Source: a virus. From it: 59,996 bases of DNA. Location of the stretch: positions 1-59,996 of the IMG/VR virus record IMGVR_UViG_3300037264_000454; one strand, written 5' to 3'. The notes beneath the pieces are model-generated. The model did not search any database and had not been told where the DNA came from. It saw nothing but the letters and a program-made list of their open reading frames with translations. Positions 1 through 59,996 of the stretch are shown piece by piece; the stretch's first letter is position 1; each line of letters opens with the position of its first letter. The translations under genes were made by a program, and so were the position numbers.

Positions 1-320
1 CGAGCCGCCGCCCCTGACGGGGGCCGAGCCGTAGGCCGTGACCGTGGCCGAGCCGTAGGCCGTGACCGTGGCCGAGCCGTAGGCCCTGACCGTGGCCGAG
101 CCGTAGGCCGTGACCGTGGCCGAGTCGCAGGCCGTGACCGTGGCCGAGTCGTAGGCCGTGACCGTGGCCGAGCCGTAGGCCGTGACCGTGGCCGAGCCGT
201 AGGCCGTGACCGTGGCCGAGCCGTAGGCCCTGACCGTGGCCGAGCCGTAGGCCGTGACCGTGGCCGAGTCGCAGGCCCTGACCGTGGCCGAGTCGTAGGC
301 CGTGACCGTGGCCGAGCGGT
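1..320 (-). repeat. 24-bp tandem repeat array, left part
   Basis: About twelve copies of a 24-bp unit (plus-strand form gccgagccgtaggccgtgac plus cgtg), with one degenerate copy at the extreme left. On the minus strand each unit encodes the octapeptide TVTAYGSA, with variants carrying R for the second T, D for G, or C for Y. All substitutions keep the frame, so the repeat is coding. The same array closes the right end of the window. Confidence 0.95.
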
Positions 321-417
321 AAACGTCAAACCAACCATCACCGATGATGGCAATCAGTTCGCCCGTGTTCTTCTGCAGCGCCGCGTCGAGCTGCTTCTGC
401 GTGCGTACCTCAATCAT
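1..417 (-). CDS. Repeat protein, N-terminal part (continues at the right end of the window)
   Basis: Minus-strand ATG at 417 with GGAGAAGG seven bases upstream; it overlaps the previous stop as ATGA. The first 34 residues begin MIEVRTQKQLDAALQ and lead into octapeptide repeats (S-A-T-V-T-A-Y-G/D) that run off position 1. The frame rejoins the frame at 59383-59996 if the missing junction is 13 nt plus any multiple of 24 nt, which also restores the repeat phase. I therefore treat the two pieces as one gene. The full protein would be an N-terminal cap, at least 20 octapeptides and a C-terminal domain. Similar 'ATVTAYGSATVRAYGSA' proteins occur in actinobacteria and their phages, and I recall them as DUF7666-linked; the function is unknown. 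The repeats probably form a regular beta-solenoid-like stalk (inference). Confidence 0.85.
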   Translation of the reverse strand, partial: MIEVRTQKQLDAALQKNTGELIAIIGDGWFDVYRSATVTAYDSATVRACDSATVTAYGSATVRAYGSATVTAYGSATVTAYGSATVTAYDSATVTACDSATVTAYGSATVRAYGSATVTAYGSATVTAYGSAPVRGGGS

Positions 418-719
418 GCTGTCGCCTTCTCCCGGTCCTCAAGCGAGCGCCCCAGTTCGGCAAGGAACGCCTCAGCGCCGCCGGTCTGCCACCACGCCAC
501 GAAGACGGCGCGCGGCGTGATGTAGTTGCTGCCCTTGCCGCCGATGCGCGTCGACGGAATCGCACCCGTGCGCCAGCCCGCGTAGACGGTCTGGATGCCC
601 AGGCCCATCACCGCCGCGATCTCGGCAGCGGTGACGGGGTCGGACAAGCGGGTACGGGCGTCGGCGATGGTCTGTTCGACTAGGGCGGTGACGAGGGCGG
701 ATTCGTAGGTCGCGCTCAC
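414..719 (-). CDS. Small HTH protein, excisionase/MerR-like
   Basis: 101 residues from GTG at 719 (the GTGA overlap with the upstream stop and a GGAGGTGG ribosome site decide the start). Residues about 30-75 read as a winged helix-turn-helix: VTAAEIAAVMGLGIQTVYAG, then a GAIPSTRIGG turn and a tail resembling the 'wing' of excisionase-type DNA-binding domains. It is likely a DNA-binding regulator or recombination accessory factor. It lies directly downstream of the IS110-like protein and upstream of the repeat protein in the same coupled operon. No partner integrase with a catalytic domain was found, so an excisionase role is only one option. Confidence 0.6.
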   Translation of the reverse strand: MSATYESALVTALVEQTIADARTRLSDPVTAAEIAAVMGLGIQTVYAGWRTGAIPSTRIGGKGSNYITPRAVFVAWWQTGGAEAFLAELGRSLEDREKATA

Positions 720-1771
720 TTGCCACCTCCGGCGAGCCACAGGTCGCGCAAGACTTCCTTGCCGAGTAGCCGCAGCGCCGCCGCGTTCTGGTGCGATGGC
801 TTCCACGGCGATCCCTCTGGCGCTGGCTTGCCACTTGGCCCGCAGCGGACGCAGGGCTGCGCGTGTACGCGGTCTGCGTAGCGTTCGCGGGCCTTGTCGT
901 AGAACAGGCGGTAGTGCGGGTCGCCGCACTTCATCAGCGACACGGCGATGAGGTAGACCTGCTTCTTGGCGTTGGGGCTGCCCAGCCGCGCGGCATCCTC
1001 TGCGCTCATGCCGGTGTGCTTGCGCCGGTTGGGGTCGCCGTGGCCGCAGTACGACCAGAGGTCGGATACGCGGCGCTCATACGGCCCGTCGTCAATCAGG
1101 GTCCGTTTCTCGCCGCTGCCTTCCCAATGGTGCCGCGTCGTGTGGACGGGATGCCCCGTCTGCCCAAGCAGGCGCGCGAGCGACTTCTCGCCCAATCCCT
1201 TCGCCGCTACCTGCCACGCGATGATGTCGGGGTCGACGACGCGCAGGTAGCAGGCGATGAGTGACTTGAGGATGTCTTTCTCGGTGCGCTTGAGCGAATC
1301 GAGCATGGCCGCGAACTGCGCGAAGTCGACATCCGACAGGGCGATACGGTTGCCCTGTCGGATGCGCTCCTGCTCCGCGTCGTTCAAGGCTTCTGCCCAG
1401 ACGCGCAGGTCGAGGTATCCAGCGGGGGCGGAGTGAGGCTGGGTTTCGCAGCTCGCTTGGCCCCCGCTGGAATCTTTGACGACGGCGCGTGGACGGTGGG
1501 TTTCGCTTGCCGTTTGGCCGTCGTCAAGAGTGGTGCCGCTGGCGGCAACCCGGTGGGTTTCGCTCGATCCTTGGCCAGCGGCAGTAGTTGAAGGACGGGG
1601 CGGTGACGGGCTGGGTTTCGCGATGACCCTGGCCCCGTCCTTGTCTTTGGCCCCGCGCGGAGTACTTATGGGTTTCGGTCTCTCAATGGCGCGGGGCTTA
1701 CTTGAAGGCCGGGGCGGGGTGGGAATGGGCTTCGCTAGTGCCATGGCCCCGGCCAAACTTGCGGCGCTCAC
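716..1771 (-). CDS. IS110 transposase C-terminal-like phage protein
   Basis: 351 residues from GTG at 1771 (GTGA overlap). The first ~120 residues are Pro/Ser/Thr/Lys-rich and are encoded by a hairpin array (see 1418-1754). The folded part resembles the C-terminal domain of IS110/IS116/IS902 transposases. It has a helix-hairpin-helix-like GLGEKSLARLLGQTG, then RRVSDLWSYCGHG, then LGSPNAKKQVYLIAVSLMKC, then DPHYRLFYDKARERYADR, and a terminal LLGKEVLRDLW helix. The IS110 N-terminal DEDD (RuvC-like) nuclease is absent, so this is not a full transposase and no IS ends are visible. A Cys pair (PCVRCG) is inserted before the last helix. Possibly a domesticated nucleic-acid-binding protein. It sits in the recombination part of the early operon. 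The family assignment comes from motif order, not a search. Confidence 0.55.
   Translation of the reverse strand: MSAASLAGAMALAKPIPTPPRPSSKPRAIERPKPISTPRGAKDKDGARVIAKPSPSPPRPSTTAAGQGSSETHRVAASGTTLDDGQTASETHRPRAVVKDSSGGQASCETQPHSAPAGYLDLRVWAEALNDAEQERIRQGNRIALSDVDFAQFAAMLDSLKRTEKDILKSLIACYLRVVDPDIIAWQVAAKGLGEKSLARLLGQTGHPVHTTRHHWEGSGEKRTLIDDGPYERRVSDLWSYCGHGDPNRRKHTGMSAEDAARLGSPNAKKQVYLIAVSLMKCGDPHYRLFYDKARERYADRVHAQPCVRCGPSGKPAPEGSPWKPSHQNAAALRLLGKEVLRDLWLAGGGK
1418..1754 (-). repeat. Array of six hairpins with variable stems and constant 30-nt loops
   Basis: Six inverted-repeat units at a 57-58 bp period. Stems (left/right): 1418-1429/1460-1471, 1476-1486/1517-1527, 1534-1543/1574-1583, 1591-1601/1632-1642, 1650-1658/1689-1697 and 1707-1715/1746-1754. 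Each stem is a perfect 9-12 bp match, yet the sequence differs from unit to unit. Every loop is exactly 30 nt, has TGGGTTTCG (TGGGCTTCG in the last) at loop positions 11-19, and ends in TG. One inter-unit step is 58 rather than 57 bp, so units 1-3 and 4-6 are translated in different frames (S-E-T-H-R versus A-K-P-x-P). This argues for selection on DNA or RNA structure rather than on peptide. Confidence 0.9.
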
Positions 1772-2211
1772 GACATGTCTCCGAGACACGTCACGCCGTT
1801 CTTGGTGATGGTGTTCGCCGCTGCTTCGTGGATCGTCGCCGTTGCGATGTTGCCCGATGCGAGGCGGCGGCGTTCGGCGGCGTATTCGAGGTGTTCGTCG
1901 GCAGTCGCTTCGATCCACCAAACGAAGTGGCCGTTGACGGCGAAACGCTTGCCGAGCATGCGGTCGCGGTCGGCGGGATGCTCGAAGAGGCCGCCGACGC
2001 CGCCGGGATTGTCGCGCACTTCGCGCTCTGCCGCGCGGGTCATGGTGCGGACTTGGTTCGCCATCGCGTTGCGGACGATGGGGAACAGTTCCGCCATGAT
2101 GGATTCGCCGTCGAGGTCGGAGATGAATGCGCGGGCGGCTTCGTCTAGGTCTTCGTGCGTGTTGACGTACGCCTGCATGTTACGAACGCGCTGTGTGGCG
2201 TAGGGAGTCAT
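1768..2211 (-). CDS. Hypothetical protein in recombination operon
   Basis: 147 residues, ATG at 2211 overlapping the upstream stop (ATGA). Mostly helical and charged, with no recognised motif; two runs, EHLEYAAERRRL and TIHEAAANTI, look like helices. It lies between the acidic-tailed protein (2208-2783) and the IS110-like gene, all translationally coupled, so a recombination or replication accessory role is possible but not shown. Confidence 0.7.
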   Translation of the reverse strand: MTPYATQRVRNMQAYVNTHEDLDEAARAFISDLDGESIMAELFPIVRNAMANQVRTMTRAAEREVRDNPGGVGGLFEHPADRDRMLGKRFAVNGHFVWWIEATADEHLEYAAERRRLASGNIATATIHEAAANTITKNGVTCLGDMS

Positions 2212-2783
2212 TCACTGCCTCCGTTGTCGTCGCCCTCAGGGAACAGCGCGCCGAAGTCCTCGTCGGTGCCGTCGTCGGCCTCTGTGCCGTCGTCGGCGCC
2301 CTCTGCGGCTGCGGAGTCGTCGGGCGGCTCATCGTCGCCTGACGGGGCTGTGGTGGGCCCAGGGGCGGTATCCTTGCCCTTCGCCGTGGGGACAAGCGTG
2401 AATGTCTGCTTCGTCCGGCCGATCTGCGCCTTGAACTTGAGCGGCTTCGTGAGCTCCGGACTGCCCTTCACGCGGATGCAGAGGCCGTCGTCGGCCAAGC
2501 CGCTCGCATCGGGGGCGGGGTAGAGGGTGATCTTGTGGCCGCCCCAGTCGTCGGACTCGTCGCCGAACATGGCGCGGGCGCAGACGCCGTTAGTGAGTAC
2601 GGCAGGCATCTTCTTCGGCGTCTCCCTAAAGTGCCAGACGGGCATGGACTTCTCGCTGGCGCTGCCCTTGCCGAGCAACTCCTGCGTCACCGGCTCCTCG
2701 GCCCGGAACGTCAGCGTGTACGGCTTGCCCTTGAAGTCGGCCGCGTAGATGCGGTCCTTCGGGTACATGTCGGAGAACTTCAC
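2208..2783 (-). CDS. Acidic-tailed phage protein, SSB-like partner of the nuclease
   Basis: 191 residues. The N-terminal ~120 residues match a pattern I know from phage proteins next to RecE-type nucleases: MKFSDMYPKD, then an ADFKGKPYTLTF strand, then FGDESDDWGGHKITLYP and a basic IRVKGSPELTKPLKFKAQ strand. The last ~55 residues are strongly acidic (D/E/G-rich), like single-strand-binding protein tails that recruit partners. I infer a role as DNA-binding partner in phage recombination. It overlaps the PD-(D/E)XK nuclease by ATGA. The start at 2783 is the only good one. Confidence 0.6.
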   Translation of the reverse strand: MKFSDMYPKDRIYAADFKGKPYTLTFRAEEPVTQELLGKGSASEKSMPVWHFRETPKKMPAVLTNGVCARAMFGDESDDWGGHKITLYPAPDASGLADDGLCIRVKGSPELTKPLKFKAQIGRTKQTFTLVPTAKGKDTAPGPTTAPSGDDEPPDDSAAAEGADDGTEADDGTDEDFGALFPEGDDNGGSE

Positions 2784-3586
2784 GATGACAACACCTCGAT
2801 TTCGATTTCGTCACTGGGGATCGGATACGCCCACGACGGCAGCCACAGCGGCGCCTCGCGTGGACATTGACCCGGCCAACTGCGCCGTTTCCGGCACCCG
2901 GCCAGCAGGTGGAGCAGTTCGTAGACTTGGTCGCGGCCCATGTCGAGCGTGTCTTCGTCGACGGGGAAGACTGCGACGTCGTGGGGTGCTTCGGCTTCGA
3001 CCGCGATGATGTAGACGGGCCGGTCGATGCCCAGGGCGCGCAGGCCGTTGCTATAGAAGGCCAGTTGCCCGACATAGTTCATACGCGCGACCACGCCGCC
3101 GAAGATGCGTTGGTCGATGTCGCCGGTGGTTTTCAGGTCGAACATGCCGAGCGGGCCGACGAAGTCGAGACGGGCCTTGCAGCGGATGCGGGTCTGCGGA
3201 TCGATCCAGACGATGGACTGCTCCGCCTTGCCGCGCCGTAGCAGTTGCCGGGCGCGCTTGTGGCCGCGTACGGCGTCGCGTACGGCGAGCGCCTTCTCGT
3301 ACTCGGCGGTCTTGAGGATGGTCTTGTCGGCGTTGGCGGCGGCGAACTCTTTCCACTCGTTGCCGCGACGGTCGCCGTTCGTGTAGACGGTGAACTCGAC
3401 GGGGAAGCGATCGGGCTCCAGGACGGCCGAGTGGACGGCGCGACCGAAGGCCATCGCGGGGTTGTCCGTGCGCGGCGTCGCGAGCCGGTGCCGGTAGTGC
3501 TTCGGGGACTTCGCCAGTTCCTTGAGCGTGCCCCAGTTCACGGCGCGGATTGCGGCGTATTCGTCGTAGGATTCGCGTGGGCTCAT
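2780..3586 (-). CDS. RecE-like PD-(D/E)XK exonuclease
   Basis: 268 residues from ATG at 3586 (AGGGAGGGG ribosome site, ATGA overlap). Features of the exodeoxyribonuclease VIII/Cas4-like nuclease fold: FGRAVHSAVLEPDRF (the conserved GxxxH helix), then CKARLDFVGPLGMFDLKTTG, which carries the R-x-D and D-x-K-T active-site pairs, then YVGQLAFYSNGL (the Q-x-x-x-Y helix). It is expected to resect DNA ends for single-strand annealing recombination. With the neighbouring 191-aa protein it likely makes the phage recombination pair. No RecT/Redbeta annealase was recognised. Confidence 0.85.
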   Translation of the reverse strand: MSPRESYDEYAAIRAVNWGTLKELAKSPKHYRHRLATPRTDNPAMAFGRAVHSAVLEPDRFPVEFTVYTNGDRRGNEWKEFAAANADKTILKTAEYEKALAVRDAVRGHKRARQLLRRGKAEQSIVWIDPQTRIRCKARLDFVGPLGMFDLKTTGDIDQRIFGGVVARMNYVGQLAFYSNGLRALGIDRPVYIIAVEAEAPHDVAVFPVDEDTLDMGRDQVYELLHLLAGCRKRRSWPGQCPREAPLWLPSWAYPIPSDEIEIEVLSS

Positions 3587-3915
3587 GCCGCCCCCTCCCT
3601 CAGTTGGTCGGCGTCTTCGGCGAAGGCCACGCGGACGGTGCCGCAATCGGGGCAGGTGTCGGAGTCGTCCGGCAGCTCTTCGCCGAAGTCGATGGGGAAC
3701 ACGTCGCGCTCATGCGTCGCCACGAACTCAGCGACGCCGATCTGCTTGCCCTCGGGATCGCGGTACTCGGCGGTAACGGTCATGGTGTCGCCGTGCGGGT
3801 GCCGTTCGATCTCCCTCGACATGCGCAGGTCTTCGCCGAAGAACTCGACCTTGGCGATGGCCTCGAAGGCGTCGGCGGGGGTGTCGTAGGTGCGGGTTCT
3901 TGTGGTGCCGGTCAT
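3583..3915 (-). CDS. Small protein with one C-x-x-C knuckle
   Basis: 110 residues, ATG at 3915 overlapping the previous stop. It starts MTGTTRTRTYDTPADAFEAI and carries one CPDC pair near residue 87. A single pair would need dimerisation or a partner to bind zinc. No family recognised. Coupled to the RecE-like nuclease. Confidence 0.7.
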   Translation of the reverse strand: MTGTTRTRTYDTPADAFEAIAKVEFFGEDLRMSREIERHPHGDTMTVTAEYRDPEGKQIGVAEFVATHERDVFPIDFGEELPDDSDTCPDCGTVRVAFAEDADQLREGAA

Positions 3916-4307
3916 GGGGAGACCTCGTATACAGCCTGCACAACGAGCGCCCACAGACCATCGTCGCGTTCGACCCACTCGCCAGCCGCGACGCCGCGAC
4001 CGTCGGGCGTCTCGCACTCAACGAAGCGTCCGGACTCGTGCGAGGGCGGACCGTCGAAGACGATGTGGAGCGGGCGTACCTGCGGTCGCGGCGACTCCTC
4101 TGCCGTGAAGAACCGCTTCCCCCTGGCCACCGGCGCCACTGTGTCCCAGACGAACCCCATCTCGTCGCCAAGGATTCGCCACACCATGTTCGCGTTCTCC
4201 TGTGGCCTTGCGGGCGTGCCGCATTGGAGGGCGATCATCGGAACCGGCTTGCACGCCTCAAGCAGCCTGTCGAACTGCTCTTGAGTCATCTCGTACTCGC
4301 GCCTCAC
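3912..4307 (-). CDS. Hypothetical early protein
   Basis: 131 residues if GTG at 4307 is used (GTGA overlap with the upstream stop); an internal ATG at 4289 would give 125. The core contains MIALQCGTPARPQENANMVW and a C-terminal VERDDGLWALVVQAVYEV. The strand-rich tail looks globular. No family recognised. Confidence 0.65.
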   Translation of the reverse strand: MRREYEMTQEQFDRLLEACKPVPMIALQCGTPARPQENANMVWRILGDEMGFVWDTVAPVARGKRFFTAEESPRPQVRPLHIVFDGPPSHESGRFVECETPDGRGVAAGEWVERDDGLWALVVQAVYEVSP

Positions 4308-4600
4308 GACGTCACCGGAACACTGGTACGCGGCACGAAGTGGTCTCCGAGCTTGCCGGTCTTGCGGTCGATGTTGCGATAGATGCCGCACACGTCGTGG
4401 GTGAAGGTGAAGTCGTCGGACGCCAGGAGTTGGGCGAGGTCGAGCGGACACCCGTTGGCGACGCACGCGGTGATGTCCATGGTGGCATCTATGCGCGGCC
4501 ACTGACCATCGTCGGATTGAATCGTGGCCTCGATGCGGTCCACGATCTGGTCGATGAGGTCGGCGTCTTCGCGCGAGACGGCGAACGAGATCTCGCTCAC
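4304..4600 (-). CDS. Hypothetical early protein
   Basis: 98 residues from GTG at 4600 (VSEISFAVSREDADLID), overlapping the upstream stop by GTGA, with GGGTGG upstream. Contains two Cys (CVANGC) and an FTFTHDVCGIYRNIDR segment. No family recognised; coupled to its neighbours on both sides. Confidence 0.65.
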   Translation of the reverse strand: MSEISFAVSREDADLIDQIVDRIEATIQSDDGQWPRIDATMDITACVANGCPLDLAQLLASDDFTFTHDVCGIYRNIDRKTGKLGDHFVPRTSVPVTS

Positions 4601-4779
4601 GACGCCACCCACTCGCAGCCGCAGTCCTCGCAGGCGAAGCGGTACACGGTGATGGCCAAGTCGCGTTCGGGTGTCGATGCGACTGCGTGGCCGACGCCTT
4701 CGCAATGCGGACATGCGTCTTCCCCGACAACTTCCGACTGCTCGGTATCCTCGAAGTCGACAAAGCGAATGGCCTTCAC
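4597..4779 (-). CDS. Small zinc-ribbon protein
   Basis: 60 residues, ATG at 4779 (ATGA overlap). Two Cys pairs, CPHC near residue 23 and CEDC near residue 51, separated by a VYRF strand: a minimal zinc ribbon. One of many such proteins in this phage. Confidence 0.7.
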   Translation of the reverse strand: MKAIRFVDFEDTEQSEVVGEDACPHCEGVGHAVASTPERDLAITVYRFACEDCGCEWVAS

Positions 4780-4976
4780 CCCGCCACCGCCATGATGACG
4801 ACCGCGATCGCGTAGATGATGACCGCGGTGAACCAGATGAGCGTGAGGGCACCGGCGAGGGCGACGGCGTCTTCCCAGCAGGTGACGAGGCGGGTATGCT
4901 GTGCGGTGCTCTGCTTTGCGGTGGAGCGTTGGGGTCCTTCAGCTTCGTGGCGGGGGACCCCCTCTGCGTTTCTCAT
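4776..4976 (-). CDS. Small membrane protein, first gene of the early operon
   Basis: 66 residues from ATG at 4976, preceded by AGAGGGGAC. The C-terminal half is one hydrophobic segment (ALTLIWFTAVIIYAIAVVIM); the N-terminal half is polar. It is the first gene after the 5.06-kb promoter. Function unknown. Confidence 0.65.
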   Translation of the reverse strand: MRNAEGVPRHEAEGPQRSTAKQSTAQHTRLVTCWEDAVALAGALTLIWFTAVIIYAIAVVIMAVAG

Positions 4977-5059
4977 GTCCCCTCTTCTCGTTCGATGAAC
5001 GACCTATCCGTCTGTGTCAGTGGCGCCTCCTCGTAGTGCTTCAGTTATCGCGTAGTTGC

Positions 5060-5088
5060 AAGCTATACCGTTCTATACGGCGTGTCAA
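5060..5088 (-). promoter_or_regulatory. Putative sigma70-type promoter of the leftward early operon
   Basis: Minus strand: TTGACA (5083-5088), a 17-nt spacer, then TAGCTT (5060-5065); an overlapping TATAGC would give a 15-nt spacer. It sits in the gap between the last late gene and the 4976 start, about 85 bp upstream of that start, and the local AT content is the highest for several kb. Confidence 0.6.
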
Positions 5089-5132
5089 CACCAAATCCCT
5101 GCTAGGTCAGATGCCCGATTCGTGTTGAGAGA

Positions 5133-5170
5133 ACGCCCTCCGCCCCGGTGCGGCCGTGGACGGAGGGCGT
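5133..5170 (-). terminator. Stem-loop at the end of the late operon
   Basis: Perfect 10-bp stem (acgccctccg / cggagggcgt) with an 18-nt loop, 27 nt past the stop of the 152-aa gene. No clear U-run follows, so it may be a Rho-assisted or actinobacterial-type terminator. It lies between the late gene block and the early promoter. Confidence 0.6.
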
Positions 5171-5196
5171 ATGCGCGAGCAAGCGCGCAGTCTTGT

Positions 5197-5655
5197 CTAC
5201 TTGCAGTCGTCGCCGCGAACGTCGACGGTCCAGGGGGTGTTGGTGTGCTTCGTGTTGCCGTCCTTCCCGTACTGGCAAGTCGCCGCATTCGAAAGGACCG
5301 TGCCGCAACGGTAGCCGATGAGGTTCACGGACATGTCCGACTTCGTCCTGCCGTCCTTCCGATAGCTCGCGCTCGACTCCGAACTCGTCCACTCGCGACG
5401 TGCGCCGCAGTGGTTGCAGGTTTCTCCGCCCATGGGGGTCTCCTTGGTTGATTTGGCGTTGCCGCAGTTGAAGGGCAGGGTGATGGGGTTGGTGCTCGCC
5501 GTTGCCGATCCCAGCCACATGACCGGCGGCGAGTACAGGTAGGGAGACCCGCCGCCTTTGATGCCGTAACTGCGCAAGGAGGCAGCGGCGCCCTCAGACG
5601 GCTTGACGAACGACGACAAGTCGACGTCGGCGAGGTTGATGGTGGTGTCGCTCAC
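5197..5655 (-). CDS. Cys-containing hypothetical protein
   Basis: 152 residues from GTG at 5655. The centre has CNHCGARREW, followed by later Cys in GYRCGTVLSNAATCQYG, consistent with a four-Cys zinc site. The rest is polar and Ser/Thr/Gly-rich. Last gene of the late block before the 5133-5170 stem-loop. Function unknown. Confidence 0.65.
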   Translation of the reverse strand: MSDTTINLADVDLSSFVKPSEGAAASLRSYGIKGGGSPYLYSPPVMWLGSATASTNPITLPFNCGNAKSTKETPMGGETCNHCGARREWTSSESSASYRKDGRTKSDMSVNLIGYRCGTVLSNAATCQYGKDGNTKHTNTPWTVDVRGDDCK

Positions 5656-5656
5656 G

Positions 5657-5860
5657 TCACCACTTCGTGCTCGAGCTCTCGATCCGATACCGCCTCAGCG
5701 CCAGCACACCGGCACCGGCCAGCCCGACGACGATGGGCACGAGCGCGTCGCCGACGCCGACCTTGCTCACGTTGTCGGGAATGGTCAGCCATGCGGCGGC
5801 GATGGTGGCGGCGGTGGTGGCGAGGTCGTAGATGAATGCCTTGAAAACTGCTGTGTTCAT
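5657..5860 (-). CDS. Small membrane protein, holin-like candidate
   Basis: 67 residues, ATG at 5860. Two hydrophobic stretches (LATTAATIAAAWLTI and ALVPIVVGLAGAGVLAL) are separated by a short polar turn, and the tail is basic (RRYRIESSSTKW). This two-helix layout fits a class II holin or another small phage membrane protein; neighbours are membrane proteins too, but the amidase is 8 kb upstream. Confidence 0.55.
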   Translation of the reverse strand: MNTAVFKAFIYDLATTAATIAAAWLTIPDNVSKVGVGDALVPIVVGLAGAGVLALRRYRIESSSTKW

Positions 5861-5873
5861 GCGGGGCCTTTCT

Positions 5874-6311
5874 TCATGGTGCCATCTTTATCAGCGGGAT
5901 TCCGTTGGGTCCGCTCGGGATGTACACCTGCGTGTGATTCGGCGACCCCGCCATCTTCAACTGCGCCTGAATGGCTTCGTGCTGAAGGTACAGCGGAGTC
6001 AGACTCGTGTTGATGATCTGCTGCGCGTCGGCGATGCCCTTGGCTTCGGCTACGCGCACGGCTGCCTTCTGCTGCTCAACCTGCACGAGTTGCTGCGTCT
6101 GCGCGATCTGAATTTCGTTGAGCTTCGTCTGGTTGTTGGCGTTCATCTGCGCCACTCGGATGTTGTTGGTCGCGTCGGTGCGCTTCTGGTATCGGCTGTA
6201 GCTCTTGCAGCCGAATGCGCCTCCGACACTCAGGCCGATGAGTAGCCCGATGACGACCGCGACCATGATGGTGTAGTAGGCGTAGTCTTTCGCGGTGTAT
6301 CCGTAAGCCAT
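5874..6311 (-). CDS. Membrane-anchored coiled-coil protein with SPFH-like tail
   Basis: 145 residues, ATG at 6311 with GAGGGGAA upstream. Residues ~12-35 are a hydrophobic anchor (TIMVAVVIGLLIGLSVGGAF) followed by Cys. Residues ~45-110 are a Gln/Ala-rich coiled coil (QTQQLVQVEQQKAAVRVAEA). The end (IINTSLTPLYLQHEAIQAQL then VYIPSGPNGIPLI) matches the C-terminal region of prohibitin/SPFH-like proteins without the SPFH domain itself. It may form membrane-associated oligomers; role unknown. Confidence 0.65.
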   Translation of the reverse strand: MAYGYTAKDYAYYTIMVAVVIGLLIGLSVGGAFGCKSYSRYQKRTDATNNIRVAQMNANNQTKLNEIQIAQTQQLVQVEQQKAAVRVAEAKGIADAQQIINTSLTPLYLQHEAIQAQLKMAGSPNHTQVYIPSGPNGIPLIKMAP

Positions 6312-6322
6312 GCGTTCCCCTC

Positions 6323-6427
6323 TCAGTTGAGTATCGTTGCTTTCACGATCACGTACACGTACACGCCCAGGACCGCGAGCACGAACACGACGGTGGCCCA
6401 GACGGGGATGAAGTGGTCATCGCGCAT
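6323..6427 (-). CDS. 34-aa membrane peptide
   Basis: MRDDHFIPVW followed by one hydrophobic helix (ATVVFVLAVLGVYVYVIV). ATG at 6427 overlaps the end of the zinc-knuckle gene by 11 nt. The ribosome site is weak. Could be a small holin partner or accessory membrane peptide. Confidence 0.5.
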   Translation of the reverse strand: MRDDHFIPVWATVVFVLAVLGVYVYVIVKATILN

Positions 6428-6689
6428 CACTTTTGTACGCGCCAATCCCCACGCCAGCGTCGATGAGCGTTTGCGCGGCTGCCTGCGCGGCCCGTCGATT
6501 GACGGCGACCACGTGGTCGCCGTCGCACTTGGCGAACAAATCCCACGGGATGTTGTCGCTGGGGTGACGATGGAAGGTGCCGTAGATGGCCCGCGCCAGT
6601 TCGTCGATGGTGGACGCGCCGAAGGGTTCATCGAAGTGGCGCTTCTTGGCCTTGAGCTTGTGGTTGCAGTGTGGGCAGCGTTCTTTCAT
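6417..6689 (-). CDS. Hypothetical protein with N-terminal CPHC
   Basis: 90 residues from ATG at 6689, which has a strong AAAGGAG. Begins MKERCPHCNHKLKAKK, then a helical region with DELARAIYGTF. One CxxC pair only. Unknown function. Confidence 0.7.
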   Translation of the reverse strand: MKERCPHCNHKLKAKKRHFDEPFGASTIDELARAIYGTFHRHPSDNIPWDLFAKCDGDHVVAVNRRAAQAAAQTLIDAGVGIGAYKSDAR

Positions 6690-6853
6690 CTCGCTCCTTT
6701 CAGTCGCCGCCACGTCCGCAACGCGAGCGGCACCGGGCCGCGATTCCACCAGCGGCGGCGCATGTAGACGGCTACGGTGTAGGTCTTGGTGCCGGGAGCG
6801 ACAGCGGTACGCGGAGTCGTCGTCACCTTCCAGCCGGGTTCGTTGCACTTCAT
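6686..6853 (-). CDS. 55-aa basic protein
   Basis: Begins MKCNEPGWKVTTTPRT and ends in an Arg/Trp-rich tail (MRRRWWNRGPVPLALRTWRR). Start and stop both overlap neighbours by ATGA, the standard junction in this operon, which supports it as a real gene despite its length. Function unknown. Confidence 0.6.
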   Translation of the reverse strand: MKCNEPGWKVTTTPRTAVAPGTKTYTVAVYMRRRWWNRGPVPLALRTWRRLKGAR

Positions 6854-7506
6854 GTCGCATCACGTGGGAAGTCGCAGTGCTTGATCTTCGTTATGACCCT
6901 GCCGCCGCGCCGGGTGCAGAGTTCGGTGACAGGGCGGCAGACGATGCCCTCTGCGGTGAAGTCGCCCCACTGCGAGTCGAACCCCTCACGCGCCATATCG
7001 ACTGCATCCATGAGTGTGCCACAGCCGACGGCTGGCACGATCTCGACGGTGAACTTCTGCGCCAGATCGACCACGTCTTCGCGCTGTAGCCAGAGCGATT
7101 CCACCTTCACGTCGAAGAGCACGAAGTCCTTGTGATCGAGGTAGCAGCCGCCTTTCTGGATGCCCGCCCCGTAGCCCTCGCCGTAGAAGCAGACGCGCGT
7201 GGGGCCGAACTCGGCAGCCGGCGGCGGGAACGTCTCGCGGAAGAGTTCGAGATGGTGGTCAAACAGCAGGTGTAGGCGCTCGACGAGTTCGACGTGCAGT
7301 TGCGCGTTGTCCGTCTTGCCGTTGAAGAACACACGCTCGCCGTCGAACATCACGCGGATGTTGGTGCCGTCGACCTTCTCGGTGAACGTCCAGTCGTTGT
7401 CGGCGAGGTAGGCCAGTTCCGGGGTCGACCACTCGCCGACCATGAGTCTGCCCCGGTTTGCCATGTCGCGCTTGAACATCGTCTGGATCTTGTGGTACTT
7501 CTCCAT
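6850..7506 (-). CDS. RNA ligase family protein (nucleotidyltransferase), late-operon copy
   Basis: 218 residues from ATG at 7506 (GAGGGGAT upstream). Motif I of RNA/DNA ligases is clear: FTEKVDGTNIRV near residue 46 (K is the predicted adenylated lysine). Later motifs: RVFFNGKTDNAQ, RVCFYGEGYGAG (motif III-like), DFVLFDVKVE, AEGIVCRPV (motif IV) and RVITKIKHCDF (motif V). It is compact, like the DRB0094/Rnl-type ligases without an obvious C-terminal domain. Likely seals or repairs RNA, perhaps tRNA cut by host anticodon nucleases. A second ligase lies at 44499-45410. Confidence 0.8.
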   Translation of the reverse strand: MEKYHKIQTMFKRDMANRGRLMVGEWSTPELAYLADNDWTFTEKVDGTNIRVMFDGERVFFNGKTDNAQLHVELVERLHLLFDHHLELFRETFPPPAAEFGPTRVCFYGEGYGAGIQKGGCYLDHKDFVLFDVKVESLWLQREDVVDLAQKFTVEIVPAVGCGTLMDAVDMAREGFDSQWGDFTAEGIVCRPVTELCTRRGGRVITKIKHCDFPRDAT

Positions 7507-7517
7507 CTCATCCCCTC

Positions 7518-7973
7518 TCAGTAGGCGGTCGCGGCCCAGGGTGTCCATCCGAGTCGGCCCCACATTTGGGCGGCGCACTCGATATTGGACAGCGGGCTGA
7601 GCAGGTTCCGTCCCGGCGCGTGGTCTTGGCGAATCTGGAAGAGCCCTTTGTGGATGCCGTTGACGGCCCAGGGTCGCCAAGACGACTCTCTCTCGACCAC
7701 GCGCAGGGCGATGGCGTGGTCCCAAGCAGTGAAAGGTCGCCCCAGACGTCGTCCCCAGTAGTGGAAACGTTCGTCGATCTCGTGCCGCCACAGTGCCCGT
7801 CCCGTGAGCCGGGGCGGGTGCGCGGCATGGTGATGGTGATGCATGCGCGGCGGCGGCATCGGCTTACGATCCAGATGAGTGCCGCCGCCGAGCTTGCCAG
7901 AAGCAGCAGGAGCGGCGACGCATAGTGCGAGCGCGAGCGTGCAAGTGATGGCGGGAATGCCTTCATACCTCAA
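7518..7973 (-). CDS. Secreted lysozyme/transglycosylase-like protein
   Basis: 151 residues from TTG at 7973 (AAAGGTGA at correct spacing; no ATG in frame). A signal peptide covers residues 1-25 (ITCTLALALCVAAPAASG). The C-terminal half resembles a soluble lytic transglycosylase domain: ALRVVERESSWRPWAVNG supplies the catalytic Glu, followed by KGLFQIRQDH and NIECAAQMWGRLGWTPWAA. A run of five His near residue 45 is natural. It probably degrades peptidoglycan outside the membrane. Confidence 0.75.
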   Translation of the reverse strand: MRYEGIPAITCTLALALCVAAPAASGKLGGGTHLDRKPMPPPRMHHHHHAAHPPRLTGRALWRHEIDERFHYWGRRLGRPFTAWDHAIALRVVERESSWRPWAVNGIHKGLFQIRQDHAPGRNLLSPLSNIECAAQMWGRLGWTPWAATAY

Positions 7974-8005
7974 ATCTTCACCTTTCGTTGCTCAGTGGGG
8001 CGGCT

Positions 8006-8131
8006 CCGAACTCGACGCCACGCAGCTACCGACGCAGGCGCCGCGAGCAGGGGGATGCTCGCCAACGGACAGGTGCAGTCGGAGGGGGGCTCCGCTGCAT
8101 GGTGCGTCTCACTGCGTGGCGTCGAGTTCGG
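8006..8131. ncRNA. Putative structured RNA or cruciform: 20-bp stem with inner hairpins
   Basis: 8006-8025 (ccgaactcgacgccacgcag) is perfectly complementary to 8112-8131. The enclosed 86 nt contains GCGAGCA/TGCTCGC (hairpin near 8046-8065) and GCAG-t-CGGAG/CTCCG-CTGC (near 8083-8106). That makes a three-way junction in RNA of either strand. On the minus strand it would be part of the 5' leader of the lysozyme-like gene. The strand is unknown. Confidence 0.5.
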
Positions 8132-8182
8132 CATGTGGACAGGGTACGGAATGCGACCGATGAAACTGTCGCACCCTAGAAA

Positions 8183-8217
8183 GGGGCGGCGCTGGGGTCG
8201 AACCAGCTGCCCGCCCC
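8183..8217 (-). terminator. Hairpin resembling a tRNA T-arm plus acceptor strand, or a terminator
   Basis: Minus strand: GGGGCGG-gca-GCTGG-TTCGACC-CCAGC-g-CCGCCCC, then TTTCT. The inner arm is a textbook tRNA T-arm (5-bp stem, TTCGACC loop) stacked on a 7-bp G/C stem, but no matching D-arm and anticodon arm were found. The T-rich end suits a terminator at the end of an RNA from the 8.2-8.65 kb region. Confidence 0.5.
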
Positions 8218-8647
8218 GGATGAGTCCTACACCGGCATTAGGCCGGGTCAGACTCGGCTGCGGTCGCCGCGGTCCTCGTCCGGCTTCCCGGTGTCACGTC
8301 GTCACGCGACTGAGGTTGATCCGCAACGGCCACGTTAGGCGGCCCCACCGCGGTGAGGTCGCGACTCCGCCCGCCCAATGGCGGGTGAGCTGTGGCGCGT
8401 GCCCCCGAATGGCCTGCAACACGCCTGCCGTCCCCTGCACCCTCTGCGTCACCAGTGGCCGATCTACTCAGACCGGGTAAGCGCCCGACTTACGAGGGCT
8501 TTGCGACTCGCACCCGACACGGTGCAGGACGGCGCCCGCATGGCCCGGAAGGTTGCTCGGTGGAGGTGTCGCTACCGAGGCGATCCGGGCAGCTCTTGTG
8601 TCACGTTTTCTTGCACGAAAACTTGTCAATCCCGCCGCTTGGAGTTG

Positions 8648-10131
8648 TCAAACGCATAGCCTCGTCTGCGCCTCCGCCGCCGCAATCCGCGCCCGTGCGA
8701 TATCGACGTACTCCGCCTCGCGCTCGATGCCGATGAACTCGCGGCCATCTTCGGCGCAGGCCACGCCCGTGGTGCCGCTTCCCATGAATGGGTCAAGTAC
8801 CACGTCGCCGGGACGCGCCACGAGACGGACCAGCCAGCGCATGGGGCGAGGGGCTTGACGGTGGGGTGGTGGTTCTGCGTCGGCCTGCACTCGACCCACG
8901 AAAAATCATCGTGTCCGCAATCCGGCTTTCTGTTGTGTACGAATCGACAGCCACAGACGTTGCAGAGGCGCGCCCATTTGGAGGCGTTGCGCTCGACCTC
9001 TGGCATCCCCTCACACCCCGCGTTCCGCTCCGCCCGCGACGCCTTGGCGCAGTAGAAAAACCTAGTGAGCGGTTCGCCGCTTAGGGACGCCTCGCCAGTG
9101 AAGGGACTTGTGATCTCCGTCCCGCATGAGGCGCAGGTTTTCGAGCCGGTTGTCGGCCTTGTCTCGGTTGACGTGGTGGACGACGGCCCCCCTGGGGATT
9201 GGTCCGTGGGCGTCCTCCCAGACGCGCCGATGCTCGAACTGGTGGCGGTACTTGCCGCCCTCAATCCACCGGAGCATCCAGTATCCGGCCTGCTTGTAAC
9301 GCCCGGCATCCTCCCGACTTCTGCGCTCGAAGTCGGATCGGCAGGCTTTGTTGCAGTAGACGCCTTTGTTGCCGATGTTCCACGTCTCGCGTTCTGCACC
9401 ACACGCTCGGCACACGAAGCGCAAAGGCTCACGTCGTCGTCCCATCCGTAGTCTCCTTGGAAGTAGAAGCGCCCAGGCTCACCGAGGGCGTCCGCTACTG
9501 CTGAGTCTATCACACAGTTGGCGGGCCAGCGACCGGTGTTCTGGTCCCAGCCCCCACCATCGGCGCGGTCGTTGGACAAGTCTCCGTAGGCGGCCCCCTG
9601 CGTAGCCCGTCGCGGGGAGGACGGAACATCCTTCGTCGTCCCCACCCTGCACTCTTCAATCCCCAGCTCCCGCATCGGTCCCGGCTTGCGGGCGAGGATG
9701 ATGGGCTCCCACGCTGGCTTGAGACACGCCTTGCCCTTGGGGAATCCGCTGCCGTACAGCCACATGAGCGTGTCGCGTATCTCGAATCCTGCATCCTCAA
9801 GGGCGCAGGCGAGGCGGTGCCAGGTTCGGGTGCCTCCGAAGGCGAGGAGGTAGTGAGAGGGTTTGAGGACGCGGAGGGCTTCGAGCGCCCATGCGGTGTG
9901 GAAATGCTGGGCTGGAGTGCCCGCTTCGTAGGACGGCCCAACCCGGCCAGCGACCCAAGACTTGTCGCTCCCATGCTTGAAGCCGCCAGTGGGTCGCGAG
10001 TCGAACTTGTCCCACGCCTTCCCCATGAACTCAAGTCCGTAGGGCGGATCACAACAGATCGCGTCAACGCTGCCCGCTTCCATCGCGGCCATGACCTCGA
10101 GGCAGTCGCCGTGGTGGAGCACGCTACCCAC
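8648..10131 (-). pseudogene. DNA methyltransferase interrupted by an HNH ORF and frameshifted
   Basis: GTG at 10131. The N-terminal part is a class-beta-like DNA methylase: VLHHGDCLEVMAAMEAGSVD and CDPPYGLEFMGKAWDKF (DPPY motif). Two lesions follow. First, a 411-bp in-frame segment between two GTAGAA copies (9052-9057 and 9463-9468) splits the expected GRF-YCAKASRAERNAGCEGMP and carries an HNH gene in another frame. Second, after HHPTVKPLAP the frame breaks at a GGGG run (8843-8846). The rest (MRWLVRLVARPGDVVLDPFM, GSGTTG, to the stop at 8648) continues in another frame, and one extra base there would restore it. It may be a sequencing indel, a programmed shift or true decay. The insertion alone probably inactivates the enzyme. 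Confidence 0.8.
9062..9445 (-). CDS. HNH homing-type endonuclease nested in the methyltransferase gene
   Basis: 127 residues, ATG at 9445 with AAGGAGA. The N-terminal zinc site is CRACG...CNKAC; the C-terminal HNH core is HRRVWEDAHG, then RGAVVHHVNRDKADNRLENL and LMRDGDHKSLH. It fills nearly all of a 411-bp insert, so no room remains for a group I intron. It probably spreads as a free-standing homing endonuclease, cutting methylase alleles that lack it (inference). Confidence 0.85.
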   Translation of the reverse strand: MGRRREPLRFVCRACGAERETWNIGNKGVYCNKACRSDFERRSREDAGRYKQAGYWMLRWIEGGKYRHQFEHRRVWEDAHGPIPRGAVVHHVNRDKADNRLENLRLMRDGDHKSLHWRGVPKRRTAH

Positions 10132-10405
10132 GCGCGCGCAACTCCCCCGCCCGCCTCGTCACGAACGCCGCGAACGATTCCCCGTCCCGACCCTCTGCCC
10201 AGAACTGGCCCATCCACGCGCCGTCGACGAACGAGGGCGTCAGCAGGAGCCCGCGCGCGGTGCAGGTGCCGTAACGATCGCGGCGCAACTTGCCGCGCCA
10301 GTCGTACTCGTACGCGACACGGCTGCCGCATTCCGGGCAGGGGAGTTTGTCGGCGTTGGGGGAGTAGGTGAGGCCGGTCATATTCACTGGATTGGGCTTA
10401 TTCAT
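10124..10405 (-). CDS. Zinc-ribbon hypothetical protein
   Basis: 93 residues, ATG at 10405 (ATGA overlap). CPECGSRVAYEYDWRGK gives one Cys pair near residue 23; a lone later Cys (YGTCTARG) follows. The middle has FVDGAWMGQFWAEGRDG. Overlaps the methyltransferase start by 8 nt. Confidence 0.65.
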   Translation of the reverse strand: MNKPNPVNMTGLTYSPNADKLPCPECGSRVAYEYDWRGKLRRDRYGTCTARGLLLTPSFVDGAWMGQFWAEGRDGESFAAFVTRRAGELRARG

Positions 10406-10878
10406 GTCGGGCGTGAATATGGCTCTTTGGGTGAAGATGCCGCTTCGTTTTCAGAACCCCGCGTTTCGCGCCTGGTTTCGCGAGCAGACTGGCAGTCGTC
10501 GCAGAGCGTCCGTATCCAGCCCCCTTCGCGGCGCTGGCCCCACTTGCCGCAGTCTTCGCAGGTGTGGTAGGAGCGCCCCTCGGCTCCGTCTATCAGGGCG
10601 TTCACGATGCTGTACCACGTCGGGTCGGCCTCGTCTCCTCCGACGTAGTGGTAGAAGCGCAGGCCGCCGAACTTCTCCTTGACCTGAGTCGCCACTACCT
10701 CGACGGGGGAGTTGTTGCTGATGAATTCCAGTTGCTCGGATAGCCGCTCGATGATGCCGTCCCAGCCGGGGCCGCACTCGAAGCCGAACGCCATGCAGGT
10801 CGCGCGCATGTCGCCGTGGCGGTCCCGGTAGAGAATCGGGCAGCGGGCGACTAGGGCGGCGTCTTTCTCAGCGTCCAC
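10402..10878 (-). CDS. Conserved phage hypothetical with C-terminal zinc ribbon
   Basis: 158 residues, GTG at 10878 with GAGGAGAAA. I recognise the layout CPILYRDRHGDMRATCMAFG, then GPGWDGIIERLSEQLE, then VVATQVKEKFGGLRFYHY from tailed-phage and prophage proteins of unknown role. Zinc ribbon CEDCGKWG...CDDC near residues 107-128 and a charged tail. Function unknown. Confidence 0.7.
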   Translation of the reverse strand: MDAEKDAALVARCPILYRDRHGDMRATCMAFGFECGPGWDGIIERLSEQLEFISNNSPVEVVATQVKEKFGGLRFYHYVGGDEADPTWYSIVNALIDGAEGRSYHTCEDCGKWGQRREGGWIRTLCDDCQSARETRRETRGSENEAASSPKEPYSRPT

Positions 10879-11215
10879 AGTTTCTCCTCGCCTCGTCGAT
10901 CAGGTCGTACAGCAGGTCGGGGAACGGGTTCTTGGTCGATTGACCGGCGTCCGTGGTCGTGGCACCAACCGGGGTACGGGCCGTACCCTGGTCGCCGGAA
11001 CCTTGATTAGCGTCGGCGCATGATTCGGGTTGTTGCGTAACCTGTAACATGCCTCGCCACGACGGCCGCAGGTAGCCGAAGTCCCTGGCCTCTGTCACGG
11101 CAACGCGGTCGCCGCAGACCCCGCACGTGCCCATGTGCCACGTCGCGAACTGCGGCTCGCTGTTGCCGTGCTCGATGCCGCAGTCGGCGCAGACCCAGAC
11201 GGGTTGGTCGGTCAT
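10868..11215 (-). CDS. Zinc-ribbon hypothetical protein
   Basis: 115 residues from ATG at 11215 (ATGA overlap, GGGGTGA). Starts MTDQPVWVCADCGIEHG and has a second pair CGVCG: a clear four-Cys zinc ribbon in the first 40 residues. The tail is polar, with NPFPDLLYDLIDEAR at the end. Unknown function. Confidence 0.65.
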   Translation of the reverse strand: MTDQPVWVCADCGIEHGNSEPQFATWHMGTCGVCGDRVAVTEARDFGYLRPSWRGMLQVTQQPESCADANQGSGDQGTARTPVGATTTDAGQSTKNPFPDLLYDLIDEARRNCGR

Positions 11216-11514
11216 GCGTTCACCCCGCACATCTTCAGTTGGTCCCACAGCATCCCGTATTCGAGCCAGTCCGCGACCTCGGGAGGGTCTATCTCTCCCC
11301 GCTCGCGTGTGTAGATGCAGAGCGGGTGACAGGCGAGGTCGACATCGTTCTTGCCGAGGTAGTTGCAGTGAGCGACCCGGGCGTAGTCGGGCAGCCCGGC
11401 ATTGTCGGGAAATGGCTCGGGCGTGCTCGACCAATACGGGCACGTCGCACTCCCGTCGGGTTCGTGGCAGTAGTCGCCGGCTGGAATGACGGACTTGTCG
11501 AATCGGTCGCTCAC
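11212..11514 (-). CDS. Cys-rich hypothetical protein
   Basis: 100 residues, GTG at 11514 (GTGA overlap). Cys spread along the chain (DYCHEP, ATCPYW, HCNYLG, ACHPLCIYT) suggests a metal site. No family recognised. Confidence 0.65.
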   Translation of the reverse strand: MSDRFDKSVIPAGDYCHEPDGSATCPYWSSTPEPFPDNAGLPDYARVAHCNYLGKNDVDLACHPLCIYTRERGEIDPPEVADWLEYGMLWDQLKMCGVNA

Positions 11515-11774
11515 TGTTCCCGCTCCCGCGCCGCCTTCTCGGCCAAGTAAACCAATGAGTCCGCGATTTCCTCAACGATGTCGCAGTCGAGCTTATAATC
11601 CTCTGTACGAATGAGCCGGTCGCCGTAATCCGTGAAGCCTTCTTCGTGGCGCTCGACGGCGACCTCGATGGCGTAGGAGAGATATGCGTCGTCGGCGACC
11701 AGGGAACGGAGCATGGTCCGGGCCGCGTCCAAGTTCTTGATGAGGCGCTTCTTTTGGGTGAGGTAGGGGATCAC
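11511..11774 (-). CDS. Helical hypothetical protein
   Basis: 87 residues, GTG at 11774 (GTGA overlap). All-helical, with LDAARTMLRSLVADDAYLSY and an acidic DIVEEIADSLVYLAEKAARE end that resembles helices of small phage MazG-like or diphosphohydrolase proteins, but the metal-binding motif is incomplete. Role unknown. Confidence 0.6.
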   Translation of the reverse strand: MIPYLTQKKRLIKNLDAARTMLRSLVADDAYLSYAIEVAVERHEEGFTDYGDRLIRTEDYKLDCDIVEEIADSLVYLAEKAAREREQ

Positions 11775-12361
11775 GTCGACACCGCCATCGTCACGTGCTC
11801 TAGCGCCTCATTGCCCCACGTGTCCCAGCCGAGGCGGTTTCTGCGGGCGAAGAGTTCGAGGTAGGGGCCGGGGGAGACGGACTCGATAACATCCTGCATC
11901 CCCTCCGGCTTGGCCGAGTGCGTCGGGTGCCCGCCACGGGCATACGGTCGCTTGAACGACCACCACGACGTATCCACCCGCTGCTTGTGCGCGAGTCTTC
12001 CCCGACGCGCGAACAGGACGAACTCAGTCGTGGGGACGTAGGCACCGCCGAACCCCAGGCCGCGCGGCTGCTTACACCATGTCAGGAGTGCGGAGTAGGA
12101 GAATCCCCAGTCTGCCACCATCCGGTAGGCGTCGGGGACGAAGCGGCCGAAGGTCCATAGGTAGACATGCGCGTCGAGTTCGGCAAGTTCGTTGACGGGG
12201 AGCGCGGCGATCTCGTCTATGCTCATGCGCTCGTATGGCACGGGTTTGCTCGGGCCGACGTGACGCTCACGCCACTGGCCAGCCGTCGATAGTGTTCGCG
12301 CTCCGAAGTCTTTGACCGGCCACGGCGGGTCCGCAACGATAGTCCGGTACTTGCCGCTCAT
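11771..12361 (-). CDS. MT-A70 family adenine methyltransferase
   Basis: 196 residues, ATG at 12361 with GAGGAAGGTGA. TIVADPPWPVKDFGART near the start holds the DPPW catalytic motif. Further family features: AHVYLWTFGRFVPDAYRMVA, TWCKQPRGLGFGG, TTEFVLFARRG, HSAKPEGMQDVIE and YLELFARRNRLGWDTWG. It probably N6-methylates adenine in phage DNA to evade restriction. One of four methyltransferase genes here, and apparently intact. Confidence 0.9.
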   Translation of the reverse strand: MSGKYRTIVADPPWPVKDFGARTLSTAGQWRERHVGPSKPVPYERMSIDEIAALPVNELAELDAHVYLWTFGRFVPDAYRMVADWGFSYSALLTWCKQPRGLGFGGAYVPTTEFVLFARRGRLAHKQRVDTSWWSFKRPYARGGHPTHSAKPEGMQDVIESVSPGPYLELFARRNRLGWDTWGNEALEHVTMAVST

Positions 12362-12504
12362 TTGACGTCACCTTCCTCGGCGACGTAGCCGCACCATGTG
12401 CAGGTGCCGGTTGCGACGGCGGGCAGGGGGTTCTCTCTGAGGCACCGGGGACACCGCACGAGATAGAACCTGCCGTCTTGGGTGCGGAAGACGAAGGGCT
12501 TCAC
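12358..12504 (-). CDS. 48-aa zinc-ribbon protein
   Basis: GTG at 12504, with coupled junctions at both ends (GTGA and ATGA). CPRC near residue 18 and CTWC near residue 35 make a minimal zinc ribbon. Sits between the phosphoesterase and the MT-A70 methylase. Confidence 0.65.
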   Translation of the reverse strand: MKPFVFRTQDGRFYLVRCPRCLRENPLPAVATGTCTWCGYVAEEGDVK

Positions 12505-13337
12505 GCGACGGCCTCGATTCGCGCGCCATACCTTGATGGGTAGATGTTCGCGCGGGCCATGCCGATATCTATTGGGTCAAGATCCATGTCCTCGGCGTAG
12601 TTTTCTCCGTCCTCGCGAAACGTCTTGAGATAGCCTCCGGTCAATACGACGTACACGGGCCTGTCCGTAAGTTTGTGGAAGTGGCGGTCGCAGCCCATGC
12701 GCTGCTCCGCGCCAAGGCGCTTGTAGTGGCAGTGACCGCGAGCCAGGATGTCGACTTCGGGCCAATACCGAGCTTTGACTAGTAGTTGATTCAGCAGAGT
12801 TGCTGCATATTTCGCCGTGTGCGTACCGTGGTGCAGGTTCATCACGACGGTACAGGCGTGCCCATGCGCGTCTGTGAACACGATGCGCACCAGGGCACCG
12901 CCGGGAGCCCACAGAAGTTCCCGCAACTCGTCCCCGCCCATCTTCTCCAGCTTCCGGCGCATGACGTTTGTCTGGTGCTGCTTGTCGTACGTGTTGGAGT
13001 GATTCGACCCGAGTTGCACAACGCACTTCGACACGACGGGCTTCTCGAAGTCTGCGAGCCATTCGATCTCGACGTCACCGAGGCGGCTCAGGTCGTGGAC
13101 GGTGAGCAGGTCTGGGTCTAGATGCTCGGCCTTGAATCGCTTGTCGCCGATGCCGATAAAGTCGCCGTTGTCGCCCATGTTGGCGTACATAGAGTTGGGG
13201 TCGTCGGCGATAATCTGCCGGTCCTTGCGTAGCTCATGCTTGGCGCAGGCGGCGTTGAACACGTGCCAGTCTCCCCACCAGAAGAACGGGAAGCACTCGC
13301 CTTCGGTGAACTGCCGGCGGACCGTGATGAGCCTCAC
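12501..13337 (-). CDS. Calcineurin-like metallophosphoesterase
   Basis: 278 residues, GTG at 13337. The metal-binding motifs of the calcineurin-like fold appear in order: GDWH (residues ~22-25), MGDNGDF (~55), GSNHSNTYDKQHQTN (~110), a HGTHTAKYA block (~170) and ILARGHCHYKRL (~198). It is expected to be a nuclease or phosphodiesterase; phage versions are often of unknown substrate. Lies among methylases and zinc-ribbon proteins downstream of the lysis genes. Confidence 0.85.
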   Translation of the reverse strand: MRLITVRRQFTEGECFPFFWWGDWHVFNAACAKHELRKDRQIIADDPNSMYANMGDNGDFIGIGDKRFKAEHLDPDLLTVHDLSRLGDVEIEWLADFEKPVVSKCVVQLGSNHSNTYDKQHQTNVMRRKLEKMGGDELRELLWAPGGALVRIVFTDAHGHACTVVMNLHHGTHTAKYAATLLNQLLVKARYWPEVDILARGHCHYKRLGAEQRMGCDRHFHKLTDRPVYVVLTGGYLKTFREDGENYAEDMDLDPIDIGMARANIYPSRYGARIEAVA

Positions 13338-13340
13338 GAC

Positions 13341-13559
13341 TCAGCGCCCCTCAATCGGCACTCGCACCCCGACCGTGAGCGGATTCGTGGGCAGCTTCGC
13401 AATCTGCCGGCACCAGAAACGCCAGCAAGTCCCCGAACAGAAGAAGAGCGAGGCAATGCGCTTGCCCGTGGCCCGGTCGTACTGCACGTGTTCGATGTCG
13501 ACGGGGCAGTCGCGGCCGCACGCCTCGCACTGTTGGATCGCAGGCGGCAACTCATGCAC
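13341..13559 (-). CDS. Zinc-knuckle protein
   Basis: 72 residues, GTG at 13559 (8-nt overlap with the amidase end). CEACGRDC near residue 11 and CSGTCW near residue 41: four or more Cys likely bind zinc. Unknown role. Confidence 0.6.
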   Translation of the reverse strand: MHELPPAIQQCEACGRDCPVDIEHVQYDRATGKRIASLFFCSGTCWRFWCRQIAKLPTNPLTVGVRVPIEGR

Positions 13560-14220
13560 GCCCCTTCAGAATCCGCGCAATCAGCCGACGCGCCCAAATC
13601 AGCGACTTCGAGTCCGCCCGCTTGAACTGCCGCCGGATGCGCTTCTTCTCGCGGTCGGTCAGCGGCGAGTACGAACGCAGCGTCAGATCCCAGAACTTCG
13701 CAACTCCCCGCGCCAGAGCCAGCCCGTACGCCTCGTGGTGGTCCGCCATGTGGCGCGCCTCGGCGAGATTGGAATGGAAGAGCAGCTCGGTAAGGATGGC
13801 CGGGCAGGACGGACCGTGCGTCTCAGCGAGCCCGTCATTGCGCACGATGCCGTAGTCGGAGCCGGGCGAGAGCGGCGCGATGGCACCCTGCACGTCGTCG
13901 GCGAGTTCTTGACTACCGAAGTTGGGGCCGTAGAAGGTGATCGTGCCGTCGCAGGTTCCGCCGGCGTTCGTGTGCACGGCGACGTGTGCGTGTGCCCCGA
14001 AGGCGCGCGAGTCGGCGACTACCCGCGACAGGTAGATCCCGTCGTCGAGGTAGCGCCACGAGCGAGTCGAGAGCTTGACGGCAAAGCGGCCGTCGGCGCG
14101 CAGGTGGCGTGCGGCGATGTCGCACACGGCGCGCATGTGGGCCTCTTCGGTTCCGAGACCGGCGACGTAGCTATTGTGGATCTGAAGCGATGGGGATAGA
14201 TAGATTCGGTGTGGGATCAC
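13552..14220 (-). CDS. Endolysin: N-acetylmuramoyl-L-alanine amidase (Amidase_3-like)
   Basis: 222 residues, GTG at 14220. Start IYLSPSLQIHNSYVAG matches the amidase_3 opening, where zinc-binding His and Glu follow (GTEEAHM). Then AFGAHAHVAVHTNAGG holds the second zinc His, and CPAILTELLFHSNLAEA holds the catalytic Glu. It cleaves the amide bond between MurNAc and the stem peptide during lysis. The basic tail (REKKRIRRQFKRADSK) may bind the wall. The holin-like proteins lie directly upstream, giving a lysis cassette. Confidence 0.88.
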   Translation of the reverse strand: MIPHRIYLSPSLQIHNSYVAGLGTEEAHMRAVCDIAARHLRADGRFAVKLSTRSWRYLDDGIYLSRVVADSRAFGAHAHVAVHTNAGGTCDGTITFYGPNFGSQELADDVQGAIAPLSPGSDYGIVRNDGLAETHGPSCPAILTELLFHSNLAEARHMADHHEAYGLALARGVAKFWDLTLRSYSPLTDREKKRIRRQFKRADSKSLIWARRLIARILKGRA

Positions 14221-14223
14221 GTC

Positions 14224-14385
14224 CTACTCCTCTACTAGCCAGACGGCAGGGACCATGAGGCCAGAGCCGTTGTGCGTCTTCGATATGACTTCGAGCAGGT
14301 CGGTCGCGTCGGGAACGACAAGGTCAACGTCTGCCGATCCGTCCCCGTTCACCCAGACCCGCTTGACTGCTGCGCAAACCTTCAT
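14224..14385 (-). CDS. Small hypothetical protein in the lysis cassette
   Basis: 53 residues, ATG at 14385 with GAGAGGAGA. Strand-rich: MKVCAAVKRVWVNGDGSADV then VVPDATDLLEVI. Four bases upstream of the amidase start. Unknown function. Confidence 0.65.
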   Translation of the reverse strand: MKVCAAVKRVWVNGDGSADVDLVVPDATDLLEVISKTHNGSGLMVPAVWLVEE

Positions 14386-14469
14386 GCCGTCTCCTCTCGG
14401 GAGCCAGTTGCCTGTGCGTCTAAGGTACTCAGCGCCGCCGACGAAACCGTCGCAGGTCAGAAACGAGTG

Positions 14470-14521
14470 AACGCCCGCCCAGAGCCGCTGGTCGACGGAT
14501 GGACGGGCGTTGCGGCGGCGA
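14470..14521 (-). terminator. Stem-loop after the holin-like genes
   Basis: aacgcccg (14470-14477) pairs with cgggcgtt (14514-14521), 8 bp with a GC-rich 36-nt loop, inside a 164-bp intergenic gap. No U-run. It may attenuate transcription between the holin-like genes and the amidase. Confidence 0.4.
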
Positions 14522-14549
14522 GGGGAGCCGCTCTCTTGAAAGAATGCCC

Positions 14550-14648
14550 TCAGGATGGTCGAATCTTGTCCCTGAGCGCCACGACGACCACCACGATCAC
14601 AAGCGCGATGACGAGCAGGCCCACGACGCGGCTCCTCAGATGTGTCAC
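14550..14648 (-). CDS. 32-aa membrane peptide in the lysis cassette
   Basis: GTG at 14648 overlaps the previous stop (GTGA). One strongly hydrophobic helix (VVGLLVIALVIVVVVVAL) between a basic N-terminus and a DKIRPS tail. Its place between the holin-like protein and the amidase suggests a holin or antiholin partner. Confidence 0.6.
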   Translation of the reverse strand: MTHLRSRVVGLLVIALVIVVVVVALRDKIRPS

Positions 14649-14917
14649 AGGGGCCGGAATCCGAGCGCGGCAAGCAGCCCAACACAGGTCACGACCGCGC
14701 CCGCGACGACAGAGAGGCGCTTGTACCAGCGGCGGCGCTCGGCGGCCTGTGCGGTGCGGGCCTTGGCGTTGGACACCAGCCACTTGACGTCGTCGCGCAT
14801 CGGACAGGCGATCTCGTGACCCGCGACTGCCTTGTGGATGGCCTCGACCGTCTCCACCTTCCAATCGGCGACGTCTTCAATGAGCCGGTCGATTCGGTCG
14901 CGTTCGTTGGCGGTCAT
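14645..14917 (-). CDS. Holin-like protein with coiled coil and one C-terminal TM
   Basis: 90 residues from ATG at 14917 (AAGAGG). The cytoplasmic part starts MTANERDRIDRLIEDVADWK, a heptad-like helix reminiscent of XhlA-type lysis proteins; the C-terminus is one TM (LSVVAGAVVTCVGLLAALGF). Together with the 32-aa TM peptide and the amidase it forms a plausible lysis unit. Confidence 0.65.
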   Translation of the reverse strand: MTANERDRIDRLIEDVADWKVETVEAIHKAVAGHEIACPMRDDVKWLVSNAKARTAQAAERRRWYKRLSVVAGAVVTCVGLLAALGFRPL

Positions 14918-14936
14918 CGGTTGCCTCTTTTCATGG

Positions 14937-16676
14937 TCACGCGATCCCACGCCGCGTCTTGTACTGCTTCTTGCGGCGGTGACGACGTCCGAACCTTCCA
15001 CTACTGCCCTCTGGCGCGTCCGGCTCCCACGGCTCGCCGATCGTCGCCGTGGCGGTCATCGTGCCGAAGTCGTAACTCGTCTCGACGACGTAGAGCGGGT
15101 CGCCGAACAGGTCGGTATCATCAAGGTCGAGCGCCGTGATGCGGTCGCCGGGTCGCAGCCGATAGGTCGGCTCGGAGATCCCCGTGACGGTATGGGCGGT
15201 GTCGGCGAGAACGACGCTGCCGGTGTAGAGCCGCGACTGGCGGTTCTCGTAGATGGCCTGCGCGTACTTTGAGGCGGTGGCTGGAGTCATCAGCGCCGCG
15301 TCGGAGGCGAGGTCGATTACCTCGACGTTGTCCGTGTAGGCGGGCGACCCGGTCGGGTAGTCGACCTTGCGTACCGTGCCGTCGGGACAGGTCGGATCGG
15401 GAGTCAGGGCGGTGGCGGATAGGTAGGAGTAGACGACCTCCACGTAGTCAGGCGTCATCTCGGAATCCCTCAGAAGTCCGCTGATGTCCTCGCCGCCGCG
15501 CCCGCCGACGACCCAGCGCCGGTTGCCTGGCCAGAGGTTGTCGGGCTCGGGGCGGATACGGCCGTTGAAGCGCACGACGCCCTCGGGGTCGAGGTCGAAG
15601 AACAGTTCCAGCGGCCCGCCGTAGAGATCACCGGCAGCGAGAAGCGTATCGGCGCGCGTCGTCGGGTAGCGGCTGACAAACTCGTCGTAGATGCCCGTCA
15701 CCAAACCATCGAGGACGGGGTCGATGAAACCCGGCGAAGGACTCGAGTTGAACGACACGATCCGCAGGACGTCACCGATATTATTCGCCTCGATACCCGG
15801 CGTCCATGTAGAGTCAAGCCCGTCTCCGGTGACACGCACATTGCGCACCAGGAGGTAGGGGTTGTTGGTCTGGGCGTTGTAGGAGTGGCACCAGAGCTTG
15901 ATGAGGATTGTGTCGTGTCCCGGCGTGGCGGCGACCAAATCATCCGTCCAGGTAGCGACCGGAGAATCGGCGCTAGTCTTCTCCCAGGTGTAAGCCCCAG
16001 CGCCGGGATCGGTCGAGACTGGACCCGAATTCCCGGACCATATCGCCGCGCGCCAGCCGGTCGGCAGGCGTAGCTTGTACTCGAAGTGGAAGTGGAAGAT
16101 GGTCCCCGAGCCGCTTGTCAGTCCGTCGTGAATCCAGTAGTAGACGGCTGCGGCGTCGTCGGTGGCGAAGTTGCGATCAACGATGCCACGAAGTTCGATC
16201 CACTCCTCTTTCTGCACGGTGAACTTGCCCGAGTGGTCGTGCTTGTTGCGGTACTGGTGCCACTGGTCCAGATCGGTGTCGCGGCCGATGTAGCCGTACG
16301 AGCCGTCACGCGCGGCGACGGCGAACTGGCCGCAGCAGTCGACCGTCACGGAGTCCTGCGCGCTGATACGGTGGCGCACGGGGTCGGAGAGGATAAAGCC
16401 GCCCCAGATCGGCTCGCCGTTGATGCGCAGGACCACTTTCGAGTCGATCGGAACCAGCACGTTGCGGTACTTCTCCACCGCGTCGCCTACCAGCGTGAAG
16501 TCGAGCGAGCCGTCGCCGCCGGGCATCCCCTTGGTCATCGTGCCGAGGATGGCGTCGGCGCCGAGCTCCTGATAGCCGAGGGTGTCGTTACCGACGACGA
16601 GGCTGACGACGGGAGCGGCCACCCTACCACCGGCCGCCCCGGTAGACCAACCCCTCATAAGTAGGAGCAGGGTCAT
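14937..16676 (-). CDS. Minor tail protein (Gp37-like)
   Basis: 579 residues, ATG at 16676 (a second ATG at 16658 is possible). Layout: DKVVLRINGEPIWGGFILSD-like N-terminal strands (here PIDSKVVLRINGEPIWGGFI), a carbohydrate-binding-like beta insert at ~150-270, then TRADTLLAAGDLYGGPLELF and a C-terminal RLRPGDRITALDLDD stretch typical of siphovirus ReqiPepy6 Gp37-like or baseplate proteins. The C-terminus is very basic. Probably part of the tail tip. Confidence 0.7.
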   Translation of the reverse strand: MTLLLLMRGWSTGAAGGRVAAPVVSLVVGNDTLGYQELGADAILGTMTKGMPGGDGSLDFTLVGDAVEKYRNVLVPIDSKVVLRINGEPIWGGFILSDPVRHRISAQDSVTVDCCGQFAVAARDGSYGYIGRDTDLDQWHQYRNKHDHSGKFTVQKEEWIELRGIVDRNFATDDAAAVYYWIHDGLTSGSGTIFHFHFEYKLRLPTGWRAAIWSGNSGPVSTDPGAGAYTWEKTSADSPVATWTDDLVAATPGHDTILIKLWCHSYNAQTNNPYLLVRNVRVTGDGLDSTWTPGIEANNIGDVLRIVSFNSSPSPGFIDPVLDGLVTGIYDEFVSRYPTTRADTLLAAGDLYGGPLELFFDLDPEGVVRFNGRIRPEPDNLWPGNRRWVVGGRGGEDISGLLRDSEMTPDYVEVVYSYLSATALTPDPTCPDGTVRKVDYPTGSPAYTDNVEVIDLASDAALMTPATASKYAQAIYENRQSRLYTGSVVLADTAHTVTGISEPTYRLRPGDRITALDLDDTDLFGDPLYVVETSYDFGTMTATATIGEPWEPDAPEGSSGRFGRRHRRKKQYKTRRGIA

Positions 16677-16708
16677 TTACTTGCATTCCGACTTCAGCAT
16701 AGTGCGGC

Positions 16709-17401
16709 TCACGTCAAATCTTGATGCTCGTACCAGTTCAGCGTGATGTTGTGCGTCGAGTCGTCGGCGGTCGTGTTGGCGATGACGAAGGCGTACTGCG
16801 TGTTGCGCTTGAGAATGAACTCGTTCTCGTTCCGGTTCTGGCCCATCGTGTCCGCACCGGCAGCCGCAGCCCCGAGGTATTTCAGATAGATCGGCGTCGC
16901 GGTTGAGAGCGTCGCCCCAGCTGCTTGAGCCACGGTGTAGCTGGTCGCCTTGCCCGCTTCGGGAACAGTCTCGACGCTGGAGACGGTCGAGGCCGTGAGC
17001 GAGTTGCGGTTGTGATTGTAGATGGCGAGGTCCGTGCCCTCGTCAACGTCGAGGTCCGCCACTTCGTAGATAGCTGCCGTTGAGGCGGCTGTCGAGGAGA
17101 ACTCGGCGAACATATGGACGTACTTGGTCGTGTCTGGGGTGTTGAGCGCGATCATGGTCATCTCGCCGATTGCCGTCGGTGCCGTCTGCGAGAAGTGGCA
17201 GGCGAAGGAACTTCCCGCGTGGATTTCGTGGTGCGCGTGGTCGATGACCATCAGGGCGCCGGTCGTGGTGTCGGCCGTCACCGGCGTCGTGGCGTTCTTC
17301 GTGCCGGTGACGATCTTGACTTCCTGGTAGTGGACGCCGCCGATGTCGTCGGTGGCGACGGTCGCGTCTGAGCCTGTGTGTACGCCGACGTTGTCTGTCA
17401 T
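16709..17401 (-). CDS. Virion-associated hypothetical protein
   Basis: 230 residues, ATG at 17401 with AAGGGA. Beta-rich, starts DNVGVHTGSDATVATDDIGG and ends HNITLNWYEHQDLT; this composition is common in phage decoration and tail-appendage proteins. It sits between distal tail genes. No catalytic motif. Confidence 0.7.
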   Translation of the reverse strand: MTDNVGVHTGSDATVATDDIGGVHYQEVKIVTGTKNATTPVTADTTTGALMVIDHAHHEIHAGSSFACHFSQTAPTAIGEMTMIALNTPDTTKYVHMFAEFSSTAASTAAIYEVADLDVDEGTDLAIYNHNRNSLTASTVSSVETVPEAGKATSYTVAQAAGATLSTATPIYLKYLGAAAAGADTMGQNRNENEFILKRNTQYAFVIANTTADDSTHNITLNWYEHQDLT

Positions 17402-17446
17402 CGTTGTCCCTTCGTGGTCATCCTAGAAATCAAGTGGTCGGCTGGG

Positions 17447-17554
17447 TCACAGGTAGCGGCTGGCGTACGTCCAGCGGATACGGTCGTTAGCGGTCACGAC
17501 GGCGAGCGCCACGGTGCTATTGGTGGCGTCGATGGTGCCGTAGAAGCGGTTCAT
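17447..17554 (-). CDS. 35-aa peptide between tail genes
   Basis: MNRFYGTIDATNSTVALAVV then TANDRIRWTYASRYL. Begins one base after the stop of the 566-aa tail protein. The ribosome site is weak, so it is uncertain. Resembles a small beta-strand tail accessory. Confidence 0.45.
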   Translation of the reverse strand: MNRFYGTIDATNSTVALAVVTANDRIRWTYASRYL

Positions 17555-17555
17555 A

Positions 17556-19256
17556 TCAGCCGTCAGGTAGTTGCTCCCAGCGCGGCGTCGCGCTGATGGT
17601 CAGGTGGACGTGCGTAGTCGGCGAGGGAGTCACTTGCTCGGCGACCACCACGAGGATGCCGCCCAGCGAGCGGATCACACGGCCGCCGAAAGCGTTGCCA
17701 ATGTCGCCGGTATCGTCGGCGTAGAGGATGTCGTCTTCCCAGCGCAGCAGGTGGGCGTGGTCGGTGACGACTCCGGCAGTGATCGGACTGCGCCAGGCGA
17801 CGATGCCACCGAATGACGCAGGCAGCAGGACGACGGCGTTCACGTACGCCTCGTCGCCCGCTCCGGCGCCGGTTATCGTTATGCGCAGGGTACTCGTCGC
17901 AGCGACTCGGGTCGCACTACAGGGCAGCGTGAGCATCCCTAGCGGCAACCACTGGAGAGTGTCGGACGGAATCGTGACCGCCTCAGCGTATGCGTGCTTG
18001 ATTGTTCCGGGATCGGTGTCGTCGGGCGTACTGCACTTCGCCAGCACGAGGTATTCGCCCGGCTCGAAGTCGGTCACGTCGATGTCGGTATAGGCCGCTC
18101 CGTTGTCGCGCCAGACGTTCGTCTCTTGGAATGACCAGCCGTGGACGATCGCTCTCTCATCGGCACCACCGGCGGCACCAGACCATGCGCCACGCAGTCG
18201 CGCGCGGATGGCGGTCGCCGGGGCGGCAGCCGATACTTCATAGAGCGTGTCGGCCGTGATGGCGGCGAGCGCTTTGATGGTCGTCGAGCTAACCAGCGTC
18301 GTACCGGCGGCGTCCGAGTACCAATCGACGGCGCAGGTGATTGTTCCGGCGTCAACGGAAACGACCTCAAGATAGCAACGCGCAACGTAGTCAGTCCCGG
18401 CGGTGACGACGATCGCCGTCGTGGTTGACATCGCGCAGTTGTGCGGCGTGGCGTCGTCTTCGATGTGGTACTCGCTGCCGAGCGCGTGCAGGTAGGTGGC
18501 GACCGCGTGCGGTGCTTCGCTGGAGCGCGTCCACGTCGCGGGCCACGCCGCTCCGGTCGGTGATCCATTGAGCACCAGTTCGGTCGGCGCGGCGGGGTAG
18601 CCGAGGGGGTCGGTCCATCCCTCTCCGCCGGTCCACGCCGCCTGACCGAGCGGGAAGATGAAGTCGGCGATCGTCGCTGTGGGGTCCGGGTACGCGCCAG
18701 CCCAGAACGACGACAGCTCCAGCGCCGCCGCATTGGCGAGCAGGTCGCGCGGGGCCGGATACTGCCCGGTCTCCGCCGTGAGATCGACGACGGCGGGCGC
18801 GTTGTATCCCGTATCGGAAACGAGTGCGACGGCCGGCGTGTAGACGTAGGGCTCGCGCTGTATGACGATCTCGACCTTCGTCCAGAAGGCGTTGATGAGC
18901 GCCTTCTCGAGATCGTTGTCGAGCGGGACTTCGGTGCAGGAGCCGATGAGTGGAATCAGGTTGCACGAGTAGGCGCTACCATCCATGCTGACCGTGATTG
19001 CCGAGAGGTCGCGCACTTCGGTGGCGATAGAGTCGAGGATCGCGGCCGTGTTGTCGACACTCGTGCCCGTGACGAGCACGAAGAAGCGCGACTCGACCCA
19101 CGAACTCGTGTCGGTCATTCCGGCGCGCGCGATATCGACAGTGGGGCCGCCGTATGCGTCGGCCGTTCTCAGCATCACGCCGAGTTTCATGCCGAGCAGT
19201 TTGGTGGACGTGCCGTCGTTCAGGTCGACCGCGCCGATGGTGAGGACGGTGCTCAT
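17556..19256 (-). CDS. Distal tail / tail-tip protein
   Basis: 566 residues, ATG at 19256, directly downstream of the tape measure gene, the usual place for the distal tail protein. N-terminal part starts MSTVLTIGAVDLNDGTSTKL with a Dit-like strand pattern to about residue 150. The middle (~230-420) looks like a jelly-roll carbohydrate-binding insert, and the end is strand-rich. Likely joins the tail tube to the tip and may bind host glycans. Confidence 0.65.
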   Translation of the reverse strand: MSTVLTIGAVDLNDGTSTKLLGMKLGVMLRTADAYGGPTVDIARAGMTDTSSWVESRFFVLVTGTSVDNTAAILDSIATEVRDLSAITVSMDGSAYSCNLIPLIGSCTEVPLDNDLEKALINAFWTKVEIVIQREPYVYTPAVALVSDTGYNAPAVVDLTAETGQYPAPRDLLANAAALELSSFWAGAYPDPTATIADFIFPLGQAAWTGGEGWTDPLGYPAAPTELVLNGSPTGAAWPATWTRSSEAPHAVATYLHALGSEYHIEDDATPHNCAMSTTTAIVVTAGTDYVARCYLEVVSVDAGTITCAVDWYSDAAGTTLVSSTTIKALAAITADTLYEVSAAAPATAIRARLRGAWSGAAGGADERAIVHGWSFQETNVWRDNGAAYTDIDVTDFEPGEYLVLAKCSTPDDTDPGTIKHAYAEAVTIPSDTLQWLPLGMLTLPCSATRVAATSTLRITITGAGAGDEAYVNAVVLLPASFGGIVAWRSPITAGVVTDHAHLLRWEDDILYADDTGDIGNAFGGRVIRSLGGILVVVAEQVTPSPTTHVHLTISATPRWEQLPDG

Positions 19257-21622
19257 CGGCCGATTCCCTTCGTGCGCATGTTGCGGCGCGTGACCTTGGC
19301 CGTGCCGCGTTTGTTGGCGGCGGCGATGACGGTGTCGAAGTCGTCGGCGAAGACGGAGCCGCGCATGTCGTAGACGTCTCCGCTCCTAGCGGCGGCGAGT
19401 TGCGGGGGACCGCCGACCACGGAGCCACCGGACGCACCCGCGAAGGCGACACGCGGGGCGGCCGACACTGAAAGCTGCGGCCCGATACCGCCGACCAGCG
19501 AGTAGAGCGGCCCGAGTTGGTCTGAAATCCCCGCCATGAGGCCGCCGATGATGGCTTGTCCGGCGGGGCGCAACAGGGTGGCATCCTTGGCGAGTGGCCC
19601 CTTGAGGTCGCGGATGCGGCCAGCGATACCACCGACCGTTCCGTAGAGGTCGCCGAGCTTCCCCTTGATCCCGTCGATAAGCCCCTGGATGATGGCCCGA
19701 CCGGCGGAAAGTAGAAGTTGTCCCGCCCCCTTGAATATCGCGCCAAGTAGACTTGGGATACCACGCACGATGGCGGCCAGAACCATGACGCCGCCCCTCG
19801 CCACCTGCCCGAGCCCCTTCCACGCCGCACTCCAGTCGCCCCGCATAACGGCAGCGATGACGCGAATGGCCCCGGCGATGATGTTGAGCCCGCCCTTGAC
19901 GACGGCGACCATCGTCTTAAAGACCGCCTTGACGATCGGCAGCCCAGCGCGGTACATCGCGGCGATAGACGCCTTGATCTCGGCGCCGTGGGCGTGCCAG
20001 AACTGCGCCACGATGGCGAGGTTCTGACGGACCGTCTTCTTGACCTCTTCCATCGCGGGGGCGAACGTCTTACCGATGTAGGCGGCGGCCTCGCCGATTG
20101 CCTTCTTGACTTGGACCGATGCCGTGCGAACCGCAGAAACGACAGACCGCCAGGCGCGGACGATGGCCCCACCAACCGCCGTCACGGCGTTGCGGAAGGG
20201 CTCGATGTACTTGTAGGCCGCGAGGAAAGCCGCGCCGAGGGCGACAACGGCAAGAATGATCCAGCCGACCGGACCCATCGCGGCGCTGATAGCGGTGGCG
20301 AGTCCGGCGATACCCTCCACCGAGAAGGCAGCGGCGAAGGCTCCGAGCATCGAAGCGGCGCCAGCGGCAACCCCAGAGATAGCCCCGAGCGCCGTAGCGA
20401 TACCGGGCAGCATCATCAAGAGCGGCCCCGCAGCGGCAGCGGCGAGCGCGAGGTAGACGGCCGCCTCTTGGACGGGGGCGGGTAGGTCGGAGAACGCCTG
20501 CGCAAGTTTGGCGACCTGCCCGACGATTGCGACCAGCGGCGGCAGTAGCACGTCTCCGATTTGGATAGCCGCCACCTTGAGCGCCGCCATCGCCTGCTGC
20601 ATCTTGAACCCCGCCGACTCGCTGGCGCGCGCGAAGGCTTCGTCGGTGTCACCCGCCGCTTTGGCGAGTTCCTTTGTGATCTCGACGTTCTTGGCCTGAT
20701 TCTTGCCAAGGTCGATGATGACGCCGTTGAGGGCGCGGACGTTGGGGAACATCGAGGCGAGCGTCGTGTTCGGGTCAAGCCCCTGCTTCTTGATACGCTC
20801 CTGCAAGTCAATCAGCGTATTCAGCAGGCCATCGCGGCTGACGGCTTCGCGTATCCCGGCGGCCGAAGTACCCACAGCGGCGAAGGCGTCGGCGGCGTCG
20901 GAGGTCGGCTTGAGCAGCGACATCATAATGCCGCGCAAGGCGGTCGCCGATTCGGAGGCGTCGATACCAACCATGCTCATGGAGGCCATCTGGGCGGCGA
21001 CTTCGGAGAACTCGATACCCATCGCCTGCGCGGGCGCGATAACGCGGCCGATCGACATCGCCAGTTCGGCCGGCTCGTTCTTACCTTCGCGGACAGCGGC
21101 GAGCATGATGTCGGTCGCCAGCGTGGCGCTGAGTGCTTCCTCGCCGTAGGCGTTGACGGCCGACGTCACAGCGTCGGCGATGGTGGCGGTCTCACCCAGC
21201 CCGGCGGCCGAGGCGCGGGCCGACGCTTCGAGGACACGCAGAGCGGCGGCGCCCTTGAAGCCCGACGATACGATGAAGTACAGGGCGTCGCCGAGTTCCT
21301 TGGGGCCTTGGCCGGTCTTGGGCGCCATGTCGAGTACGGCCTCTTTGTACTGCTCGATGGTCTTCTGTGAAGCGCCGGTCAGGGCGGCGATGTCGGTCAT
21401 GGACTTCTCGAAGTCGAGCGCCATCTTGACCGACGCCGCGCCAACGAGGGCGATCGGCAGCGACAGCCCCTTGGTCAGCATCCCGCCCGTGGCCTGCGCG
21501 CGCTGGCCGAACGCGCGGGTCTGTGCGGACGCAGAAGCCAGGCCAGCGGTGAGGCCGGTCGTGTTGGCCATAATGCGAACGAGGATGGACCCCGCCCCTG
21601 TGCCCGTGCCGCTACCCAGCAT
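19253..21622 (-). CDS. Tail tape measure protein
   Basis: 789 residues. The N-terminal TP901-like region has DFEKSMTDIAALTGASQKTI and Ala-rich helices; the centre has hydrophobic segments (GPLLMMLPGIATALGAISGV and GWIILAVVALGAAFLAAY); a repeated GLINIIAGAI-like helical region follows. It sets tail length, and about 0.15 nm per residue would give a tail near 120 nm. It lies between the frameshifted chaperone pair and the distal tail gene, the canonical order. Confidence 0.92.
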   Translation of the reverse strand: MLGSGTGTGAGSILVRIMANTTGLTAGLASASAQTRAFGQRAQATGGMLTKGLSLPIALVGAASVKMALDFEKSMTDIAALTGASQKTIEQYKEAVLDMAPKTGQGPKELGDALYFIVSSGFKGAAALRVLEASARASAAGLGETATIADAVTSAVNAYGEEALSATLATDIMLAAVREGKNEPAELAMSIGRVIAPAQAMGIEFSEVAAQMASMSMVGIDASESATALRGIMMSLLKPTSDAADAFAAVGTSAAGIREAVSRDGLLNTLIDLQERIKKQGLDPNTTLASMFPNVRALNGVIIDLGKNQAKNVEITKELAKAAGDTDEAFARASESAGFKMQQAMAALKVAAIQIGDVLLPPLVAIVGQVAKLAQAFSDLPAPVQEAAVYLALAAAAAGPLLMMLPGIATALGAISGVAAGAASMLGAFAAAFSVEGIAGLATAISAAMGPVGWIILAVVALGAAFLAAYKYIEPFRNAVTAVGGAIVRAWRSVVSAVRTASVQVKKAIGEAAAYIGKTFAPAMEEVKKTVRQNLAIVAQFWHAHGAEIKASIAAMYRAGLPIVKAVFKTMVAVVKGGLNIIAGAIRVIAAVMRGDWSAAWKGLGQVARGGVMVLAAIVRGIPSLLGAIFKGAGQLLLSAGRAIIQGLIDGIKGKLGDLYGTVGGIAGRIRDLKGPLAKDATLLRPAGQAIIGGLMAGISDQLGPLYSLVGGIGPQLSVSAAPRVAFAGASGGSVVGGPPQLAAARSGDVYDMRGSVFADDFDTVIAAANKRGTAKVTRRNMRTKGIGR

Positions 21623-22219
21623 CGTGCGCCTCTCGCAGTTGTTCGGCCTTCAGTTGCTCGACGATGCGACCCATCGGGCCGCGCGGCTTCTCGTCGTCCT
21701 TGGTCGCCGCGTCGAGTTGTTCCTTGGCCCGAGCCAGGGCGCGCATCTCGGCGATCTGTAGCATCTGCTTGAGCGGTTCGGCCTCTACCTGCGACGGCAG
21801 AGAGCCGGGAAACTCCTCACAGAGCCGAGATGTCACCCATAGCTCGGGGTACTCGCCCTCTCCGTCTAGAGCTCGGAAGAGGGCGCGGAGGCGTTTGGGA
21901 TTTCGTCTTTCTCGTCGCCGCCAAGGATCTCTCCCGACAGCCACATGGCGACTTTGTACGGCAGGGCGCCGATGTTCTCGGCCGACACGTCTGCGTCGTC
22001 AGACCAGGCGACGATCGACTTCTCGAGGATGCTGGCGGCGACCGCATACCCGGCGGCCTCGTCTTTCTCCTCGCCGGCCATCGGCTCAACGTCGTTCGAC
22101 GCGGCCTTGGACTTGCGGATCTCGGCCATCGAAAGCTGGCGCACGTCGACCCACTGGCCCTCGGACCCGGCCAGTTTCGCCGGGACTTCGAGCCGTTCGG
22201 TGATTCCTAGTAGTGCCAT
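21612..22219 (-). CDS. Tail assembly chaperone, frameshifted long form (gpGT-like)
   Basis: A -1 ribosomal shift at CCCAAAC (21893-21899) would fuse the first 109 codons of the short form to a 93-residue extension ending at 21612, about 202 residues in all. The extension is charged and helical (KQMLQIAEMRALARAKEQLD). The open frame upstream of the slip has no good start of its own. This pair precedes the tape measure in most siphophages and its two products chaperone it. Confidence 0.8.
21866..22219 (-). CDS. Tail assembly chaperone, short form (gpG-like)
   Basis: 117 residues from ATG at 22219 (MALLGITERLEVPAKLAGSE) ending TAG at 21866. Its order between the tail tube genes and the tape measure, and the slippery site near its 3' end, identify it. 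It binds the tape measure while the tail is built. Confidence 0.82.
   Translation of the reverse strand: MALLGITERLEVPAKLAGSEGQWVDVRQLSMAEIRKSKAASNDVEPMAGEEKDEAAGYAVAASILEKSIVAWSDDADVSAENIGALPYKVAMWLSGEILGGDEKDEIPNASAPSSEL
21893..21899 (-). promoter_or_regulatory. Programmed -1 frameshift site CCCAAAC
   Basis: On the minus strand the zero frame reads ATC CCA AAC, a textbook X-XXY-YYZ heptamer. Shifting by -1 gives CCC AAA CGC and enters the extension frame, 28 nt before the zero-frame TAG. Confidence 0.85.
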
Positions 22220-22221
22220 GC

Positions 22222-22635
22222 TTAAGCCTCCGTGATGGTCCCCGTGGTGCGCAGCGACACAGAGAAGGCCGTGTATCCGCCGACTTCGGGAGAGCGCTTG
22301 TAGTTCTCGATCCAGCAACGGCCGGAGCTATACTTGCCGCCGCCGTAGGTGATCTTCCAGTAGCGCGCTACGACGTTGGTCGAGTTGAAGAGAGCGTTCG
22401 GGCCGAGGGCCACGTCGTCGTAGAAGCCCTCTAGCGTGATAACGCCGTAGTCCTTCAGCACGCCCGCCAGGTACTCGGGGAACGAGACGCCGAAGGGTGT
22501 GGACTCGATAGCGCCCTTGCTGAGGTTGATCTCGCCGAGCTTGGTTATGAACGACGTGATGGTGGTGTCGGCCGAGCCAACAGAGTCGGCGGACTCGAAC
22601 TGCACGATTATTGAATTGCTGCCATACTTGGCCAA
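22222..22635 (-). CDS. Tail tube-like protein A
   Basis: 137 residues, ATG at 22635. Shares AIESTPFGVSFPEYLAG and the following LKDYG with the neighbouring 261-aa protein, so the two are paralogues. A compact beta fold (TITSFITKLGEINL, then VARYWKITYGGGKYSSGRCW) fits a major tail protein. Directly upstream of the chaperone pair. Confidence 0.7.
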   Translation of the reverse strand: MAKYGSNSIIVQFESADSVGSADTTITSFITKLGEINLSKGAIESTPFGVSFPEYLAGVLKDYGVITLEGFYDDVALGPNALFNSTNVVARYWKITYGGGKYSSGRCWIENYKRSPEVGGYTAFSVSLRTTGTITEA

Positions 22636-22660
22636 TGGAGTCTCCTAACAGTCGAAAGGG

Positions 22661-23446
22661 TCAATCAAAGATGACGGCGACGGCGAACGTGACGGTCTCG
22701 GCACCTGCGCCGCCGCCGCCCCACGTCCACGTGACGCAGGTGTATTGCCCGACAACCGCATTCGCGAGCACCTTCATCTCCGAGGTGCCCGATCCAGTCG
22801 GCGTAGTCGCGGGGACGATGGCCGTAAACAGCGTGTGGTCGACGAACGGTCCCCCCGCATCGGACCAGTCCTGCAACGTGATCTGGAGCGACGTGCGCGT
22901 GCCCCACGAGATGTCAGTGACTACGAGGTAGACGCGCCCGCCCGCAGTGCCTCCGGCGCCCCAGTTGAGGTAAGTGGCGGCGGTCGTGCCGGTGACGCCG
23001 CGCGAGGTCAGCGGGCAGACCAGTTTGCAGGTCTGGTCGACGGAACCGGAGACGGTGACGCCGAACGACGCCTTGGTGTACTCGCCGACGCCGTGAGAGC
23101 GCTTGTACTCGGTCTTGAGCAGCCCGTCGGTAGCGATGACCGTATTGCCCACTCCGGCGACCGGAGCGGCGTTACCGTACGGAGCGATCATCAGGATGTG
23201 CTCGCCGGCCGTGAGGTCGACCATCGCCGCGTTCATGCTGTTGGTCGCGTCGTCGTACCAGCCGTCGGCGCCGGTCAGTTCGTAGCGCTTGAGGATGCCT
23301 GCGAGGTATTCGGGGTACACGACACCGAACGGCGTTGACTCGATCGCTGCCTTGTTGATGTTGTCCTCAAACTTGGTCGTGACCGGCGTCAGGTTGTACC
23401 CGCCGATGGTCAGGAAGCCAAAGTTAGCCGAGTTGTATTTCGTCAT
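22661..23446 (-). CDS. Tail tube-like protein B with extra C-terminal domain
   Basis: 261 residues. Residues ~25-150 parallel tail protein A (AIESTPFGVVYPEYLAGILK). The last ~105 residues, starting near TSRGVTGTTAATYLNWGAGG, are an added beta domain that may decorate the tail surface. Either this or protein A is the major tail protein. Confidence 0.7.
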   Translation of the reverse strand: MTKYNSANFGFLTIGGYNLTPVTTKFEDNINKAAIESTPFGVVYPEYLAGILKRYELTGADGWYDDATNSMNAAMVDLTAGEHILMIAPYGNAAPVAGVGNTVIATDGLLKTEYKRSHGVGEYTKASFGVTVSGSVDQTCKLVCPLTSRGVTGTTAATYLNWGAGGTAGGRVYLVVTDISWGTRTSLQITLQDWSDAGGPFVDHTLFTAIVPATTPTGSGTSEMKVLANAVVGQYTCVTWTWGGGGAGAETVTFAVAVIFD

Positions 23447-23619
23447 GCCTTCACCGCCTTCGTCTTGGTCTGTGACGTGATGGGCTTGACGGCTCCGCGC
23501 GCCAGAGCGTCTTTCGCGACATCGTCTTCGAGCTCGACGACGTCACCCTTGGCGGCCACTTTCCACTCGCCGCCGGACTTGTACGAGAGGCCGGTCTTGG
23601 CCTTGTACTTTTCACTCAC
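23443..23619 (-). CDS. 58-aa basic protein in the connector/tail module
   Basis: GTG at 23619 with AAGGAGG (AAGGAGGCAGAAG). VSEKYKAKTGLSYKSGGEWK then a Lys/Thr-rich tail. Overlaps both neighbours (8 nt and ATGA). Small proteins of this look often sit next to tail tube genes. Confidence 0.65.
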   Translation of the reverse strand: MSEKYKAKTGLSYKSGGEWKVAAKGDVVELEDDVAKDALARGAVKPITSQTKTKAVKA

Positions 23620-23839
23620 CTTCTGCCTCCTTCTTGACGGTCGTCCCGCAATCGCGGCACAAACCGAAGCCGCCCAGTCCGGGGGTGATGTTCTTGTGCA
23701 GACAGACGGCCGCGTTCTGCGTACCGTCTGGTTCTTGTTGCGGGCCGGTCATCTTCAGCGCCGCGTCGATAGCACCAAGCGCGGCCGCCAGCGAGGCGCG
23801 AGCAATCAGCAGTTGCGCGTGCGTCTCAGGCCCCTGCAT
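23612..23839 (-). CDS. 75-aa protein with CRDC motif
   Basis: ATG at 23839. Helical N-terminus (LLIARASLAAALGAIDAALK) and a Cys/His set (CLHKNITPG...CRDCG) that could bind zinc. Between the tail terminator-like gene and the basic 58-aa gene. Confidence 0.6.
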   Translation of the reverse strand: MQGPETHAQLLIARASLAAALGAIDAALKMTGPQQEPDGTQNAAVCLHKNITPGLGGFGLCRDCGTTVKKEAEGE

Positions 23840-24212
23840 GCAGAATCCTTGCGTCGATGTCCCTGCGGTAGAGCCCGCTTTCGGCGTCTCTGCCGGTGCG
23901 CTCGTCTGCGAAGATGGCGCAGGCGGCGTGGTTGGTCGCGAAGTCCGTGATCGCCAGCCTCAACTGCACGGCGATTGCGTTGCGATTCGTGATGGTCGTC
24001 GCCCAGACCGTGAACTGGTACAGTGGATTACTCGCCAGCACGGGCGAGCCGGAACCGAGCGCCTGCCAGCGAGGCGTGGCGATGCGGGTAAAGACGACGT
24101 GCGGAATGATGGCCCCTTGCGGTCGTTCGTCCTGATAGACGCGCGTGCCAATCAGCGCCGCCAGTCCCGCGAAGGTGCCCAGGTGTGCGACGATGTCGGT
24201 TTCGAGACTCAT
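23826..24212 (-). CDS. Tail completion / terminator protein (DUF3168-like)
   Basis: 128 residues. MSLETDIVAHLGTFAGLAAL, then GTRVYQDERPQGAIIPHVVF and YQFTVWATTITNRNAIAVQL follow the DUF3168/HK97 gp17 pattern (helix, strand with Y-x-x-x-P, central strand). It caps the tail tube and meets the head connector. Order gp10-like then terminator then tail tube is typical. Confidence 0.75.
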   Translation of the reverse strand: MSLETDIVAHLGTFAGLAALIGTRVYQDERPQGAIIPHVVFTRIATPRWQALGSGSPVLASNPLYQFTVWATTITNRNAIAVQLRLAITDFATNHAACAIFADERTGRDAESGLYRRDIDARILHAGA

Positions 24213-24691
24213 GTGCTGGGCAGCGCTTCGTGATAGGACAGGCTGGGCAACTCAGTCTGGTAGACGCGCGAACCCGTGAAGGCGGCCTCGACTGCCATCA
24301 CGACTTCGCCGCCGATGATGCGGTTGATCTGGTCGCGCTTGGACTCAACGGCGGGGCGCACGAACGGACGCGGCTCCTGCGCGTACGTGCCGAACTCCTG
24401 ATAGGCCGCGTAGTCGACGTGCGGGCCGACCAGGATGCTGTTGCCGTCAACCTCAGTGATGCCGATCGAGTTGAGCAGCGTGCCCGTGTCGATGATGTGC
24501 ATGCGTTGCACGTTGAGCTTCATCTCGCGCTCGAGCACGAAGCCCGCGTGCATGAGCGCGTTGGGCACCACCATCTCGGTAGTCACGGCAGACCGCAGGA
24601 AGCCTTGCGCCACTTCGTAGTCGCCGACCACGTCGAAGGTCACGGCGCCGGAACCGTACGCGCCTGCGGTCCTGTAGCCTGCGCCGCTCAC
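24209..24691 (-). CDS. HK97 gp10-like head-tail component
   Basis: 160 residues from GTG at 24691 (GTGA). HAGFVLEREMKLNVQRMHII, then DTGTLLNSIGITEVDG, then VGPHVDYAAYQEFGTYAQEP matches the gp10-like family (conserved Y-x-x-x-x-E-x-G-T). Acts at the head-tail joint. Confidence 0.8.
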   Translation of the reverse strand: MSGAGYRTAGAYGSGAVTFDVVGDYEVAQGFLRSAVTTEMVVPNALMHAGFVLEREMKLNVQRMHIIDTGTLLNSIGITEVDGNSILVGPHVDYAAYQEFGTYAQEPRPFVRPAVESKRDQINRIIGGEVVMAVEAAFTGSRVYQTELPSLSYHEALPST

Positions 24692-25086
24692 GTCGTCACC
24701 GCCGTCAGTCCGACTTCGATGCCGGACGGACCCTCGACGGGTTCGCCCTGCACGTCGAAGACGAGCGCCGTCGCCAGCGTCTCGCCGAAGCGGGTGACGA
24801 CCTTGAGCCGATCCTTGGCATTGACGGCCGTACCGTGTGGCAGGCGCGCGGTCGTGTCGACGTTGACGAGCGTGCCGTCGGACGTGCGCCATTCACTGCG
24901 CTGCGTGTTGCTCGGCTTGAAGTTGATGCCGCAGACGATGGCGGTCCCGTACGTGTAGGTGGCCACAAGCTGCCCCTCTGCGTCGGCGGCCGAAGTCTGT
25001 ACCCCGATCTGACACGTGTCCTGCATCGCGCCCTGTTGCGTGGCGCGCATGGCGGCGAGTTCGGCGGCGGCGAAGATGGCGCTCAT
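24688..25086 (-). CDS. Head closure (stopper) protein
   Basis: 132 residues. Strand-rich SPP1 gp16/lambda FII-like fold by context: CQIGVQTSAADAEGQLVATY, then IVCGINFKP and DRLKVVTRFGETLATALVFD. Placed between the adaptor (25219-25674) and the gp10-like protein, as expected for the stopper ring. Confidence 0.7.
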   Translation of the reverse strand: MSAIFAAAELAAMRATQQGAMQDTCQIGVQTSAADAEGQLVATYTYGTAIVCGINFKPSNTQRSEWRTSDGTLVNVDTTARLPHGTAVNAKDRLKVVTRFGETLATALVFDVQGEPVEGPSGIEVGLTAVTT

Positions 25087-25226
25087 ACGATGTGCTCGCG
25101 GTTGGAGTTGGCGTAGAGGTCGAGCATGATGAGATCGGGGTCTTCACCGGCGGCGGCGCGCTCAAGGCACTCCGCGAGTCTGTTGAGGCTCATCAGAACG
25201 ACGCAGTTCGGGGGCGCGTCAGTCAT
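25083..25226 (-). CDS. 47-aa hypothetical protein
   Basis: ATG at 25226, 8-nt overlap with the adaptor stop. MTDAPPNCVVLMSLNRLAEC, then ERAAAGEDPDLIMLDLYANS. Helical. Coupled between head-tail genes. Confidence 0.6.
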   Translation of the reverse strand: MTDAPPNCVVLMSLNRLAECLERAAAGEDPDLIMLDLYANSNREHIV

Positions 25227-25674
25227 CGTCTTCGGCGCGATTGACGATGTAGGACTCGGTGCCGGCCAGCGAACCCGTCGCAACGCCCTGATAGTCCTGC
25301 TCGAAGTAGGCGTCGACGTGGATGCGCAGCGATCCGGGCGCGCGCCTGGATGCGTAGTAGCGTTCGCGCTTGGCAGCCTGTTCGTAGAGCTGAGAGCGTT
25401 TGTAGCTGCCGCCGTCTGCGGAGAAGTCATAGGAGCTGCCCGCCAGCGCCGCCGCCTTCTCGCCCCATATCTGCGCGGCGGCGGCGTTGAGGTCGTAGGT
25501 CGGCGTCCAGTTGGTGTTCTCGGTACCGTCTGAGAGCGTGGGCATGTAGCCGAGGGAATCGTAGAGGGGGTAGCGTTCGATGTAGCCGCCGAGCGTGATG
25601 TCCGAGTAGGTGGCGGTCGTCGTCTCGGCGGTCATGCGGCGCAGCATCGCGACTTCGGCAGCGGATGCGCTCAT
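25219..25674 (-). CDS. Head-tail adaptor (gp6/gp15-like)
   Basis: 151 residues. Starts MSASAAEVAMLRRMTAETTT; an AAAAQIWGEKAAALAGSSYD helix, then SQLYEQAAKRERYYASRR, fits helical adaptor proteins that bind the portal. Context (upstream of the stopper and gp10-like genes) supports this. Confidence 0.7.
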   Translation of the reverse strand: MSASAAEVAMLRRMTAETTTATYSDITLGGYIERYPLYDSLGYMPTLSDGTENTNWTPTYDLNAAAAQIWGEKAAALAGSSYDFSADGGSYKRSQLYEQAAKRERYYASRRAPGSLRIHVDAYFEQDYQGVATGSLAGTESYIVNRAEDDD

Positions 25675-27305
25675 GCGTCCTCCTCAGGTCGGGCGACGAC
25701 GGTCCATGCGGCCCAAAGGAGCGTCACGCGACTGTTCACGAGCGGGTCGGCCGTGGGGATGACCACGTATGCGGCGAAGTCGTGAGTGCCGACGTCCATC
25801 GCGGTCGTCTGTGCGGACGTGAGTGCGCAGGTGAAGCTGTCGGTGGCCGTAACGGTGCAGGCGTAGTCGTCACCGTCCATGACGATCTCGACGGTGTGTC
25901 CGGTCAGCGACGGCCAAGCGGTATTCGTCCAACTCAGTTCGCGGTCGTCGGCGGCGGCGTAGGAGTCGTCTTGCGTGATCTCGACAGAGCCGTCTGCGAG
26001 TACGGGGTTGGGGAACGCGCGCGCCTCGGCGACGGTGAAGAGGGCGGGAACAGCAGGGGGAGGCGTGACGACGGGGGTCTCGATGCCGAGCAGTTCGTCC
26101 ATCGCGGCCTGAGCCACGGCGAACAGCGCCGCGTGACCGGCGTTGTTGGGGTGCCAGGCATCGGATACTCCGCCGACTGTCTCGACTCCTGCGGGTCCGG
26201 CCATCGTGGGCTCGTCCTTGATGGCTGATATGTCGACATAGACGGCAGTATCCCCGTACTCAGCGGCGATGGCCTCAATGATGGCGTCGTTGACCTCGCG
26301 GCCGGGAGCGCCAGCATCGGCCAGCGACTCGCGCCATGTGGACATCAGGACGAACAGGCAGTCGGCGTTTCCGGCTAGTGCCGCATCGAGGATGGTGCGA
26401 TAGGACGCCTCGAAGGCCACGGGGTCGGTCGCTAGGTCGTTGGTGCCCAGCTCGATGAGGCAGATCAGCGGCGCGTCTGCCTCGATGGTTGCGGCCTCAG
26501 CCGCCGCGTCAGCAGTCGTTCCGCCGGACATGGAGAGCGTGCTGGGCGTCGCGTATCCCAGCCCCGTGATCCAGTCAGAGAGCTGGTGGGCGAAACTGTT
26601 GATGGCCGCTTCGGCGTACAGGCCGGCGGTGAGTGAGTCGCCGATGAACAGCGGCGCGGAGACGCGGACGCTGGTACTCTGGTCTGCGGTGCCGGACCAG
26701 TTGCATCCTGCGGTGGCGCCGTCGAAATACGGCACGGCGGCGACGGTCTTGGTGAGTACCGGGTAGCGCCAGCGGAGGGTAATCGTGTCGCCAGCGACGC
26801 CGGTGGCGACGTTGACCCATACACGAATCCACGAACAGGCGTAGGTAGCGGCGGCGGTAAAGGTGGTGGAGACTTCGATGGGAGTCCATGAACTTGCCAG
26901 CGCCGGGAACGGCGCGGTGCCGATGTCGCCCACCGCCTGGTTGGTGATGTCGATCCCGCCGTATCCGGCCCCGACGCGGACGGCCCGGGCGTTGCTGGCC
27001 TCCAGTTGATACTCCATACCCAGCGAGCCGGGGTCGCCGCTGGTGAAGTCACCGGCGATTCCATAAGCGAGCAGGGCGACGGCGGAGTGCTCCCCGCCGG
27101 TGAGGTCGAGCGCGTGTACGGTGTAGACGATCTCGTGATAGAAGGTGCCGTCCCCGTTGGCGATGAGGTCTTTGGCAACTGAGCCGTGCCCGTCGTGGAA
27201 GTCTGTCCAACCCCGGAGCGTGCCCGCCTCGTCGGGAAGGCCCGTGGTCCCGTACTCGATCAGACGAGGGTTGCGGAGAAGGTTGGTATTGGCGTCGACG
27301 GTCAT
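25671..27305 (-). CDS. Virion-associated GDSL/SGNH hydrolase
   Basis: 544 residues. Residues ~1-210 form a beta-sandwich like a carbohydrate-binding module (ends VPYFDGATAGCNWSG). Residues ~215-430 are an SGNH esterase: block I FIGDSLTAG (catalytic Ser), a Gly in SMSGGTT (block II), block III IELGTNDL, block V DAWHPNNAGH (Asp and His). The C-terminal ~110 residues look Ig-like (TFTVAEARAF to the end). It may deacetylate host surface glycans during adsorption. It is unusual to find this between head-tail adaptor genes. Confidence 0.85.
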   Translation of the reverse strand: MTVDANTNLLRNPRLIEYGTTGLPDEAGTLRGWTDFHDGHGSVAKDLIANGDGTFYHEIVYTVHALDLTGGEHSAVALLAYGIAGDFTSGDPGSLGMEYQLEASNARAVRVGAGYGGIDITNQAVGDIGTAPFPALASSWTPIEVSTTFTAAATYACSWIRVWVNVATGVAGDTITLRWRYPVLTKTVAAVPYFDGATAGCNWSGTADQSTSVRVSAPLFIGDSLTAGLYAEAAINSFAHQLSDWITGLGYATPSTLSMSGGTTADAAAEAATIEADAPLICLIELGTNDLATDPVAFEASYRTILDAALAGNADCLFVLMSTWRESLADAGAPGREVNDAIIEAIAAEYGDTAVYVDISAIKDEPTMAGPAGVETVGGVSDAWHPNNAGHAALFAVAQAAMDELLGIETPVVTPPPAVPALFTVAEARAFPNPVLADGSVEITQDDSYAAADDRELSWTNTAWPSLTGHTVEIVMDGDDYACTVTATDSFTCALTSAQTTAMDVGTHDFAAYVVIPTADPLVNSRVTLLWAAWTVVARPEEDA

Positions 27306-27631
27306 CCCGCCACCTCTTTCAGATCGCCAACTGGCTTCTCAATGGGTTCCTCAACCGGAGCCGCGACAGCCACACTCGCCAGAAACGCCGCCGCGTCCTT
27401 CTCCGGCACCGGTTCCACCTTCGCCTCTTCGATGACCTTGCCCGCGTCCTTGCCCGTGCCCATGACCGGGGCGATCTTGCGGTAGACGACTTGGATTGGG
27501 CCGGTTGACTTCAATGCGTAGTCGGCGGGGGCGAGGTCTTTGGCTCCGAAGTAGGTCACGGAAACGTAGGTGTCGTGGTCGATGGATTGGACACTTGGAT
27601 GCCAGATTCCGTTGAGCCAGCCGCTCATCAT
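27302..27631 (-). CDS. Hypothetical virion-module protein
   Basis: 109 residues from ATG at 27631 (ATGATGAGC; ATGA-type overlap). N-terminal strands (YVSVTYFGAKDLAPADYALK), Pro/Glu-rich tail (AAPVEEPIEKPVGDLKEV). Lies between two glycan-binding-like structural genes. Unknown. Confidence 0.6.
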   Translation of the reverse strand: MMSGWLNGIWHPSVQSIDHDTYVSVTYFGAKDLAPADYALKSTGPIQVVYRKIAPVMGTGKDAGKVIEEAKVEPVPEKDAAAFLASVAVAAPVEEPIEKPVGDLKEVAG

Positions 27632-28971
27632 CCGACCAGCTTGTAGGCCGTGCCATCGCTGGCAAGGGGTATGACCAAGGTGTTTGCGTAGCCCCGGTCG
27701 CGGAAGAAGCGCACGAGGTCGGCTCCTGTCCTGCCAGCCGTTAGGCCAGTGGAGAGGGCGAGGCGGTTGGTTGCGCCGATGTCGGATGGGGATACGACAC
27801 AGGAACCGATGTATGAAATCCCATGTATTCCACCCGTGAACCACGACCCCACCCTGACCGCCGTCACAGTTCCCGGCGTCTTTACCAAAGCGACCTTCTG
27901 CGCGGCGGCAACGCCATCGGTGACTAGGTCTTGGGTGCTACCGGCGACGTGGCTGGCTATCACCGCGTGCGTGGTCCCGGCTGCGTGGGAAATACCCGCC
28001 GACGTAATGGCGGTCGCTGCCGACGCCTGTCGTCCCATTCCGTCCCAATAGTTCGCAGAAGCCTTCTCTAGGAGCCACGCCTCGGATGCGTCGGCATCGT
28101 TCACGCTCAAGAGAATGTGCTCCGCACTGTCGTTACCAGCCCAGAGGGAGGTTACTCTCGCGGCTAGAGTCCCCGCCGCCTCAATCGCTCCGGCAGCGAA
28201 CGGATTGGCGTACTCCAGAACCGAAACCGCCCGCGTAGACGTACTAGCATTCGCCGCCCCCGTCCACGCGCATCCCCCGCCGGTGCTGCTGCCGTCGAAG
28301 TAGGGGGTGAGGACGGCGGATTTTTCTACCTGGACGTCGTCGATGGTGATGTCGATGGTGTCGGTCGCGTCGAGACCGGTGACTAGTACGACTTGGGCGC
28401 GAATCTTGGTTGCCGTCGCCGGGACGGTGAATACGTAAGAGTATCGCGTCCACTCGGTTGTGTCGGGGAGTGCGGAACCGTTCTCGGACGAGACGAATGT
28501 CGGAGTGTTCGTGTAGTAGAGCAGCACCGGGTAGGTGGTCGTCTCTCCCACGATGGATGACTTGTAGAAGAACGACAGAGTTACCTTGTCCCCGGCAGCA
28601 AAGGAGGAATCGGCTGTCTGGGCCGTCTGCTGAATGGTGAACGTCGCCCCGCTGACCCCACCAGCGGCGGTGTACGTTACCCGTTGCGCTACGCCTCCCG
28701 CCCGTCCCGAAACGATGCTCCACACGTCGCCGGTTGCCGTGCCGTTGTTGTTGTAGCCTGTCGCCGCCCCACCAACGTATGCTTCCATAGACGGATTCGT
28801 ACAGTAGTTGGTCTGAGCCGGGAGAAAGAGCCGTCCGGGGCCGTCGTAGGTCGTCCAGCCGGTCGAGGTCGTGGGCTGGACCGTTTGCAGGTAGCCAAGC
28901 CGCGTCATCGCATCAAGCGCGACGGCGGAGTTCGTGGACGCGGCTCGGCGTCTGAGTGCTACGCGGTTCAC
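27628..28971 (-). CDS. Large structural protein with carbohydrate-binding-like domains
   Basis: 447 residues from GTG at 28971. Ser/Thr/Gly-rich beta protein with a jelly-roll pattern (SLSFFYKSSIVGETTTYPVL-like strands). It shares PYFDGxxxGCxWTG with the SGNH hydrolase, suggesting a common module. The C-terminal part has LamG-like strands (AVIASHVAGSTQDLVTDG). Probably a surface fibre or decoration that binds glycans. Confidence 0.65.
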   Translation of the reverse strand: MNRVALRRRAASTNSAVALDAMTRLGYLQTVQPTTSTGWTTYDGPGRLFLPAQTNYCTNPSMEAYVGGAATGYNNNGTATGDVWSIVSGRAGGVAQRVTYTAAGGVSGATFTIQQTAQTADSSFAAGDKVTLSFFYKSSIVGETTTYPVLLYYTNTPTFVSSENGSALPDTTEWTRYSYVFTVPATATKIRAQVVLVTGLDATDTIDITIDDVQVEKSAVLTPYFDGSSTGGGCAWTGAANASTSTRAVSVLEYANPFAAGAIEAAGTLAARVTSLWAGNDSAEHILLSVNDADASEAWLLEKASANYWDGMGRQASAATAITSAGISHAAGTTHAVIASHVAGSTQDLVTDGVAAAQKVALVKTPGTVTAVRVGSWFTGGIHGISYIGSCVVSPSDIGATNRLALSTGLTAGRTGADLVRFFRDRGYANTLVIPLASDGTAYKLVG

Positions 28972-29936
28972 TAGCTCGCGAACCGGTAGGCGGAGATCAC
29001 GGGCGTGAGCACGGCGGCTCCATCCGAGTTGCTGATGCCCAAGTAGCCCGTGAGCCCGTCCGTGTACTGGTCGAGCGTGTAGCCAAGGGTCGTGCTGTCC
29101 GCCGCAATCGCAGTCGCAGCACCGTCGCGCACGAGACTCGCGAGCGTGGTGTGGGTGACGACGCAAGCGCCAGCGGCGGTGCCGGTGACGGCCTGAATGG
29201 TGTACGCGCCGTTGACGGCCTTGGGAACGATCGTGACGATGCCAGCGGCGGGAGTAGCGGTGACGCCCGGTACGCCGTAGTTCGTCGCCGTGATGTGGCC
29301 GAGCGCGTTGACGATAGCGACGGCCGTGCCCTGCGTGTTGGTGAGCGCGACCTCGGCGCCGTCTGAGTTGACGGCCGTGACGCCGGTGACGGCCGTATCG
29401 GCGTTGATACAGCGGGTCAGCGAAGCCGCAGCCGTGGCCGCGTTCGTGCGCGTGAACTCGCGGTCTGAGATGGCCTCGGCGGCGGCGCCGGTGTAGGTCT
29501 TCGAGTCGACGCCGTTAGCGGACGTGACGACGATCGTCTCCAGCAGGTCGCAAGCGGTGACGGTCAGTGCCGTGCCGTAGTTGATGGCGGCGGCGAGTTC
29601 GACCCCGTCGGCCGTGCCGTTGCCGTCGATGGCGAACTGGCGGGAGGCGCGGACGTTCGTGTTCGTCTCGGCGGTGAAGGTCAGGCCGCCGACGAACACG
29701 GTATGGGTGTTGGCGAGCGTGTTGCCCGACACGTCCAGCGTGACGCTCTGGACGATATCGGGCGAGACGTACGCCTGCACGGACGCGGCCTTGTCGGACT
29801 TGATGATCCACTTGATGCGCGCCGCCGTGCCCGGACAGCGCACGTACAGGACGCCCGCGATCGGGATGGTGGTGATCTTGCCGAGCCCACCAGTGGAGCC
29901 GGTGGCGGCAGCTAGGACGAGCTTGTTCGATGCCAT
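28971..29936 (-). CDS. Structural beta-rich protein
   Basis: 321 residues, ATG at 29936. Repeating Thr/Ala/Val-rich strands (VTLDVSGNTLANTHTVFVGG, then TFTAETNTNVRASRQFAIDG). No catalytic motif. Composition and context fit a capsid decoration or fibre protein. Confidence 0.65.
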   Translation of the reverse strand: MASNKLVLAAATGSTGGLGKITTIPIAGVLYVRCPGTAARIKWIIKSDKAASVQAYVSPDIVQSVTLDVSGNTLANTHTVFVGGLTFTAETNTNVRASRQFAIDGNGTADGVELAAAINYGTALTVTACDLLETIVVTSANGVDSKTYTGAAAEAISDREFTRTNAATAAASLTRCINADTAVTGVTAVNSDGAEVALTNTQGTAVAIVNALGHITATNYGVPGVTATPAAGIVTIVPKAVNGAYTIQAVTGTAAGACVVTHTTLASLVRDGAATAIAADSTTLGYTLDQYTDGLTGYLGISNSDGAAVLTPVISAYRFAS

Positions 29937-29963
29937 GAGGTTGCCTTTCTGCCGCCCTCGGCG

Positions 29964-30356
29964 TTAGACGTGGAGGTACTCGACGTGCAGGTATCCCGCA
30001 AAGCCGACGGTCGAAGCCGAACCCGTCGCCGTGATGTACTGCGTTGAGGTCATGATGGGCAGCGAGTCAGCGGGATCTCCGTAGGCGAAGCAGTTGAGGG
30101 CCGAAGCGGCCGTCAGGGTTGCGATGGCATCGACGGCGTTCAGGAACGTGGTCGCGGAAGTCGTCGCGTTGGCGGCGACTCCGACGGAGAGGTTGGCGGC
30201 GCCCGTCGAGGGCGTGGTCGTGTAGATGGTCGCCCGAGTGATGATGATGCTGCCACCCTCGGGATTGATGGCCGATCCGACCTCGCCGCCGGCAAACAGA
30301 AGCGCGCCGGTGAGCGGGACGCAGAACGACCCCTTGCCTGTGACTGGCGTAGTCAT
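29964..30356 (-). CDS. Capsid-associated beta protein, paralogue 1
   Basis: 130 residues. Shares the layout GKG-F-P-TG...NPEG-IIITR...STGAANLSVG...GDPADSL...GY-HVEYLHV with the next gene, so the two are tandem duplicates. Likely a decoration protein. Confidence 0.7.
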   Translation of the reverse strand: MTTPVTGKGSFCVPLTGALLFAGGEVGSAINPEGGSIIITRATIYTTTPSTGAANLSVGVAANATTSATTFLNAVDAIATLTAASALNCFAYGDPADSLPIMTSTQYITATGSASTVGFAGYLHVEYLHV

Positions 30357-30365
30357 ATCAGCGCC

Positions 30366-30773
30366 TCAGACGTGGACGTATTCGACGTAGCAGCGGCCCG
30401 TGTAGCCGACCGTGGTGGCCGAGCCGAAAGCCGCGATAACGCCGTCGGCGGCGAGAACCACGAGGGCGTCGGCGGGGTCGCCACAGGCGAGACCCTGGAC
30501 GGCGGTTCCGGCCGAAGCGGCCTGCGCGGCGGCGGCGAAGATGTTGGCCACGTCATGCGCGGCAACGGCGGTTGCGGCCGTGCCGACGGTGATGTTCGCG
30601 GCTCCGGTCGAGTTGGTGATCCCGTAGAGAACGCAGCGCGTGATGATGACTGCCGCGCCCTCGGGGTTGACGACGTAGCCGAGAGACCCGGCGGCGGTCG
30701 CGTCGTGGGCGGCTTGGCCGGTGACGGGGAACGACAGCCAACCCTTCCCGTGTACAGCGGTTGCGAGTGCCAT
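30366..30773 (-). CDS. Capsid-associated beta protein, paralogue 2
   Basis: 135 residues, ATG at 30773. Same pattern as its neighbour: VNPEGAAVIITRCVLYGITN, then STGAANITVG and CYVEYVHV at the end. Tandem duplication with diverged sequence; ten bases separate the two genes. Confidence 0.7.
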   Translation of the reverse strand: MALATAVHGKGWLSFPVTGQAAHDATAAGSLGYVVNPEGAAVIITRCVLYGITNSTGAANITVGTAATAVAAHDVANIFAAAAQAASAGTAVQGLACGDPADALVVLAADGVIAAFGSATTVGYTGRCYVEYVHV

Positions 30774-30790
30774 GTGTGCTCCTTGTCAGG

Positions 30791-30816
30791 CGGGGGCGGC
30801 CGGATTGCCGCCCCCG
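30791..30816 (-). terminator. 10-bp GC stem-loop between structural genes
   Basis: cgggggcggc (30791-30800) pairs perfectly with gccgcccccg (30807-30816), 6-nt loop. Lies in the 54-bp gap downstream of the head-fibre gene; no U-run. May reduce read-through or stabilise the upstream mRNA end. Confidence 0.5.
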
Positions 30817-30827
30817 TTCGGGGTGCG

Positions 30828-31760
30828 TTACGTAGTTGTGTAGAAGCCGCAAACGACGACGTCGAAGCCCGTGGCGGTCGCGTAGGTGGCGTCGCCACCC
30901 GCGCAGTAGACCAGCAGACCCTTGTTCGCTACCGCAGTCGTGCCGCCGGAGGTGATGCCGGTGATAACGGGTGTGCCGGTGACGTGGTTGTGCCAGACAC
31001 CGGCCGCGAGGTCGGCGATAACGTGGCTCAGGAAGATGGCACCGGCGTCTTCCTTGACGCCCACGGTCGCGGGGCCGGAGACGTTGCCGCCCGTGGCCCT
31101 CATCAGGATGGACAGGACGTGGAAGCGCTGCCCCGCGACGGCGGGAACAGCCACGCCGGTGCCGGCCGTGACGGCAGCGGCGAGGTGGCTTGTGCGGTAG
31201 ATGAGCGGAGTACCCGCCACGGCGGCGTCAAGCTGAGCCGCCGTCGAGGCGACGGACGTGCCGCCGATCTTGAGGTCGGTGATGTCCAGCGAGGCGACCT
31301 TGTTGGTGCCGGTTGCCGTCGAGACGACCTTGCCAGCCGCCGTGGTGCCAGCCGTGACGCCCGCAGTCAGGTTGAGGTTTGCGGCGGTAGCGGTTACGGC
31401 AGTGCCCGCAACGGCACCGAGGTAGAGTCCGCTATCGGCGATCACGAGCGTGTCCAGGTTCTTGTTGGCGCCAAGAACGGCGGTCTTGCTGGCCTCGGCG
31501 ACGCCTACGGCTCCGGCGCGGTCGTTGTAGTTCAACTCGGCAGCGGTCGCGGTTACGGCCGTACCGGCAGCGGCGCCGAGCTTAAGCCCGCCGTCGGTGA
31601 TGACGATGGTGTCGATGTGCTTGTCCGTGGTGGTGACTACGGCTTTACCGGCGAGTACGGTGCCGGCGGTGACACCGTCGAGGACGTCGATTTCAGCGGC
31701 GGTGAGAATGTTGCTCGTACCGCTACCGGTCGAGCCCCACTTTGTCGGGAACCAAGTCAT
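30828..31760 (-). CDS. Head-fibre-like repeat protein
   Basis: 310 residues, ATG at 31760. Two to three repeats of a unit with AGTAVTATAAELN, preceded by VLGANKNLDTLVIADSG-type stretches, as in phage head-fibre proteins. The C-terminal ~130 residues (RFHVLSILMRATGGNVSGPA to VVVCGFYTTT) resemble a globular tip similar in style to the two paralogues downstream. Confidence 0.65.
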   Translation of the reverse strand: MTWFPTKWGSTGSGTSNILTAAEIDVLDGVTAGTVLAGKAVVTTTDKHIDTIVITDGGLKLGAAAGTAVTATAAELNYNDRAGAVGVAEASKTAVLGANKNLDTLVIADSGLYLGAVAGTAVTATAANLNLTAGVTAGTTAAGKVVSTATGTNKVASLDITDLKIGGTSVASTAAQLDAAVAGTPLIYRTSHLAAAVTAGTGVAVPAVAGQRFHVLSILMRATGGNVSGPATVGVKEDAGAIFLSHVIADLAAGVWHNHVTGTPVITGITSGGTTAVANKGLLVYCAGGDATYATATGFDVVVCGFYTTT

Positions 31761-32263
31761 GTGCGTGCTCCTTCTGGCACCTTGTCAGGATGCGTCCGCA
31801 GCAGTGAGGCCACGGATTGCTTTGTGATGCCGAATCGTTTGCCGAGGCGGTGGATGCCCCATGACTGTCCGCGAAGCTCGAAGAGTTCCGCGTATTGCTC
31901 GGACGTGAGCTTCGAGTTCGCGTTGTCCGTGAGGCACTGTCGCGTCTCGGGATGTGTGTACATGCCGTTCTCCGCGCCCCTTGCTGTGCGGTTGCGGAGA
32001 ACGGCATCCTGTCGATTCTGCTTCTGCGTTCCCACGTACAGGTGATCCGGGTTGACACACGACGGGTTGTCGCAGTGGTGGCAGACAAGCAGTCCATCGG
32101 GGATTGGGCCGACGAAGAGTTCGTAGGCCACGCGATGGGCGCGAGCACTGCCACGGCTACCGAAGCGGAAGCACCCGTAGCCCTTGGCCGTGCGTGCTGC
32201 CGTCCACTCCCAACACCCGTTGGGGCCGTCTTGGTTCACCTTGTCGAGGAATCGCCGCATCAC
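31757..32263 (-). CDS. HNH homing-type endonuclease between capsid genes
   Basis: 168 residues, ATG at 32263. GCWEWTAARTAKGYGCFRFG, then AHRVAYELFVGPIPDGLLVC, HHCDNPSCVNPDHLYVGT (HNH core with Cys), GTQKQNRQD, and a C-terminal HTH (LGKRFGITKQSVASLL) likely for target recognition. Overlaps the next gene by ATGA. Freestanding homing nuclease inserted in the structural operon. Confidence 0.88.
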   Translation of the reverse strand: MMRRFLDKVNQDGPNGCWEWTAARTAKGYGCFRFGSRGSARAHRVAYELFVGPIPDGLLVCHHCDNPSCVNPDHLYVGTQKQNRQDAVLRNRTARGAENGMYTHPETRQCLTDNANSKLTSEQYAELFELRGQSWGIHRLGKRFGITKQSVASLLRTHPDKVPEGART

Positions 32264-32270
32264 TCTCCTA

Positions 32271-33245
32271 TTAGACGGTTAGGACACCAAACGGACTTCT
32301 GCTGGCCTTGGTCTTCTGCGTCTGGTTGATCGGGTTCGGCAGGGCGAAACCGAGGCGCATGATGAAGCGCAGCGCGATGCAGTCCTGCTGAGCGAGGTTG
32401 ACGATCACGTTGCCGGCACCGTCGACGATCGGGCCGGTGGTGAGGACCTTCATCTCCAGTTCCTTGCGCATCGCCCAAACGGCGTTGGTGAAGTCGCCGA
32501 CGATGAGGTTAGAGGTGGTCGTCGGGAATCCGCCGTGCTTCGGGAACACGGCGGGCACGCCGTTAAGCTCGTAGTCCATGCCCTTGCCGGGAACCTTGTT
32601 GAAGATGGGGTTGCCGATACCGTCGCGGCAGCCGCGCAGCCGGGACTTCATCGAGATAGCACCGCAGACGGCGCTAGGATCGTAGCCGTCGGCCTCGACC
32701 TTGCCGAAGACGCCGGTGACGCCGGCGCTGGTCTCGCCAAGCAGGTCGTCGTAGATGTCGGCGCCGGTACCGATGGCGACGTTGTTGGCTGCGTTCACGG
32801 CGTGGGTGTAGATGCCGCCCACGGGCCAACCGGTCGGAGCGTTCGTGCCCGCCAGAACGGCGGCGTCAACGAGACGCGCGATGTCGCCAGAGACCTGGTC
32901 CTTGGCCTTCTGGAAGATGTCGATATCGGTGTCGTCGATGGTGTCCTGGTCGATCACGACGAACGATGCGACCTTGCCGACGTACATGATGACGTCTTCC
33001 CAGCCGGTGGTCGTCGAGTTGATGAGGCCGCCGTGATTCTCGCCAGACGGCGCGTCAACCCACTGCGAGAGGGCCAGCTCGCTGGACACCTTCAGGGTGG
33101 CGGTCGCCTTGGTGAGGTTCCGCAGACGGCGGCAGTGCGTCATCGCGAAGGAGTTGTCGAGAACCGACTCGATGATCTCCATGCGCTGCTCGGTCGGCAT
33201 AAGCGCCAGAGCGTCGGCGGTCGAAATGAGTTGGTCGTATGCCAT
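32271..33245 (-). CDS. Major capsid protein (HK97 fold)
   Basis: 324 residues, ATG at 33245. Family traits: an N-terminal helical arm (LPTEQRMEIIESVLDNSFAM-like), ATLKVSSELALSQWVDAPSG, VIDQDTIDDTDIDIFQKAKD, FPTTTSNLIVGDFTNAVWAM and RFIMRLGFALPNPI. Length is typical of a capsid protein made with a separate scaffold. Forms the icosahedral shell. Confidence 0.88.
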   Translation of the reverse strand: MAYDQLISTADALALMPTEQRMEIIESVLDNSFAMTHCRRLRNLTKATATLKVSSELALSQWVDAPSGENHGGLINSTTTGWEDVIMYVGKVASFVVIDQDTIDDTDIDIFQKAKDQVSGDIARLVDAAVLAGTNAPTGWPVGGIYTHAVNAANNVAIGTGADIYDDLLGETSAGVTGVFGKVEADGYDPSAVCGAISMKSRLRGCRDGIGNPIFNKVPGKGMDYELNGVPAVFPKHGGFPTTTSNLIVGDFTNAVWAMRKELEMKVLTTGPIVDGAGNVIVNLAQQDCIALRFIMRLGFALPNPINQTQKTKASRSPFGVLTV

Positions 33246-33267
33246 GGTTTAGTGCTCCTCTTGGGTG

Positions 33268-33846
33268 TTAGCCGCCCGCTATCGCGCGGCGGAGGTTCGT
33301 GTCGAAATCCGCCTTGACGGCGGCGGGCTGGGTGCCCGTGCCCGTGCCCGCATACGTGCGGGCGGGCGGGGTCTTGGCGCTAAACAGCCAGGGCTTCGTG
33401 TCTTTGAGCGCCAGTACGCTGGTGATGCCATTGGCTTGCGCGATCGTCCACGCGTCGGTCAGCAACTCGGGGTTGCATCCCTCGGCGATGGCGTCACGCG
33501 TGAAGGCCAGTTCTTGACGGGCCTTCTCCGTCTCGGCGTCCTTCTCGGTCGCGAGATCGTTGAGCTTCGTGGCGGTGTCGGCGTCGGCGGTCTTCGCCAG
33601 TGTTCGTAGTTCTTTGCTCGCGTCGCTGGCCTTGGTGCGCTCCTTTTCGAGGGCGCTTGTCAGGCCCTTGGTGCGCGTATCGTGGTGCGCGTCATGCAGC
33701 ACCCTGAGGGTCTCGGGCAGCGCGGCGAGGGCGGCTTCCCATGTTTCCGGCGGCGTCTCGCCTCGTGCCGGGGGTTCTGTCGGTTCTACTGGCGGCGTTC
33801 CCTGCGGCTGGAGGGGATCGGGTGTGGGTGCGGGTTTGTCAGCCAT
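33268..33846 (-). CDS. Scaffolding protein
   Basis: 192 residues from ATG at 33846 (GGAGA upstream). Pro-rich start, then a long Lys/Glu/Ala coiled coil (KGLTSALEKERTKASDASKE, then AETEKARQELAFTRDAIAEG), and a short C-terminal region with ADFDTNLRRAIAGG. Length, coiled coil and position between the MuF-like and capsid genes are typical of phage scaffolds. Confidence 0.85.
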   Translation of the reverse strand: MADKPAPTPDPLQPQGTPPVEPTEPPARGETPPETWEAALAALPETLRVLHDAHHDTRTKGLTSALEKERTKASDASKELRTLAKTADADTATKLNDLATEKDAETEKARQELAFTRDAIAEGCNPELLTDAWTIAQANGITSVLALKDTKPWLFSAKTPPARTYAGTGTGTQPAAVKADFDTNLRRAIAGG

Positions 33847-33885
33847 CTCGGCAGTCTCCAATCGACGCATCTCGCGTCACGGTTG

Positions 33886-34932
33886 TCATGCGGCCTTCAC
33901 TGCGTCTTGCAGCAGGCCGAGGTCTTTGAGGGTGGGGATCGATACGGAGCCGCCCCACCTGGGGTCGGTCGTGTGCTTTGCGAAGTCGGAGAACGCGACC
34001 TTGCCGTCCTTCCACGCCTCCATGCGCGTGCGGCCCATGATGCGCAGTTGCGTGCTCTCGTCCTGCGTCTTCATCCACGCCTCGCCCGACTGCCAGTCGT
34101 GGCCGCGAGGCTCGAGGAGGGGGACGACGGCGCAACGGTTCGGCGGGTGGTCGTCAAGTTGCAGTTCGGTCGACAGGATCTCGCCCTCGAGAGCCGTGCA
34201 GGCCAGACATACTCTGTCGTCCTTGGCCGAGATACGTTCAAACCACTGCACGCCGTTCTCACGGTACGTCTGCATCGTCGCGGTCTGGTAGGCGCGCATC
34301 GTTTCGGTGCGTGAGATGAGCAGGGCGCGTTGCAGCGGCACGTTCAGCGTCCGCGACAGGCCAGCCGCAATCGCACGCGGGTTCTTGCCCATGCCGATGC
34401 CGTTGACGAGTTGCGTGAGGAACTGCTGGGCGACCTGCGGGAACGATTCCTTGATGAGCGCGGCCAGCGGCGTACCGTCTGCCGCCTGCCCCACCATCGC
34501 GGCGAAGGCGGACGTGGGCAGGGAGTCGAAGCCGGCCGCGAGCGCCCCCGTTGCGCCGCCTGCGTGCGCTTCGGCGTAGGCCAGGCGCACGGCTTGGGCG
34601 GCGTCGGAGAGCGCGCTCTCGATGGCGATCTTCTGATTGTCCGCGATGACGCCGCCGACCCAATCGGCGTACTTTCCGATCTCGGCTTCGAGTTGCGCCA
34701 GCAGACGGATGACGCGCTCTTCGCGATAGACCTGCGCGGCGTTGGGGACGATGCCCTGGGCGCGCAGTCCTTCGAGGTAGGCGACGACGCCCTCGAGCTG
34801 CGCCTCCATCGCCGTCTGCAACTTCAGGTAGGCGCGGCCGAGCTTGAGCATGGTCGCGTCGTCACGGGCCAGCAGCGCAGCATGAAACTGGCGCGCGAGT
34901 CGGATGGCCTCGGGCTCGTCTAGGACGTTCAC
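33886..34932 (-). CDS. MuF-like minor capsid protein
   Basis: 348 residues, GTG at 34932 overlapping the portal stop (GTGA-type). Helical N-terminal half. The Mu-F signature lies near residues 205-275: RTETMRAYQTATMQTYRENG, then ERISAKDDRVCLACTALEGE and DDHPPNRCAVVPL. It is a minor head protein associated with the portal; it may be injected or aid head assembly. Confidence 0.88.
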   Translation of the reverse strand: MNVLDEPEAIRLARQFHAALLARDDATMLKLGRAYLKLQTAMEAQLEGVVAYLEGLRAQGIVPNAAQVYREERVIRLLAQLEAEIGKYADWVGGVIADNQKIAIESALSDAAQAVRLAYAEAHAGGATGALAAGFDSLPTSAFAAMVGQAADGTPLAALIKESFPQVAQQFLTQLVNGIGMGKNPRAIAAGLSRTLNVPLQRALLISRTETMRAYQTATMQTYRENGVQWFERISAKDDRVCLACTALEGEILSTELQLDDHPPNRCAVVPLLEPRGHDWQSGEAWMKTQDESTQLRIMGRTRMEAWKDGKVAFSDFAKHTTDPRWGGSVSIPTLKDLGLLQDAVKAA

Positions 34933-36290
34933 TGCATGCCGCCGTTAGCGCCGCCGGTGTTGAAGTCGGCGCGCGCCTTGGCCAGCATCACGGAGGCGAG
35001 ATCGGCGTCGCGCGTCTGCCCTTCGGCGAGATCGGTGGCGAGTTGGTCGAGCTCTTCGGTATCGGCGCCGCCCTGTCGCATGGCGGTGACGAGCGGTACG
35101 CCGGCCTCGACGCGCGTCTTGAGCGTCTGCGCCTCTGAGAGCGGCTGTACGGTGCGGGCGTCCTTCCAGACCGGCGTGATGTCCTGCGGATCGACGACGA
35201 TGCCGCTGAGGCTCAGGGCGTAGGCGGCGGCCTGTCTCCAGGTGACGGTGAGGCGGTCGATGTAGGACTGCGCCTTGCGGGTCAGCGGCGCCTCCATCGC
35301 AAGCAGCGCCTCGCCGGATACGTCGCCGGATTGCAGCAGGTAGTGCTTGGGGGTGCGGGTCACGATGGCGATGACGGACGCGATACGGTCCATCGCGCCG
35401 GTGAAGTTGACGAGTTCGGTGGCGTCGAACTGGCCGACCACTGACTGCTGGCCCTCGCCGTCGCCGGCGGGAATCTGCCACAACTCGGTCGAGCCCAGTT
35501 TGAGGTTCGTCGCCTCGGCGTTGCTGATGAGCCAGCGCTGCTTGAAGGCGCCGTACTCGGCGGCAACCATCATGTCGGCGAAGAGCTTGTTGCCGGCGTT
35601 GTTGAGCGGCACGACGTTGGCGAGTTCGCCGTTGTGCGAGCGCCTGTCGCGCCTGTAGTGGAAGATCGGCAGGGCGCCGCGTTCGTTGGGCGCGGATTCG
35701 TCCTCGACGGTGAAGGCGCTGGGACTTGTGATGTCGGCGCGCTTGCCCTTGGCGACGTAGTACTCGAAGTGGTCCCGGTAGTAGAGCGTCAGGTGCGTGG
35801 CGCCGTCTGCCTCCCACCACTTGGCCGCGAACTCAGGGACGCTCGGGTTGTCCTCGCGGTAGAAGATGTGGCAGAGGTGCGCGGGATTGGCGAAGATGCT
35901 GGCTACGTCCTCGACCGTGTCGACGATCACGAAGCCTTCGCCGGTCACGGCTACGGACTGATGCGCCTCATGGGCGTCGAGGGCGACGTCCTGCGTGTGC
36001 CAGAGGGTTTCGAGGGCCTTGTGCGCGGCGGGGTTGGACTCGCAGGCAAATCCTGAGAGTTCGATGCGATCGAGCAGGGAGTCGACGACGACGGCGCACC
36101 AGTTCTCGCACCATCTCGCGTTGATGTTCTGGAAGATGGCGTGGAGCTTGGCGTTCGCGTAGACGAGCGGGTGATTCCCATCATAGAAGGCCCAGAGCGT
36201 CGAGTACGGACCCTGTTTGGCTTTCAGCGCCTCATAGGCACGGGCTACATCTGTCGACGCGGGGGCGTCTGAGGTGGTAGACTTGGCTAC
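34929..36290 (-). CDS. Portal protein (start codon unclear)
   Basis: SPP1-like portal: YEALKAKQGPYSTLWAFYDG and ARWCENWCAVVVDSLLDRIE at the N-terminus, VTGEGFVIVDTVEDV, LPIFHYRRDRRS, DRIASVIAIVTRTPKHYLLQ, SGEALLAMEAPLTRKAQSYI. The homologous frame is open back to a TAA at 36300-36302, but the only canonical start is GTG at 35948, which would delete the conserved first ~115 residues. A good AGGA precedes GTA at 36288-36290, so I place the start there tentatively; CTG at 36227 is another choice. A base error or non-standard start is likely. Forms the DNA gate at one capsid vertex. Confidence 0.8.
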   Translation of the reverse strand, partial: VAKSTTSDAPASTDVARAYEALKAKQGPYSTLWAFYDGNHPLVYANAKLHAIFQNINARWCENWCAVVVDSLLDRIELSGFACESNPAAHKALETLWHTQDVALDAHEAHQSVAVTGEGFVIVDTVEDVASIFANPAHLCHIFYREDNPSVPEFAAKWWEADGATHLTLYYRDHFEYYVAKGKRADITSPSAFTVEDESAPNERGALPIFHYRRDRRSHNGELANVVPLNNAGNKLFADMMVAAEYGAFKQRWLISNAEATNLKLGSTELWQIPAGDGEGQQSVVGQFDATELVNFTGAMDRIASVIAIVTRTPKHYLLQSGDVSGEALLAMEAPLTRKAQSYIDRLTVTWRQAAAYALSLSGIVVDPQDITPVWKDARTVQPLSEAQTLKTRVEAGVPLVTAMRQGGADTEELDQLATDLAEGQTRDADLASVMLAKARADFNTGGANGGMQ

Positions 36291-36393
36291 GTGAGTTCCT
36301 TACCTGCGCAGGTGGGCACTTGCCATGGGCCGGGGCGTTGGTAGCGTCGCCGGCTCACTTGTTCCTTCACTTAACCGCGAAACGTTGACGTTG

Positions 36394-37863
36394 CTACGTC
36401 AGCGAGCGCGAGGTGGCGACGCGCGGCGGCTTGTTCAACCGCTTCAGCGCCTGCGTCATGGCGTCGACCTGGTCGTCGTGTGTGCCGGACGGGAAGCGCG
36501 AGCACTCGAAGACGAAGTCGCCGATCCAGGGCGCGATTGACTCGTCGGGCAGGTAGACGTTGCCCGCCTCGATCGTCGCCGTGACGGCCGCCGCGCGCGC
36601 TTCCTTGCCGCCCTTGACCTTCTCGGCGACGATGCCGGGGATCTCAGTGCGCAGTTCGGCGATGATGGCGGGACCGTTGGCGGCGTCCTCTACGAGCTTG
36701 AGCTTCGCCTGCGGCCACTTGGCGACGAACATGCGGAAGGCGCGCTTGGTCGTCGGGAAGTCCATGCGGTCGCGCACCTGGTCGAGTAACCACTTCTCGG
36801 AGCCCTTGCGGCCCCAGACCTGACCGACGACATAGTCGCTCGTCTTCTTGTCCTTGAAGGCCATGTCCCAAGACATGATCACTTCATCGAACTGTGCCGG
36901 CGCCTCGCGGTAGAAGCGCCACCACGAGCTCTGGAAGATGGCACCTTCGGGCGGGGCGGGGTCTTGGTTGTACTGCGCCTCGAAGTCGCGGGTACCCATC
37001 GCCGTCTTGAGGCTGGCGAGTTCGGCGGCGCCTTCGCGTTCGGACCAGAGGATGTCGCCGGGTTCGCGCTCGATGGGCGTGCGGCCGGAGTACGGGAACG
37101 GGATCGTGGTCTTGACCTTGCACTCGGCGGGGATGCAGAGGTGCGTCCACTCGTGTTCGGCGTCGCGCTCGAGGATATGCCCGGTCACGTCGTCGTCGTG
37201 GATGCGCTGCATGACGAATATCATCGCGTCGCGCTTCTTGTCGTCGAGACGGCTGGGCAGCGTCTTGTCGACGTAGTCGTTCGCGGACTGGCGCTTGGCG
37301 TCGGAGTACGCCTCTTCGGGATTGATCGGATCGTCGACCACGACGCGGTTGCCGCCCTTGCCGGTCGCGGTGCCGCCGACCGACGTGCTCACCATGAGGC
37401 CACGGTGCGAGTTCTCGTATTCGGTCTTCTGGTTTTGGTCGGATGTGAGAACGATGTGCGGCCAGTTGCCGCGATACCACGGGCTTTCGATGATGCGCCG
37501 GCGGGCGACCGAATGCTGCGTCGAGAGCGAGGCGGCGTACGAACAGAAGAGGTAGCGCAGTTCGGGGCGAGCGATCCACTCCCACGCCGGCCACATGACC
37601 GTGATAGTGAGCGACTTAGAGTAGCGCGGCGGGATGTTGACGATGAGGCGGGTCAAGTCGCCGGCCGTCACCGCTTCGAGGTACTCGGCGATGAGGTCGG
37701 TGTGCCAGTTGTGCAGGTAGGGCGTGCCGGGTTCGACTATCGGCCAGGCTTGCTTGATGAAGTAGGCGAGTGAACGCTCGCAGCGCTCACGCTGTACGTC
37801 AGTCAGTGGGGGGAGTATCGGCGAGCTTGGCGTGGATTCGCTCAAGGGCCTCCAACTCCTCAT
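36394..37863 (-). CDS. Terminase large subunit
   Basis: 489 residues, ATG at 37863 overlapping the small subunit by 65 nt. ATPase half: RLIVNIPPRYSKSLTITVMW (Walker A-like PPRYSKS), RVVVDDPINPEE (Walker B), a coupling region with RLDDKKRDAMIFVMQRIHDD. Nuclease half: VIMSWDMAFKDKKTSDY, KLVEDAANGPAII and SGTHDDQVDAMTQAL give the acidic triad. It packages DNA into heads and cuts it. Confidence 0.95.
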   Translation of the reverse strand: MRSWRPLSESTPSSPILPPLTDVQRERCERSLAYFIKQAWPIVEPGTPYLHNWHTDLIAEYLEAVTAGDLTRLIVNIPPRYSKSLTITVMWPAWEWIARPELRYLFCSYAASLSTQHSVARRRIIESPWYRGNWPHIVLTSDQNQKTEYENSHRGLMVSTSVGGTATGKGGNRVVVDDPINPEEAYSDAKRQSANDYVDKTLPSRLDDKKRDAMIFVMQRIHDDDVTGHILERDAEHEWTHLCIPAECKVKTTIPFPYSGRTPIEREPGDILWSEREGAAELASLKTAMGTRDFEAQYNQDPAPPEGAIFQSSWWRFYREAPAQFDEVIMSWDMAFKDKKTSDYVVGQVWGRKGSEKWLLDQVRDRMDFPTTKRAFRMFVAKWPQAKLKLVEDAANGPAIIAELRTEIPGIVAEKVKGGKEARAAAVTATIEAGNVYLPDESIAPWIGDFVFECSRFPSGTHDDQVDAMTQALKRLNKPPRVATSRSLT

Positions 37864-38269
37864 CGGTCAGGGCGGAGAGGTCTTGCTTGACCGTCATCGT
37901 CTGCCCGCCCGAGTGCTCAAGTTGCAGCTTGTCGGAGTACGAACGCGGGCGCAGTTTCGCGGCAGCCCATTTGAGGGTGTCGACGTAGAGGCGTGCGCCG
38001 GGGACGAGCTTGGGGTCGCTCAGTCTGTCTGTGTCTGCGGACGCGGTCATGGCCTTGTCGAAGAGTGAGTCGGCGCATTGCTCACGAGACCGCGCGTACA
38101 AGTCGCGAAATGCGTCGAACTGCTCCCCGTCCATCGTCAGCCAACGAAACAGAGTCGCCCGGTGTGGCATCCTCGCGCCGCTGCAAACGCGCGTCAGAGT
38201 CTCGCCAAGGGCGATGCGCTCGCAGATGCGTTGTCCAAGTTCCGGCGTGTAGAGGGTCGGTCTAGCCAC
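37799..38269 (-). CDS. Terminase small subunit
   Basis: 156 residues, GTG at 38269 with GGAGTAGGTGA. HTH near residues 12-45 (LGQRICERIALGETLTRVCS, then MPHRATLFRWL), followed by the helix FRDLYARSREQCADSLFDKA and KWAAAKLRPRSYSDKLQLEH, the pattern of this small-subunit family. Binds the packaging site and feeds the large subunit. A second, P27-type candidate lies at 39749-40051. Confidence 0.85.
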   Translation of the reverse strand: MARPTLYTPELGQRICERIALGETLTRVCSGARMPHRATLFRWLTMDGEQFDAFRDLYARSREQCADSLFDKAMTASADTDRLSDPKLVPGARLYVDTLKWAAAKLRPRSYSDKLQLEHSGGQTMTVKQDLSALTDEELEALERIHAKLADTPPTD

Positions 38270-38300
38270 GCTTCACCTACTCCCAAAGCGCAGGACGGTG

Positions 38301-38398
38301 CTTAACATGTTCTTAACATTGCAAGTGCGTTTTGGTGTTGCATATGCCGTTTGATGGGGTAGAATACACAGTGTAAGGCAACGGAGATCGGAGGGGAC
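38301..38398 (+). promoter_or_regulatory. Operator and sigma70-like promoter, cassette copy 1
   Basis: CTTAACATGTT-CTTAACAT repeats at 38301-38319; -35 TTGCAT (38338-38343), 16-nt spacer, -10 TAGAAT (38360-38365); leader ACACAGTGTAAGGCAACGGAG and ribosome site GGAGGGG before ATG 38399. Nearly the same sequence occurs inverted at 46703-46810. Confidence 0.75.
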
Positions 38399-38629
38399 AT
38401 GACCGCAGCGCAGACCCAGACTCAGGAACTCATCAGCCGGAATCTCGATCGCATCGCCGCCGACGGTGGCAAGTTCACCGCTGAGCAGTTCGAGGCCCTG
38501 GACGCCGCTCAGCGTCGCACCTGGGTCGCAACCTGGCGCCGGATCGAGCGCGAGGCAGCCTCCGAGGCTCGCGAGACCAGCCGGATGAACGCCGAGGCCC
38601 CCTACTCGATGATGCAGACGGGTTGGTGA
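38399..38629 (+). CDS. 76-aa helical protein, first gene of cassette 1
   Basis: ATG at 38399 with GGAGGGG. Helical and charged (TQELISRNLDRIAADGGKFT, then LDAAQRRTWVATWRRIEREA). Unrelated to the first gene of cassette 2, although promoter and leader are shared. Unknown function. Confidence 0.65.
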   Translation: MTAAQTQTQELISRNLDRIAADGGKFTAEQFEALDAAQRRTWVATWRRIEREAASEARETSRMNAEAPYSMMQTGW

Positions 38630-38635
38630 GCAGCC

Positions 38636-39121
38636 ATGCAGACCACAACCACCATCATCACACAGACTCGCAACCTCGGCTACGGCTGGTCGACGACACA
38701 CGCGCCGGCCAAACCCGACCACGTCGGCACCGTCAAGGCCGTTCGCCGCGCCATCGTCGAGCGTACGCGCCTCATCGGCCCCGGAACCTACTACTACGAG
38801 CGCCTGTTTGTCGGCGGCGTGCCGGTCAGTGACGACGGCATGCCCAACTCCATCCTCGAGATCCTCAACGAGGTCGACACCACCGGCGATTGCACGGTGA
38901 GACTCAACCTCACTCTGCGCAGCGCCGCGATCGCCGGGGTACTCGGCGTCAGTCCGCAGACGGTGCGCGATTGGTATCGTGGCGACCGTCTCCCCGGGGC
39001 CTGGCTCACGGACGGCGGCGAGGTGAGGATGCGGCACGATGACGCGTGCGAGCTGCGTGACGAGATCGACTACGCGCGCAGCGGTCACGCCGACAACTCA
39101 CTCACGACGGTGGCACCATGA
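38636..39121 (+). CDS. HTH regulator, cassette copy 1
   Basis: 161 residues. The C-terminal half carries a helix-turn-helix (AIAGVLGVSPQTVRDWYRGD) with a short wing (LPGAWLTDGGEVRM). The N-terminal half has a YYYERLFVGGVPVSDDG strand region. Nearly identical to the protein at 45956-46423; 119 bp (38711-38829) and a second stretch of about 130 bp appear identical at DNA level. Likely binds the TTAACATGTT operators beside both cassettes (inference). A terminal HADNSLTTVAP overlaps the next gene by ATGA. Confidence 0.75.
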   Translation: MQTTTTIITQTRNLGYGWSTTHAPAKPDHVGTVKAVRRAIVERTRLIGPGTYYYERLFVGGVPVSDDGMPNSILEILNEVDTTGDCTVRLNLTLRSAAIAGVLGVSPQTVRDWYRGDRLPGAWLTDGGEVRMRHDDACELRDEIDYARSGHADNSLTTVAP

Positions 39122-39756
39122 CCGACGTACACCGCCGCACACTCAAAGCGGCCCGCGACGTGCGCCGTGCCGAGTACGCAGACAACGTTGCGGAGGCCGT
39201 CGGTCCCGTCGAGCGGGGATGTGAAATCTACGGGCTCAGTCGTGGTCAATACAGCCTCATCGATCTCATCGAGCACATACTGTCCGCCACCGGCCCAGCG
39301 GACCTCACAATCTCGACGTGGACTGCTGCTGGCGCCGACATTGATTACGCCCTGCGACTCACCAAAGACGGTCGCGTCCAGTCGTGCAAGTGGATCGTCG
39401 ACACGTCGTTTCCGGCTCGACAGCCGGGATACTGCGCGGCCATGCGCGAGGCATTCGGAGACGACGCTATCCGGGTCACGAAGTCTCATGCCAAGTTCGC
39501 CCTCGTCGGAAACGAGACGTGGAGGTGTGTTCTCAGAACGTCCATGAATCTGAATGAGAACCGACGTCTCGAATCGTGGGAATTGTCTGACGACGCCGGC
39601 CTGTTCGCGTACCTCGCTGGGGTCGTCGAGTCTCTGTTCCGCGAACAACTCGCCACCTGTGGATTCACTGAAACACCGTCCGAAAACGAGCGCTCGTTCC
39701 ATGCCGCGACCGAATCCGCACGAGACCCTCGGCGACGTATCAGGTACATCAAATAG
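39118..39756 (+). CDS. Phospholipase-D-like (HKD) nuclease-type protein
   Basis: 212 residues, ATG at 39118 (ATGA overlap). Residues ~55-165 follow a half-HKD domain: DLTISTWTAAGADIDYALRL, then KSHAKFALVGNETWRCVLRT (H-x-K), then SMNLNENRRLESWEL (S-x-N-x-x-x-N-x-R-x-E). Single-HKD proteins dimerise to form a phosphodiesterase site. Only on cassette 1; its 3' end overlaps the leftward gene 39749-40051 by 8 nt. Confidence 0.65.
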   Translation: MTDVHRRTLKAARDVRRAEYADNVAEAVGPVERGCEIYGLSRGQYSLIDLIEHILSATGPADLTISTWTAAGADIDYALRLTKDGRVQSCKWIVDTSFPARQPGYCAAMREAFGDDAIRVTKSHAKFALVGNETWRCVLRTSMNLNENRRLESWELSDDAGLFAYLAGVVESLFREQLATCGFTETPSENERSFHAATESARDPRRRIRYIK

Positions 39757-40051
39757 CACGAAATCTCAGCCTCTTGTCTACGTCGGCCATTGTCCGTGCG
39801 GATCGCTCCATCACGTCCAGCTTGGGAGCAGGCTGCACTTTCATGACAACGCCCTTGTCACTGACGAGCTCGAGCACGTCGCCGTGCTCGTCCAGCCAAC
39901 GATGGGCGAGTACCCAGCGCTCGTAGGCGGCACAGTAGACCTCTAGGTCGCAGATTGTGGCAGGCGTCACAGACAGCAAGCGGCCGATCATGCTGGACCA
40001 TTTCGAGGAACCTATTTCCCCCAACGTGGGCGGTGGACCGTACTTCTTCAC
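39749..40051 (-). CDS. P27-type terminase small subunit-like protein
   Basis: 100 residues, ATG at 40051. SVTPATICDLEVYCAAYERW, then LDEHGDVLELVSDKGVVMKV and PAPKLDVMERSARTMADVDK follow the P27 small-terminase pattern (helix with L-x-x-Y-C-x-x-Y-x-x-W, Gly loop, Pro-containing helix, final helix). It lies next to HNH genes, as P27 terminases do. Either an ancestral terminase partner cut off from TerL by cassette 1, or a regulator. Confidence 0.65.
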   Translation of the reverse strand: MKKYGPPPTLGEIGSSKWSSMIGRLLSVTPATICDLEVYCAAYERWVLAHRWLDEHGDVLELVSDKGVVMKVQPAPKLDVMERSARTMADVDKRLRFRAI

Positions 40052-40365
40052 GCCCGCATCCGTTCCCAGAACGCCGGCGCCAACGCCGCGACCAGCGCCT
40101 GCATGGTCTCGTGCTCGGCCCAGGTGCCGTCACGGGCGTCGAGAATGTCGTGATGCCGCTGGCAACCAGGAATGCCCTCGTCGAATCCCCAGCCTGCGTT
40201 GCGGCCGCCCATACCTCTGTGAGTTGGCCAGTGGCAGTACATGGTGGGATGCTCGCAACCGGGGACGATGCAGTTCAGTTCGCGGTAGATGTAGCGATAG
40301 CCGTCGTCGACTACGCGCTTGCGTTTCTTGCCGGGCTTAGCGATTGGGCGCACGTCCACCGTCAA
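40048..40365 (-). CDS. HNH-like zinc protein (DUF968/NinG-type look)
   Basis: 105 residues from TTG at 40365 (TTGA overlap) or a nearby GTG. NCIVPGCEHPTMYCHWPTHR, then GMGGRNAGWGFDEGIPGCQR, then HHDILDAR gives C-x4-C, C-x-x-HH and a His finger, similar to DUF968-like putative nucleases. Could process recombination intermediates or assist cos cleavage. Confidence 0.65.
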   Translation of the reverse strand: MTVDVRPIAKPGKKRKRVVDDGYRYIYRELNCIVPGCEHPTMYCHWPTHRGMGGRNAGWGFDEGIPGCQRHHDILDARDGTWAEHETMQALVAALAPAFWERMRA

Positions 40366-41006
40366 CAGAGCACCCCGGCGAAGTCCATCGGGTGCTTCGC
40401 GCCCTTGGTTTGGTTGCAGTGTGGACAGGCAAGCACGAGGTTCTCCGGCCAGTTGCTACCGCCCAACAGTAGTGGCATCACGTGGTCGACGTGGTAACCA
40501 AGACCGAGGTCGACCGCGCAATCCTCGCCCACGTCGCGCCAGAAGCACTTGCCGCGCTGGCGCTTATACTGCGCGGCGATGTCGAATGACGTGATGTTTC
40601 CGCCTTGGCCCAATCTTCGCGCTCGTCGACGGTGGTTGCCCGCTCGCGTCAACTCGCGAACTCGATCGCGGTTGTTGATCTTCCACTGCCGGTTGTTCTC
40701 CGCCACCTGCTCTTTGTGCAGGACGCGATACCGTGCATCCCGCTCGGCCATCTCCTCTTTGTGCGCGGCTCGATACGCCACCTGGTATGCGATGGTCTCC
40801 TCGCGATGTTCCCTGTAGTAGCGGCGATGTTGTTCGTTCACCTTGCGTGGATTCTCGCGATAACGAGCGTTTGCCTTGGCGCAGAGACACACCTTGCAGG
40901 CGGCGCAAAGACCGTCTAGCTTTCGGTGGAAGAACTCAGCCGTCGAGGGCTTCTCCTCACCACACCCCGTACATACCTTCGTGGGCTTGAGCACGTCGAC
41001 CATCAC
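40362..41006 (-). CDS. HNH endonuclease with N-terminal zinc finger
   Basis: 214 residues, ATG at 41006 (MMVDVLKP). N-terminal CTGCGEEKPSTAEFFHRKLD...CKVC zinc finger; a long basic helix with NPRKVNEQHRRYYREHREE; the HNH core GYHVDHVMPLLLGGSNWPEN, then NLVLACPHCNQTKG. HNH proteins next to a P27 small subunit often assist terminase. May also be a homing enzyme. Confidence 0.88.
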   Translation of the reverse strand: MMVDVLKPTKVCTGCGEEKPSTAEFFHRKLDGLCAACKVCLCAKANARYRENPRKVNEQHRRYYREHREETIAYQVAYRAAHKEEMAERDARYRVLHKEQVAENNRQWKINNRDRVRELTRAGNHRRRARRLGQGGNITSFDIAAQYKRQRGKCFWRDVGEDCAVDLGLGYHVDHVMPLLLGGSNWPENLVLACPHCNQTKGAKHPMDFAGVLC

Positions 41007-41206
41007 TCCACCGCCCCCGCCAATATCGCGTCCAGTTCATCGAGCGTCACGGAGCCGGGAACGATCGTCGCCGGGAACGTCCGGGCACAGGAGTTGCACC
41101 AGCCCAGCATCGGTATGCCGTCCAGAAGCGGCTTGTGGTCGGTCGCCTTAGCCTTCGCCGTGACGGCGCCGCATGTGGGGCAGATGAAGTAGGAGTACCA
41201 GCTCAC
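41003..41206 (-). CDS. Zinc-ribbon protein
   Basis: 67 residues, GTG at 41206 (GTGA). FICPTCGAVT near residue 8 and GWCNSCART near residue 37: a classical zinc ribbon; the tail is acidic. Coupled to the HNH gene. Confidence 0.65.
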   Translation of the reverse strand: MSWYSYFICPTCGAVTAKAKATDHKPLLDGIPMLGWCNSCARTFPATIVPGSVTLDELDAILAGAVE

Positions 41207-41403
41207 TTGTCCGTCTCCCACAGCGCACAATGGTCGTCGGGGTTGACGTAGACGCGATGGGCCTTGCAGTAGACCTCGACGCCGCGCGGTGCGTAGTACT
41301 GGCCCCAGATGTTCGAGCGGTTGCAGTCGGCGCACCACCCCTCTCGGCAGCGGGCGGGACGGATGTCTTCGTCGCAAGCGGGGCAGCGGACGGGGTCAGT
41401 CAT
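41203..41403 (-). CDS. Zinc-binding small protein
   Basis: 66 residues, ATG at 41403. CPACDEDIRP, then CREGWCADCNRSN and CKAHRVYV: six Cys and several His suggest one or two zinc sites. Unknown function. Confidence 0.65.
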   Translation of the reverse strand: MTDPVRCPACDEDIRPARCREGWCADCNRSNIWGQYYAPRGVEVYCKAHRVYVNPDDHCALWETDK

Positions 41404-41578
41404 GCTTGCAGCCGGCCGCGATCCATGCGTCGAGTCCCTCCGCCGCTTCGTCACATACGGGGTCGTCTTCGGGGTCTGTCATGGGCACGTGTGTGCGCCA
41501 GTAGTCGCGGTCCCCTAGCGTCCCGGCGAGAACTCGGGTCTTACGGAGGGCTGAGGTTTCGGGGTCGGAGCTAGTCAT
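41396..41578 (-). CDS. 60-aa acidic hypothetical protein
   Basis: ATG at 41578; overlaps the next start by 8 nt. MTSSDPETSALRKTRVLAGT, then acidic MTDPEDDPVCDEAAEGLDAW. No motif. Confidence 0.55.
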   Translation of the reverse strand: MTSSDPETSALRKTRVLAGTLGDRDYWRTHVPMTDPEDDPVCDEAAEGLDAWIAAGCKHD

Positions 41579-41587
41579 AGGCTTTCA

Positions 41588-41788
41588 CTAACCCGCGAAA
41601 CGTTGACGTAGGATGCGACCGGCGCGCTCGTATCTGCGCCATGCGGCTGCCACGTCGACGCCCTCGAATGCGGCTATCTTCCGCCACGAGAGGCCGCCGC
41701 AATCCCGCATCTCGACCACGGCAAGTTGCTTCTCCGTGAGACACGACAGGTCGAGTCCGGGGAATTGCTCGCGCAGACTATCCGGCAC
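41588..41788 (-). CDS. Sigma region 4-like HTH protein
   Basis: 66 residues, GTG at 41788. LTEKQLAVVEMRDCGGLSWR, then KIAAFEGVDVAAAWRRYERA matches the sigma-70 region 4/LuxR-style HTH. Too short to be a full sigma factor, so a DNA-binding regulator or small co-sigma. Follows the CCA-adding-like enzyme. Confidence 0.65.
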   Translation of the reverse strand: MPDSLREQFPGLDLSCLTEKQLAVVEMRDCGGLSWRKIAAFEGVDVAAAWRRYERAGRILRQRFAG

Positions 41789-41793
41789 GCGGC

Positions 41794-42816
41794 TCAGGGA
41801 GAGCTGCCCCGCTCCCCCTTTTGGTGCTTACTCGCCCCGTCGTCATACGGCTTCAGTGGCGACGACACGCTCAGGTGGTCGCGCACCAGCGCCGAGACGA
41901 CATCGCGACGGTCGTTCGACCACTTCGAATACGCCGCCAGCTTGAGCACCATCTCGTAGCCGAGCAGGTCGTGGCGCACGTAGTTGCTGCGATCCGGGCG
42001 GTCTGTGCGTACGTACGGCTTGCCGATGTCGTGCAAGAGCGCAGCCCAGCGCATCGTCACGTCGGCCGGCGTGGCTTGCACGACCTTCAGCGTGTGCTCC
42101 CATAGCGTGAAGTCGTGGTGCGGGTTGTTCTGCTCGTAGCCGACCTGCGGCGCCAGTTCCGGCAGCATGTAGTTGAGCAGGCGCGTGTCGGCCATGAGGT
42201 CGAGCCCCTGGTATACGTGCTCGCCCACCAGTAGCTTGTCCATCTCCTGCATCCATCGCTCGCGGGACACGCTCAGCACCTTGTACGAGAGTTCGCGCGC
42301 CTTCTTGAACGTCAGCGGGTCGACGTCGAATCCGAGCTGTGAGCGGAAGCGGGCCAGTCGCAGGATGCGCAGCGGGTCTTCGCGGAAGCGATGAGAGGGC
42401 GTACCGACTGCGCGCAGCATCTTCTGACTCAGATCCTCTTGCCCGCCGAACGGGTCGATGATGCGCCTGCCTCTGCGCGCCAGGGCGTTGACAGTGAAGT
42501 CGCGGCGGGAGAGGTCGTGGGTCACGTTGCTACAGAAGGCGACGGCGGGCTTGCGTGACGCGGCCGTGTACTTCTCCGTTCGGAAGGTCGTGCATTCGAC
42601 GAACTGGCCGTCGAGCTTGAATCCGATAGTTCCGAAGCGTTTGCCGGAAACGTAGGGGCGGCGACCGGCGGCACGTACACGCGCTTCGATGTCGTCGGGC
42701 AGCAGGGGCGTGCAGAAGTCATAATCCTTGGGCGCCAGGCCGAGCAGTTCGTCTCTGACGGCACCGCCCACGAGGTAGAGCGGGTCAATGATTTCGCGGA
42801 CGGCTTCGTACATCAC
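41794..42816 (-). CDS. tRNA nucleotidyltransferase / poly(A) polymerase family (CCA-adding-like)
   Basis: 340 residues, ATG at 42816. Class II nucleotidyltransferase motifs in order: LVGGAVRDELLGLAPKDYDF (G-G-x-V-R-D and D-x-D), SRRDFTVNALARRGRRIIDP, GTPSHRFREDPLRILRLARF, then a helical neck. The HD domain AALLHDIGKPYVRTDRPDRS is present, as in bacterial CCA enzymes. It probably restores or edits tRNA 3' CCA ends. The C-terminus ends in basic KHQKGERGSSP. With RlaP and Rnl2 it forms an RNA-repair set. Confidence 0.85.
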   Translation of the reverse strand: MMYEAVREIIDPLYLVGGAVRDELLGLAPKDYDFCTPLLPDDIEARVRAAGRRPYVSGKRFGTIGFKLDGQFVECTTFRTEKYTAASRKPAVAFCSNVTHDLSRRDFTVNALARRGRRIIDPFGGQEDLSQKMLRAVGTPSHRFREDPLRILRLARFRSQLGFDVDPLTFKKARELSYKVLSVSRERWMQEMDKLLVGEHVYQGLDLMADTRLLNYMLPELAPQVGYEQNNPHHDFTLWEHTLKVVQATPADVTMRWAALLHDIGKPYVRTDRPDRSNYVRHDLLGYEMVLKLAAYSKWSNDRRDVVSALVRDHLSVSSPLKPYDDGASKHQKGERGSSP

Positions 42817-43487
42817 GTCACCCCTCGGATCGCCAGCAACACCTCATTGACGAGCTCGTAGTCGGGCTCCTTGGGCAGCACCGATTCGACCGCGTCCATC
42901 TCCGCCATCGCCGCCTCGAAGCGCGGCTTGAGTTCCGCCAGCGGCAGCTTGCCGATCGCCATGAGTTCGGCGGGGTCGGCCACGCGCACTTCGAGCGTTC
43001 CGTCGCGCAGCAGTTGCGTGCCTTGGCGCAGCAGACGGAAACAATGCCTCGCGTGTTTCTCGAAGCGGCGCTTCACTCGCGGGTTGAAGCCTTCGAGCCC
43101 TTGACGTTCGCGCATTTCGAGCTTGCGCACTTGAGCGATGGCGTATCCGCCGTACGTCTGGCGCGCTTTCTGACTCAGGAACGCGGCACGATTCGAGACA
43201 AGCAGCCCACCTTCGGGGGTGAGCGTCTTGTAGCCTTCGAGAAACAGTTGCTCGATGATGTTCGGGTTGCTGGCCAGGGCGAGGCCGACGAACTTGCCGA
43301 CCTCGTGCAGCACCGTCTCGTGCGCCGTGTCGTCGATGGTGTCGAGGCCCCGAAACTTGCCGATGCCGAGGATGCGCGGCGTCGGGTACACGAACACGCC
43401 GCGCCAGTCTTCGTCGGATTCGGGCGTGTCGAGTCCGTACGCCTTCGATCCGGCGAGTCCGAGCAGGATGGTGCGACGGTCGCTCAC
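42813..43487 (-). CDS. RlaP-like nucleotidyltransferase (RNA repair, pol-beta family)
   Basis: 224 residues from GTG at 43487 (GTGA). TILLGLAGSKAYGLDTPESD, then DEDWRGVFVYP supplies the G-S-x-x-Y-G and D-x-D-x-R-G signatures of the PF10127/YcgL-type group I recall as 'RNA repair pathway DNA polymerase beta family'. Further NPNIIEQLFLEGYKTLTPEG and PRVKRRFEKHARHCFRLLRQ fit. Located directly between the CCA-adding-like enzyme and small genes leading to the RNA ligase. Confidence 0.8.
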   Translation of the reverse strand: MSDRRTILLGLAGSKAYGLDTPESDEDWRGVFVYPTPRILGIGKFRGLDTIDDTAHETVLHEVGKFVGLALASNPNIIEQLFLEGYKTLTPEGGLLVSNRAAFLSQKARQTYGGYAIAQVRKLEMRERQGLEGFNPRVKRRFEKHARHCFRLLRQGTQLLRDGTLEVRVADPAELMAIGKLPLAELKPRFEAAMAEMDAVESVLPKEPDYELVNEVLLAIRGVT

Positions 43488-43669
43488 GACGCCACCCTCC
43501 GAAACGGAAGACTCGACGGCGAGTGCTTCGTGTCGCCCGTACCCGTCGGCAGCCCATGCTTGTCCCACCAGGGAACCACGAGACGGGCGAGCATTAGCCA
43601 GGCGGCGCGATACATGCTCTCGACAAATGCCGTCGTGTCGGCCGTGATCGTGACTCGCAGACCGCTCAC
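43484..43669 (-). CDS. Small hypothetical protein, paralogue of 50039-50176
   Basis: 61 residues, GTG at 43669. LRVTITADTTAFVESMYRAA, then WLMLARLVVPWWDKHGLP mirrors the 45-aa protein at 50039-50176 (RITADVSRCRESFEWAAW then LVVAYYAMCGLP). Amphipathic. Unknown function. Confidence 0.6.
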   Translation of the reverse strand: MSGLRVTITADTTAFVESMYRAAWLMLARLVVPWWDKHGLPTGTGDTKHSPSSLPFRRVAS

Positions 43670-43839
43670 GACTTCCTCCACGAGAACAGCTCCCGCAACT
43701 TGCGCAGGTACGCGCTCTGGAAGTTGGGCGCGTTCCAGACCTGCTTCGTCTTGCTGCGCCGCTTGTACGTGTGGCCGCGCTTGGACGTGTGAGTGCGGAC
43801 GTGGACGGTGACGCCGTTGTTTTGGGGGAGTTCGCTCAC
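43666..43839 (-). CDS. 57-aa very basic protein
   Basis: GTG at 43839; both junctions are GTGA overlaps. Lys/Arg/His-rich core (VRTHTSKRGHTYKRRSKTKQ) and a C-terminal AYLRKLRELFSWRKS helix. Likely binds nucleic acid. Coupled to RlaP-operon genes. Confidence 0.6.
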   Translation of the reverse strand: MSELPQNNGVTVHVRTHTSKRGHTYKRRSKTKQVWNAPNFQSAYLRKLRELFSWRKS

Positions 43840-44096
43840 CACCACGTCCGCCTCGGAGCGTTGGCGAAGAACATCTGGGCGAGGGCGTCGATGCCATTGC
43901 GGATCGTAGCGAGTTCGCTCTCTGCTTCTCTTCGGTAGCGGCGTTCAAGGCCGTCGCTGTATAGTGCGCGCTCAAGCGCCTGTTCTGCGGTCAGTACGCG
44001 GCTCCGCTCTACCCGACACGTCGCGCAGACGTACATACCTCCGGAGACCTCAACCACGGGCGTCAAGCAGTTCAGGCAGTACGCTGTCTCGCTCAC
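43836..44096 (-). CDS. Zinc-ribbon with helical tail
   Basis: 86 residues, GTG at 44096. CLNCLTPVVEVSGGMYVCAT then C: a zinc ribbon in the first 30 residues, then a helical LTAEQALERALYSDGLERRY tail. Confidence 0.65.
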   Translation of the reverse strand: MSETAYCLNCLTPVVEVSGGMYVCATCRVERSRVLTAEQALERALYSDGLERRYRREAESELATIRNGIDALAQMFFANAPRRTWW

Positions 44097-44338
44097 TTCC
44101 CCTTCCCCTTCCTCGTCTTCGGCGCACAGACCGGCGCCTCTGGTGTGAGAATGCGTGCCGTACCGTCCGCGAAGACGACCTCGTATCGCAGCGGCATACC
44201 GGCACGCGGCGGGATCTCGATGACGACCGCGACCTTGCGCCATTGCCCGCTTCGGTGCAGGGCGTAGAACGTGTCGCCGTTCTCGACTGCGACGCGGATG
44301 TGGTAGGGGGGGTTGGGGGGGGATTGGGGTCTGCTCAC
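44093..44338 (-). CDS. Small beta-strand protein
   Basis: 81 residues from GTG at 44338 (GTGA). HIRVAVENGDTFYALHRSGQ, then WRKVAVVIEIPPRAG and LRYEVVFADGTARILTP form a small beta-barrel-like pattern; Lys-rich end. The 5' end contains G-runs on the plus strand (44307-44326), a possible indel risk. Confidence 0.6.
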   Translation of the reverse strand: MSRPQSPPNPPYHIRVAVENGDTFYALHRSGQWRKVAVVIEIPPRAGMPLRYEVVFADGTARILTPEAPVCAPKTRKGKGK

Positions 44339-44436
44339 GGGTGTCTCCTTCCGCGTCCACGCATGCCGACGCGCTTGCCCTTCTTTGCGCGGTGGGTCTG
44401 CTTGCGTGGCCCATGTCCCCACCACGCATGATTCAT
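44335..44436 (-). CDS. 33-aa very basic peptide
   Basis: ATG at 44436 chosen because GAGGAG lies six bases upstream. MNHAWWGHGPRKQTHRAKKG then Arg-rich end. Longer versions with starts at 44463 or 44553 have poorer sites and overlap the RNA ligase gene. Possible nucleic-acid binder. Confidence 0.45.
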   Translation of the reverse strand: MNHAWWGHGPRKQTHRAKKGKRVGMRGRGRRHP

Positions 44437-44498
44437 CCACCGCTCCTCGAACATGTCGTACATGTACTTCTGAAGGCGGGCGCGGATGGCGGCGAGTG

Positions 44499-45410
44499 TC
44501 AGTCTCTCGTGCGCCAGTTCGACATCCTCGCCGCGAGCTGCATCTTGTACCATTCCGGCAGCCCGGATATGGACTTGCGCAAGAGGTCGTCGCCGAACTC
44601 GCGCCAGAGGAAGTCGCGGATCGCCTCGGACTCCTCTTCGGCGATGTCGCGCTTCACTTCGACGATGAGCTTGCCGATGTCACGCGGCGCACCATCCAGA
44701 AGACTCGCATCGCGCAGGTGTTGCACGGCCTTCTGCCAGCGCGCTTCCGTACGGAAACCGTCAACGAATACATCCCACTTCCCCCGGCTCGTGTTTTCGC
44801 GGCTCCAGTCCTTGATATGCCGCTCCTTGAACTTCTCCGAGACAAGCTTGCCTGCCATGAGTGGGATCGGCTGGCCGCCCAGCAGGAACGGCTTCGCGTA
44901 GTTCTTGACGACGACTCCCTCGACCGTCGTGCCGCCGAGGTAGCTGCCGCGCTCTAGGAACGTGGTCAGTTGTGCGACGGATTCGACCACGCCCTCGTAG
45001 ATGACCGGGACCACGTCGCAGCCCAACTCTCCGGCAAACCCGGACAGTTGCGCGTAGTCGCAGAAGGTGCCGCCGACGCTACTGGCGCCAAAGAGTGCGA
45101 CGTTCGACTTCGGCACGCGCTCGTAGGCCAGCGTATTGTGCTTCGGCTTGGCCAGCGTCTCGCCGTAGAAGACGACGCCCTCGGGAAGCGGTGCCGCGAA
45201 TGCGAACTCGACGGCGGGCGAGAACAGTTTGTCGGCCGTCTCGCGGAATATCTCGCGGCCCCTGGAGCGCACGCGCACCTCGCCGTCGAAGCGGCCGAAG
45301 ATGAACTGGCTGCCGTCGATCTTCTCCGTCACTTCCACCGGCCCATCGAACAGGTCGCGGATGTAGTCGGTGCCGACGGCGAAGATTTTGGGGAAGGCGT
45401 GAAAGCTCAT
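44499..45410 (-). CDS. Rnl2-family RNA ligase
   Basis: 303 residues. Motif I VTEKIDGSQFIFGRFDGEVR near residue 30, SRGREIFRETADK (motif Ia-like), GVVFYGETLAKPKHNTLAYE (motif III), TTVEGVVVKNYAKP (motif IV), IPLMAGKLVSEKFKERHIK (motif V) and a helical C-terminal domain. Length fits the Rnl2 group. ATG at 45410 lies 6 nt downstream of TAGGGT, so the mRNA may be leaderless. Likely rejoins nicked RNA, such as tRNA cut by host defence nucleases. Confidence 0.88.
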   Translation of the reverse strand: MSFHAFPKIFAVGTDYIRDLFDGPVEVTEKIDGSQFIFGRFDGEVRVRSRGREIFRETADKLFSPAVEFAFAAPLPEGVVFYGETLAKPKHNTLAYERVPKSNVALFGASSVGGTFCDYAQLSGFAGELGCDVVPVIYEGVVESVAQLTTFLERGSYLGGTTVEGVVVKNYAKPFLLGGQPIPLMAGKLVSEKFKERHIKDWSRENTSRGKWDVFVDGFRTEARWQKAVQHLRDASLLDGAPRDIGKLIVEVKRDIAEEESEAIRDFLWREFGDDLLRKSISGLPEWYKMQLAARMSNWRTRD

Positions 45411-45493
45411 ACCGGCACCCTAGCAAGTGAAGCCGACGCAACCGTCGCACCCCCCGCGACAGCCCCCGCACAGCCGCGTGCTACACTGCTGGC
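45411..45493. promoter_or_regulatory. Divergent leaderless promoters between RNA ligase and integrase-like genes
   Basis: Minus strand: TGC-TAGGGT (hexamer 45417-45422), then 6 nt, then ATG at 45410. Plus strand: TGC-TACACT (hexamer 45482-45487), then 6 nt, then ATG at 45494. Both are extended -10 elements placed so that transcription would begin at or next to the A of ATG. Confidence 0.6.
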
Positions 45494-45907
45494 ATGAATG
45501 TCGCCGACGCGCTCGCCGTGTGGGTGCGCGACGGGCTGCCTTGCGGGCGCCGGCCGCGTACTGTCGGCACGCATGCGGGAATAGTCGAGGACGTGCTCGT
45601 GCCGCGCTTCGGTCGCGTGGCGTTGTCCGACCTGTCTCCGAAATCGATCGCGCGCTGGCAGCACGACATGATCCGCGACGGGCTGGCTCTCTCGACCGTC
45701 AGACAACGCGCCGGGACGCTGCGTCTGGCGCTGGCCTGGATGGTGACGGCGGGGATGCTTGCCGAGAGTCCGGCGAACTATGTGAGGATGCCGCGCAGGG
45801 TGAAGCAGGTGACGCCGGCGGGCGTCGTCAGTCTAGCGGAGTGGCGCAGGCGGAGAGTGGTCTGTTGCCGTATCCATGGTTACATTCTACCCGAACGGCG
45901 TGCATGA
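45494..45907 (+). CDS. Tyrosine recombinase core-binding domain without catalytic domain
   Basis: 137 residues. TVADALAVW-like start (here NVADALAVWVRDG), then RRPRTVGTHAGIVEDVLVPR, FGRVALSDLSPKSIARWQHD, STVRQRAGTLRLALAWMVTA and LAESPANYVRMPRRV is the SAM-like core-binding domain of phage integrases. The chain ends where the R...H-x-R...Y catalytic domain should begin, replaced by a short Arg-rich tail. It is a truncated integrase, or a regulator derived from one. Confidence 0.75.
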   Translation: MNVADALAVWVRDGLPCGRRPRTVGTHAGIVEDVLVPRFGRVALSDLSPKSIARWQHDMIRDGLALSTVRQRAGTLRLALAWMVTAGMLAESPANYVRMPRRVKQVTPAGVVSLAEWRRRRVVCCRIHGYILPERRA

Positions 45908-45955
45908 ACTGACCACCTGGGCGAGCGTGATGGGGATGGGCGAGTGACCCGTCCC

Positions 45956-46423
45956 CTACTCGCCGTCGGCCTCCTCGCTGCGCGCGAACTCGATCTCGCT
46001 CCGCAGCGCGATCGCGTCGTCGCGGCGCATCCTCACCTCGCCGCTGTCAGTGAGCCACGCGCCGGGGAGACGGTCGCCACGATACCAATCGCGCACCGTC
46101 TGCGGACTGACGCCGAGTACCCCGGCGATCGCGGCGCTGCGCAGAGTGAGGTTGAGTCTCACCGTGCAATCGCCGGTGGTGTCGACCTCGTTGAGGGTCT
46201 CGAGGATCTGCGAGGACGTACCGTCGTCGCTGACCGGCACGCCGCCGACAAACAGGCGCTCGTAGTAGTAGGTTCCGGGGCCGATGAGGCGCGTACGCTC
46301 GACGATGGCGCGGCGAACGGCCTTGACGGTGCCGACGTGGTCGGGTTTCGCCGGCGCGTGGGTTGTCGACCAGCCGTATCCGAGGTTGCGGGTCTGGCGC
46401 GTGATGGTGGCTGTGGTCTGCAT
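45956..46423 (-). CDS. HTH regulator, cassette copy 2
   Basis: 155 residues. Same protein as 38636-39121 apart from the first ~14, ~10 central and last ~20 residues; HTH AIAGVLGVSPQTVRDWYRGD is identical. Oriented opposite to copy 1. Two long DNA stretches are identical between the copies, pointing to recent duplication or ongoing gene conversion. Confidence 0.75.
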   Translation of the reverse strand: MQTTATITRQTRNLGYGWSTTHAPAKPDHVGTVKAVRRAIVERTRLIGPGTYYYERLFVGGVPVSDDGTSSQILETLNEVDTTGDCTVRLNLTLRSAAIAGVLGVSPQTVRDWYRGDRLPGAWLTDSGEVRMRRDDAIALRSEIEFARSEEADGE

Positions 46424-46453
46424 GGTGGTCTCCTCTCGGTATCGTCTGTCTCG

Positions 46454-46702
46454 TCAGATGCAGTCGTTGCAGATTCCGCTACCGGCGATGGTCGTGAACA
46501 TGTAGGCGGGGAGACGGCGGCCGCAGCGGCTGCAACGATGATCGGCGATCGCGCGCTGGCGAGCGGTCTCGGCCTCGCGTGCGATCTGATCGTCGGCGGC
46601 TGCGGTGTAGTAGGAGTCGGACTCGGCGGCCTCGGAGGCCAGAAACGCGGCCTCATCGGCGGCGGTGTGCTGGGGCTCATCTGTGTAATCCGTGTAGTAC
46701 AT
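46454..46702 (-). CDS. Zinc-finger protein, first gene of cassette 2
   Basis: 82 residues from ATG at 46702 (GGAGGGG). Acidic, Tyr-rich start (YYTDYTDEPQHTAADEAAFL), long helix, then a C-terminal zinc site RCSRCGRRLPAYMF...GICNDC. Unrelated to the first gene of cassette 1 although promoter and leader match. Confidence 0.65.
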   Translation of the reverse strand: MYYTDYTDEPQHTAADEAAFLASEAAESDSYYTAAADDQIAREAETARQRAIADHRCSRCGRRLPAYMFTTIAGSGICNDCI

Positions 46703-46810
46703 GACCCCTCCTGTCTCCGTTGCCTTACACTGTGTAGTATACCCTATCAAACGGCATATGCAACACTAAAACGCATGGAAATGTTAAGAACATGTTAAGA
46801 ACATGTTAAG
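46703..46810 (-). promoter_or_regulatory. Operator and sigma70-like promoter, cassette copy 2
   Basis: Minus strand: three CTTAACATGTT-type repeats (46780-46810), -35 TTGCAT (46758-46763), 16-nt spacer, -10 TATACT (46736-46741), then the shared leader ACACAGTGTAAGGCAACGGAG. Compared with copy 1 it has one extra operator repeat and a better -10. Confidence 0.75.
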
Positions 46811-46929
46811 GGCGGCTGGATCGTGCTGAGTTCGGTGTCGCAAGTGGCGAAGACTCTGTGGCGTCGGCCGAGTTCGTCGGGGTTCTCGACGCAGACTTGC
46901 CAGCGGGTGTTGCGCTTGCGGATGGACAT
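46795..46929 (-). CDS. 44-aa AP2-like integrase arm-domain fragment
   Basis: MSIRKRNTRWQVCVENPDEL, then GRRHRVFATCDTELS follows the arm-type (AP2-like) N-terminal domain of phage tyrosine integrases. The frame then runs into the operator of cassette 2, whose TTAAGAACATG supplies the stop. ATG at 46929 is 8 nt downstream of a perfect TATAAT, so it may be expressed as a leaderless mRNA. Likely a remnant, or a small DNA-binding protein derived from an integrase. Confidence 0.6.
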   Translation of the reverse strand: MSIRKRNTRWQVCVENPDELGRRHRVFATCDTELSTIQPPLTCS

Positions 46930-46937
46930 GGGGGGGG

Positions 46938-46943
46938 ATTATA
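46938..46943 (-). promoter_or_regulatory. TATAAT -10 element before the arm-domain ORF
   Basis: Minus-strand TATAAT, 8 nt from ATG 46929, separated by a C-run. No good -35. Consistent with a leaderless transcript. Confidence 0.5.
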
Positions 46944-46969
46944 GCGGGTGGGCGGGCTGGCGGAGGTGG

Positions 46970-47290
46970 TTAGGTTGGATTCGGGGCGGGGGTGGGGGGG
47001 TGCTCGGCGTCGTACTCTGCGGCGGTAATGGACAATACCTGCTCCGTCGTTTTTTGACTCGGATACTCTGACGGGTCGAGGACGTGAACGACCGTAGTGG
47101 CAGCCGACACATTCAGCGCCAGACGTCCCACCATCCATTCGGCCCGCTCCAGCCGCACGGCGAGGGCGGAGAGAGCGGCGTAGTCCTCTGTCTTCCGGAT
47201 GTCGTCGCCCATGTATGAGAAGGTCTGCCACCAGTTCTCGACCATCATCGGGCAGTCCTCGGCGGCAAGCAGTCTCTCAAGTGCGCTCAT
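46970..47290 (-). CDS. Hypothetical protein, paralogue of 50173-50487
   Basis: 106 residues, ATG at 47290 (ATGA overlap). LERLLAAEDCPMMVENWWQT, then AVRLERAEWMVGRLALNV and EYDAEHPPTP share L-x-x-E-D-C-P, R-L-E-R-A-E-W and Y-D-A-E-H-P with the 104-aa protein at 50173. Last gene of the long early operon before the integrase remnants. Confidence 0.65.
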   Translation of the reverse strand: MSALERLLAAEDCPMMVENWWQTFSYMGDDIRKTEDYAALSALAVRLERAEWMVGRLALNVSAATTVVHVLDPSEYPSQKTTEQVLSITAAEYDAEHPPTPAPNPT

Positions 47291-48324
47291 GCGTTTACCT
47301 CCATCTGCAACTGGTCCCGCCACGGCGCGACTCGCTTCTCTGCCAGCGCCGCGTACTCGGGATTGAGTTCGATGCCGACGAACTTGCGACCGAGGCGATA
47401 CGCGACGGCTCCCGTGGTGCCGCTGCCGCAGAACGGGTCGAGAATGGATCCTCCGTCCGGGCACCCGGCGACCGCGCAACGGCGGGCGAGTTCTTCCGGC
47501 ATGACCGCGAAGTGCGCCTCGGCGTACTGGGCGGGGGCAATAATCCACACGTCGCGCATCATCACGGGGGCGCTCATCTGCTCATCGCGGCTCATAGCGT
47601 CCCAGCGGTCATTGAAGCCGTCGTGGCGACGTCCATGGCCCCGTTGCTTGCCAGACATAGCCTTCATGGGGCCGTTGGTCTTTGCGCCCGCGTTGGCCCT
47701 GTGGCTGCCCGATTGCAGCTGTAGGTGCTGCATAAGGCGTGCCATTGTGGACTCTCGTGGCGGCGTCTTGATTGCGTCGAAGTCGCTCCAGTAGCGTGCC
47801 GACTTCGTGAGCATGTAGACCATCTCGTGCGCCGACGTGCAGCGATCCCCCTGCGAGCCGGGCATCCCGTTTGGCTTGGCCCACACGATCTCCGACCGGA
47901 GCCACCATCCGTCCGCCTGGAGGGCCATGGCGAGGCGGGCGGGAATCATGCAGAGGTCTTTGGGCTTGAGGCCAGTCGGTGGCGGCTTGCGTCTACCCAC
48001 GTCATGCGACGGGACTCGCCCATCGTCGGTCTGGGTATGCTTGCCGGGGTTCTGTCCGCCGCCCCACTTGTCGGTGTTGTTGTACGAGTCCCCCAGATTC
48101 AGCCACAGCGTCCCGTCGTCGCGCAGCACACGGCGCACTTCTCGGAACACGGCGACGAGGTTGTCGACGTAGGATTCGGGGGTGGGTTCTAGGCCGAGCT
48201 GGGCGTCTGTGCCGTAGTCGCGCAGGCCCCAGTACGGCGGGCTGGTGATGCAGCAGTTGACGGACTCGGGTTCAAGCGTGGGCAGGATGTCGAAGACGTT
48301 GCCGGTGAGGATGCCTTCGATCAT
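47287..48324 (-). CDS. DNA methyltransferase (N4/N6 type, class beta)
   Basis: 345 residues, ATG at 48324. CITSPPYWGLRDYGTDAQLG carries the S-P-P-Y catalytic motif; LWLNLGDSYNNTDKWGGG, DLCMIPARLAMALQADGWWL and RSEIVWAKPNGMPGSQGDRC follow; SILDPFCGSGTTGAVAYRLG is the AdoMet motif. S-P-P-Y is typical of N4-cytosine enzymes, but N6-adenine cannot be excluded. Protects phage DNA from restriction. Confidence 0.9.
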   Translation of the reverse strand: MIEGILTGNVFDILPTLEPESVNCCITSPPYWGLRDYGTDAQLGLEPTPESYVDNLVAVFREVRRVLRDDGTLWLNLGDSYNNTDKWGGGQNPGKHTQTDDGRVPSHDVGRRKPPPTGLKPKDLCMIPARLAMALQADGWWLRSEIVWAKPNGMPGSQGDRCTSAHEMVYMLTKSARYWSDFDAIKTPPRESTMARLMQHLQLQSGSHRANAGAKTNGPMKAMSGKQRGHGRRHDGFNDRWDAMSRDEQMSAPVMMRDVWIIAPAQYAEAHFAVMPEELARRCAVAGCPDGGSILDPFCGSGTTGAVAYRLGRKFVGIELNPEYAALAEKRVAPWRDQLQMEVNA

Positions 48325-48623
48325 GCCGCAACACTACAGATCGCACCTCGGGGAACCGTCGCACTTGAGCGTAGATGGCGGTCTTTGCCACCCTCTATGG
48401 CAACGTTTACGGCAACACGCCCGTTTCGTCCGTCGCGGTCAGCCGGTAAAGTGCCTGCGTAACGGTCACTTTCGCCGCCCTCGCAGCCCGTTAGGCAAGC
48501 GGCTCTCCGAGGCGCTCGCTGCGTTGACAACGTGTGACGGTTTGTGCCGGTTTGCAGGCCATTTGAGCGGGGGCGGCTTGGGAACGTCATGGCAACGGCT
48601 GCCACGTTAGGCTCGTGTGACAT
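48321..48623 (-). CDS. Possible 100-aa protein of unusual composition
   Basis: ATG at 48623, stop overlapping the methylase start (ATGA). MSHEPNVAAVAMTFPSRPRS to RGAICSVAA; third codon positions are poorer in G/C than in neighbours and no fold is apparent. It contains repeated ggcaac elements. Coding status is uncertain; it may be a regulatory spacer with an incidental frame. Confidence 0.4.
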   Translation of the reverse strand: MSHEPNVAAVAMTFPSRPRSNGLQTGTNRHTLSTQRAPRRAACLTGCEGGESDRYAGTLPADRDGRNGRVAVNVAIEGGKDRHLRSSATVPRGAICSVAA

Positions 48624-49185
48624 CGTCTTCGGCAACGTTTTTGGCAACGTCGGCGCAGAACTCGCAGTCGCAGCCGGGGATGTCCCGGACGTGACCCCAC
48701 CTTGTGCGATGGCCGATCCTACCGACTTCGGTGTGGGAGATCCCGAACATGGCGCCGATAACTCTTTGACTCATGTCGCCGGAATTGAGCAGTGTGCGTA
48801 TTTGCCGCACGTCTGCCTCGGATACTTTGGCTACGTTCGTGCGTTCGCCGTAGGGGTGCGCCCCATGACTCCGCTTGTCGTCGGCGTTCTGCTTGGCCGT
48901 ACCCCATGCGAGGTTTGACAGTTCGTTGTTTGATTTGTCGCCGTCTAGGTGCCGACACTCGTGTCCCGTGGGGCGCGAACCGACCCAAGCCTCGAGAACC
49001 GCGCGATGGATGCGAATGCTTCGTCTGCGGATGACGTAGTATCCGTAGCCCCAGCGATCTACCTGCCCGGCCAACCAGTTCCCGCGCGGGCCGCAAATGC
49101 GCCCATGTCGGCTCACGAAGTATCCAGCGTATCCCGGAAGGGGTTTCACCTGCTCAAGCGTCAGGGTCTTCACGTCAGTCCCCAT
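48607..49185 (-). CDS. HNH endonuclease (NUMOD4-like) with HTH
   Basis: 192 residues, ATG at 49185 with GAGGGGG. VKPLPGYAGYFVSRHGRICG is NUMOD4-like; IRIHRAVLEAWVGSRPTGHE, CRHLDGDKSNNELSNLAWGT and AKQNADDKRSHG form the HNH core; AMFGISHTEVGRIGHRTRWG is a C-terminal HTH. Homing-type nuclease, next to the methyltransferase. Confidence 0.88.
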   Translation of the reverse strand: MGTDVKTLTLEQVKPLPGYAGYFVSRHGRICGPRGNWLAGQVDRWGYGYYVIRRRSIRIHRAVLEAWVGSRPTGHECRHLDGDKSNNELSNLAWGTAKQNADDKRSHGAHPYGERTNVAKVSEADVRQIRTLLNSGDMSQRVIGAMFGISHTEVGRIGHRTRWGHVRDIPGCDCEFCADVAKNVAEDDVTRA

Positions 49186-49525
49186 CGAAGACCCCCTCGG
49201 GATACTGCTTGGCCCATGCGAGAAGCCGCGCAAGAGCCGCGCCCGCGTTGCCCGGCGTCGCGCACCAGTAGTCCTGGTCGCGATCCGTGCCGAGTGCGGC
49301 AACGGCCGCCTCAAGCCGCTCGACCGTCCCGGCACCCGTCTTGCCGTAGAGCCAGCGAATGCCAAGTTCAGCGTCGAGATGCTCGCGGAAGTGGTGCACG
49401 TAGTTGTAGGTCACGTTGAGCTCGGCGACGTCTGTACCGCCGACGCGGTAGGTGCCGCCGTCCTCGAAGCGGTCGACGTAGAGTTCGGTTCCGTCGCGAT
49501 TCGTCATTTCGATGTCGTAGCTCAT
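49175..49525 (-). CDS. Conserved phage protein of unknown function
   Basis: 116 residues, ATG at 49525. I recognise the pattern MSYDIEMTN, GGTYRVGGTDVAELNVTYNY and GNAGAALARLLAWAKQYPEG from many phage and prophage genomes. Role unknown; overlaps the HNH start by 11 nt. Confidence 0.75.
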   Translation of the reverse strand: MSYDIEMTNRDGTELYVDRFEDGGTYRVGGTDVAELNVTYNYVHHFREHLDAELGIRWLYGKTGAGTVERLEAAVAALGTDRDQDYWCATPGNAGAALARLLAWAKQYPEGVFDGD

Positions 49526-49535
49526 CCCTCTCCCC

Positions 49536-50042
49536 TCACGCAACCACAAGCGCGAGTTGCTGACATTCCGATTCTACGCCCGCCGGCCGACAGAGCGTCG
49601 CATGGGCGCCGTCCTTGATACGTACCGACATGCCGCGCCGTCCGGCGGCGTCGAGGTATGACCAGCCCGTGAGCGCGTAGCCGACCCGCGCCGACTCCGT
49701 GTCGATCAGCATGCCGTGACGCTGGCGCAGGCGGTTGACGATGCGATGCACGTCGCGGCGATCGGCGACGACCCCGCAACCGGCGAGCTGCGCGCAGACG
49801 TTGATACGTTCGCCGGGGTACAGGGCGGCGTGCTGTGCGAGCAGACCGGCGATGAGCGGCAGCAGGGCGGGATCGTCGCAGGTGTCGTCTGGCGGTGCGG
49901 CTTGCGGCGCCTCGGGCATGTACTGCTCCATCTCGCGGAAGAGGCGCAGGCAGGGGTCGCAGAGGCCGTGCGGATTCCAGGCGTCGGGTTCGTGGTCGTC
50001 GCGCAGGACGGCGTGGCAGCGGGGGCAGGCGGTCACAGTCAC
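49536..50042 (-). CDS. Zinc ribbon plus winged-helix protein
   Basis: 168 residues, GTG at 50042 (GTGA). CPRCHAVLRDDHEPD...LCDPC is an N-terminal zinc ribbon; the C-terminal ~100 residues carry RDVHRIVNRLRQRHGMLIDT, then ESARVGYALTGWSYL, a winged helix. Possible regulator or replication accessory. Confidence 0.65.
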   Translation of the reverse strand: MTVTACPRCHAVLRDDHEPDAWNPHGLCDPCLRLFREMEQYMPEAPQAAPPDDTCDDPALLPLIAGLLAQHAALYPGERINVCAQLAGCGVVADRRDVHRIVNRLRQRHGMLIDTESARVGYALTGWSYLDAAGRRGMSVRIKDGAHATLCRPAGVESECQQLALVVA

Positions 50043-50176
50043 CAACTCGGTAGCCCGCACATGGCGTAGTATGCGACCACGAGCTTCGTCACGCACCAAG
50101 CCGCCCACTCGAATGACTCTCGGCAACGCGACACGTCGGCGGTGATGCGTACCGTCAGTTCCCCGGCGGCGGTCAT
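50039..50176 (-). CDS. 45-aa paralogue of 43484-43669
   Basis: ATG at 50176 (ATGA overlap). LTVRITADVSRCRESFEWAA, then WCVTKLVVAYYAMCGLPSW. The shared core with the 61-aa protein at 43.5 kb points to duplication between the early and RNA-repair blocks. Confidence 0.6.
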   Translation of the reverse strand: MTAAGELTVRITADVSRCRESFEWAAWCVTKLVVAYYAMCGLPSW

Positions 50177-50487
50177 ACCGGGTGCTCGGCGTCGTAGCGG
50201 GAGGCATAGTAGTCCATCATCTCGCCGAGGGTGGATTCTCCATCTCCGGCGTCGTCGCGGTAGTCTCGGCAGATGTCCCGCGCTACCCACTCCGCCCGCT
50301 CCAGCCGCGCGATGAGGGCGTTGAGGGCACCGAATACGGCGCGACTGACTACTGGCGGGTCGTACAGCATCCAGCCCATCATCGAGGGGGCGAAGTCGGT
50401 TCCGTTGCCGTTTCCGGTGTCCATCCGTACCAGCTTCGTCACTGCCGATGGGCAGTCCTCGCGCTTGAGGTAGGATTCGAGGGTCAT
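50173..50487 (-). CDS. Hypothetical protein, paralogue of 46970-47290
   Basis: 104 residues, ATG at 50487. LESYLKREDCPSAVTKLVRM...LIARLERAEWVARDICRDYR...ASRYDAEHP. Shares three short motifs with the 106-aa protein at 47 kb; the middle differs. Unknown function. Confidence 0.65.
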   Translation of the reverse strand: MTLESYLKREDCPSAVTKLVRMDTGNGNGTDFAPSMMGWMLYDPPVVSRAVFGALNALIARLERAEWVARDICRDYRDDAGDGESTLGEMMDYYASRYDAEHPV

Positions 50488-50825
50488 GGCTGTGGCCTCA
50501 GTTCCTTCGCGTTGTCGAAGACCATAAGAAGCTGGTTCCCGTCCGTGTGCGTGTCGACTACGATAAGGGTGCAGTCGTCAGCGCGATACACCCAGCGAGG
50601 CAGGTGGCGCTGTGTGTAGACCTCGGCGCTGTAGGTGTTCTCGTCATTGCCGCTCACGAGGTCGTCACGGACAGGCGACCAACGGACCTCTCCCGGCCCT
50701 TCGCCGTCGAGTTCCCACCACACGTCGCGACTGTCTTCGGGTGGTAGCGCGCGCCAACCCTCGACATAGCCGAAGTGCTCGAAGACCTTCTCGCGCAGGG
50801 CGAAGTAGTCGTCCAGTAAGCTCAT
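50484..50825 (-). CDS. Hypothetical protein
   Basis: 113 residues, ATG at 50825. FALREKVFEHFGYVEGWRAL, then DSRDVWWELDGEGPGEVRWS and ADDCTLIVVDTHTDGNQLLM. Common in phages in my memory but without function. ATGA overlaps on both sides. Confidence 0.65.
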   Translation of the reverse strand: MSLLDDYFALREKVFEHFGYVEGWRALPPEDSRDVWWELDGEGPGEVRWSPVRDDLVSGNDENTYSAEVYTQRHLPRWVYRADDCTLIVVDTHTDGNQLLMVFDNAKELRPQP

Positions 50826-51136
50826 CCCAACACCCCCCGTATCGTATCAACCGCCGTAGCGTCTCTGACTTGCGACCCCGTGAACGTCAGCACCCGCCAA
50901 CCCATCGCCGTCGCCGTATTGCGCTTCTCATTATCCCTTCCCATCTGCCTGCCGCGACAGTGCGCGCCCCGTGTCCACTCGCCGCCGTCGACCTCGACCA
51001 TGAGCATGTGATCCGGCCAGGCGAAGTCCGCCAACCAGCGGCGAGGCGGTGCGAATCGCAGTTGCCTCACCGGCTCCGGCAGCTTGTACGCGGCGATGTC
51101 GCGGGCTAGGTGGGCTTCTAGGGGGGATTCGGTCAT
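50822..51136 (-). CDS. DUF559-like (very-short-patch-repair-type) endonuclease
   Basis: 104 residues from ATG at 51136. TESPLEAHLARDIAAYKLPE, then RRWLADFAWPDHMLMVEVDG (D...E-V-D-G of the PD-(D/E)XK core), RQMGRDNEKRNTATAMGWRV and LTFTGSQVRDA is the DUF559/Vsr-like pattern. Probably a nicking or repair nuclease. Confidence 0.75.
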   Translation of the reverse strand: MTESPLEAHLARDIAAYKLPEPVRQLRFAPPRRWLADFAWPDHMLMVEVDGGEWTRGAHCRGRQMGRDNEKRNTATAMGWRVLTFTGSQVRDATAVDTIRGVLG

Positions 51137-51711
51137 CCCCGCGCCTCCCATCGGCTTGGGGTGAAGTGGCAGGGCACGTGGCCCGGTGCCGTCACGAATG
51201 AGTGCCGACCTGGGTGAACGCAATACTCGTTCCGGCTTCGCCACACGCAGTTCCCGCAGCACTTCAGCCGCTCCACTAGGTCCCGTAGAGGCGATAGGGC
51301 CGCATCAAGTTTCCGGTGGCAGCGGACGCACAGCCAAACCACGTCGAGCGGTCGGTCGTAGTCAACGTGAGCGCCCTCAACTCGTCCGTCTACCTCACAC
51401 CAGGAGCAGGAGCCCGGTCGCACCAAGTCTCCGCGCCGGACCGCCTTATCGACGTGGTCGTTGGCCCGCTTCCTGTCGGGGTATTTGGCCCGATAGCTTT
51501 TCCTTTGAGTGGCGAGGGATTCAGGGTGACGCTCCCGATACCTACGCTGTTCTTCAGCCTTGCGGATGGGGTCGTAGGTCTGGTCCCGATACAGCTTGTT
51601 GGCCGCGTTTCGACACCTCTTGCAGGCCGCTCGAAGCCCTCCCTTGACGGTCGAATCTCTGCCGTATTCCGATTCCGGCTTCAGTTCATCGCACTGGCTA
51701 CACCTCTTCAT
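51133..51711 (-). CDS. HNH-like zinc protein with C-terminal CCGNC/SRW domain
   Basis: 192 residues from ATG at 51711 (TTG at 51720 possible). CSQCDELKPESEYGRDSTVK...CKRC, a basic helix, then SCSWCEVDGRVEGAHVDYDR, PLDVVWLCVRCHRKLD (HNH-type zinc core). The last ~45 residues, CCGNCVWRSRNEYCVHPGRH to CHFTPSRWEARG, are a module also found at 51927-52199 and 57385-57705. Confidence 0.75.
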   Translation of the reverse strand: MKRCSQCDELKPESEYGRDSTVKGGLRAACKRCRNAANKLYRDQTYDPIRKAEEQRRYRERHPESLATQRKSYRAKYPDRKRANDHVDKAVRRGDLVRPGSCSWCEVDGRVEGAHVDYDRPLDVVWLCVRCHRKLDAALSPLRDLVERLKCCGNCVWRSRNEYCVHPGRHSFVTAPGHVPCHFTPSRWEARG

Positions 51712-51838
51712 TGACCTCAAGTCTCCTCTTCAGTTCGGCGTTCTCCGCTTCGAGGGCGGCGATGCGGGCAAGGCAGGAGTCGAGCATGTCGGGTGTGACG
51801 GCGCTGGCCGTGCGCCATTGTTCGTAGTTGAAGCTCAT
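51698..51838 (-). CDS. 46-aa coiled-coil peptide
   Basis: ATG at 51838 with GGAGGAAG. The C-terminus is a leucine-type coil (CLARIAALEAENAELKRRLE), also present in the next-but-one gene upstream (RIAALEAENERL). May mediate pairing of these proteins. Confidence 0.65.
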   Translation of the reverse strand: MSFNYEQWRTASAVTPDMLDSCLARIAALEAENAELKRRLEVNEEV

Positions 51839-51930
51839 GGCTTCCTCCAGATTCTCCAGCACACGTAAAGGATGCAGCCCAACCAGAATCCCATGGCAAC
51901 CATGTAGCCTGACATGTAGCCGTCACTCAT
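51835..51930 (-). CDS. 31-aa membrane peptide
   Basis: MSDGYMSGYMVAMGFWLGCI then LYVCWRIWRKP: one TM helix with a basic end. Both ends overlap neighbours by ATGA. Confidence 0.55.
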   Translation of the reverse strand: MSDGYMSGYMVAMGFWLGCILYVCWRIWRKP

Positions 51931-52199
51931 CCCCGCGCATCCCATCGGCTCGGCTTCATGTCACAGGCATCGTAGGAGCTGACGTAGTGCTCCCCATACC
52001 CGAAGTCCGGTTGGTCGCCGTGGGTGCAGCGTTGGTACTCTTCGGCATTGTGCGACTTGCAGTTCCCGCAGCACCGGAGCCGTTCGTTCTCCGCTTCGAG
52101 GGCGGCGATGCGGTCGTCCTTGGCGCACACCGGACACTCCGCGAGCATGATGGAGTCGTACACGAGATCGGTCCCACACTTGAAACACTCAGCACCCAC
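51927..52199 (-). CDS. Zinc ribbon, coil and CCGNC/SRW module
   Basis: 90 residues, GTG at 52199. CFKCGTDLVYDSIMLAECPV then C (zinc ribbon), coil RIAALEAENERL, then CCGNCKSHNAEEYQRCTHGD to CDMKPSRWDARG. The second copy of the module found in three genes. Confidence 0.7.
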   Translation of the reverse strand: MGAECFKCGTDLVYDSIMLAECPVCAKDDRIAALEAENERLRCCGNCKSHNAEEYQRCTHGDQPDFGYGEHYVSSYDACDMKPSRWDARG

Positions 52200-52467
52200 G
52201 GTCGGCCTCCTTCTCCAGTAGCGAGAGGGCGAGGGCGCAGACGACCATCGCGTTCAGGATGTACACTTGTGCCTCTACTTCCGCTGTCTTGCTTCTCTTC
52301 CATGCGTGCCCGAATAGGATATTGGTAGCTGTGGCAAGAAACGATTCGGCGATGTTGGTCAGGTCGCGCACCGACCGATCTGGGAACCAATGTCTTGTGT
52401 CAAACTCCCCCGCCCGCTTCTTCATCAGCACCACGGCGGCGTCTATCTGGGCGTCAATGCTGGGCAT
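52189..52467 (-). CDS. Helical hypothetical protein
   Basis: 92 residues from ATG at 52467. AQIDAAVVLMKKRAGEFDTR, then DLTNIAESFLATATNILFGH and AQVYILNAMVVCALALSLLE. The last helix is hydrophobic. Unknown function. Confidence 0.6.
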   Translation of the reverse strand: MPSIDAQIDAAVVLMKKRAGEFDTRHWFPDRSVRDLTNIAESFLATATNILFGHAWKRSKTAEVEAQVYILNAMVVCALALSLLEKEADRGC

Positions 52468-52627
52468 CGGTGGCCTCCCTCTGGGCGCACCACCGCACAA
52501 GCTCCTCGCGGCATGGTCGGCACAGTTCGACTCTCTTGATGTAGAAGCTGTACGGCGGGCCGATTGTGATGACGTTCGGCGGGCCTTTGATTATCTCCTC
52601 GCATCGGTCACAGTGATGGTGCTTCAT
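52454..52627 (-). CDS. 57-aa zinc-binding protein
   Basis: ATG at 52627. HHHCDRCEEIIKGPPNVITI...LCRPCREELVRWC: a four-Cys zinc ribbon. Overlaps the next gene by 14 nt. Confidence 0.65.
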   Translation of the reverse strand: MKHHHCDRCEEIIKGPPNVITIGPPYSFYIKRVELCRPCREELVRWCAQREATDAQH

Positions 52628-52640
52628 CCCCGGCCTCCTT

Positions 52641-53162
52641 CTAGGCGCGGTAGCGGCGTACAAGTTCCCCGGCAGAGCAGTTGTTCCAGCGACCGACCAT
52701 GCGAAGTGCCCCGGCGAAGTCCTCCCTCTCCGCTGTCACGGCGGCGAGTTGGGCCTTGAGGTCGATGATGTTCTCGACGATGCTCTTGCCGTTGTACTCT
52801 GAGATTCCCAGAGCCGCCCACGATTGAGCACAGCAGCAGTCTTTGCAGTGGTCCACCGGCAGGGCGTAGGGGTCAGTGGTCGGCTCTGGTTCTGTTATCT
52901 CCTTGGGGCCGTCTGGTGAGCGCGTGATGCACCAGCTACCCGCCATCTGGCCGTCGCAGGGACGGGCGCACTTCTTGTCGATGCAGTCGAACTTGTACCC
53001 CGGCTGGCAGTAGCCGTCGATTCCCTCGTCGCCACCAATGTCTTGACCGCACGGCGCGAGGTCGTCGAGTTCGCAGCCGCAGGGTTCGTCGGGGCAGTAC
53101 AAGCCGCCGTAGCCGCCATCGACCAGCTTCTGCTTGAGGCGTTCTCTGGGGTCAGTGGTCAT
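52641..53162 (-). CDS. Cys-rich hypothetical protein
   Basis: 173 residues, ATG at 53162. About 18 Cys: CPDEPCGCELDDLAPCGQDI, then CQPGYKFDCIDKKCARPCDG and HCKDCCCAQ. It shares TTDPYALPV with the 101-aa protein at 53341. The C-terminus is a coil (IIDLKAQLAAVTAEREDFAG). Probably metal-binding; role unknown. Confidence 0.65.
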   Translation of the reverse strand: MTTDPRERLKQKLVDGGYGGLYCPDEPCGCELDDLAPCGQDIGGDEGIDGYCQPGYKFDCIDKKCARPCDGQMAGSWCITRSPDGPKEITEPEPTTDPYALPVDHCKDCCCAQSWAALGISEYNGKSIVENIIDLKAQLAAVTAEREDFAGALRMVGRWNNCSAGELVRRYRA

Positions 53163-53347
53163 GGTGGGCCTCCCGGATTGCTGAGCGCAGGCTGTCTACC
53201 TTCTCGACCGTCATGCTCCCTCGCCTCGTCTCTCTCGCTTTCTGTAGCCATGAGCGTCATGCTCGACACGGCTCCGTCTTTGTACTCTGCCAGTTCTTGT
53301 GTCACGGCGGCGAGTTGGTCTCGTAGGCTGGCGTTCCCGGCTACCAC
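53159..53347 (-). CDS. Short coiled-coil protein
   Basis: 62 residues if GTG at 53347 is used. SLRDQLAAVTQELAEYKDGA, then TESERDEAREHDGREGRQ. The coil resembles its neighbours. Weak ribosome site; ATGA overlap at the 3' end. Confidence 0.5.
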   Translation of the reverse strand: MVAGNASLRDQLAAVTQELAEYKDGAVSSMTLMATESERDEAREHDGREGRQPALSNPGGPP

Positions 53348-53646
53348 TCCGGCCAATTCTGGGTGAGTTCGGCCTCGAGGGCATCACGGTGAGCCACCAG
53401 CGCGGCGCACTCGTCCTTTTCGGCGGCGAGTTGGGCCTCGGCTTGCTCGCGCTGCCGCTTCTGCGAGTCGAACGCGATGTCGGAGAGTTTCGCCTCGGCG
53501 TCCTGTTCCCTCACCAGCGCACAGAGGGCGGCGAGGGCTTCGCGGACGACCGACTTCAGACAGTTCCGGTAGCCGCTCTCCGTCCACCTCAAAGCCTTCG
53601 CCAACTCCGGGCACTCCACCGGCAGGGCGTAGGGGTCAGTGGTCAT
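53341..53646 (-). CDS. Coiled-coil hypothetical protein
   Basis: 101 residues. MTTDPYALPVECPELAKALR, then long heptads (DSQKRQREQAEAQLAAEKDE). The shared TTDPYALPV start with 52641-53162 indicates reshuffled duplicates. Confidence 0.65.
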   Translation of the reverse strand: MTTDPYALPVECPELAKALRWTESGYRNCLKSVVREALAALCALVREQDAEAKLSDIAFDSQKRQREQAEAQLAAEKDECAALVAHRDALEAELTQNWPEW

Positions 53647-54031
53647 GGTGGGCCTCCCGGTCGTTGGCTTCCCGCACGAGTTCGTCGTAGCACGTCATGC
53701 AGACGGGAACACCCTCGACGTCGTGGCGGATCGCCTCAGTGGTGAAGTCTCCGCACCCGCTCTCGCAGGCTTCCGTCTCAGTGTCGTCGAGGAAGAACAC
53801 GAAGGCGTCCCGAAACTCGGTCACGTTCCCGAGACAGACGTGCTCCAGCACTTGGTCGAAGATGTTGGGCAGGGACGATTCGGGGGTCAGTTTGTTGCCG
53901 ACCGCCTCCGCCCTCTCCGCCCGCTGCACCTGCTCGTCGAGGGCGGCGTCGGCGAGTTCAGCGGGGTGTGACGTGAAGGCTACGGTCTTGCGGTATGCCT
54001 TCCACTCCTCCAGCGCCGGGTAGTCAGTCAT
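53636..54031 (-). CDS. Hypothetical protein with C-terminal zinc site
   Basis: 131 residues, ATG at 54031. Helical N-terminus (HPAELADAALDEQVQRAERA), then VCLGNVTEFRDAFVFFLDDT and ACESGCGDFTTEAIRH...VCMTCYDELVREAN, the last forming a DksA-like Cys4 zinc finger. Unknown. Confidence 0.65.
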   Translation of the reverse strand: MTDYPALEEWKAYRKTVAFTSHPAELADAALDEQVQRAERAEAVGNKLTPESSLPNIFDQVLEHVCLGNVTEFRDAFVFFLDDTETEACESGCGDFTTEAIRHDVEGVPVCMTCYDELVREANDREAHHDH

Positions 54032-54368
54032 GATCGCTCCTTCCTATGGCCACGTAGTCGCCCCCGAAGTCGTCGTCGTCGTCTAGCCACCGAACGGCCA
54101 CCCAGTCGAATGTCGCTGACGCCCACCCATCGGGGCTCATCGGGTGGTCGCGACGAACATGCATGTAGTGCCCGTGAACCGCTACATGCTGGTCGTCGGA
54201 TACGCACTGGAAGACGTAGCAACCGTCGTCGGGAGACGCGAGCGATTCCTTGGCGGTCTCGGATGCCGCCTCGCGACCGCCGCTGGCAGCTGCCTCTAGG
54301 ATTGCCAGAGCGACGCGGCGGGTTATCCTCTCGTGCTCTGCTCCAAACCCCAACAGAATGCTACTCAT
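54024..54368 (-). CDS. Hypothetical protein
   Basis: 114 residues, ATG at 54368. Helix ALAILEAAASGGREAASETA, then strands CYVFQCVSDDQHVAVHGHYM and an Asp-rich WLDDDDDFGGDYVAIG. No family. Confidence 0.6.
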   Translation of the reverse strand: MSSILLGFGAEHERITRRVALAILEAAASGGREAASETAKESLASPDDGCYVFQCVSDDQHVAVHGHYMHVRRDHPMSPDGWASATFDWVAVRWLDDDDDFGGDYVAIGRSDHD

Positions 54369-54435
54369 GAGGGTGCTCTTTTTCTCGGTTGGCTTGGACG
54401 GCGACCTTGCATAGTGCGATGAAGATGGCGGTCAT
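54361..54435 (-). CDS. 24-aa peptide
   Basis: MTAIFIALCKVAVQANREKE then HPHE. ATG at 54435 overlaps the upstream stop (ATGA), with GGTGGAGA upstream. Hydrophobic start. Included because the junction matches the operon pattern; may not be translated. Confidence 0.4.
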   Translation of the reverse strand: MTAIFIALCKVAVQANREKEHPHE

Positions 54436-54695
54436 GGGGTCTCCACCCTCGTTAGCGCGGCGTCGAAACGAAGCAGCGCCTCACCGGCCGACGCCCGTGT
54501 CTTGAACGTACCGATGGTCTCGCGTTCGCAGAGGTCGTGGTTCGTGCTGGCAGACCAGTGGCGCGGTCCGTCGCGCATGATGATTCCGCGCCACGTTGCT
54601 GGGCTGGGATTGCCATCGAACACGCTGTAGCACATGCAGCCGTCGTGGACACACCAGCAGACGCCGCAGGTGGGGCGGTATTGGATTCTGGTCAT
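54432..54695 (-). CDS. Cys-rich hypothetical protein
   Basis: 87 residues from ATG at 54695. CGVCWCVHDGCMCYSVFDGN: four to five Cys in 15 residues, then ALLRFDAALTRVETP. Unknown. Confidence 0.6.
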   Translation of the reverse strand: MTRIQYRPTCGVCWCVHDGCMCYSVFDGNPSPATWRGIIMRDGPRHWSASTNHDLCERETIGTFKTRASAGEALLRFDAALTRVETP

Positions 54696-54913
54696 GGTGC
54701 TACCTCCTGCCCACACGTCGGGCATGTCGGAATCTCAGGTTCGTCTTCGATCACGCAGCGGGCCGGCACCTTCAGCGGGTACTTGCGCCCCTTGGCGAGC
54801 ACGACCACGCCGCCGCCGCAGCGCTCGACGATCTCTACTTCGGTGCCTTCGCGTTCGACGGGGAGGACGCCGGCGAGGTCGTGGAGGCGGCCCCTCAATC
54901 GCACATCGGACAT
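54692..54913 (-). CDS. 73-aa protein with C-terminal zinc knuckle
   Basis: ATG at 54913 with AAGGGGGT. A small barrel-like strand set (GVLPVEREGTEVEIVERCGG, VVVLAKGRKYPLKVPARCVI), then CPTCGQEV. Overlaps the replication protein by 19 nt. Confidence 0.6.
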   Translation of the reverse strand: MSDVRLRGRLHDLAGVLPVEREGTEVEIVERCGGGVVVLAKGRKYPLKVPARCVIEDEPEIPTCPTCGQEVAP

Positions 54914-55779
54914 TGGAGTACCCCCTTCTCGTTCGGTGTCAGGTAGGTGCCGCACTTGCAGGATTGCCGGGGTGGCGCCGAGGGTTTGCCGTTGCCCCTG
55001 GCCGGCGCGTGTGCCGTGGGATCGAGCCACTCCCGCCAGCGATTCGGCTTCTTGGCCAGGAACGTGCAGCCGTGCTTGAGCGGCGTCTCACTCGTTTCAC
55101 AGTGGCGACGATACTTGACGACCGCGGTGAGCAGATCGTCTCGAGAAGCCGTCTTGCGCCAGTGGCCGTACAGGAGTCGGGCGTCGGCCTTGCTGCCGTT
55201 CTTGCCGGATGCTTCCCACCATTGCGCGAAGTCGTCGTCGAAATCGATCAAGTCTTTACCCGTAGGGTTACTGCGCTTCGGACCGTTACGGTCCGTACCG
55301 GACCGGGGCAGGGCTACCGACCCATCTGCGTTACCGCTTCGGGTCTGTACAGCAGCGCTAGCGTCACTGTAGACAGCGCGTACCCACCTCCGTCCGTCCT
55401 TCGAAACGCCCTCTGTGACGTCGACGCTTACCCACGTCGGCAGGGGTAGATCGGGCGGTTGCGGGTTGCGCGGGTGCTCGTGCTGGTGGAAGGTGCGGAT
55501 GTAGAGGTAGCGCTTGCCGTCCTGGTCGTAGGGCACAAGCTTGCCCGCCGCCACGTACTCATCCCGCCACTGCTCCAGCAACTCAATCGTGATGTCGGAG
55601 TCGAGCGGCGACGGCCATAGTGACAGCTTCCACTCAAACTGGTCATCCTCAAGACATCCGCTGTCTTCAGCGAGCGCCCACAGACCTGAGTACGTCGTGC
55701 GCTTGTCGCGGTGCCAGCGCAGGAGTTCGCCGTCGGTGAAGTAGTCGGCCTTACGGATGCGGTTGCGCAGGCGTGCCAC
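54895..55779 (-). CDS. Phage replication protein (replisome-organiser/DnaD-like)
   Basis: 294 residues, GTG at 55779. N-terminal winged helix (ADYFTDGELLRWHRDKRTTY, then SGLWALAEDSGCLEDDQFEW, LYIRTFHQHEHPRNPQPP) is the common start of phage replication initiator-like proteins. A charged linker follows, then a DnaD-like helical region (DDFAQWWEASGKNGSKADAR, LLTAVVKYRRHCETSETPLK, CTFLAKKPNRWREW) and a C-terminal zinc ribbon (CKCGTYLTPNEKGVLQCPMC). It probably loads host helicase at the origin; no phage helicase or polymerase was found. Confidence 0.8.
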   Translation of the reverse strand: MARLRNRIRKADYFTDGELLRWHRDKRTTYSGLWALAEDSGCLEDDQFEWKLSLWPSPLDSDITIELLEQWRDEYVAAGKLVPYDQDGKRYLYIRTFHQHEHPRNPQPPDLPLPTWVSVDVTEGVSKDGRRWVRAVYSDASAAVQTRSGNADGSVALPRSGTDRNGPKRSNPTGKDLIDFDDDFAQWWEASGKNGSKADARLLYGHWRKTASRDDLLTAVVKYRRHCETSETPLKHGCTFLAKKPNRWREWLDPTAHAPARGNGKPSAPPRQSCKCGTYLTPNEKGVLQCPMCD

Positions 55780-56099
55780 TATCCCCGCCCCCGCCTTACG
55801 AAGTACCCCGCCCGCGCTGGGTGCTCTTCGCAGTAGAGGTCGACGAGCCCGGCCACGATACTGTTGTCGATCTGGCGCCGATGCCCGTCCGGCTGATTGA
55901 CCCCGCCACGCAGGTTCTCGGCGTAGCGCTTAAACGATGGTCGGACGCCGAGCCGGATGTCGCGCTGTACCCATCCGTCGCAGAGCTCCCAGGCGACGGG
56001 GTTGGCGTCGACCCATTCCCGTGCGCCGAGTGCCCGGTCGCGGTTGTAGCGCCGTGTGTGCGTCTGTGGCGGGTCGAAGAGGGTGAGGGTGGCGGTCAT
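55779..56099 (-). CDS. Hypothetical protein preceding the replication gene
   Basis: 106 residues, ATG at 56099. REWVDANPVAWELCDGWVQR, then DIRLGVRPSFKRYAENLRGG and YCEEHPARAGYFVRRGRG. Basic and helical, likely DNA-binding. One-base overlap with the replication gene start. Confidence 0.6.
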   Translation of the reverse strand: MTATLTLFDPPQTHTRRYNRDRALGAREWVDANPVAWELCDGWVQRDIRLGVRPSFKRYAENLRGGVNQPDGHRRQIDNSIVAGLVDLYCEEHPARAGYFVRRGRG

Positions 56100-56103
56100 G
56101 CGC

Positions 56104-56361
56104 TCACCCGCCCCAGTCGTCGGGGTCTTCGCCTAGAACCTCACGACACGCCTCTTTCATCGCGCCGCGTCGGCGGTCCTTCTCCATCTCAATCAGCGGC
56201 CCCATGACGTAGAGACCGAGTCGCCCTAGCGGTTTCGCTTGCGGTAGATAGTCGACGGGTCCGTACCCAAAGACGCCGATGTGTGCGCGCTGGGCACGGT
56301 TGCACCAATCAGACTTCACGCGCTTCGGCATGGCGAGGAAGATGGCGTCGCGGATCGTCAT
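56104..56361 (-). CDS. Hypothetical protein
   Basis: 85 residues from ATG at 56361. TIRDAIFLAMPKRVKSDWCN, then VDYLPQAKPLGRLGLYVMGP and REVLGEDPDDWGG. Basic N-terminal, acidic C-terminal. Unknown. Confidence 0.6.
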   Translation of the reverse strand: MTIRDAIFLAMPKRVKSDWCNRAQRAHIGVFGYGPVDYLPQAKPLGRLGLYVMGPLIEMEKDRRRGAMKEACREVLGEDPDDWGG

Positions 56362-56852
56362 GCGCCGTCCCTCCAATCCACGATTGCGGACACGCTACCG
56401 AACACCGGCACGCCGCATTCGTTGGCCCGCTCCCGTTCACGATCCGCGCCCGGCGACGGGCCGAGGAACAGCATCGCGTCACAGACCTCGACGAAGGCGA
56501 GGTTCGGATCGGCGTAGTCCGCGTACTCCATGTCGCCGGCGTAGAGGCCGGTGAGCAGGTCGGCGGCGGGGTTGAACGGCGCGAACTTGTGCCGTCTGAG
56601 TTCCCGGTCGGCGACAAGGAACGCATGCGTGTTGGCGAGGTATCCGCAGGCGTTGTCATTGAGCGGCCCGGCGATGAACACGCGCAGGGGTGAAGTTCTA
56701 ATCGAGGGTTTCGCCGTAGCCTCAGCGTCGTGCGTAACCTCAACTTCGGCATGAGGCTTCCCGTTGAACACTGCGGTCCAGTCTTCGCACGCTGACAGGT
56801 CGAGGCCGCGCTTGCCACAGGTGTCGTCTCGGCAGGTGTTGCAGGTCTTCAT
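56358..56852 (-). CDS. Nucleoside 2-deoxyribosyltransferase-like (DUF4406-type) protein
   Basis: 164 residues, ATG at 56852. After a Cys-containing N-terminus (CNTCRDDTC), RVFIAGPLNDNACGYLANTH, then ADRELRRHKFAPFNPAADLL, LAFVEVCDAMLFLGPSPGAD and RERERANECGVPVFGSV matches DUF4406/NDT-like proteins of phages. May act on nucleotides or nucleoside ADP-ribose-like substrates. Confidence 0.7.
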   Translation of the reverse strand: MKTCNTCRDDTCGKRGLDLSACEDWTAVFNGKPHAEVEVTHDAEATAKPSIRTSPLRVFIAGPLNDNACGYLANTHAFLVADRELRRHKFAPFNPAADLLTGLYAGDMEYADYADPNLAFVEVCDAMLFLGPSPGADRERERANECGVPVFGSVSAIVDWRDGA

Positions 56853-57388
56853 GCCGCCTCCTCAGATCCAAGAGTCGCGGGAACATCGCCGCACCGTACC
56901 AGCAGTCCGTACAGCACCTCTATGCGGCGATGGGTCCGGTACTCGATAGTGCGGTACTCGCCGACGCGCGGAGCGTTGCTGCGCAGACCCAGCATGCGGG
57001 CGATCTGAATGCCCGAGATGCCGGCGCGCCGCATGGCCGAAACGCGAGCGACCGCCGTGTCGGCTGGTACGCGATGTCTAGGACCGATGTCGTCGACGGT
57101 CACGGCCAGAATCAGGTCGGCGTTGCCGCGACGTATCTTCTGGGCTTTGCGGACGCTGTAGGAGAGTCCCTCAGTGCTGAGTCCGGCCACCGCAGCGATG
57201 GCACGCAGGGACATGCCCTGGGCGCACAGCAGGGCGACGTGGTCGCGCGCCGGTTGAACGGGCACCCAGCGCTTGATCCCCCAGCGCATGTCCTGCTCCC
57301 ACTCGCGGGCGTAGGCGCGGCCGGCCTCGGTGCAGGGGTCGCAGCGACAGCCGGTGCTGTAGGCGCCGTACGTGCCGTGGCGGGTCAT
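56849..57388 (-). CDS. HTH protein of phage type
   Basis: 179 residues, ATG at 57388. HGTYGAYSTGCRCDPCTEAG is a Cys-containing N-terminal motif common in actinophage proteins. Two HTH-like parts: MSLRAIAAVAGLSTEGLSYS and ISGIQIARMLGLRSNAPRVG. Likely a DNA-binding regulator. Confidence 0.7.
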   Translation of the reverse strand: MTRHGTYGAYSTGCRCDPCTEAGRAYAREWEQDMRWGIKRWVPVQPARDHVALLCAQGMSLRAIAAVAGLSTEGLSYSVRKAQKIRRGNADLILAVTVDDIGPRHRVPADTAVARVSAMRRAGISGIQIARMLGLRSNAPRVGEYRTIEYRTHRRIEVLYGLLVRCGDVPATLGSEEAA

Positions 57389-57705
57389 GTGGCGGCCTGC
57401 CATCGTGAAGGCTTGAAGTGACAGGAGTCGTGAGAGTCCACGACGTATCCGCCGTCCTCTATGGACGCACAATGACCGGACTGCTCGGCCAGGGCGATGT
57501 CGCACCCGAATCCGTTGTAGTCGTCGTGGCCGCTCTTGCAGTTTCCGCAACACCTCAGTCCCATCGCGATCGTGCGCCAGTGCTCGGCGTACTCCTGCAG
57601 CTCACTCGGCCGCCAGGTTGCGAATGACGGATCGGCCGGCAGACCGTCGTCGCCCATCCTCTCGAGCCCGTCCATCGTCGTGTGGTGCCAGTCGATCGCG
57701 CTCAT
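57385..57705 (-). CDS. CCGNC/SRW module protein
   Basis: 106 residues from ATG at 57705. ELQEYAEHWRTIAMGLRCCG, NCKSGHDDYNGFGCDIALAE, then SHDSCHFKPSRWQAAT: the third copy of the CCGNC...KPSRW module, here after a helical N-terminus. Confidence 0.7.
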   Translation of the reverse strand: MSAIDWHHTTMDGLERMGDDGLPADPSFATWRPSELQEYAEHWRTIAMGLRCCGNCKSGHDDYNGFGCDIALAEQSGHCASIEDGGYVVDSHDSCHFKPSRWQAAT

Positions 57706-58334
57706 ACCAGCGGCCCGATTTCGCCGTCCAGGTAGCGGGTGAAGAGTTCGCGCTGTTCGTCCCGCGCCGCGCCCCGCGCCGCGCCCCACGCCGCGCCCCA
57801 CGCCGCGCCCCACGCCGCGCGCCGCGCCGCGCGCCGCGCCGCGTCCCACGCCGCGTCCCACGCCGCGCCCCGCGCCGCGTCCCACGCCGCGTCCCACGCC
57901 GCGTCCCACGCCGCGTCCTCAATTCCTCCGGTGCCGAACTCGGCGAAGCCGGTGAGTAGGTCAAGAATCGCTCCGTAGAACTCGCGTTCGTCGTCGTCCA
58001 CGAGATAGGCGACGCGGCGGGCGCAGTCGATGGCGAACATCCGCAGCGTGTAGTCGGACCATGCGGGAACGCGCCTCACCAGCCGAGCCTGCTCCGCGCA
58101 GGACTTGTCGCTACCCTTGACGACCTCGCCGCGTACCTCGATCTCGTACAGGTCGGGGCCGTAGTGAACCAGCAGGTCGAGCGGATCGTCGCAGAAGTGA
58201 TAGCCGCTATCGCACGGCACGGCGGGCACCTTCGGAATCCACTTGCCGGGACGCTTGCCGTGCGGCATGTAGTCGGAGTAGTCGCCGTGTCCGTAAGCTC
58301 CAGTGGTGCCGTTCATTGTCTTGTACAGTTTCAT
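57702..58334 (-). CDS. DUF7666-like protein with Ala-Trp/Arg-Asp repeat region
   Basis: 210 residues, ATG at 58334. N-terminal ~115 residues ([40 protein letters not shown]) are the same sort of domain as the C-terminus of the junction-spanning repeat protein. Residues ~145-195 are a 4-residue repeat (AAWD, AAWG, AARD) from a 12-bp DNA repeat at 57763-57922. Such repeat regions vary in copy number. Unknown function. Confidence 0.75.
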
Positions 58335-58359
58335 CGTCCCCTCCGTTTCAAAATCTGCC

Positions 58360-59001
58360 TCACGACGCCACCGCCCGCCGCTCGAAGATCGAGAACATGC
58401 GCGTCGCCCTTTGGAAGCCCGTCACCACGGCGATGAGTCCGACAAGTTTCCAGTCGCGGCGGCGGTATGACGGGTAGTACGTGTGTAGCACCCCGAGATG
58501 GCCGCCGACGCGGAGCAGGCGGTGCGACTCTGACATGAACCCGCGCAGGGGGAACGGCGGGCAGCCGTACTTGGCGCTGTCCTCTTTCGTGTACGGCGGG
58601 TCGCTCAGGATGAGGTCGAAGGATCCGTCTGGCAGTGGGATCGCGTCAGCTGAGGCGAGGATCTGAGGGCGGCGTACTTCGTCTTCCACCATGTCCACCG
58701 TCACACCCGGCCCCGTCACGGTGCCGCTTGGACAATGGAGAATGTCGTCGGCGCCGGGGAACAGCGCCAACGCCCGCTTGAGGAATGTCGGCGGGTACTG
58801 ACCATGTAGGGTGACCTTCGTCCAGGACGTGCCGCAGTACCAGACGCCATACGTCCAACCCTTGTCGCTCACGGTGACGGGATACTTCGGGAAGGCGGCG
58901 TTGAGGGCGGCTACGTTGGGGTCGAATCTTCTGAGGAATACTCTCGCGTAGTCCTCCGCGTCCCCGAGGCGGAGCACTTCTTCGCATTCAGGTGCCCTCA
59001 C
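58360..59001 (-). CDS. Methyltransferase-like protein (DPPY)
   Basis: 213 residues, GTG at 59001 (GTGA). The N-terminal half (DILHCPSGTVTGPGVTVDMV, then ASADAIPLPDGSFDLILSDP) leads into DPPYTKEDSAKYG, then FMSESHRLLRVGGHLGVLHT: a Rossmann-type AdoMet fold with a D-P-P-Y motif. Substrate unclear (DNA or another). Fourth methyltransferase in the genome. Confidence 0.78.
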   Translation of the reverse strand: MRAPECEEVLRLGDAEDYARVFLRRFDPNVAALNAAFPKYPVTVSDKGWTYGVWYCGTSWTKVTLHGQYPPTFLKRALALFPGADDILHCPSGTVTGPGVTVDMVEDEVRRPQILASADAIPLPDGSFDLILSDPPYTKEDSAKYGCPPFPLRGFMSESHRLLRVGGHLGVLHTYYPSYRRRDWKLVGLIAVVTGFQRATRMFSIFERRAVAS

Positions 59002-59204
59002 GACGCCACCGCCAGCCGTTCACCGATACCGGCGATCGATCGGCAACGCTTGCAGTCGCCGGTCAGTCTGTCGCGTTCGCTGTTGTCGACGGCGAAGTAC
59101 TCCGTCGATTTCGGCCGCTTGTGCCCGCAGACGTAGCAGACCTTGCCGCCGAAGATGAGGTAGTCGATCTCGTCGACTTCGGGTTCGATGTAGCGGAGGC
59201 TCAT
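58998..59204 (-). CDS. Zinc-binding small protein
   Basis: 68 residues from ATG at 59204. CYVCGHKRPKSTEYFAVDNS...DCKRCRSIAG: a Cys4 finger like those in the HNH proteins, but without the nuclease core. Confidence 0.65.
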   Translation of the reverse strand: MSLRYIEPEVDEIDYLIFGGKVCYVCGHKRPKSTEYFAVDNSERDRLTGDCKRCRSIAGIGERLAVAS

Positions 59205-59386
59205 GCCGCCGCCTTCGAGTGGTGGATGCAGCAGAAGTCGGCGTCGGTGATAAGCACGCCGCCGCGTGGTTTGATGTACCACGATCCGCGAACGGTGCAG
59301 GTTCCCGAGTACTGGAACGGCGCGGGATGACGATCCCAGAACCGGCAGTTGTCGCACTGGACGGGCGCGAAGCAGGTCGGCTTCAT
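59201..59386 (-). CDS. 61-aa Cys-rich protein
   Basis: ATG at 59386. CDNCRFWDRHPAPFQYSGTC, then DADFCCIHHSKA: several Cys and a His pair likely bind a metal. Directly after the repeat protein. Confidence 0.65.
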   Translation of the reverse strand: MKPTCFAPVQCDNCRFWDRHPAPFQYSGTCTVRGSWYIKPRGGVLITDADFCCIHHSKAAA

Positions 59387-59996
59387 ACCGCCACCTCCCC
59401 CCCATTGATGTCGACCTCGTACACAGGGCGACAGGCGGCGCGGAAACGGATCTTGCCCGTGTCGCCGTCGGGGTTGGGGTGTCCAAGATCGGCCACCTTG
59501 ATGGGAACGGCGACGAAGTGCGTGCCGGACTCGTGATACCACTGCGCTTGAGCCGGCGACGCGCATCCGTGCAGGCCGCGTCCACAGTCACGGGGGGCGG
59601 CGTCGAAGTCGGACGCCACGGGCTTGCTGCCGGGGCTGTAGTCGGTCTTGTACGGCGTCGTCCACTCGTCGTCGACGCATTTGTAGAGGGTGACGACGCC
59701 GCGCTTGGCGGTGACGCCGTGGTAGTCGAGCCAAGCCTGCGGGGTGTCGATGTGCGGCGGGGTGATGATGACTCCGCCGATGATCGTCGCGGCCGCGCTC
59801 AATCTGTGGACTGCGGTGTATGGAGCGGCCGTGACCGTGGCCGAGCCGTAGGCCGTGACCGTGGCCGAGCCGTAGGCCGTGACCGTGGCCGAGCCGTAGG
59901 CCGTGACCGTGGCCGAGCCGTAGGCCGTGACCGTGGCCGAGCCGTAGGCCCTGACCGTGGCCGAGCCGTAGGCCGTGACCGTGGCCGAGTCGTAGG
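59383..59996 (-). CDS. Repeat protein, C-terminal part (DUF7666-like domain)
   Basis: Open from 59996 through about seven octapeptide repeats to 59830, then a short linker (AAPYTAVHRL) and a ~135-residue domain: AWLDYHGVTAKRGVVTLYKC, DYSPGSKPVASDFDAAPRDC, GRGLHGCASPAQAQWYHESG and VYEVDINGGEVAV. It joins the piece at 1-417 (see there). Similar domains accompany this octapeptide repeat in actinobacterial and phage proteins. Function unknown. Confidence 0.85.
   Translation of the reverse strand, partial: YDSATVTAYGSATVRAYGSATVTAYGSATVTAYGSATVTAYGSATVTAYGSATVTAAPYTAVHRLSAAATIIGGVIITPPHIDTPQAWLDYHGVTAKRGVVTLYKCVDDEWTTPYKTDYSPGSKPVASDFDAAPRDCGRGLHGCASPAQAQWYHESGTHFVAVPIKVADLGHPNPDGDTGKIRFRAACRPVYEVDINGGEVAV
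59827..59996 (-). repeat. 24-bp tandem repeat array, right part
   Basis: Seven copies of the unit seen at 1-320, on the same strand and coding the same octapeptide. The window stops mid-unit (after ...gtcgtagg). The true copy number across the junction cannot be read here. Confidence 0.95.

What the first reader, a model, noticed from the sequence alone, without database searches (positions are those of the whole stretch)
1418..1754. Six covarying hairpins with fixed 30-nt loops inside a gene
Every stem is a perfect 9-12 bp inverted repeat, but the six stems differ in sequence, so pairing is kept while sequence changes. All loops are exactly 30 nt and share TGGGTTTCG at the same place with ~9 variable bases on each side. 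One 58-bp step puts units 1-3 and 4-6 in different reading frames, so the peptide is not what is conserved. The array sits immediately 5' of the conserved domain of an IS110-C-terminal-like protein. I do not know a described element with this architecture. Candidates: RNA guides or scaffolds used by the IS110-like protein (loosely reminiscent of bridge RNAs, which also use loops with variable arms), folded single-stranded DNA sites, or an origin or regulatory structure.
Basis: partly seen in the sequence, partly recalled or inferred. Interest (0 to 1): 0.9.

Follow-up and report, generated by a model that had tools for sequence, protein, structure and literature searches.

The report
Phage TIGR-Tas stem-loop guide RNA array
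The six hairpins are a phage guide-RNA array with two 9-letter guides per hairpin, next to the Nop-domain protein (TasA) that should carry them; this is the stem-loop form of the TIGR-Tas systems described in 2025, so a new member of a known kind, with relatives in cultured mycobacteriophages where the guides change fast while the hairpins stay fixed.

Summary
Six perfect 9-12 bp hairpins with exactly 30-nt loops lie at 1418-1754, and their stems truly covary. Read on the minus strand, the strand of the adjacent IS110-C-terminal-like gene, every unit has the grammar stem-CCA | 9-nt spacer A | CG-AAAC-CCA | 9-nt spacer B | CG-stem. This is the stem-loop form of a TIGR (Tandem Interspaced Guide RNA) array published by Faure et al. 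2025 (PMC12045711). The protein scores above the curated cut-off of NCBIfam NF052498 (TIGR_Tas), and its AlphaFold model (pLDDT 94) matches TasH and TasR first and the IS621 recombinase next. No nuclease domain was detected, so it is a TasA. Most likely mechanism: TasA plus hairpin tigRNAs bind about 18 bp of DNA, one spacer per strand, without cutting. New here: 83 public phage records carry this Tas family, mostly Mycobacterium phages. In 15 of them the tas gene is 97% identical and the stems 94-100%, but the spacers only about 40-50%. No natural target was found in the genomes searched.

The parts
1707..1754 (-). TIGR unit 6 (first in the transcript): 9-bp stem; spacer A 1743-1735 TGGCACTAG; loop repeat 1734-1726 CGAAGCCCA; spacer B 1725-1717 TTCCCACCC
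1650..1697 (-). TIGR unit 5: 9-bp stem; spacer A 1686-1678 TTGAGAGAC; loop repeat 1677-1669 CGAAACCCA; spacer B 1668-1660 TAAGTACTC
1591..1642 (-). TIGR unit 4: 11-bp stem; spacer A 1629-1621 GGGTCATCG; loop repeat 1620-1612; spacer B 1611-1603 GCCCGTCAC
1534..1583 (-). TIGR unit 3: 10-bp stem; spacer A 1571-1563 AGGATCGAG; loop repeat 1562-1554; spacer B 1553-1545 CCGGGTTGC
1476..1527 (-). TIGR unit 2: 11-bp stem; spacer A 1514-1506 AACGGCAAG; loop repeat 1505-1497; spacer B 1496-1488 CCGTCCACG
1418..1471 (-). TIGR unit 1 (last in the transcript): 12-bp stem; spacer A 1457-1449 AGCGAGCTG; loop repeat 1448-1440; spacer B 1439-1431 GCCTCACTC
716..1420 (-). tasA: conserved Nop-domain protein (phrog_4285 'transposase'; NCBIfam TIGR_Tas), 234 residues modelled; no nuclease domain detected
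1421..1771 (-). open N-terminal extension of the tas frame running through the whole array, from GTG 1771 (GTGA overlap with the upstream stop); no ATG/GTG/TTG in frame between the array and the conserved domain except TTG 1387 inside the first helix
1768..2211 (-). upstream ORF, 147 aa, no family match at 0.001; its stop overlaps the possible tas start
2780..3586 (-). PDDEXK / exonuclease VIII-like gene (DUF3799), about 1 kb upstream; in cluster-A mycobacteriophages an exonuclease also lies close to tas

Best explanation
The locus is a TIGR-TasA system of the stem-loop type. The minus strand carries six hairpins and, directly downstream, tasA. The transcript is probably cut in the 4-9 nt linkers into single hairpin tigRNAs of about 48-54 nt. 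A TasA dimer holds each RNA by its two box D/box C pairs: CG...CCA at the stem end, and CG-AAAC-CCA, closed by one G-C pair, in the loop. The two 9-nt spacers then pair with opposite strands of one adjacent target of about 18 bp. No nuclease domain was found, so the complex should bind, unwind and bend DNA and block transcription or replication there rather than cut it. The likeliest targets are competing mobile elements or host loci, since no spacer pair matches its own phage. Shown here: array, grammar, covariation, strand, protein family, fold. Inferred from the literature: expression, processing, dual-strand targeting. Unknown: the targets.
For: NF052498 TIGR_Tas 119.9 bits, cut-off 100; 34 of the 36 mycobacterial genomes with any match to this model stay far below its cut-off. 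PDB sequence hit TasH E 2.2e-5. AlphaFold pLDDT 94.1, pTM 0.86; Foldseek top 11 are all TasH/TasR, E 4e-7 to 3e-5, then IS621. Chosen without looking at stems, 242 loop motifs lie near tas on the tas strand in 34 loci, against 7 on the opposite strand of the whole loci; stem pairs 3-8 are Watson-Crick in 71-85% (27-37% after shuffling) with all four pair types; both 9-nt spacers carry at most 0.1 bit per position, while CCA and the box D G carry 2.0 bits. 15 mycobacteriophages: tas DNA 96.6% identical, stems 94-100%, spacers 39-53%.
Against: No RNA data. No natural target was found: 167 units against own and each other's genomes gave no more matches than control pairings, and exact targets of window units were absent from IMG/VR (units 5 and 6) and from public phages (weak test). 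In the window the array has no stop in the tas frame, which a purely non-coding array would not need, although other loci do have stops.
Confidence: 0.93

Rival explanations
1. An IS110-family insertion element with bridge-RNA-like hairpins that guide its transposition.
For: The C-terminal half resembles IS110 (IS621 is the next Foldseek hit); phrog_4285 is named 'transposase'.
Against: The protein has no DEDD catalytic domain (no Pfam match even with the extension). It scores over the Tas cut-off. Units come as multi-copy arrays with different spacers, and the gene sits at a conserved place in many phages rather than as a mobile copy.
Confidence: 0.03
2. The hairpins work as folded single-stranded DNA or as protein-binding DNA sites (origin, attC-like sites).
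For: Perfect palindromes could extrude; a DNA-binding role is annotated for some relatives ('HTH DNA binding').
Against: Units lie almost only on the tas strand (242 against 7), the loops carry box C/D motifs that pair in the known tigRNA structure, and the most variable positions are exactly the two 9-nt spacers, which a binding site would not need.
Confidence: 0.02
3. The guides act on RNA rather than DNA, like box C/D snoRNAs or an antisense regulator of phage or host mRNAs.
For: The Nop domain and box C/D layout are shared with snoRNPs (PMC12045711); no nuclease was found and no DNA target identified.
Against: Characterised Tas RNPs act on DNA, and TasR did not cut RNA (PMC12045711). No fibrillarin-like or RNA-modifying partner was seen in the genes searched around tas.
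Confidence: 0.06
4. The array mainly encodes the variable N-terminal tail of the Tas protein and the hairpins are secondary.
For: The frame is open through the window array and in L017 (574 aa), Gordonia phages and others.
Against: Units change frame by one base at the 58-bp step; arrays near tas in L037, L048 and L051 contain tas-frame stops; in cluster-A phages the array is intergenic; stems covary and the peptide does not.
Confidence: 0.03

Closest known systems
TIGR-Tas, stem-loop arrays with TasA (Faure et al. 2025, PMC12045711; Peromyscus gut contig with 13 stem-loops)
   Same: Nop-only TasA; tandem hairpins with variable palindromic stems; [quoted passage not shown] units separated by short linkers, near tas.
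   Different: Here the loop repeat is fixed in length and nearly in sequence (CGAAACCCA), as in dual-repeat arrays; six units in one block; boxes are CG...CCA rather than UG...CCA; the array lies in an open frame continuous with tasA.
TIGR-Tas, dual-repeat arrays (TasR, TasH, FpTasA)
   Same: 9-nt spacer A, loop repeat, 9-nt spacer B; A-rich tetraloop between box D and box C in the loop repeat.
   Different: No shared edge repeat of fixed sequence; each unit is closed by its own palindrome.
IS110/IS621 transposase with bridge RNA
   Same: Nop-like RNA-binding domain; guide loops with two arms that pair with opposite DNA strands.
   Different: No DEDD domain detected, no single bridge RNA, multiple guides.
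Box C/D snoRNP (Nop5/Nop56/58)
   Same: Nop fold and box C/D pairs flanking guide segments (from PMC12045711).
   Different: No K-turn or fibrillarin partner seen; expected target is DNA.

Membership tests
TIGR-Tas | Effector is a Tas Nop-domain protein | tested here: met
   NF052498 119.9 bits against cut-off 100; TasH PDB hit; Foldseek TasH/TasR first.
TIGR-Tas | Array of tandem units next to the tas gene | tested here: met
   Six units ending at the first codons of the conserved domain, same strand; same association in 34 loci.
TIGR-Tas | Two spacers of 8-12 nt per unit, variable within the array | tested here: met
   9 + 9 nt, at most 0.1 bit per position over 181 units.
[quoted passage not shown]
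   CG...CCA at both the stem end and the loop repeat in all six units.
TIGR-Tas, stem-loop subtype | Variable but palindromic sequence in place of the edge repeat | tested here: met
   100% paired, 7 of 9 pairs with double changes; 242 motifs in relatives.
TIGR-Tas | Array transcribed and processed to Tas-bound RNAs | not testable with these tools
   No RNA data.
TIGR-Tas | Spacers direct binding to opposite strands of DNA | not testable with these tools
   Target searches were negative; binding needs an experiment.
TasR / TasH subclass of TIGR-Tas | RuvC or HNH nuclease domain | tested here: not met
   No Pfam nuclease match in the 351-aa frame; hence TasA.
IS110 transposase | N-terminal DEDD catalytic domain | tested here: not met
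   No Pfam DEDD transposase match in the full frame; the transpos_IS110 model did not match the window protein.

The most novel reading that the evidence does not exclude
Phage TIGR-TasA arrays may be diversifying guide cassettes: hairpin scaffolds stay fixed while the paired spacers are replaced in place or exchanged between phages, and in some phages guide hairpins lie inside the coding sequence of their own effector, as in two Gordonia phages. This would mean an unknown way of acquiring or swapping 9-nt guides without Cas1/Cas2-like proteins.
Probability: 0.4. Interest if true: 0.75.

Novelty: new member of a known kind. Interest (0 to 1): 0.45.

Why it matters
The locus adds a clean example of a stem-loop TIGR array in a phage related to actinophages, and shows that the same system sits unrecognised ('transposase', 'HTH DNA binding', 'hypothetical') in many cultured phages of M. 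smegmatis and Gordonia. The native targets of TIGR arrays and the source of their spacers are open questions (PMC12045711). These phages can be grown and edited in laboratory strains, so both become testable. Fast spacer change on a fixed scaffold argues that the guides are under selection to keep changing.

Tried and rejected
Rfam search: only weak chance-level matches. Fold of the plus strand: lower free energy than the minus strand but the same z-score, so folding alone does not decide the strand; relatives place the units on the tas strand. DNA similarity in phages at 700-2250: none. Targets: own genome of the window, all loci, 24 genomes or loci with 167 units in two real and two control pairings, IMG/VR for units 5 and 6 in one pairing order, public phages for all six window units in one order and for eight mycobacteriophage units in both orders (in the positive control, a perfect 18-mer in a 30-nt query scores E 0.6, so in these longer queries it would lie near the limit of 10 and the negatives are weak), 396 Mycobacterium genomes for one conserved unit in both orders. 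All negative. Selection for an open frame through arrays: not general. IS110 element: rejected for lack of a DEDD domain.

Full report
What is there. The six hairpins exist as described and are far beyond chance: six in the region against a mean of 0.002 in 2000 shuffles. On the six units alone all stem cells pair, seven of nine stem pairs carry changes on both sides, and no shuffle or slide reaches this.

Reading frame and strand. The neighbouring IS110-C-terminal-like gene is on the minus strand. On that strand every unit reads: stem ending GGC (CGC in unit 5), CA, nine variable bases, CGAAACCCA (unit 6: CGAAGCCCA), nine variable bases, C, then G and the rest of the stem. CCA and CG thus stand at the stem end and again in the loop repeat, where G and C can close an AAAC tetraloop. 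The tas frame is open through the array. Its only usual start codons between the upstream gene's end and the conserved domain are GTG 1771 (overlapping the stop of the upstream ORF), TTG 1756 and ATG 1744; TTG 1387 would cut into the first helix. The modelled domain starts just where the array ends.

What it is. The protein matches phrog_4285 (4.5e-46), a PHROG named 'transposase', and NCBIfam NF052498 TIGR_Tas above its cut-off (1.4e-34). The PDB search finds TasH. The AlphaFold model from 16 window and locus sequences has pLDDT 94, and Foldseek lists TasH and TasR chains first, then IS621. No nuclease or DEDD domain is found. Faure et al. 2025 (PMC12045711) describe TIGR arrays of two forms; the second consists of tandem stem-loops with variable palindromes, two 8-12 nt spacers and box C/D motifs, their experimental example having a TasA. 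The window fits that description point by point.

Relatives. A scan for the unit (boxes, loop repeat and two further stem pairs) found 46 stretches in IMG/VR; 30 of 67 distinct matches have at least four further stem pairs against 0.36 expected. A grammar scan of all loci found 226 units and none in reversed sequence. A Tas profile finds the gene in 38 of the sequences held, and 242 loop motifs chosen without regard to stems lie near it on its strand, against 7 on the other strand; stem columns show all four Watson-Crick types with 71-85% pairing where shuffles give 27-37%. The two spacers have essentially no positional information while the boxes are invariant.

Cultured phages. tblastn finds the protein in 83 phage records, 76 of them Mycobacterium phages. 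BPBiebs31 gp74 has a 337-bp upstream gap that I read as five units (three found by script, two by eye). Rich, BENtherdunthat, Spooky and prophiFSAT01-1 have units too. Among 15 of these phages the tas DNA is 96.6% identical and the stems 94-100%, but spacers A and B of units 1 and 4 only 39-53%; spacer pairs recur in different combinations, as if exchanged. In the two Gordonia phages hairpins also sit inside the Nop-domain coding sequence, with stems shared and spacers different. The Faure paper cites a mycobacteriophage review but its text names no mycobacteriophage array, and the literature search found no other paper joining the two; their supplementary table was not readable here, so these phages may already be listed there.

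How it works. By the published mechanism for TasR and TasH, the RNA is bound by a Tas dimer and the spacers pair with the two strands of an 18-bp target. For a TasA, binding without cutting is the natural reading. Which element is targeted is unknown. 167 units show no self-target above control pairings, so self-regulation through perfect targets is unlikely; partial matches were not excluded. Other negative searches are listed under tried and rejected, with their limits.

Verdict. What may be new is the natural variation of spacers in culturable phages and guides nested in coding sequence; neither is proven to matter.

Noticed in passing
window 1-321 and 59827-59996: The same 24-bp tandem repeat (CGAGCCGTAGGCCGTGACCGTGGC) fills both contig ends, so the contig probably closes through a repeat array.
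   Followed up: no
window 57761-57915: 12-bp tandem repeat CCCACGCCGCGC, 13 copies, 93% matches.
   Followed up: no
L190 3634-3970; L234-L247: Intergenic TIGR stem-loop array in mycobacteriophages next to a gene annotated transposase / HTH / hypothetical; spacers hypervariable, stems fixed.
   Followed up: partly
L192 3383-3499; L196 about 3380-3500: Two guide hairpins inside the Nop-domain coding sequence of the Gordonia phage tas gene; stems shared, spacers and hence peptide different.
   Followed up: partly
L042 2500-3190 (IMGVR 3300036790_000270): Array of 37-nt period with alternating GCCCGGC/GCCGGGC edges, each able to pair with either neighbour: looks intermediate between stem-loop and dual-repeat arrays.
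   Followed up: partly
L035, L069, L167: Related arrays share stems and some spacer pairs but differ in others; L167 is in an Acidimicrobiaceae MAG.
   Followed up: no
L242 and L243, last unit of the array: In Marsha and Sorpresa spacer A and the reverse complement of spacer B overlap by 4-5 nt and change together, whereas the published arrays show no obvious covariation of A and B (read by eye).
   Followed up: no
L017 10440-12164: 574-aa frame with about 17 hairpins read through in frame upstream of a Tas domain that also passes the Pfam Transposase_20 cut-off.
   Followed up: partly
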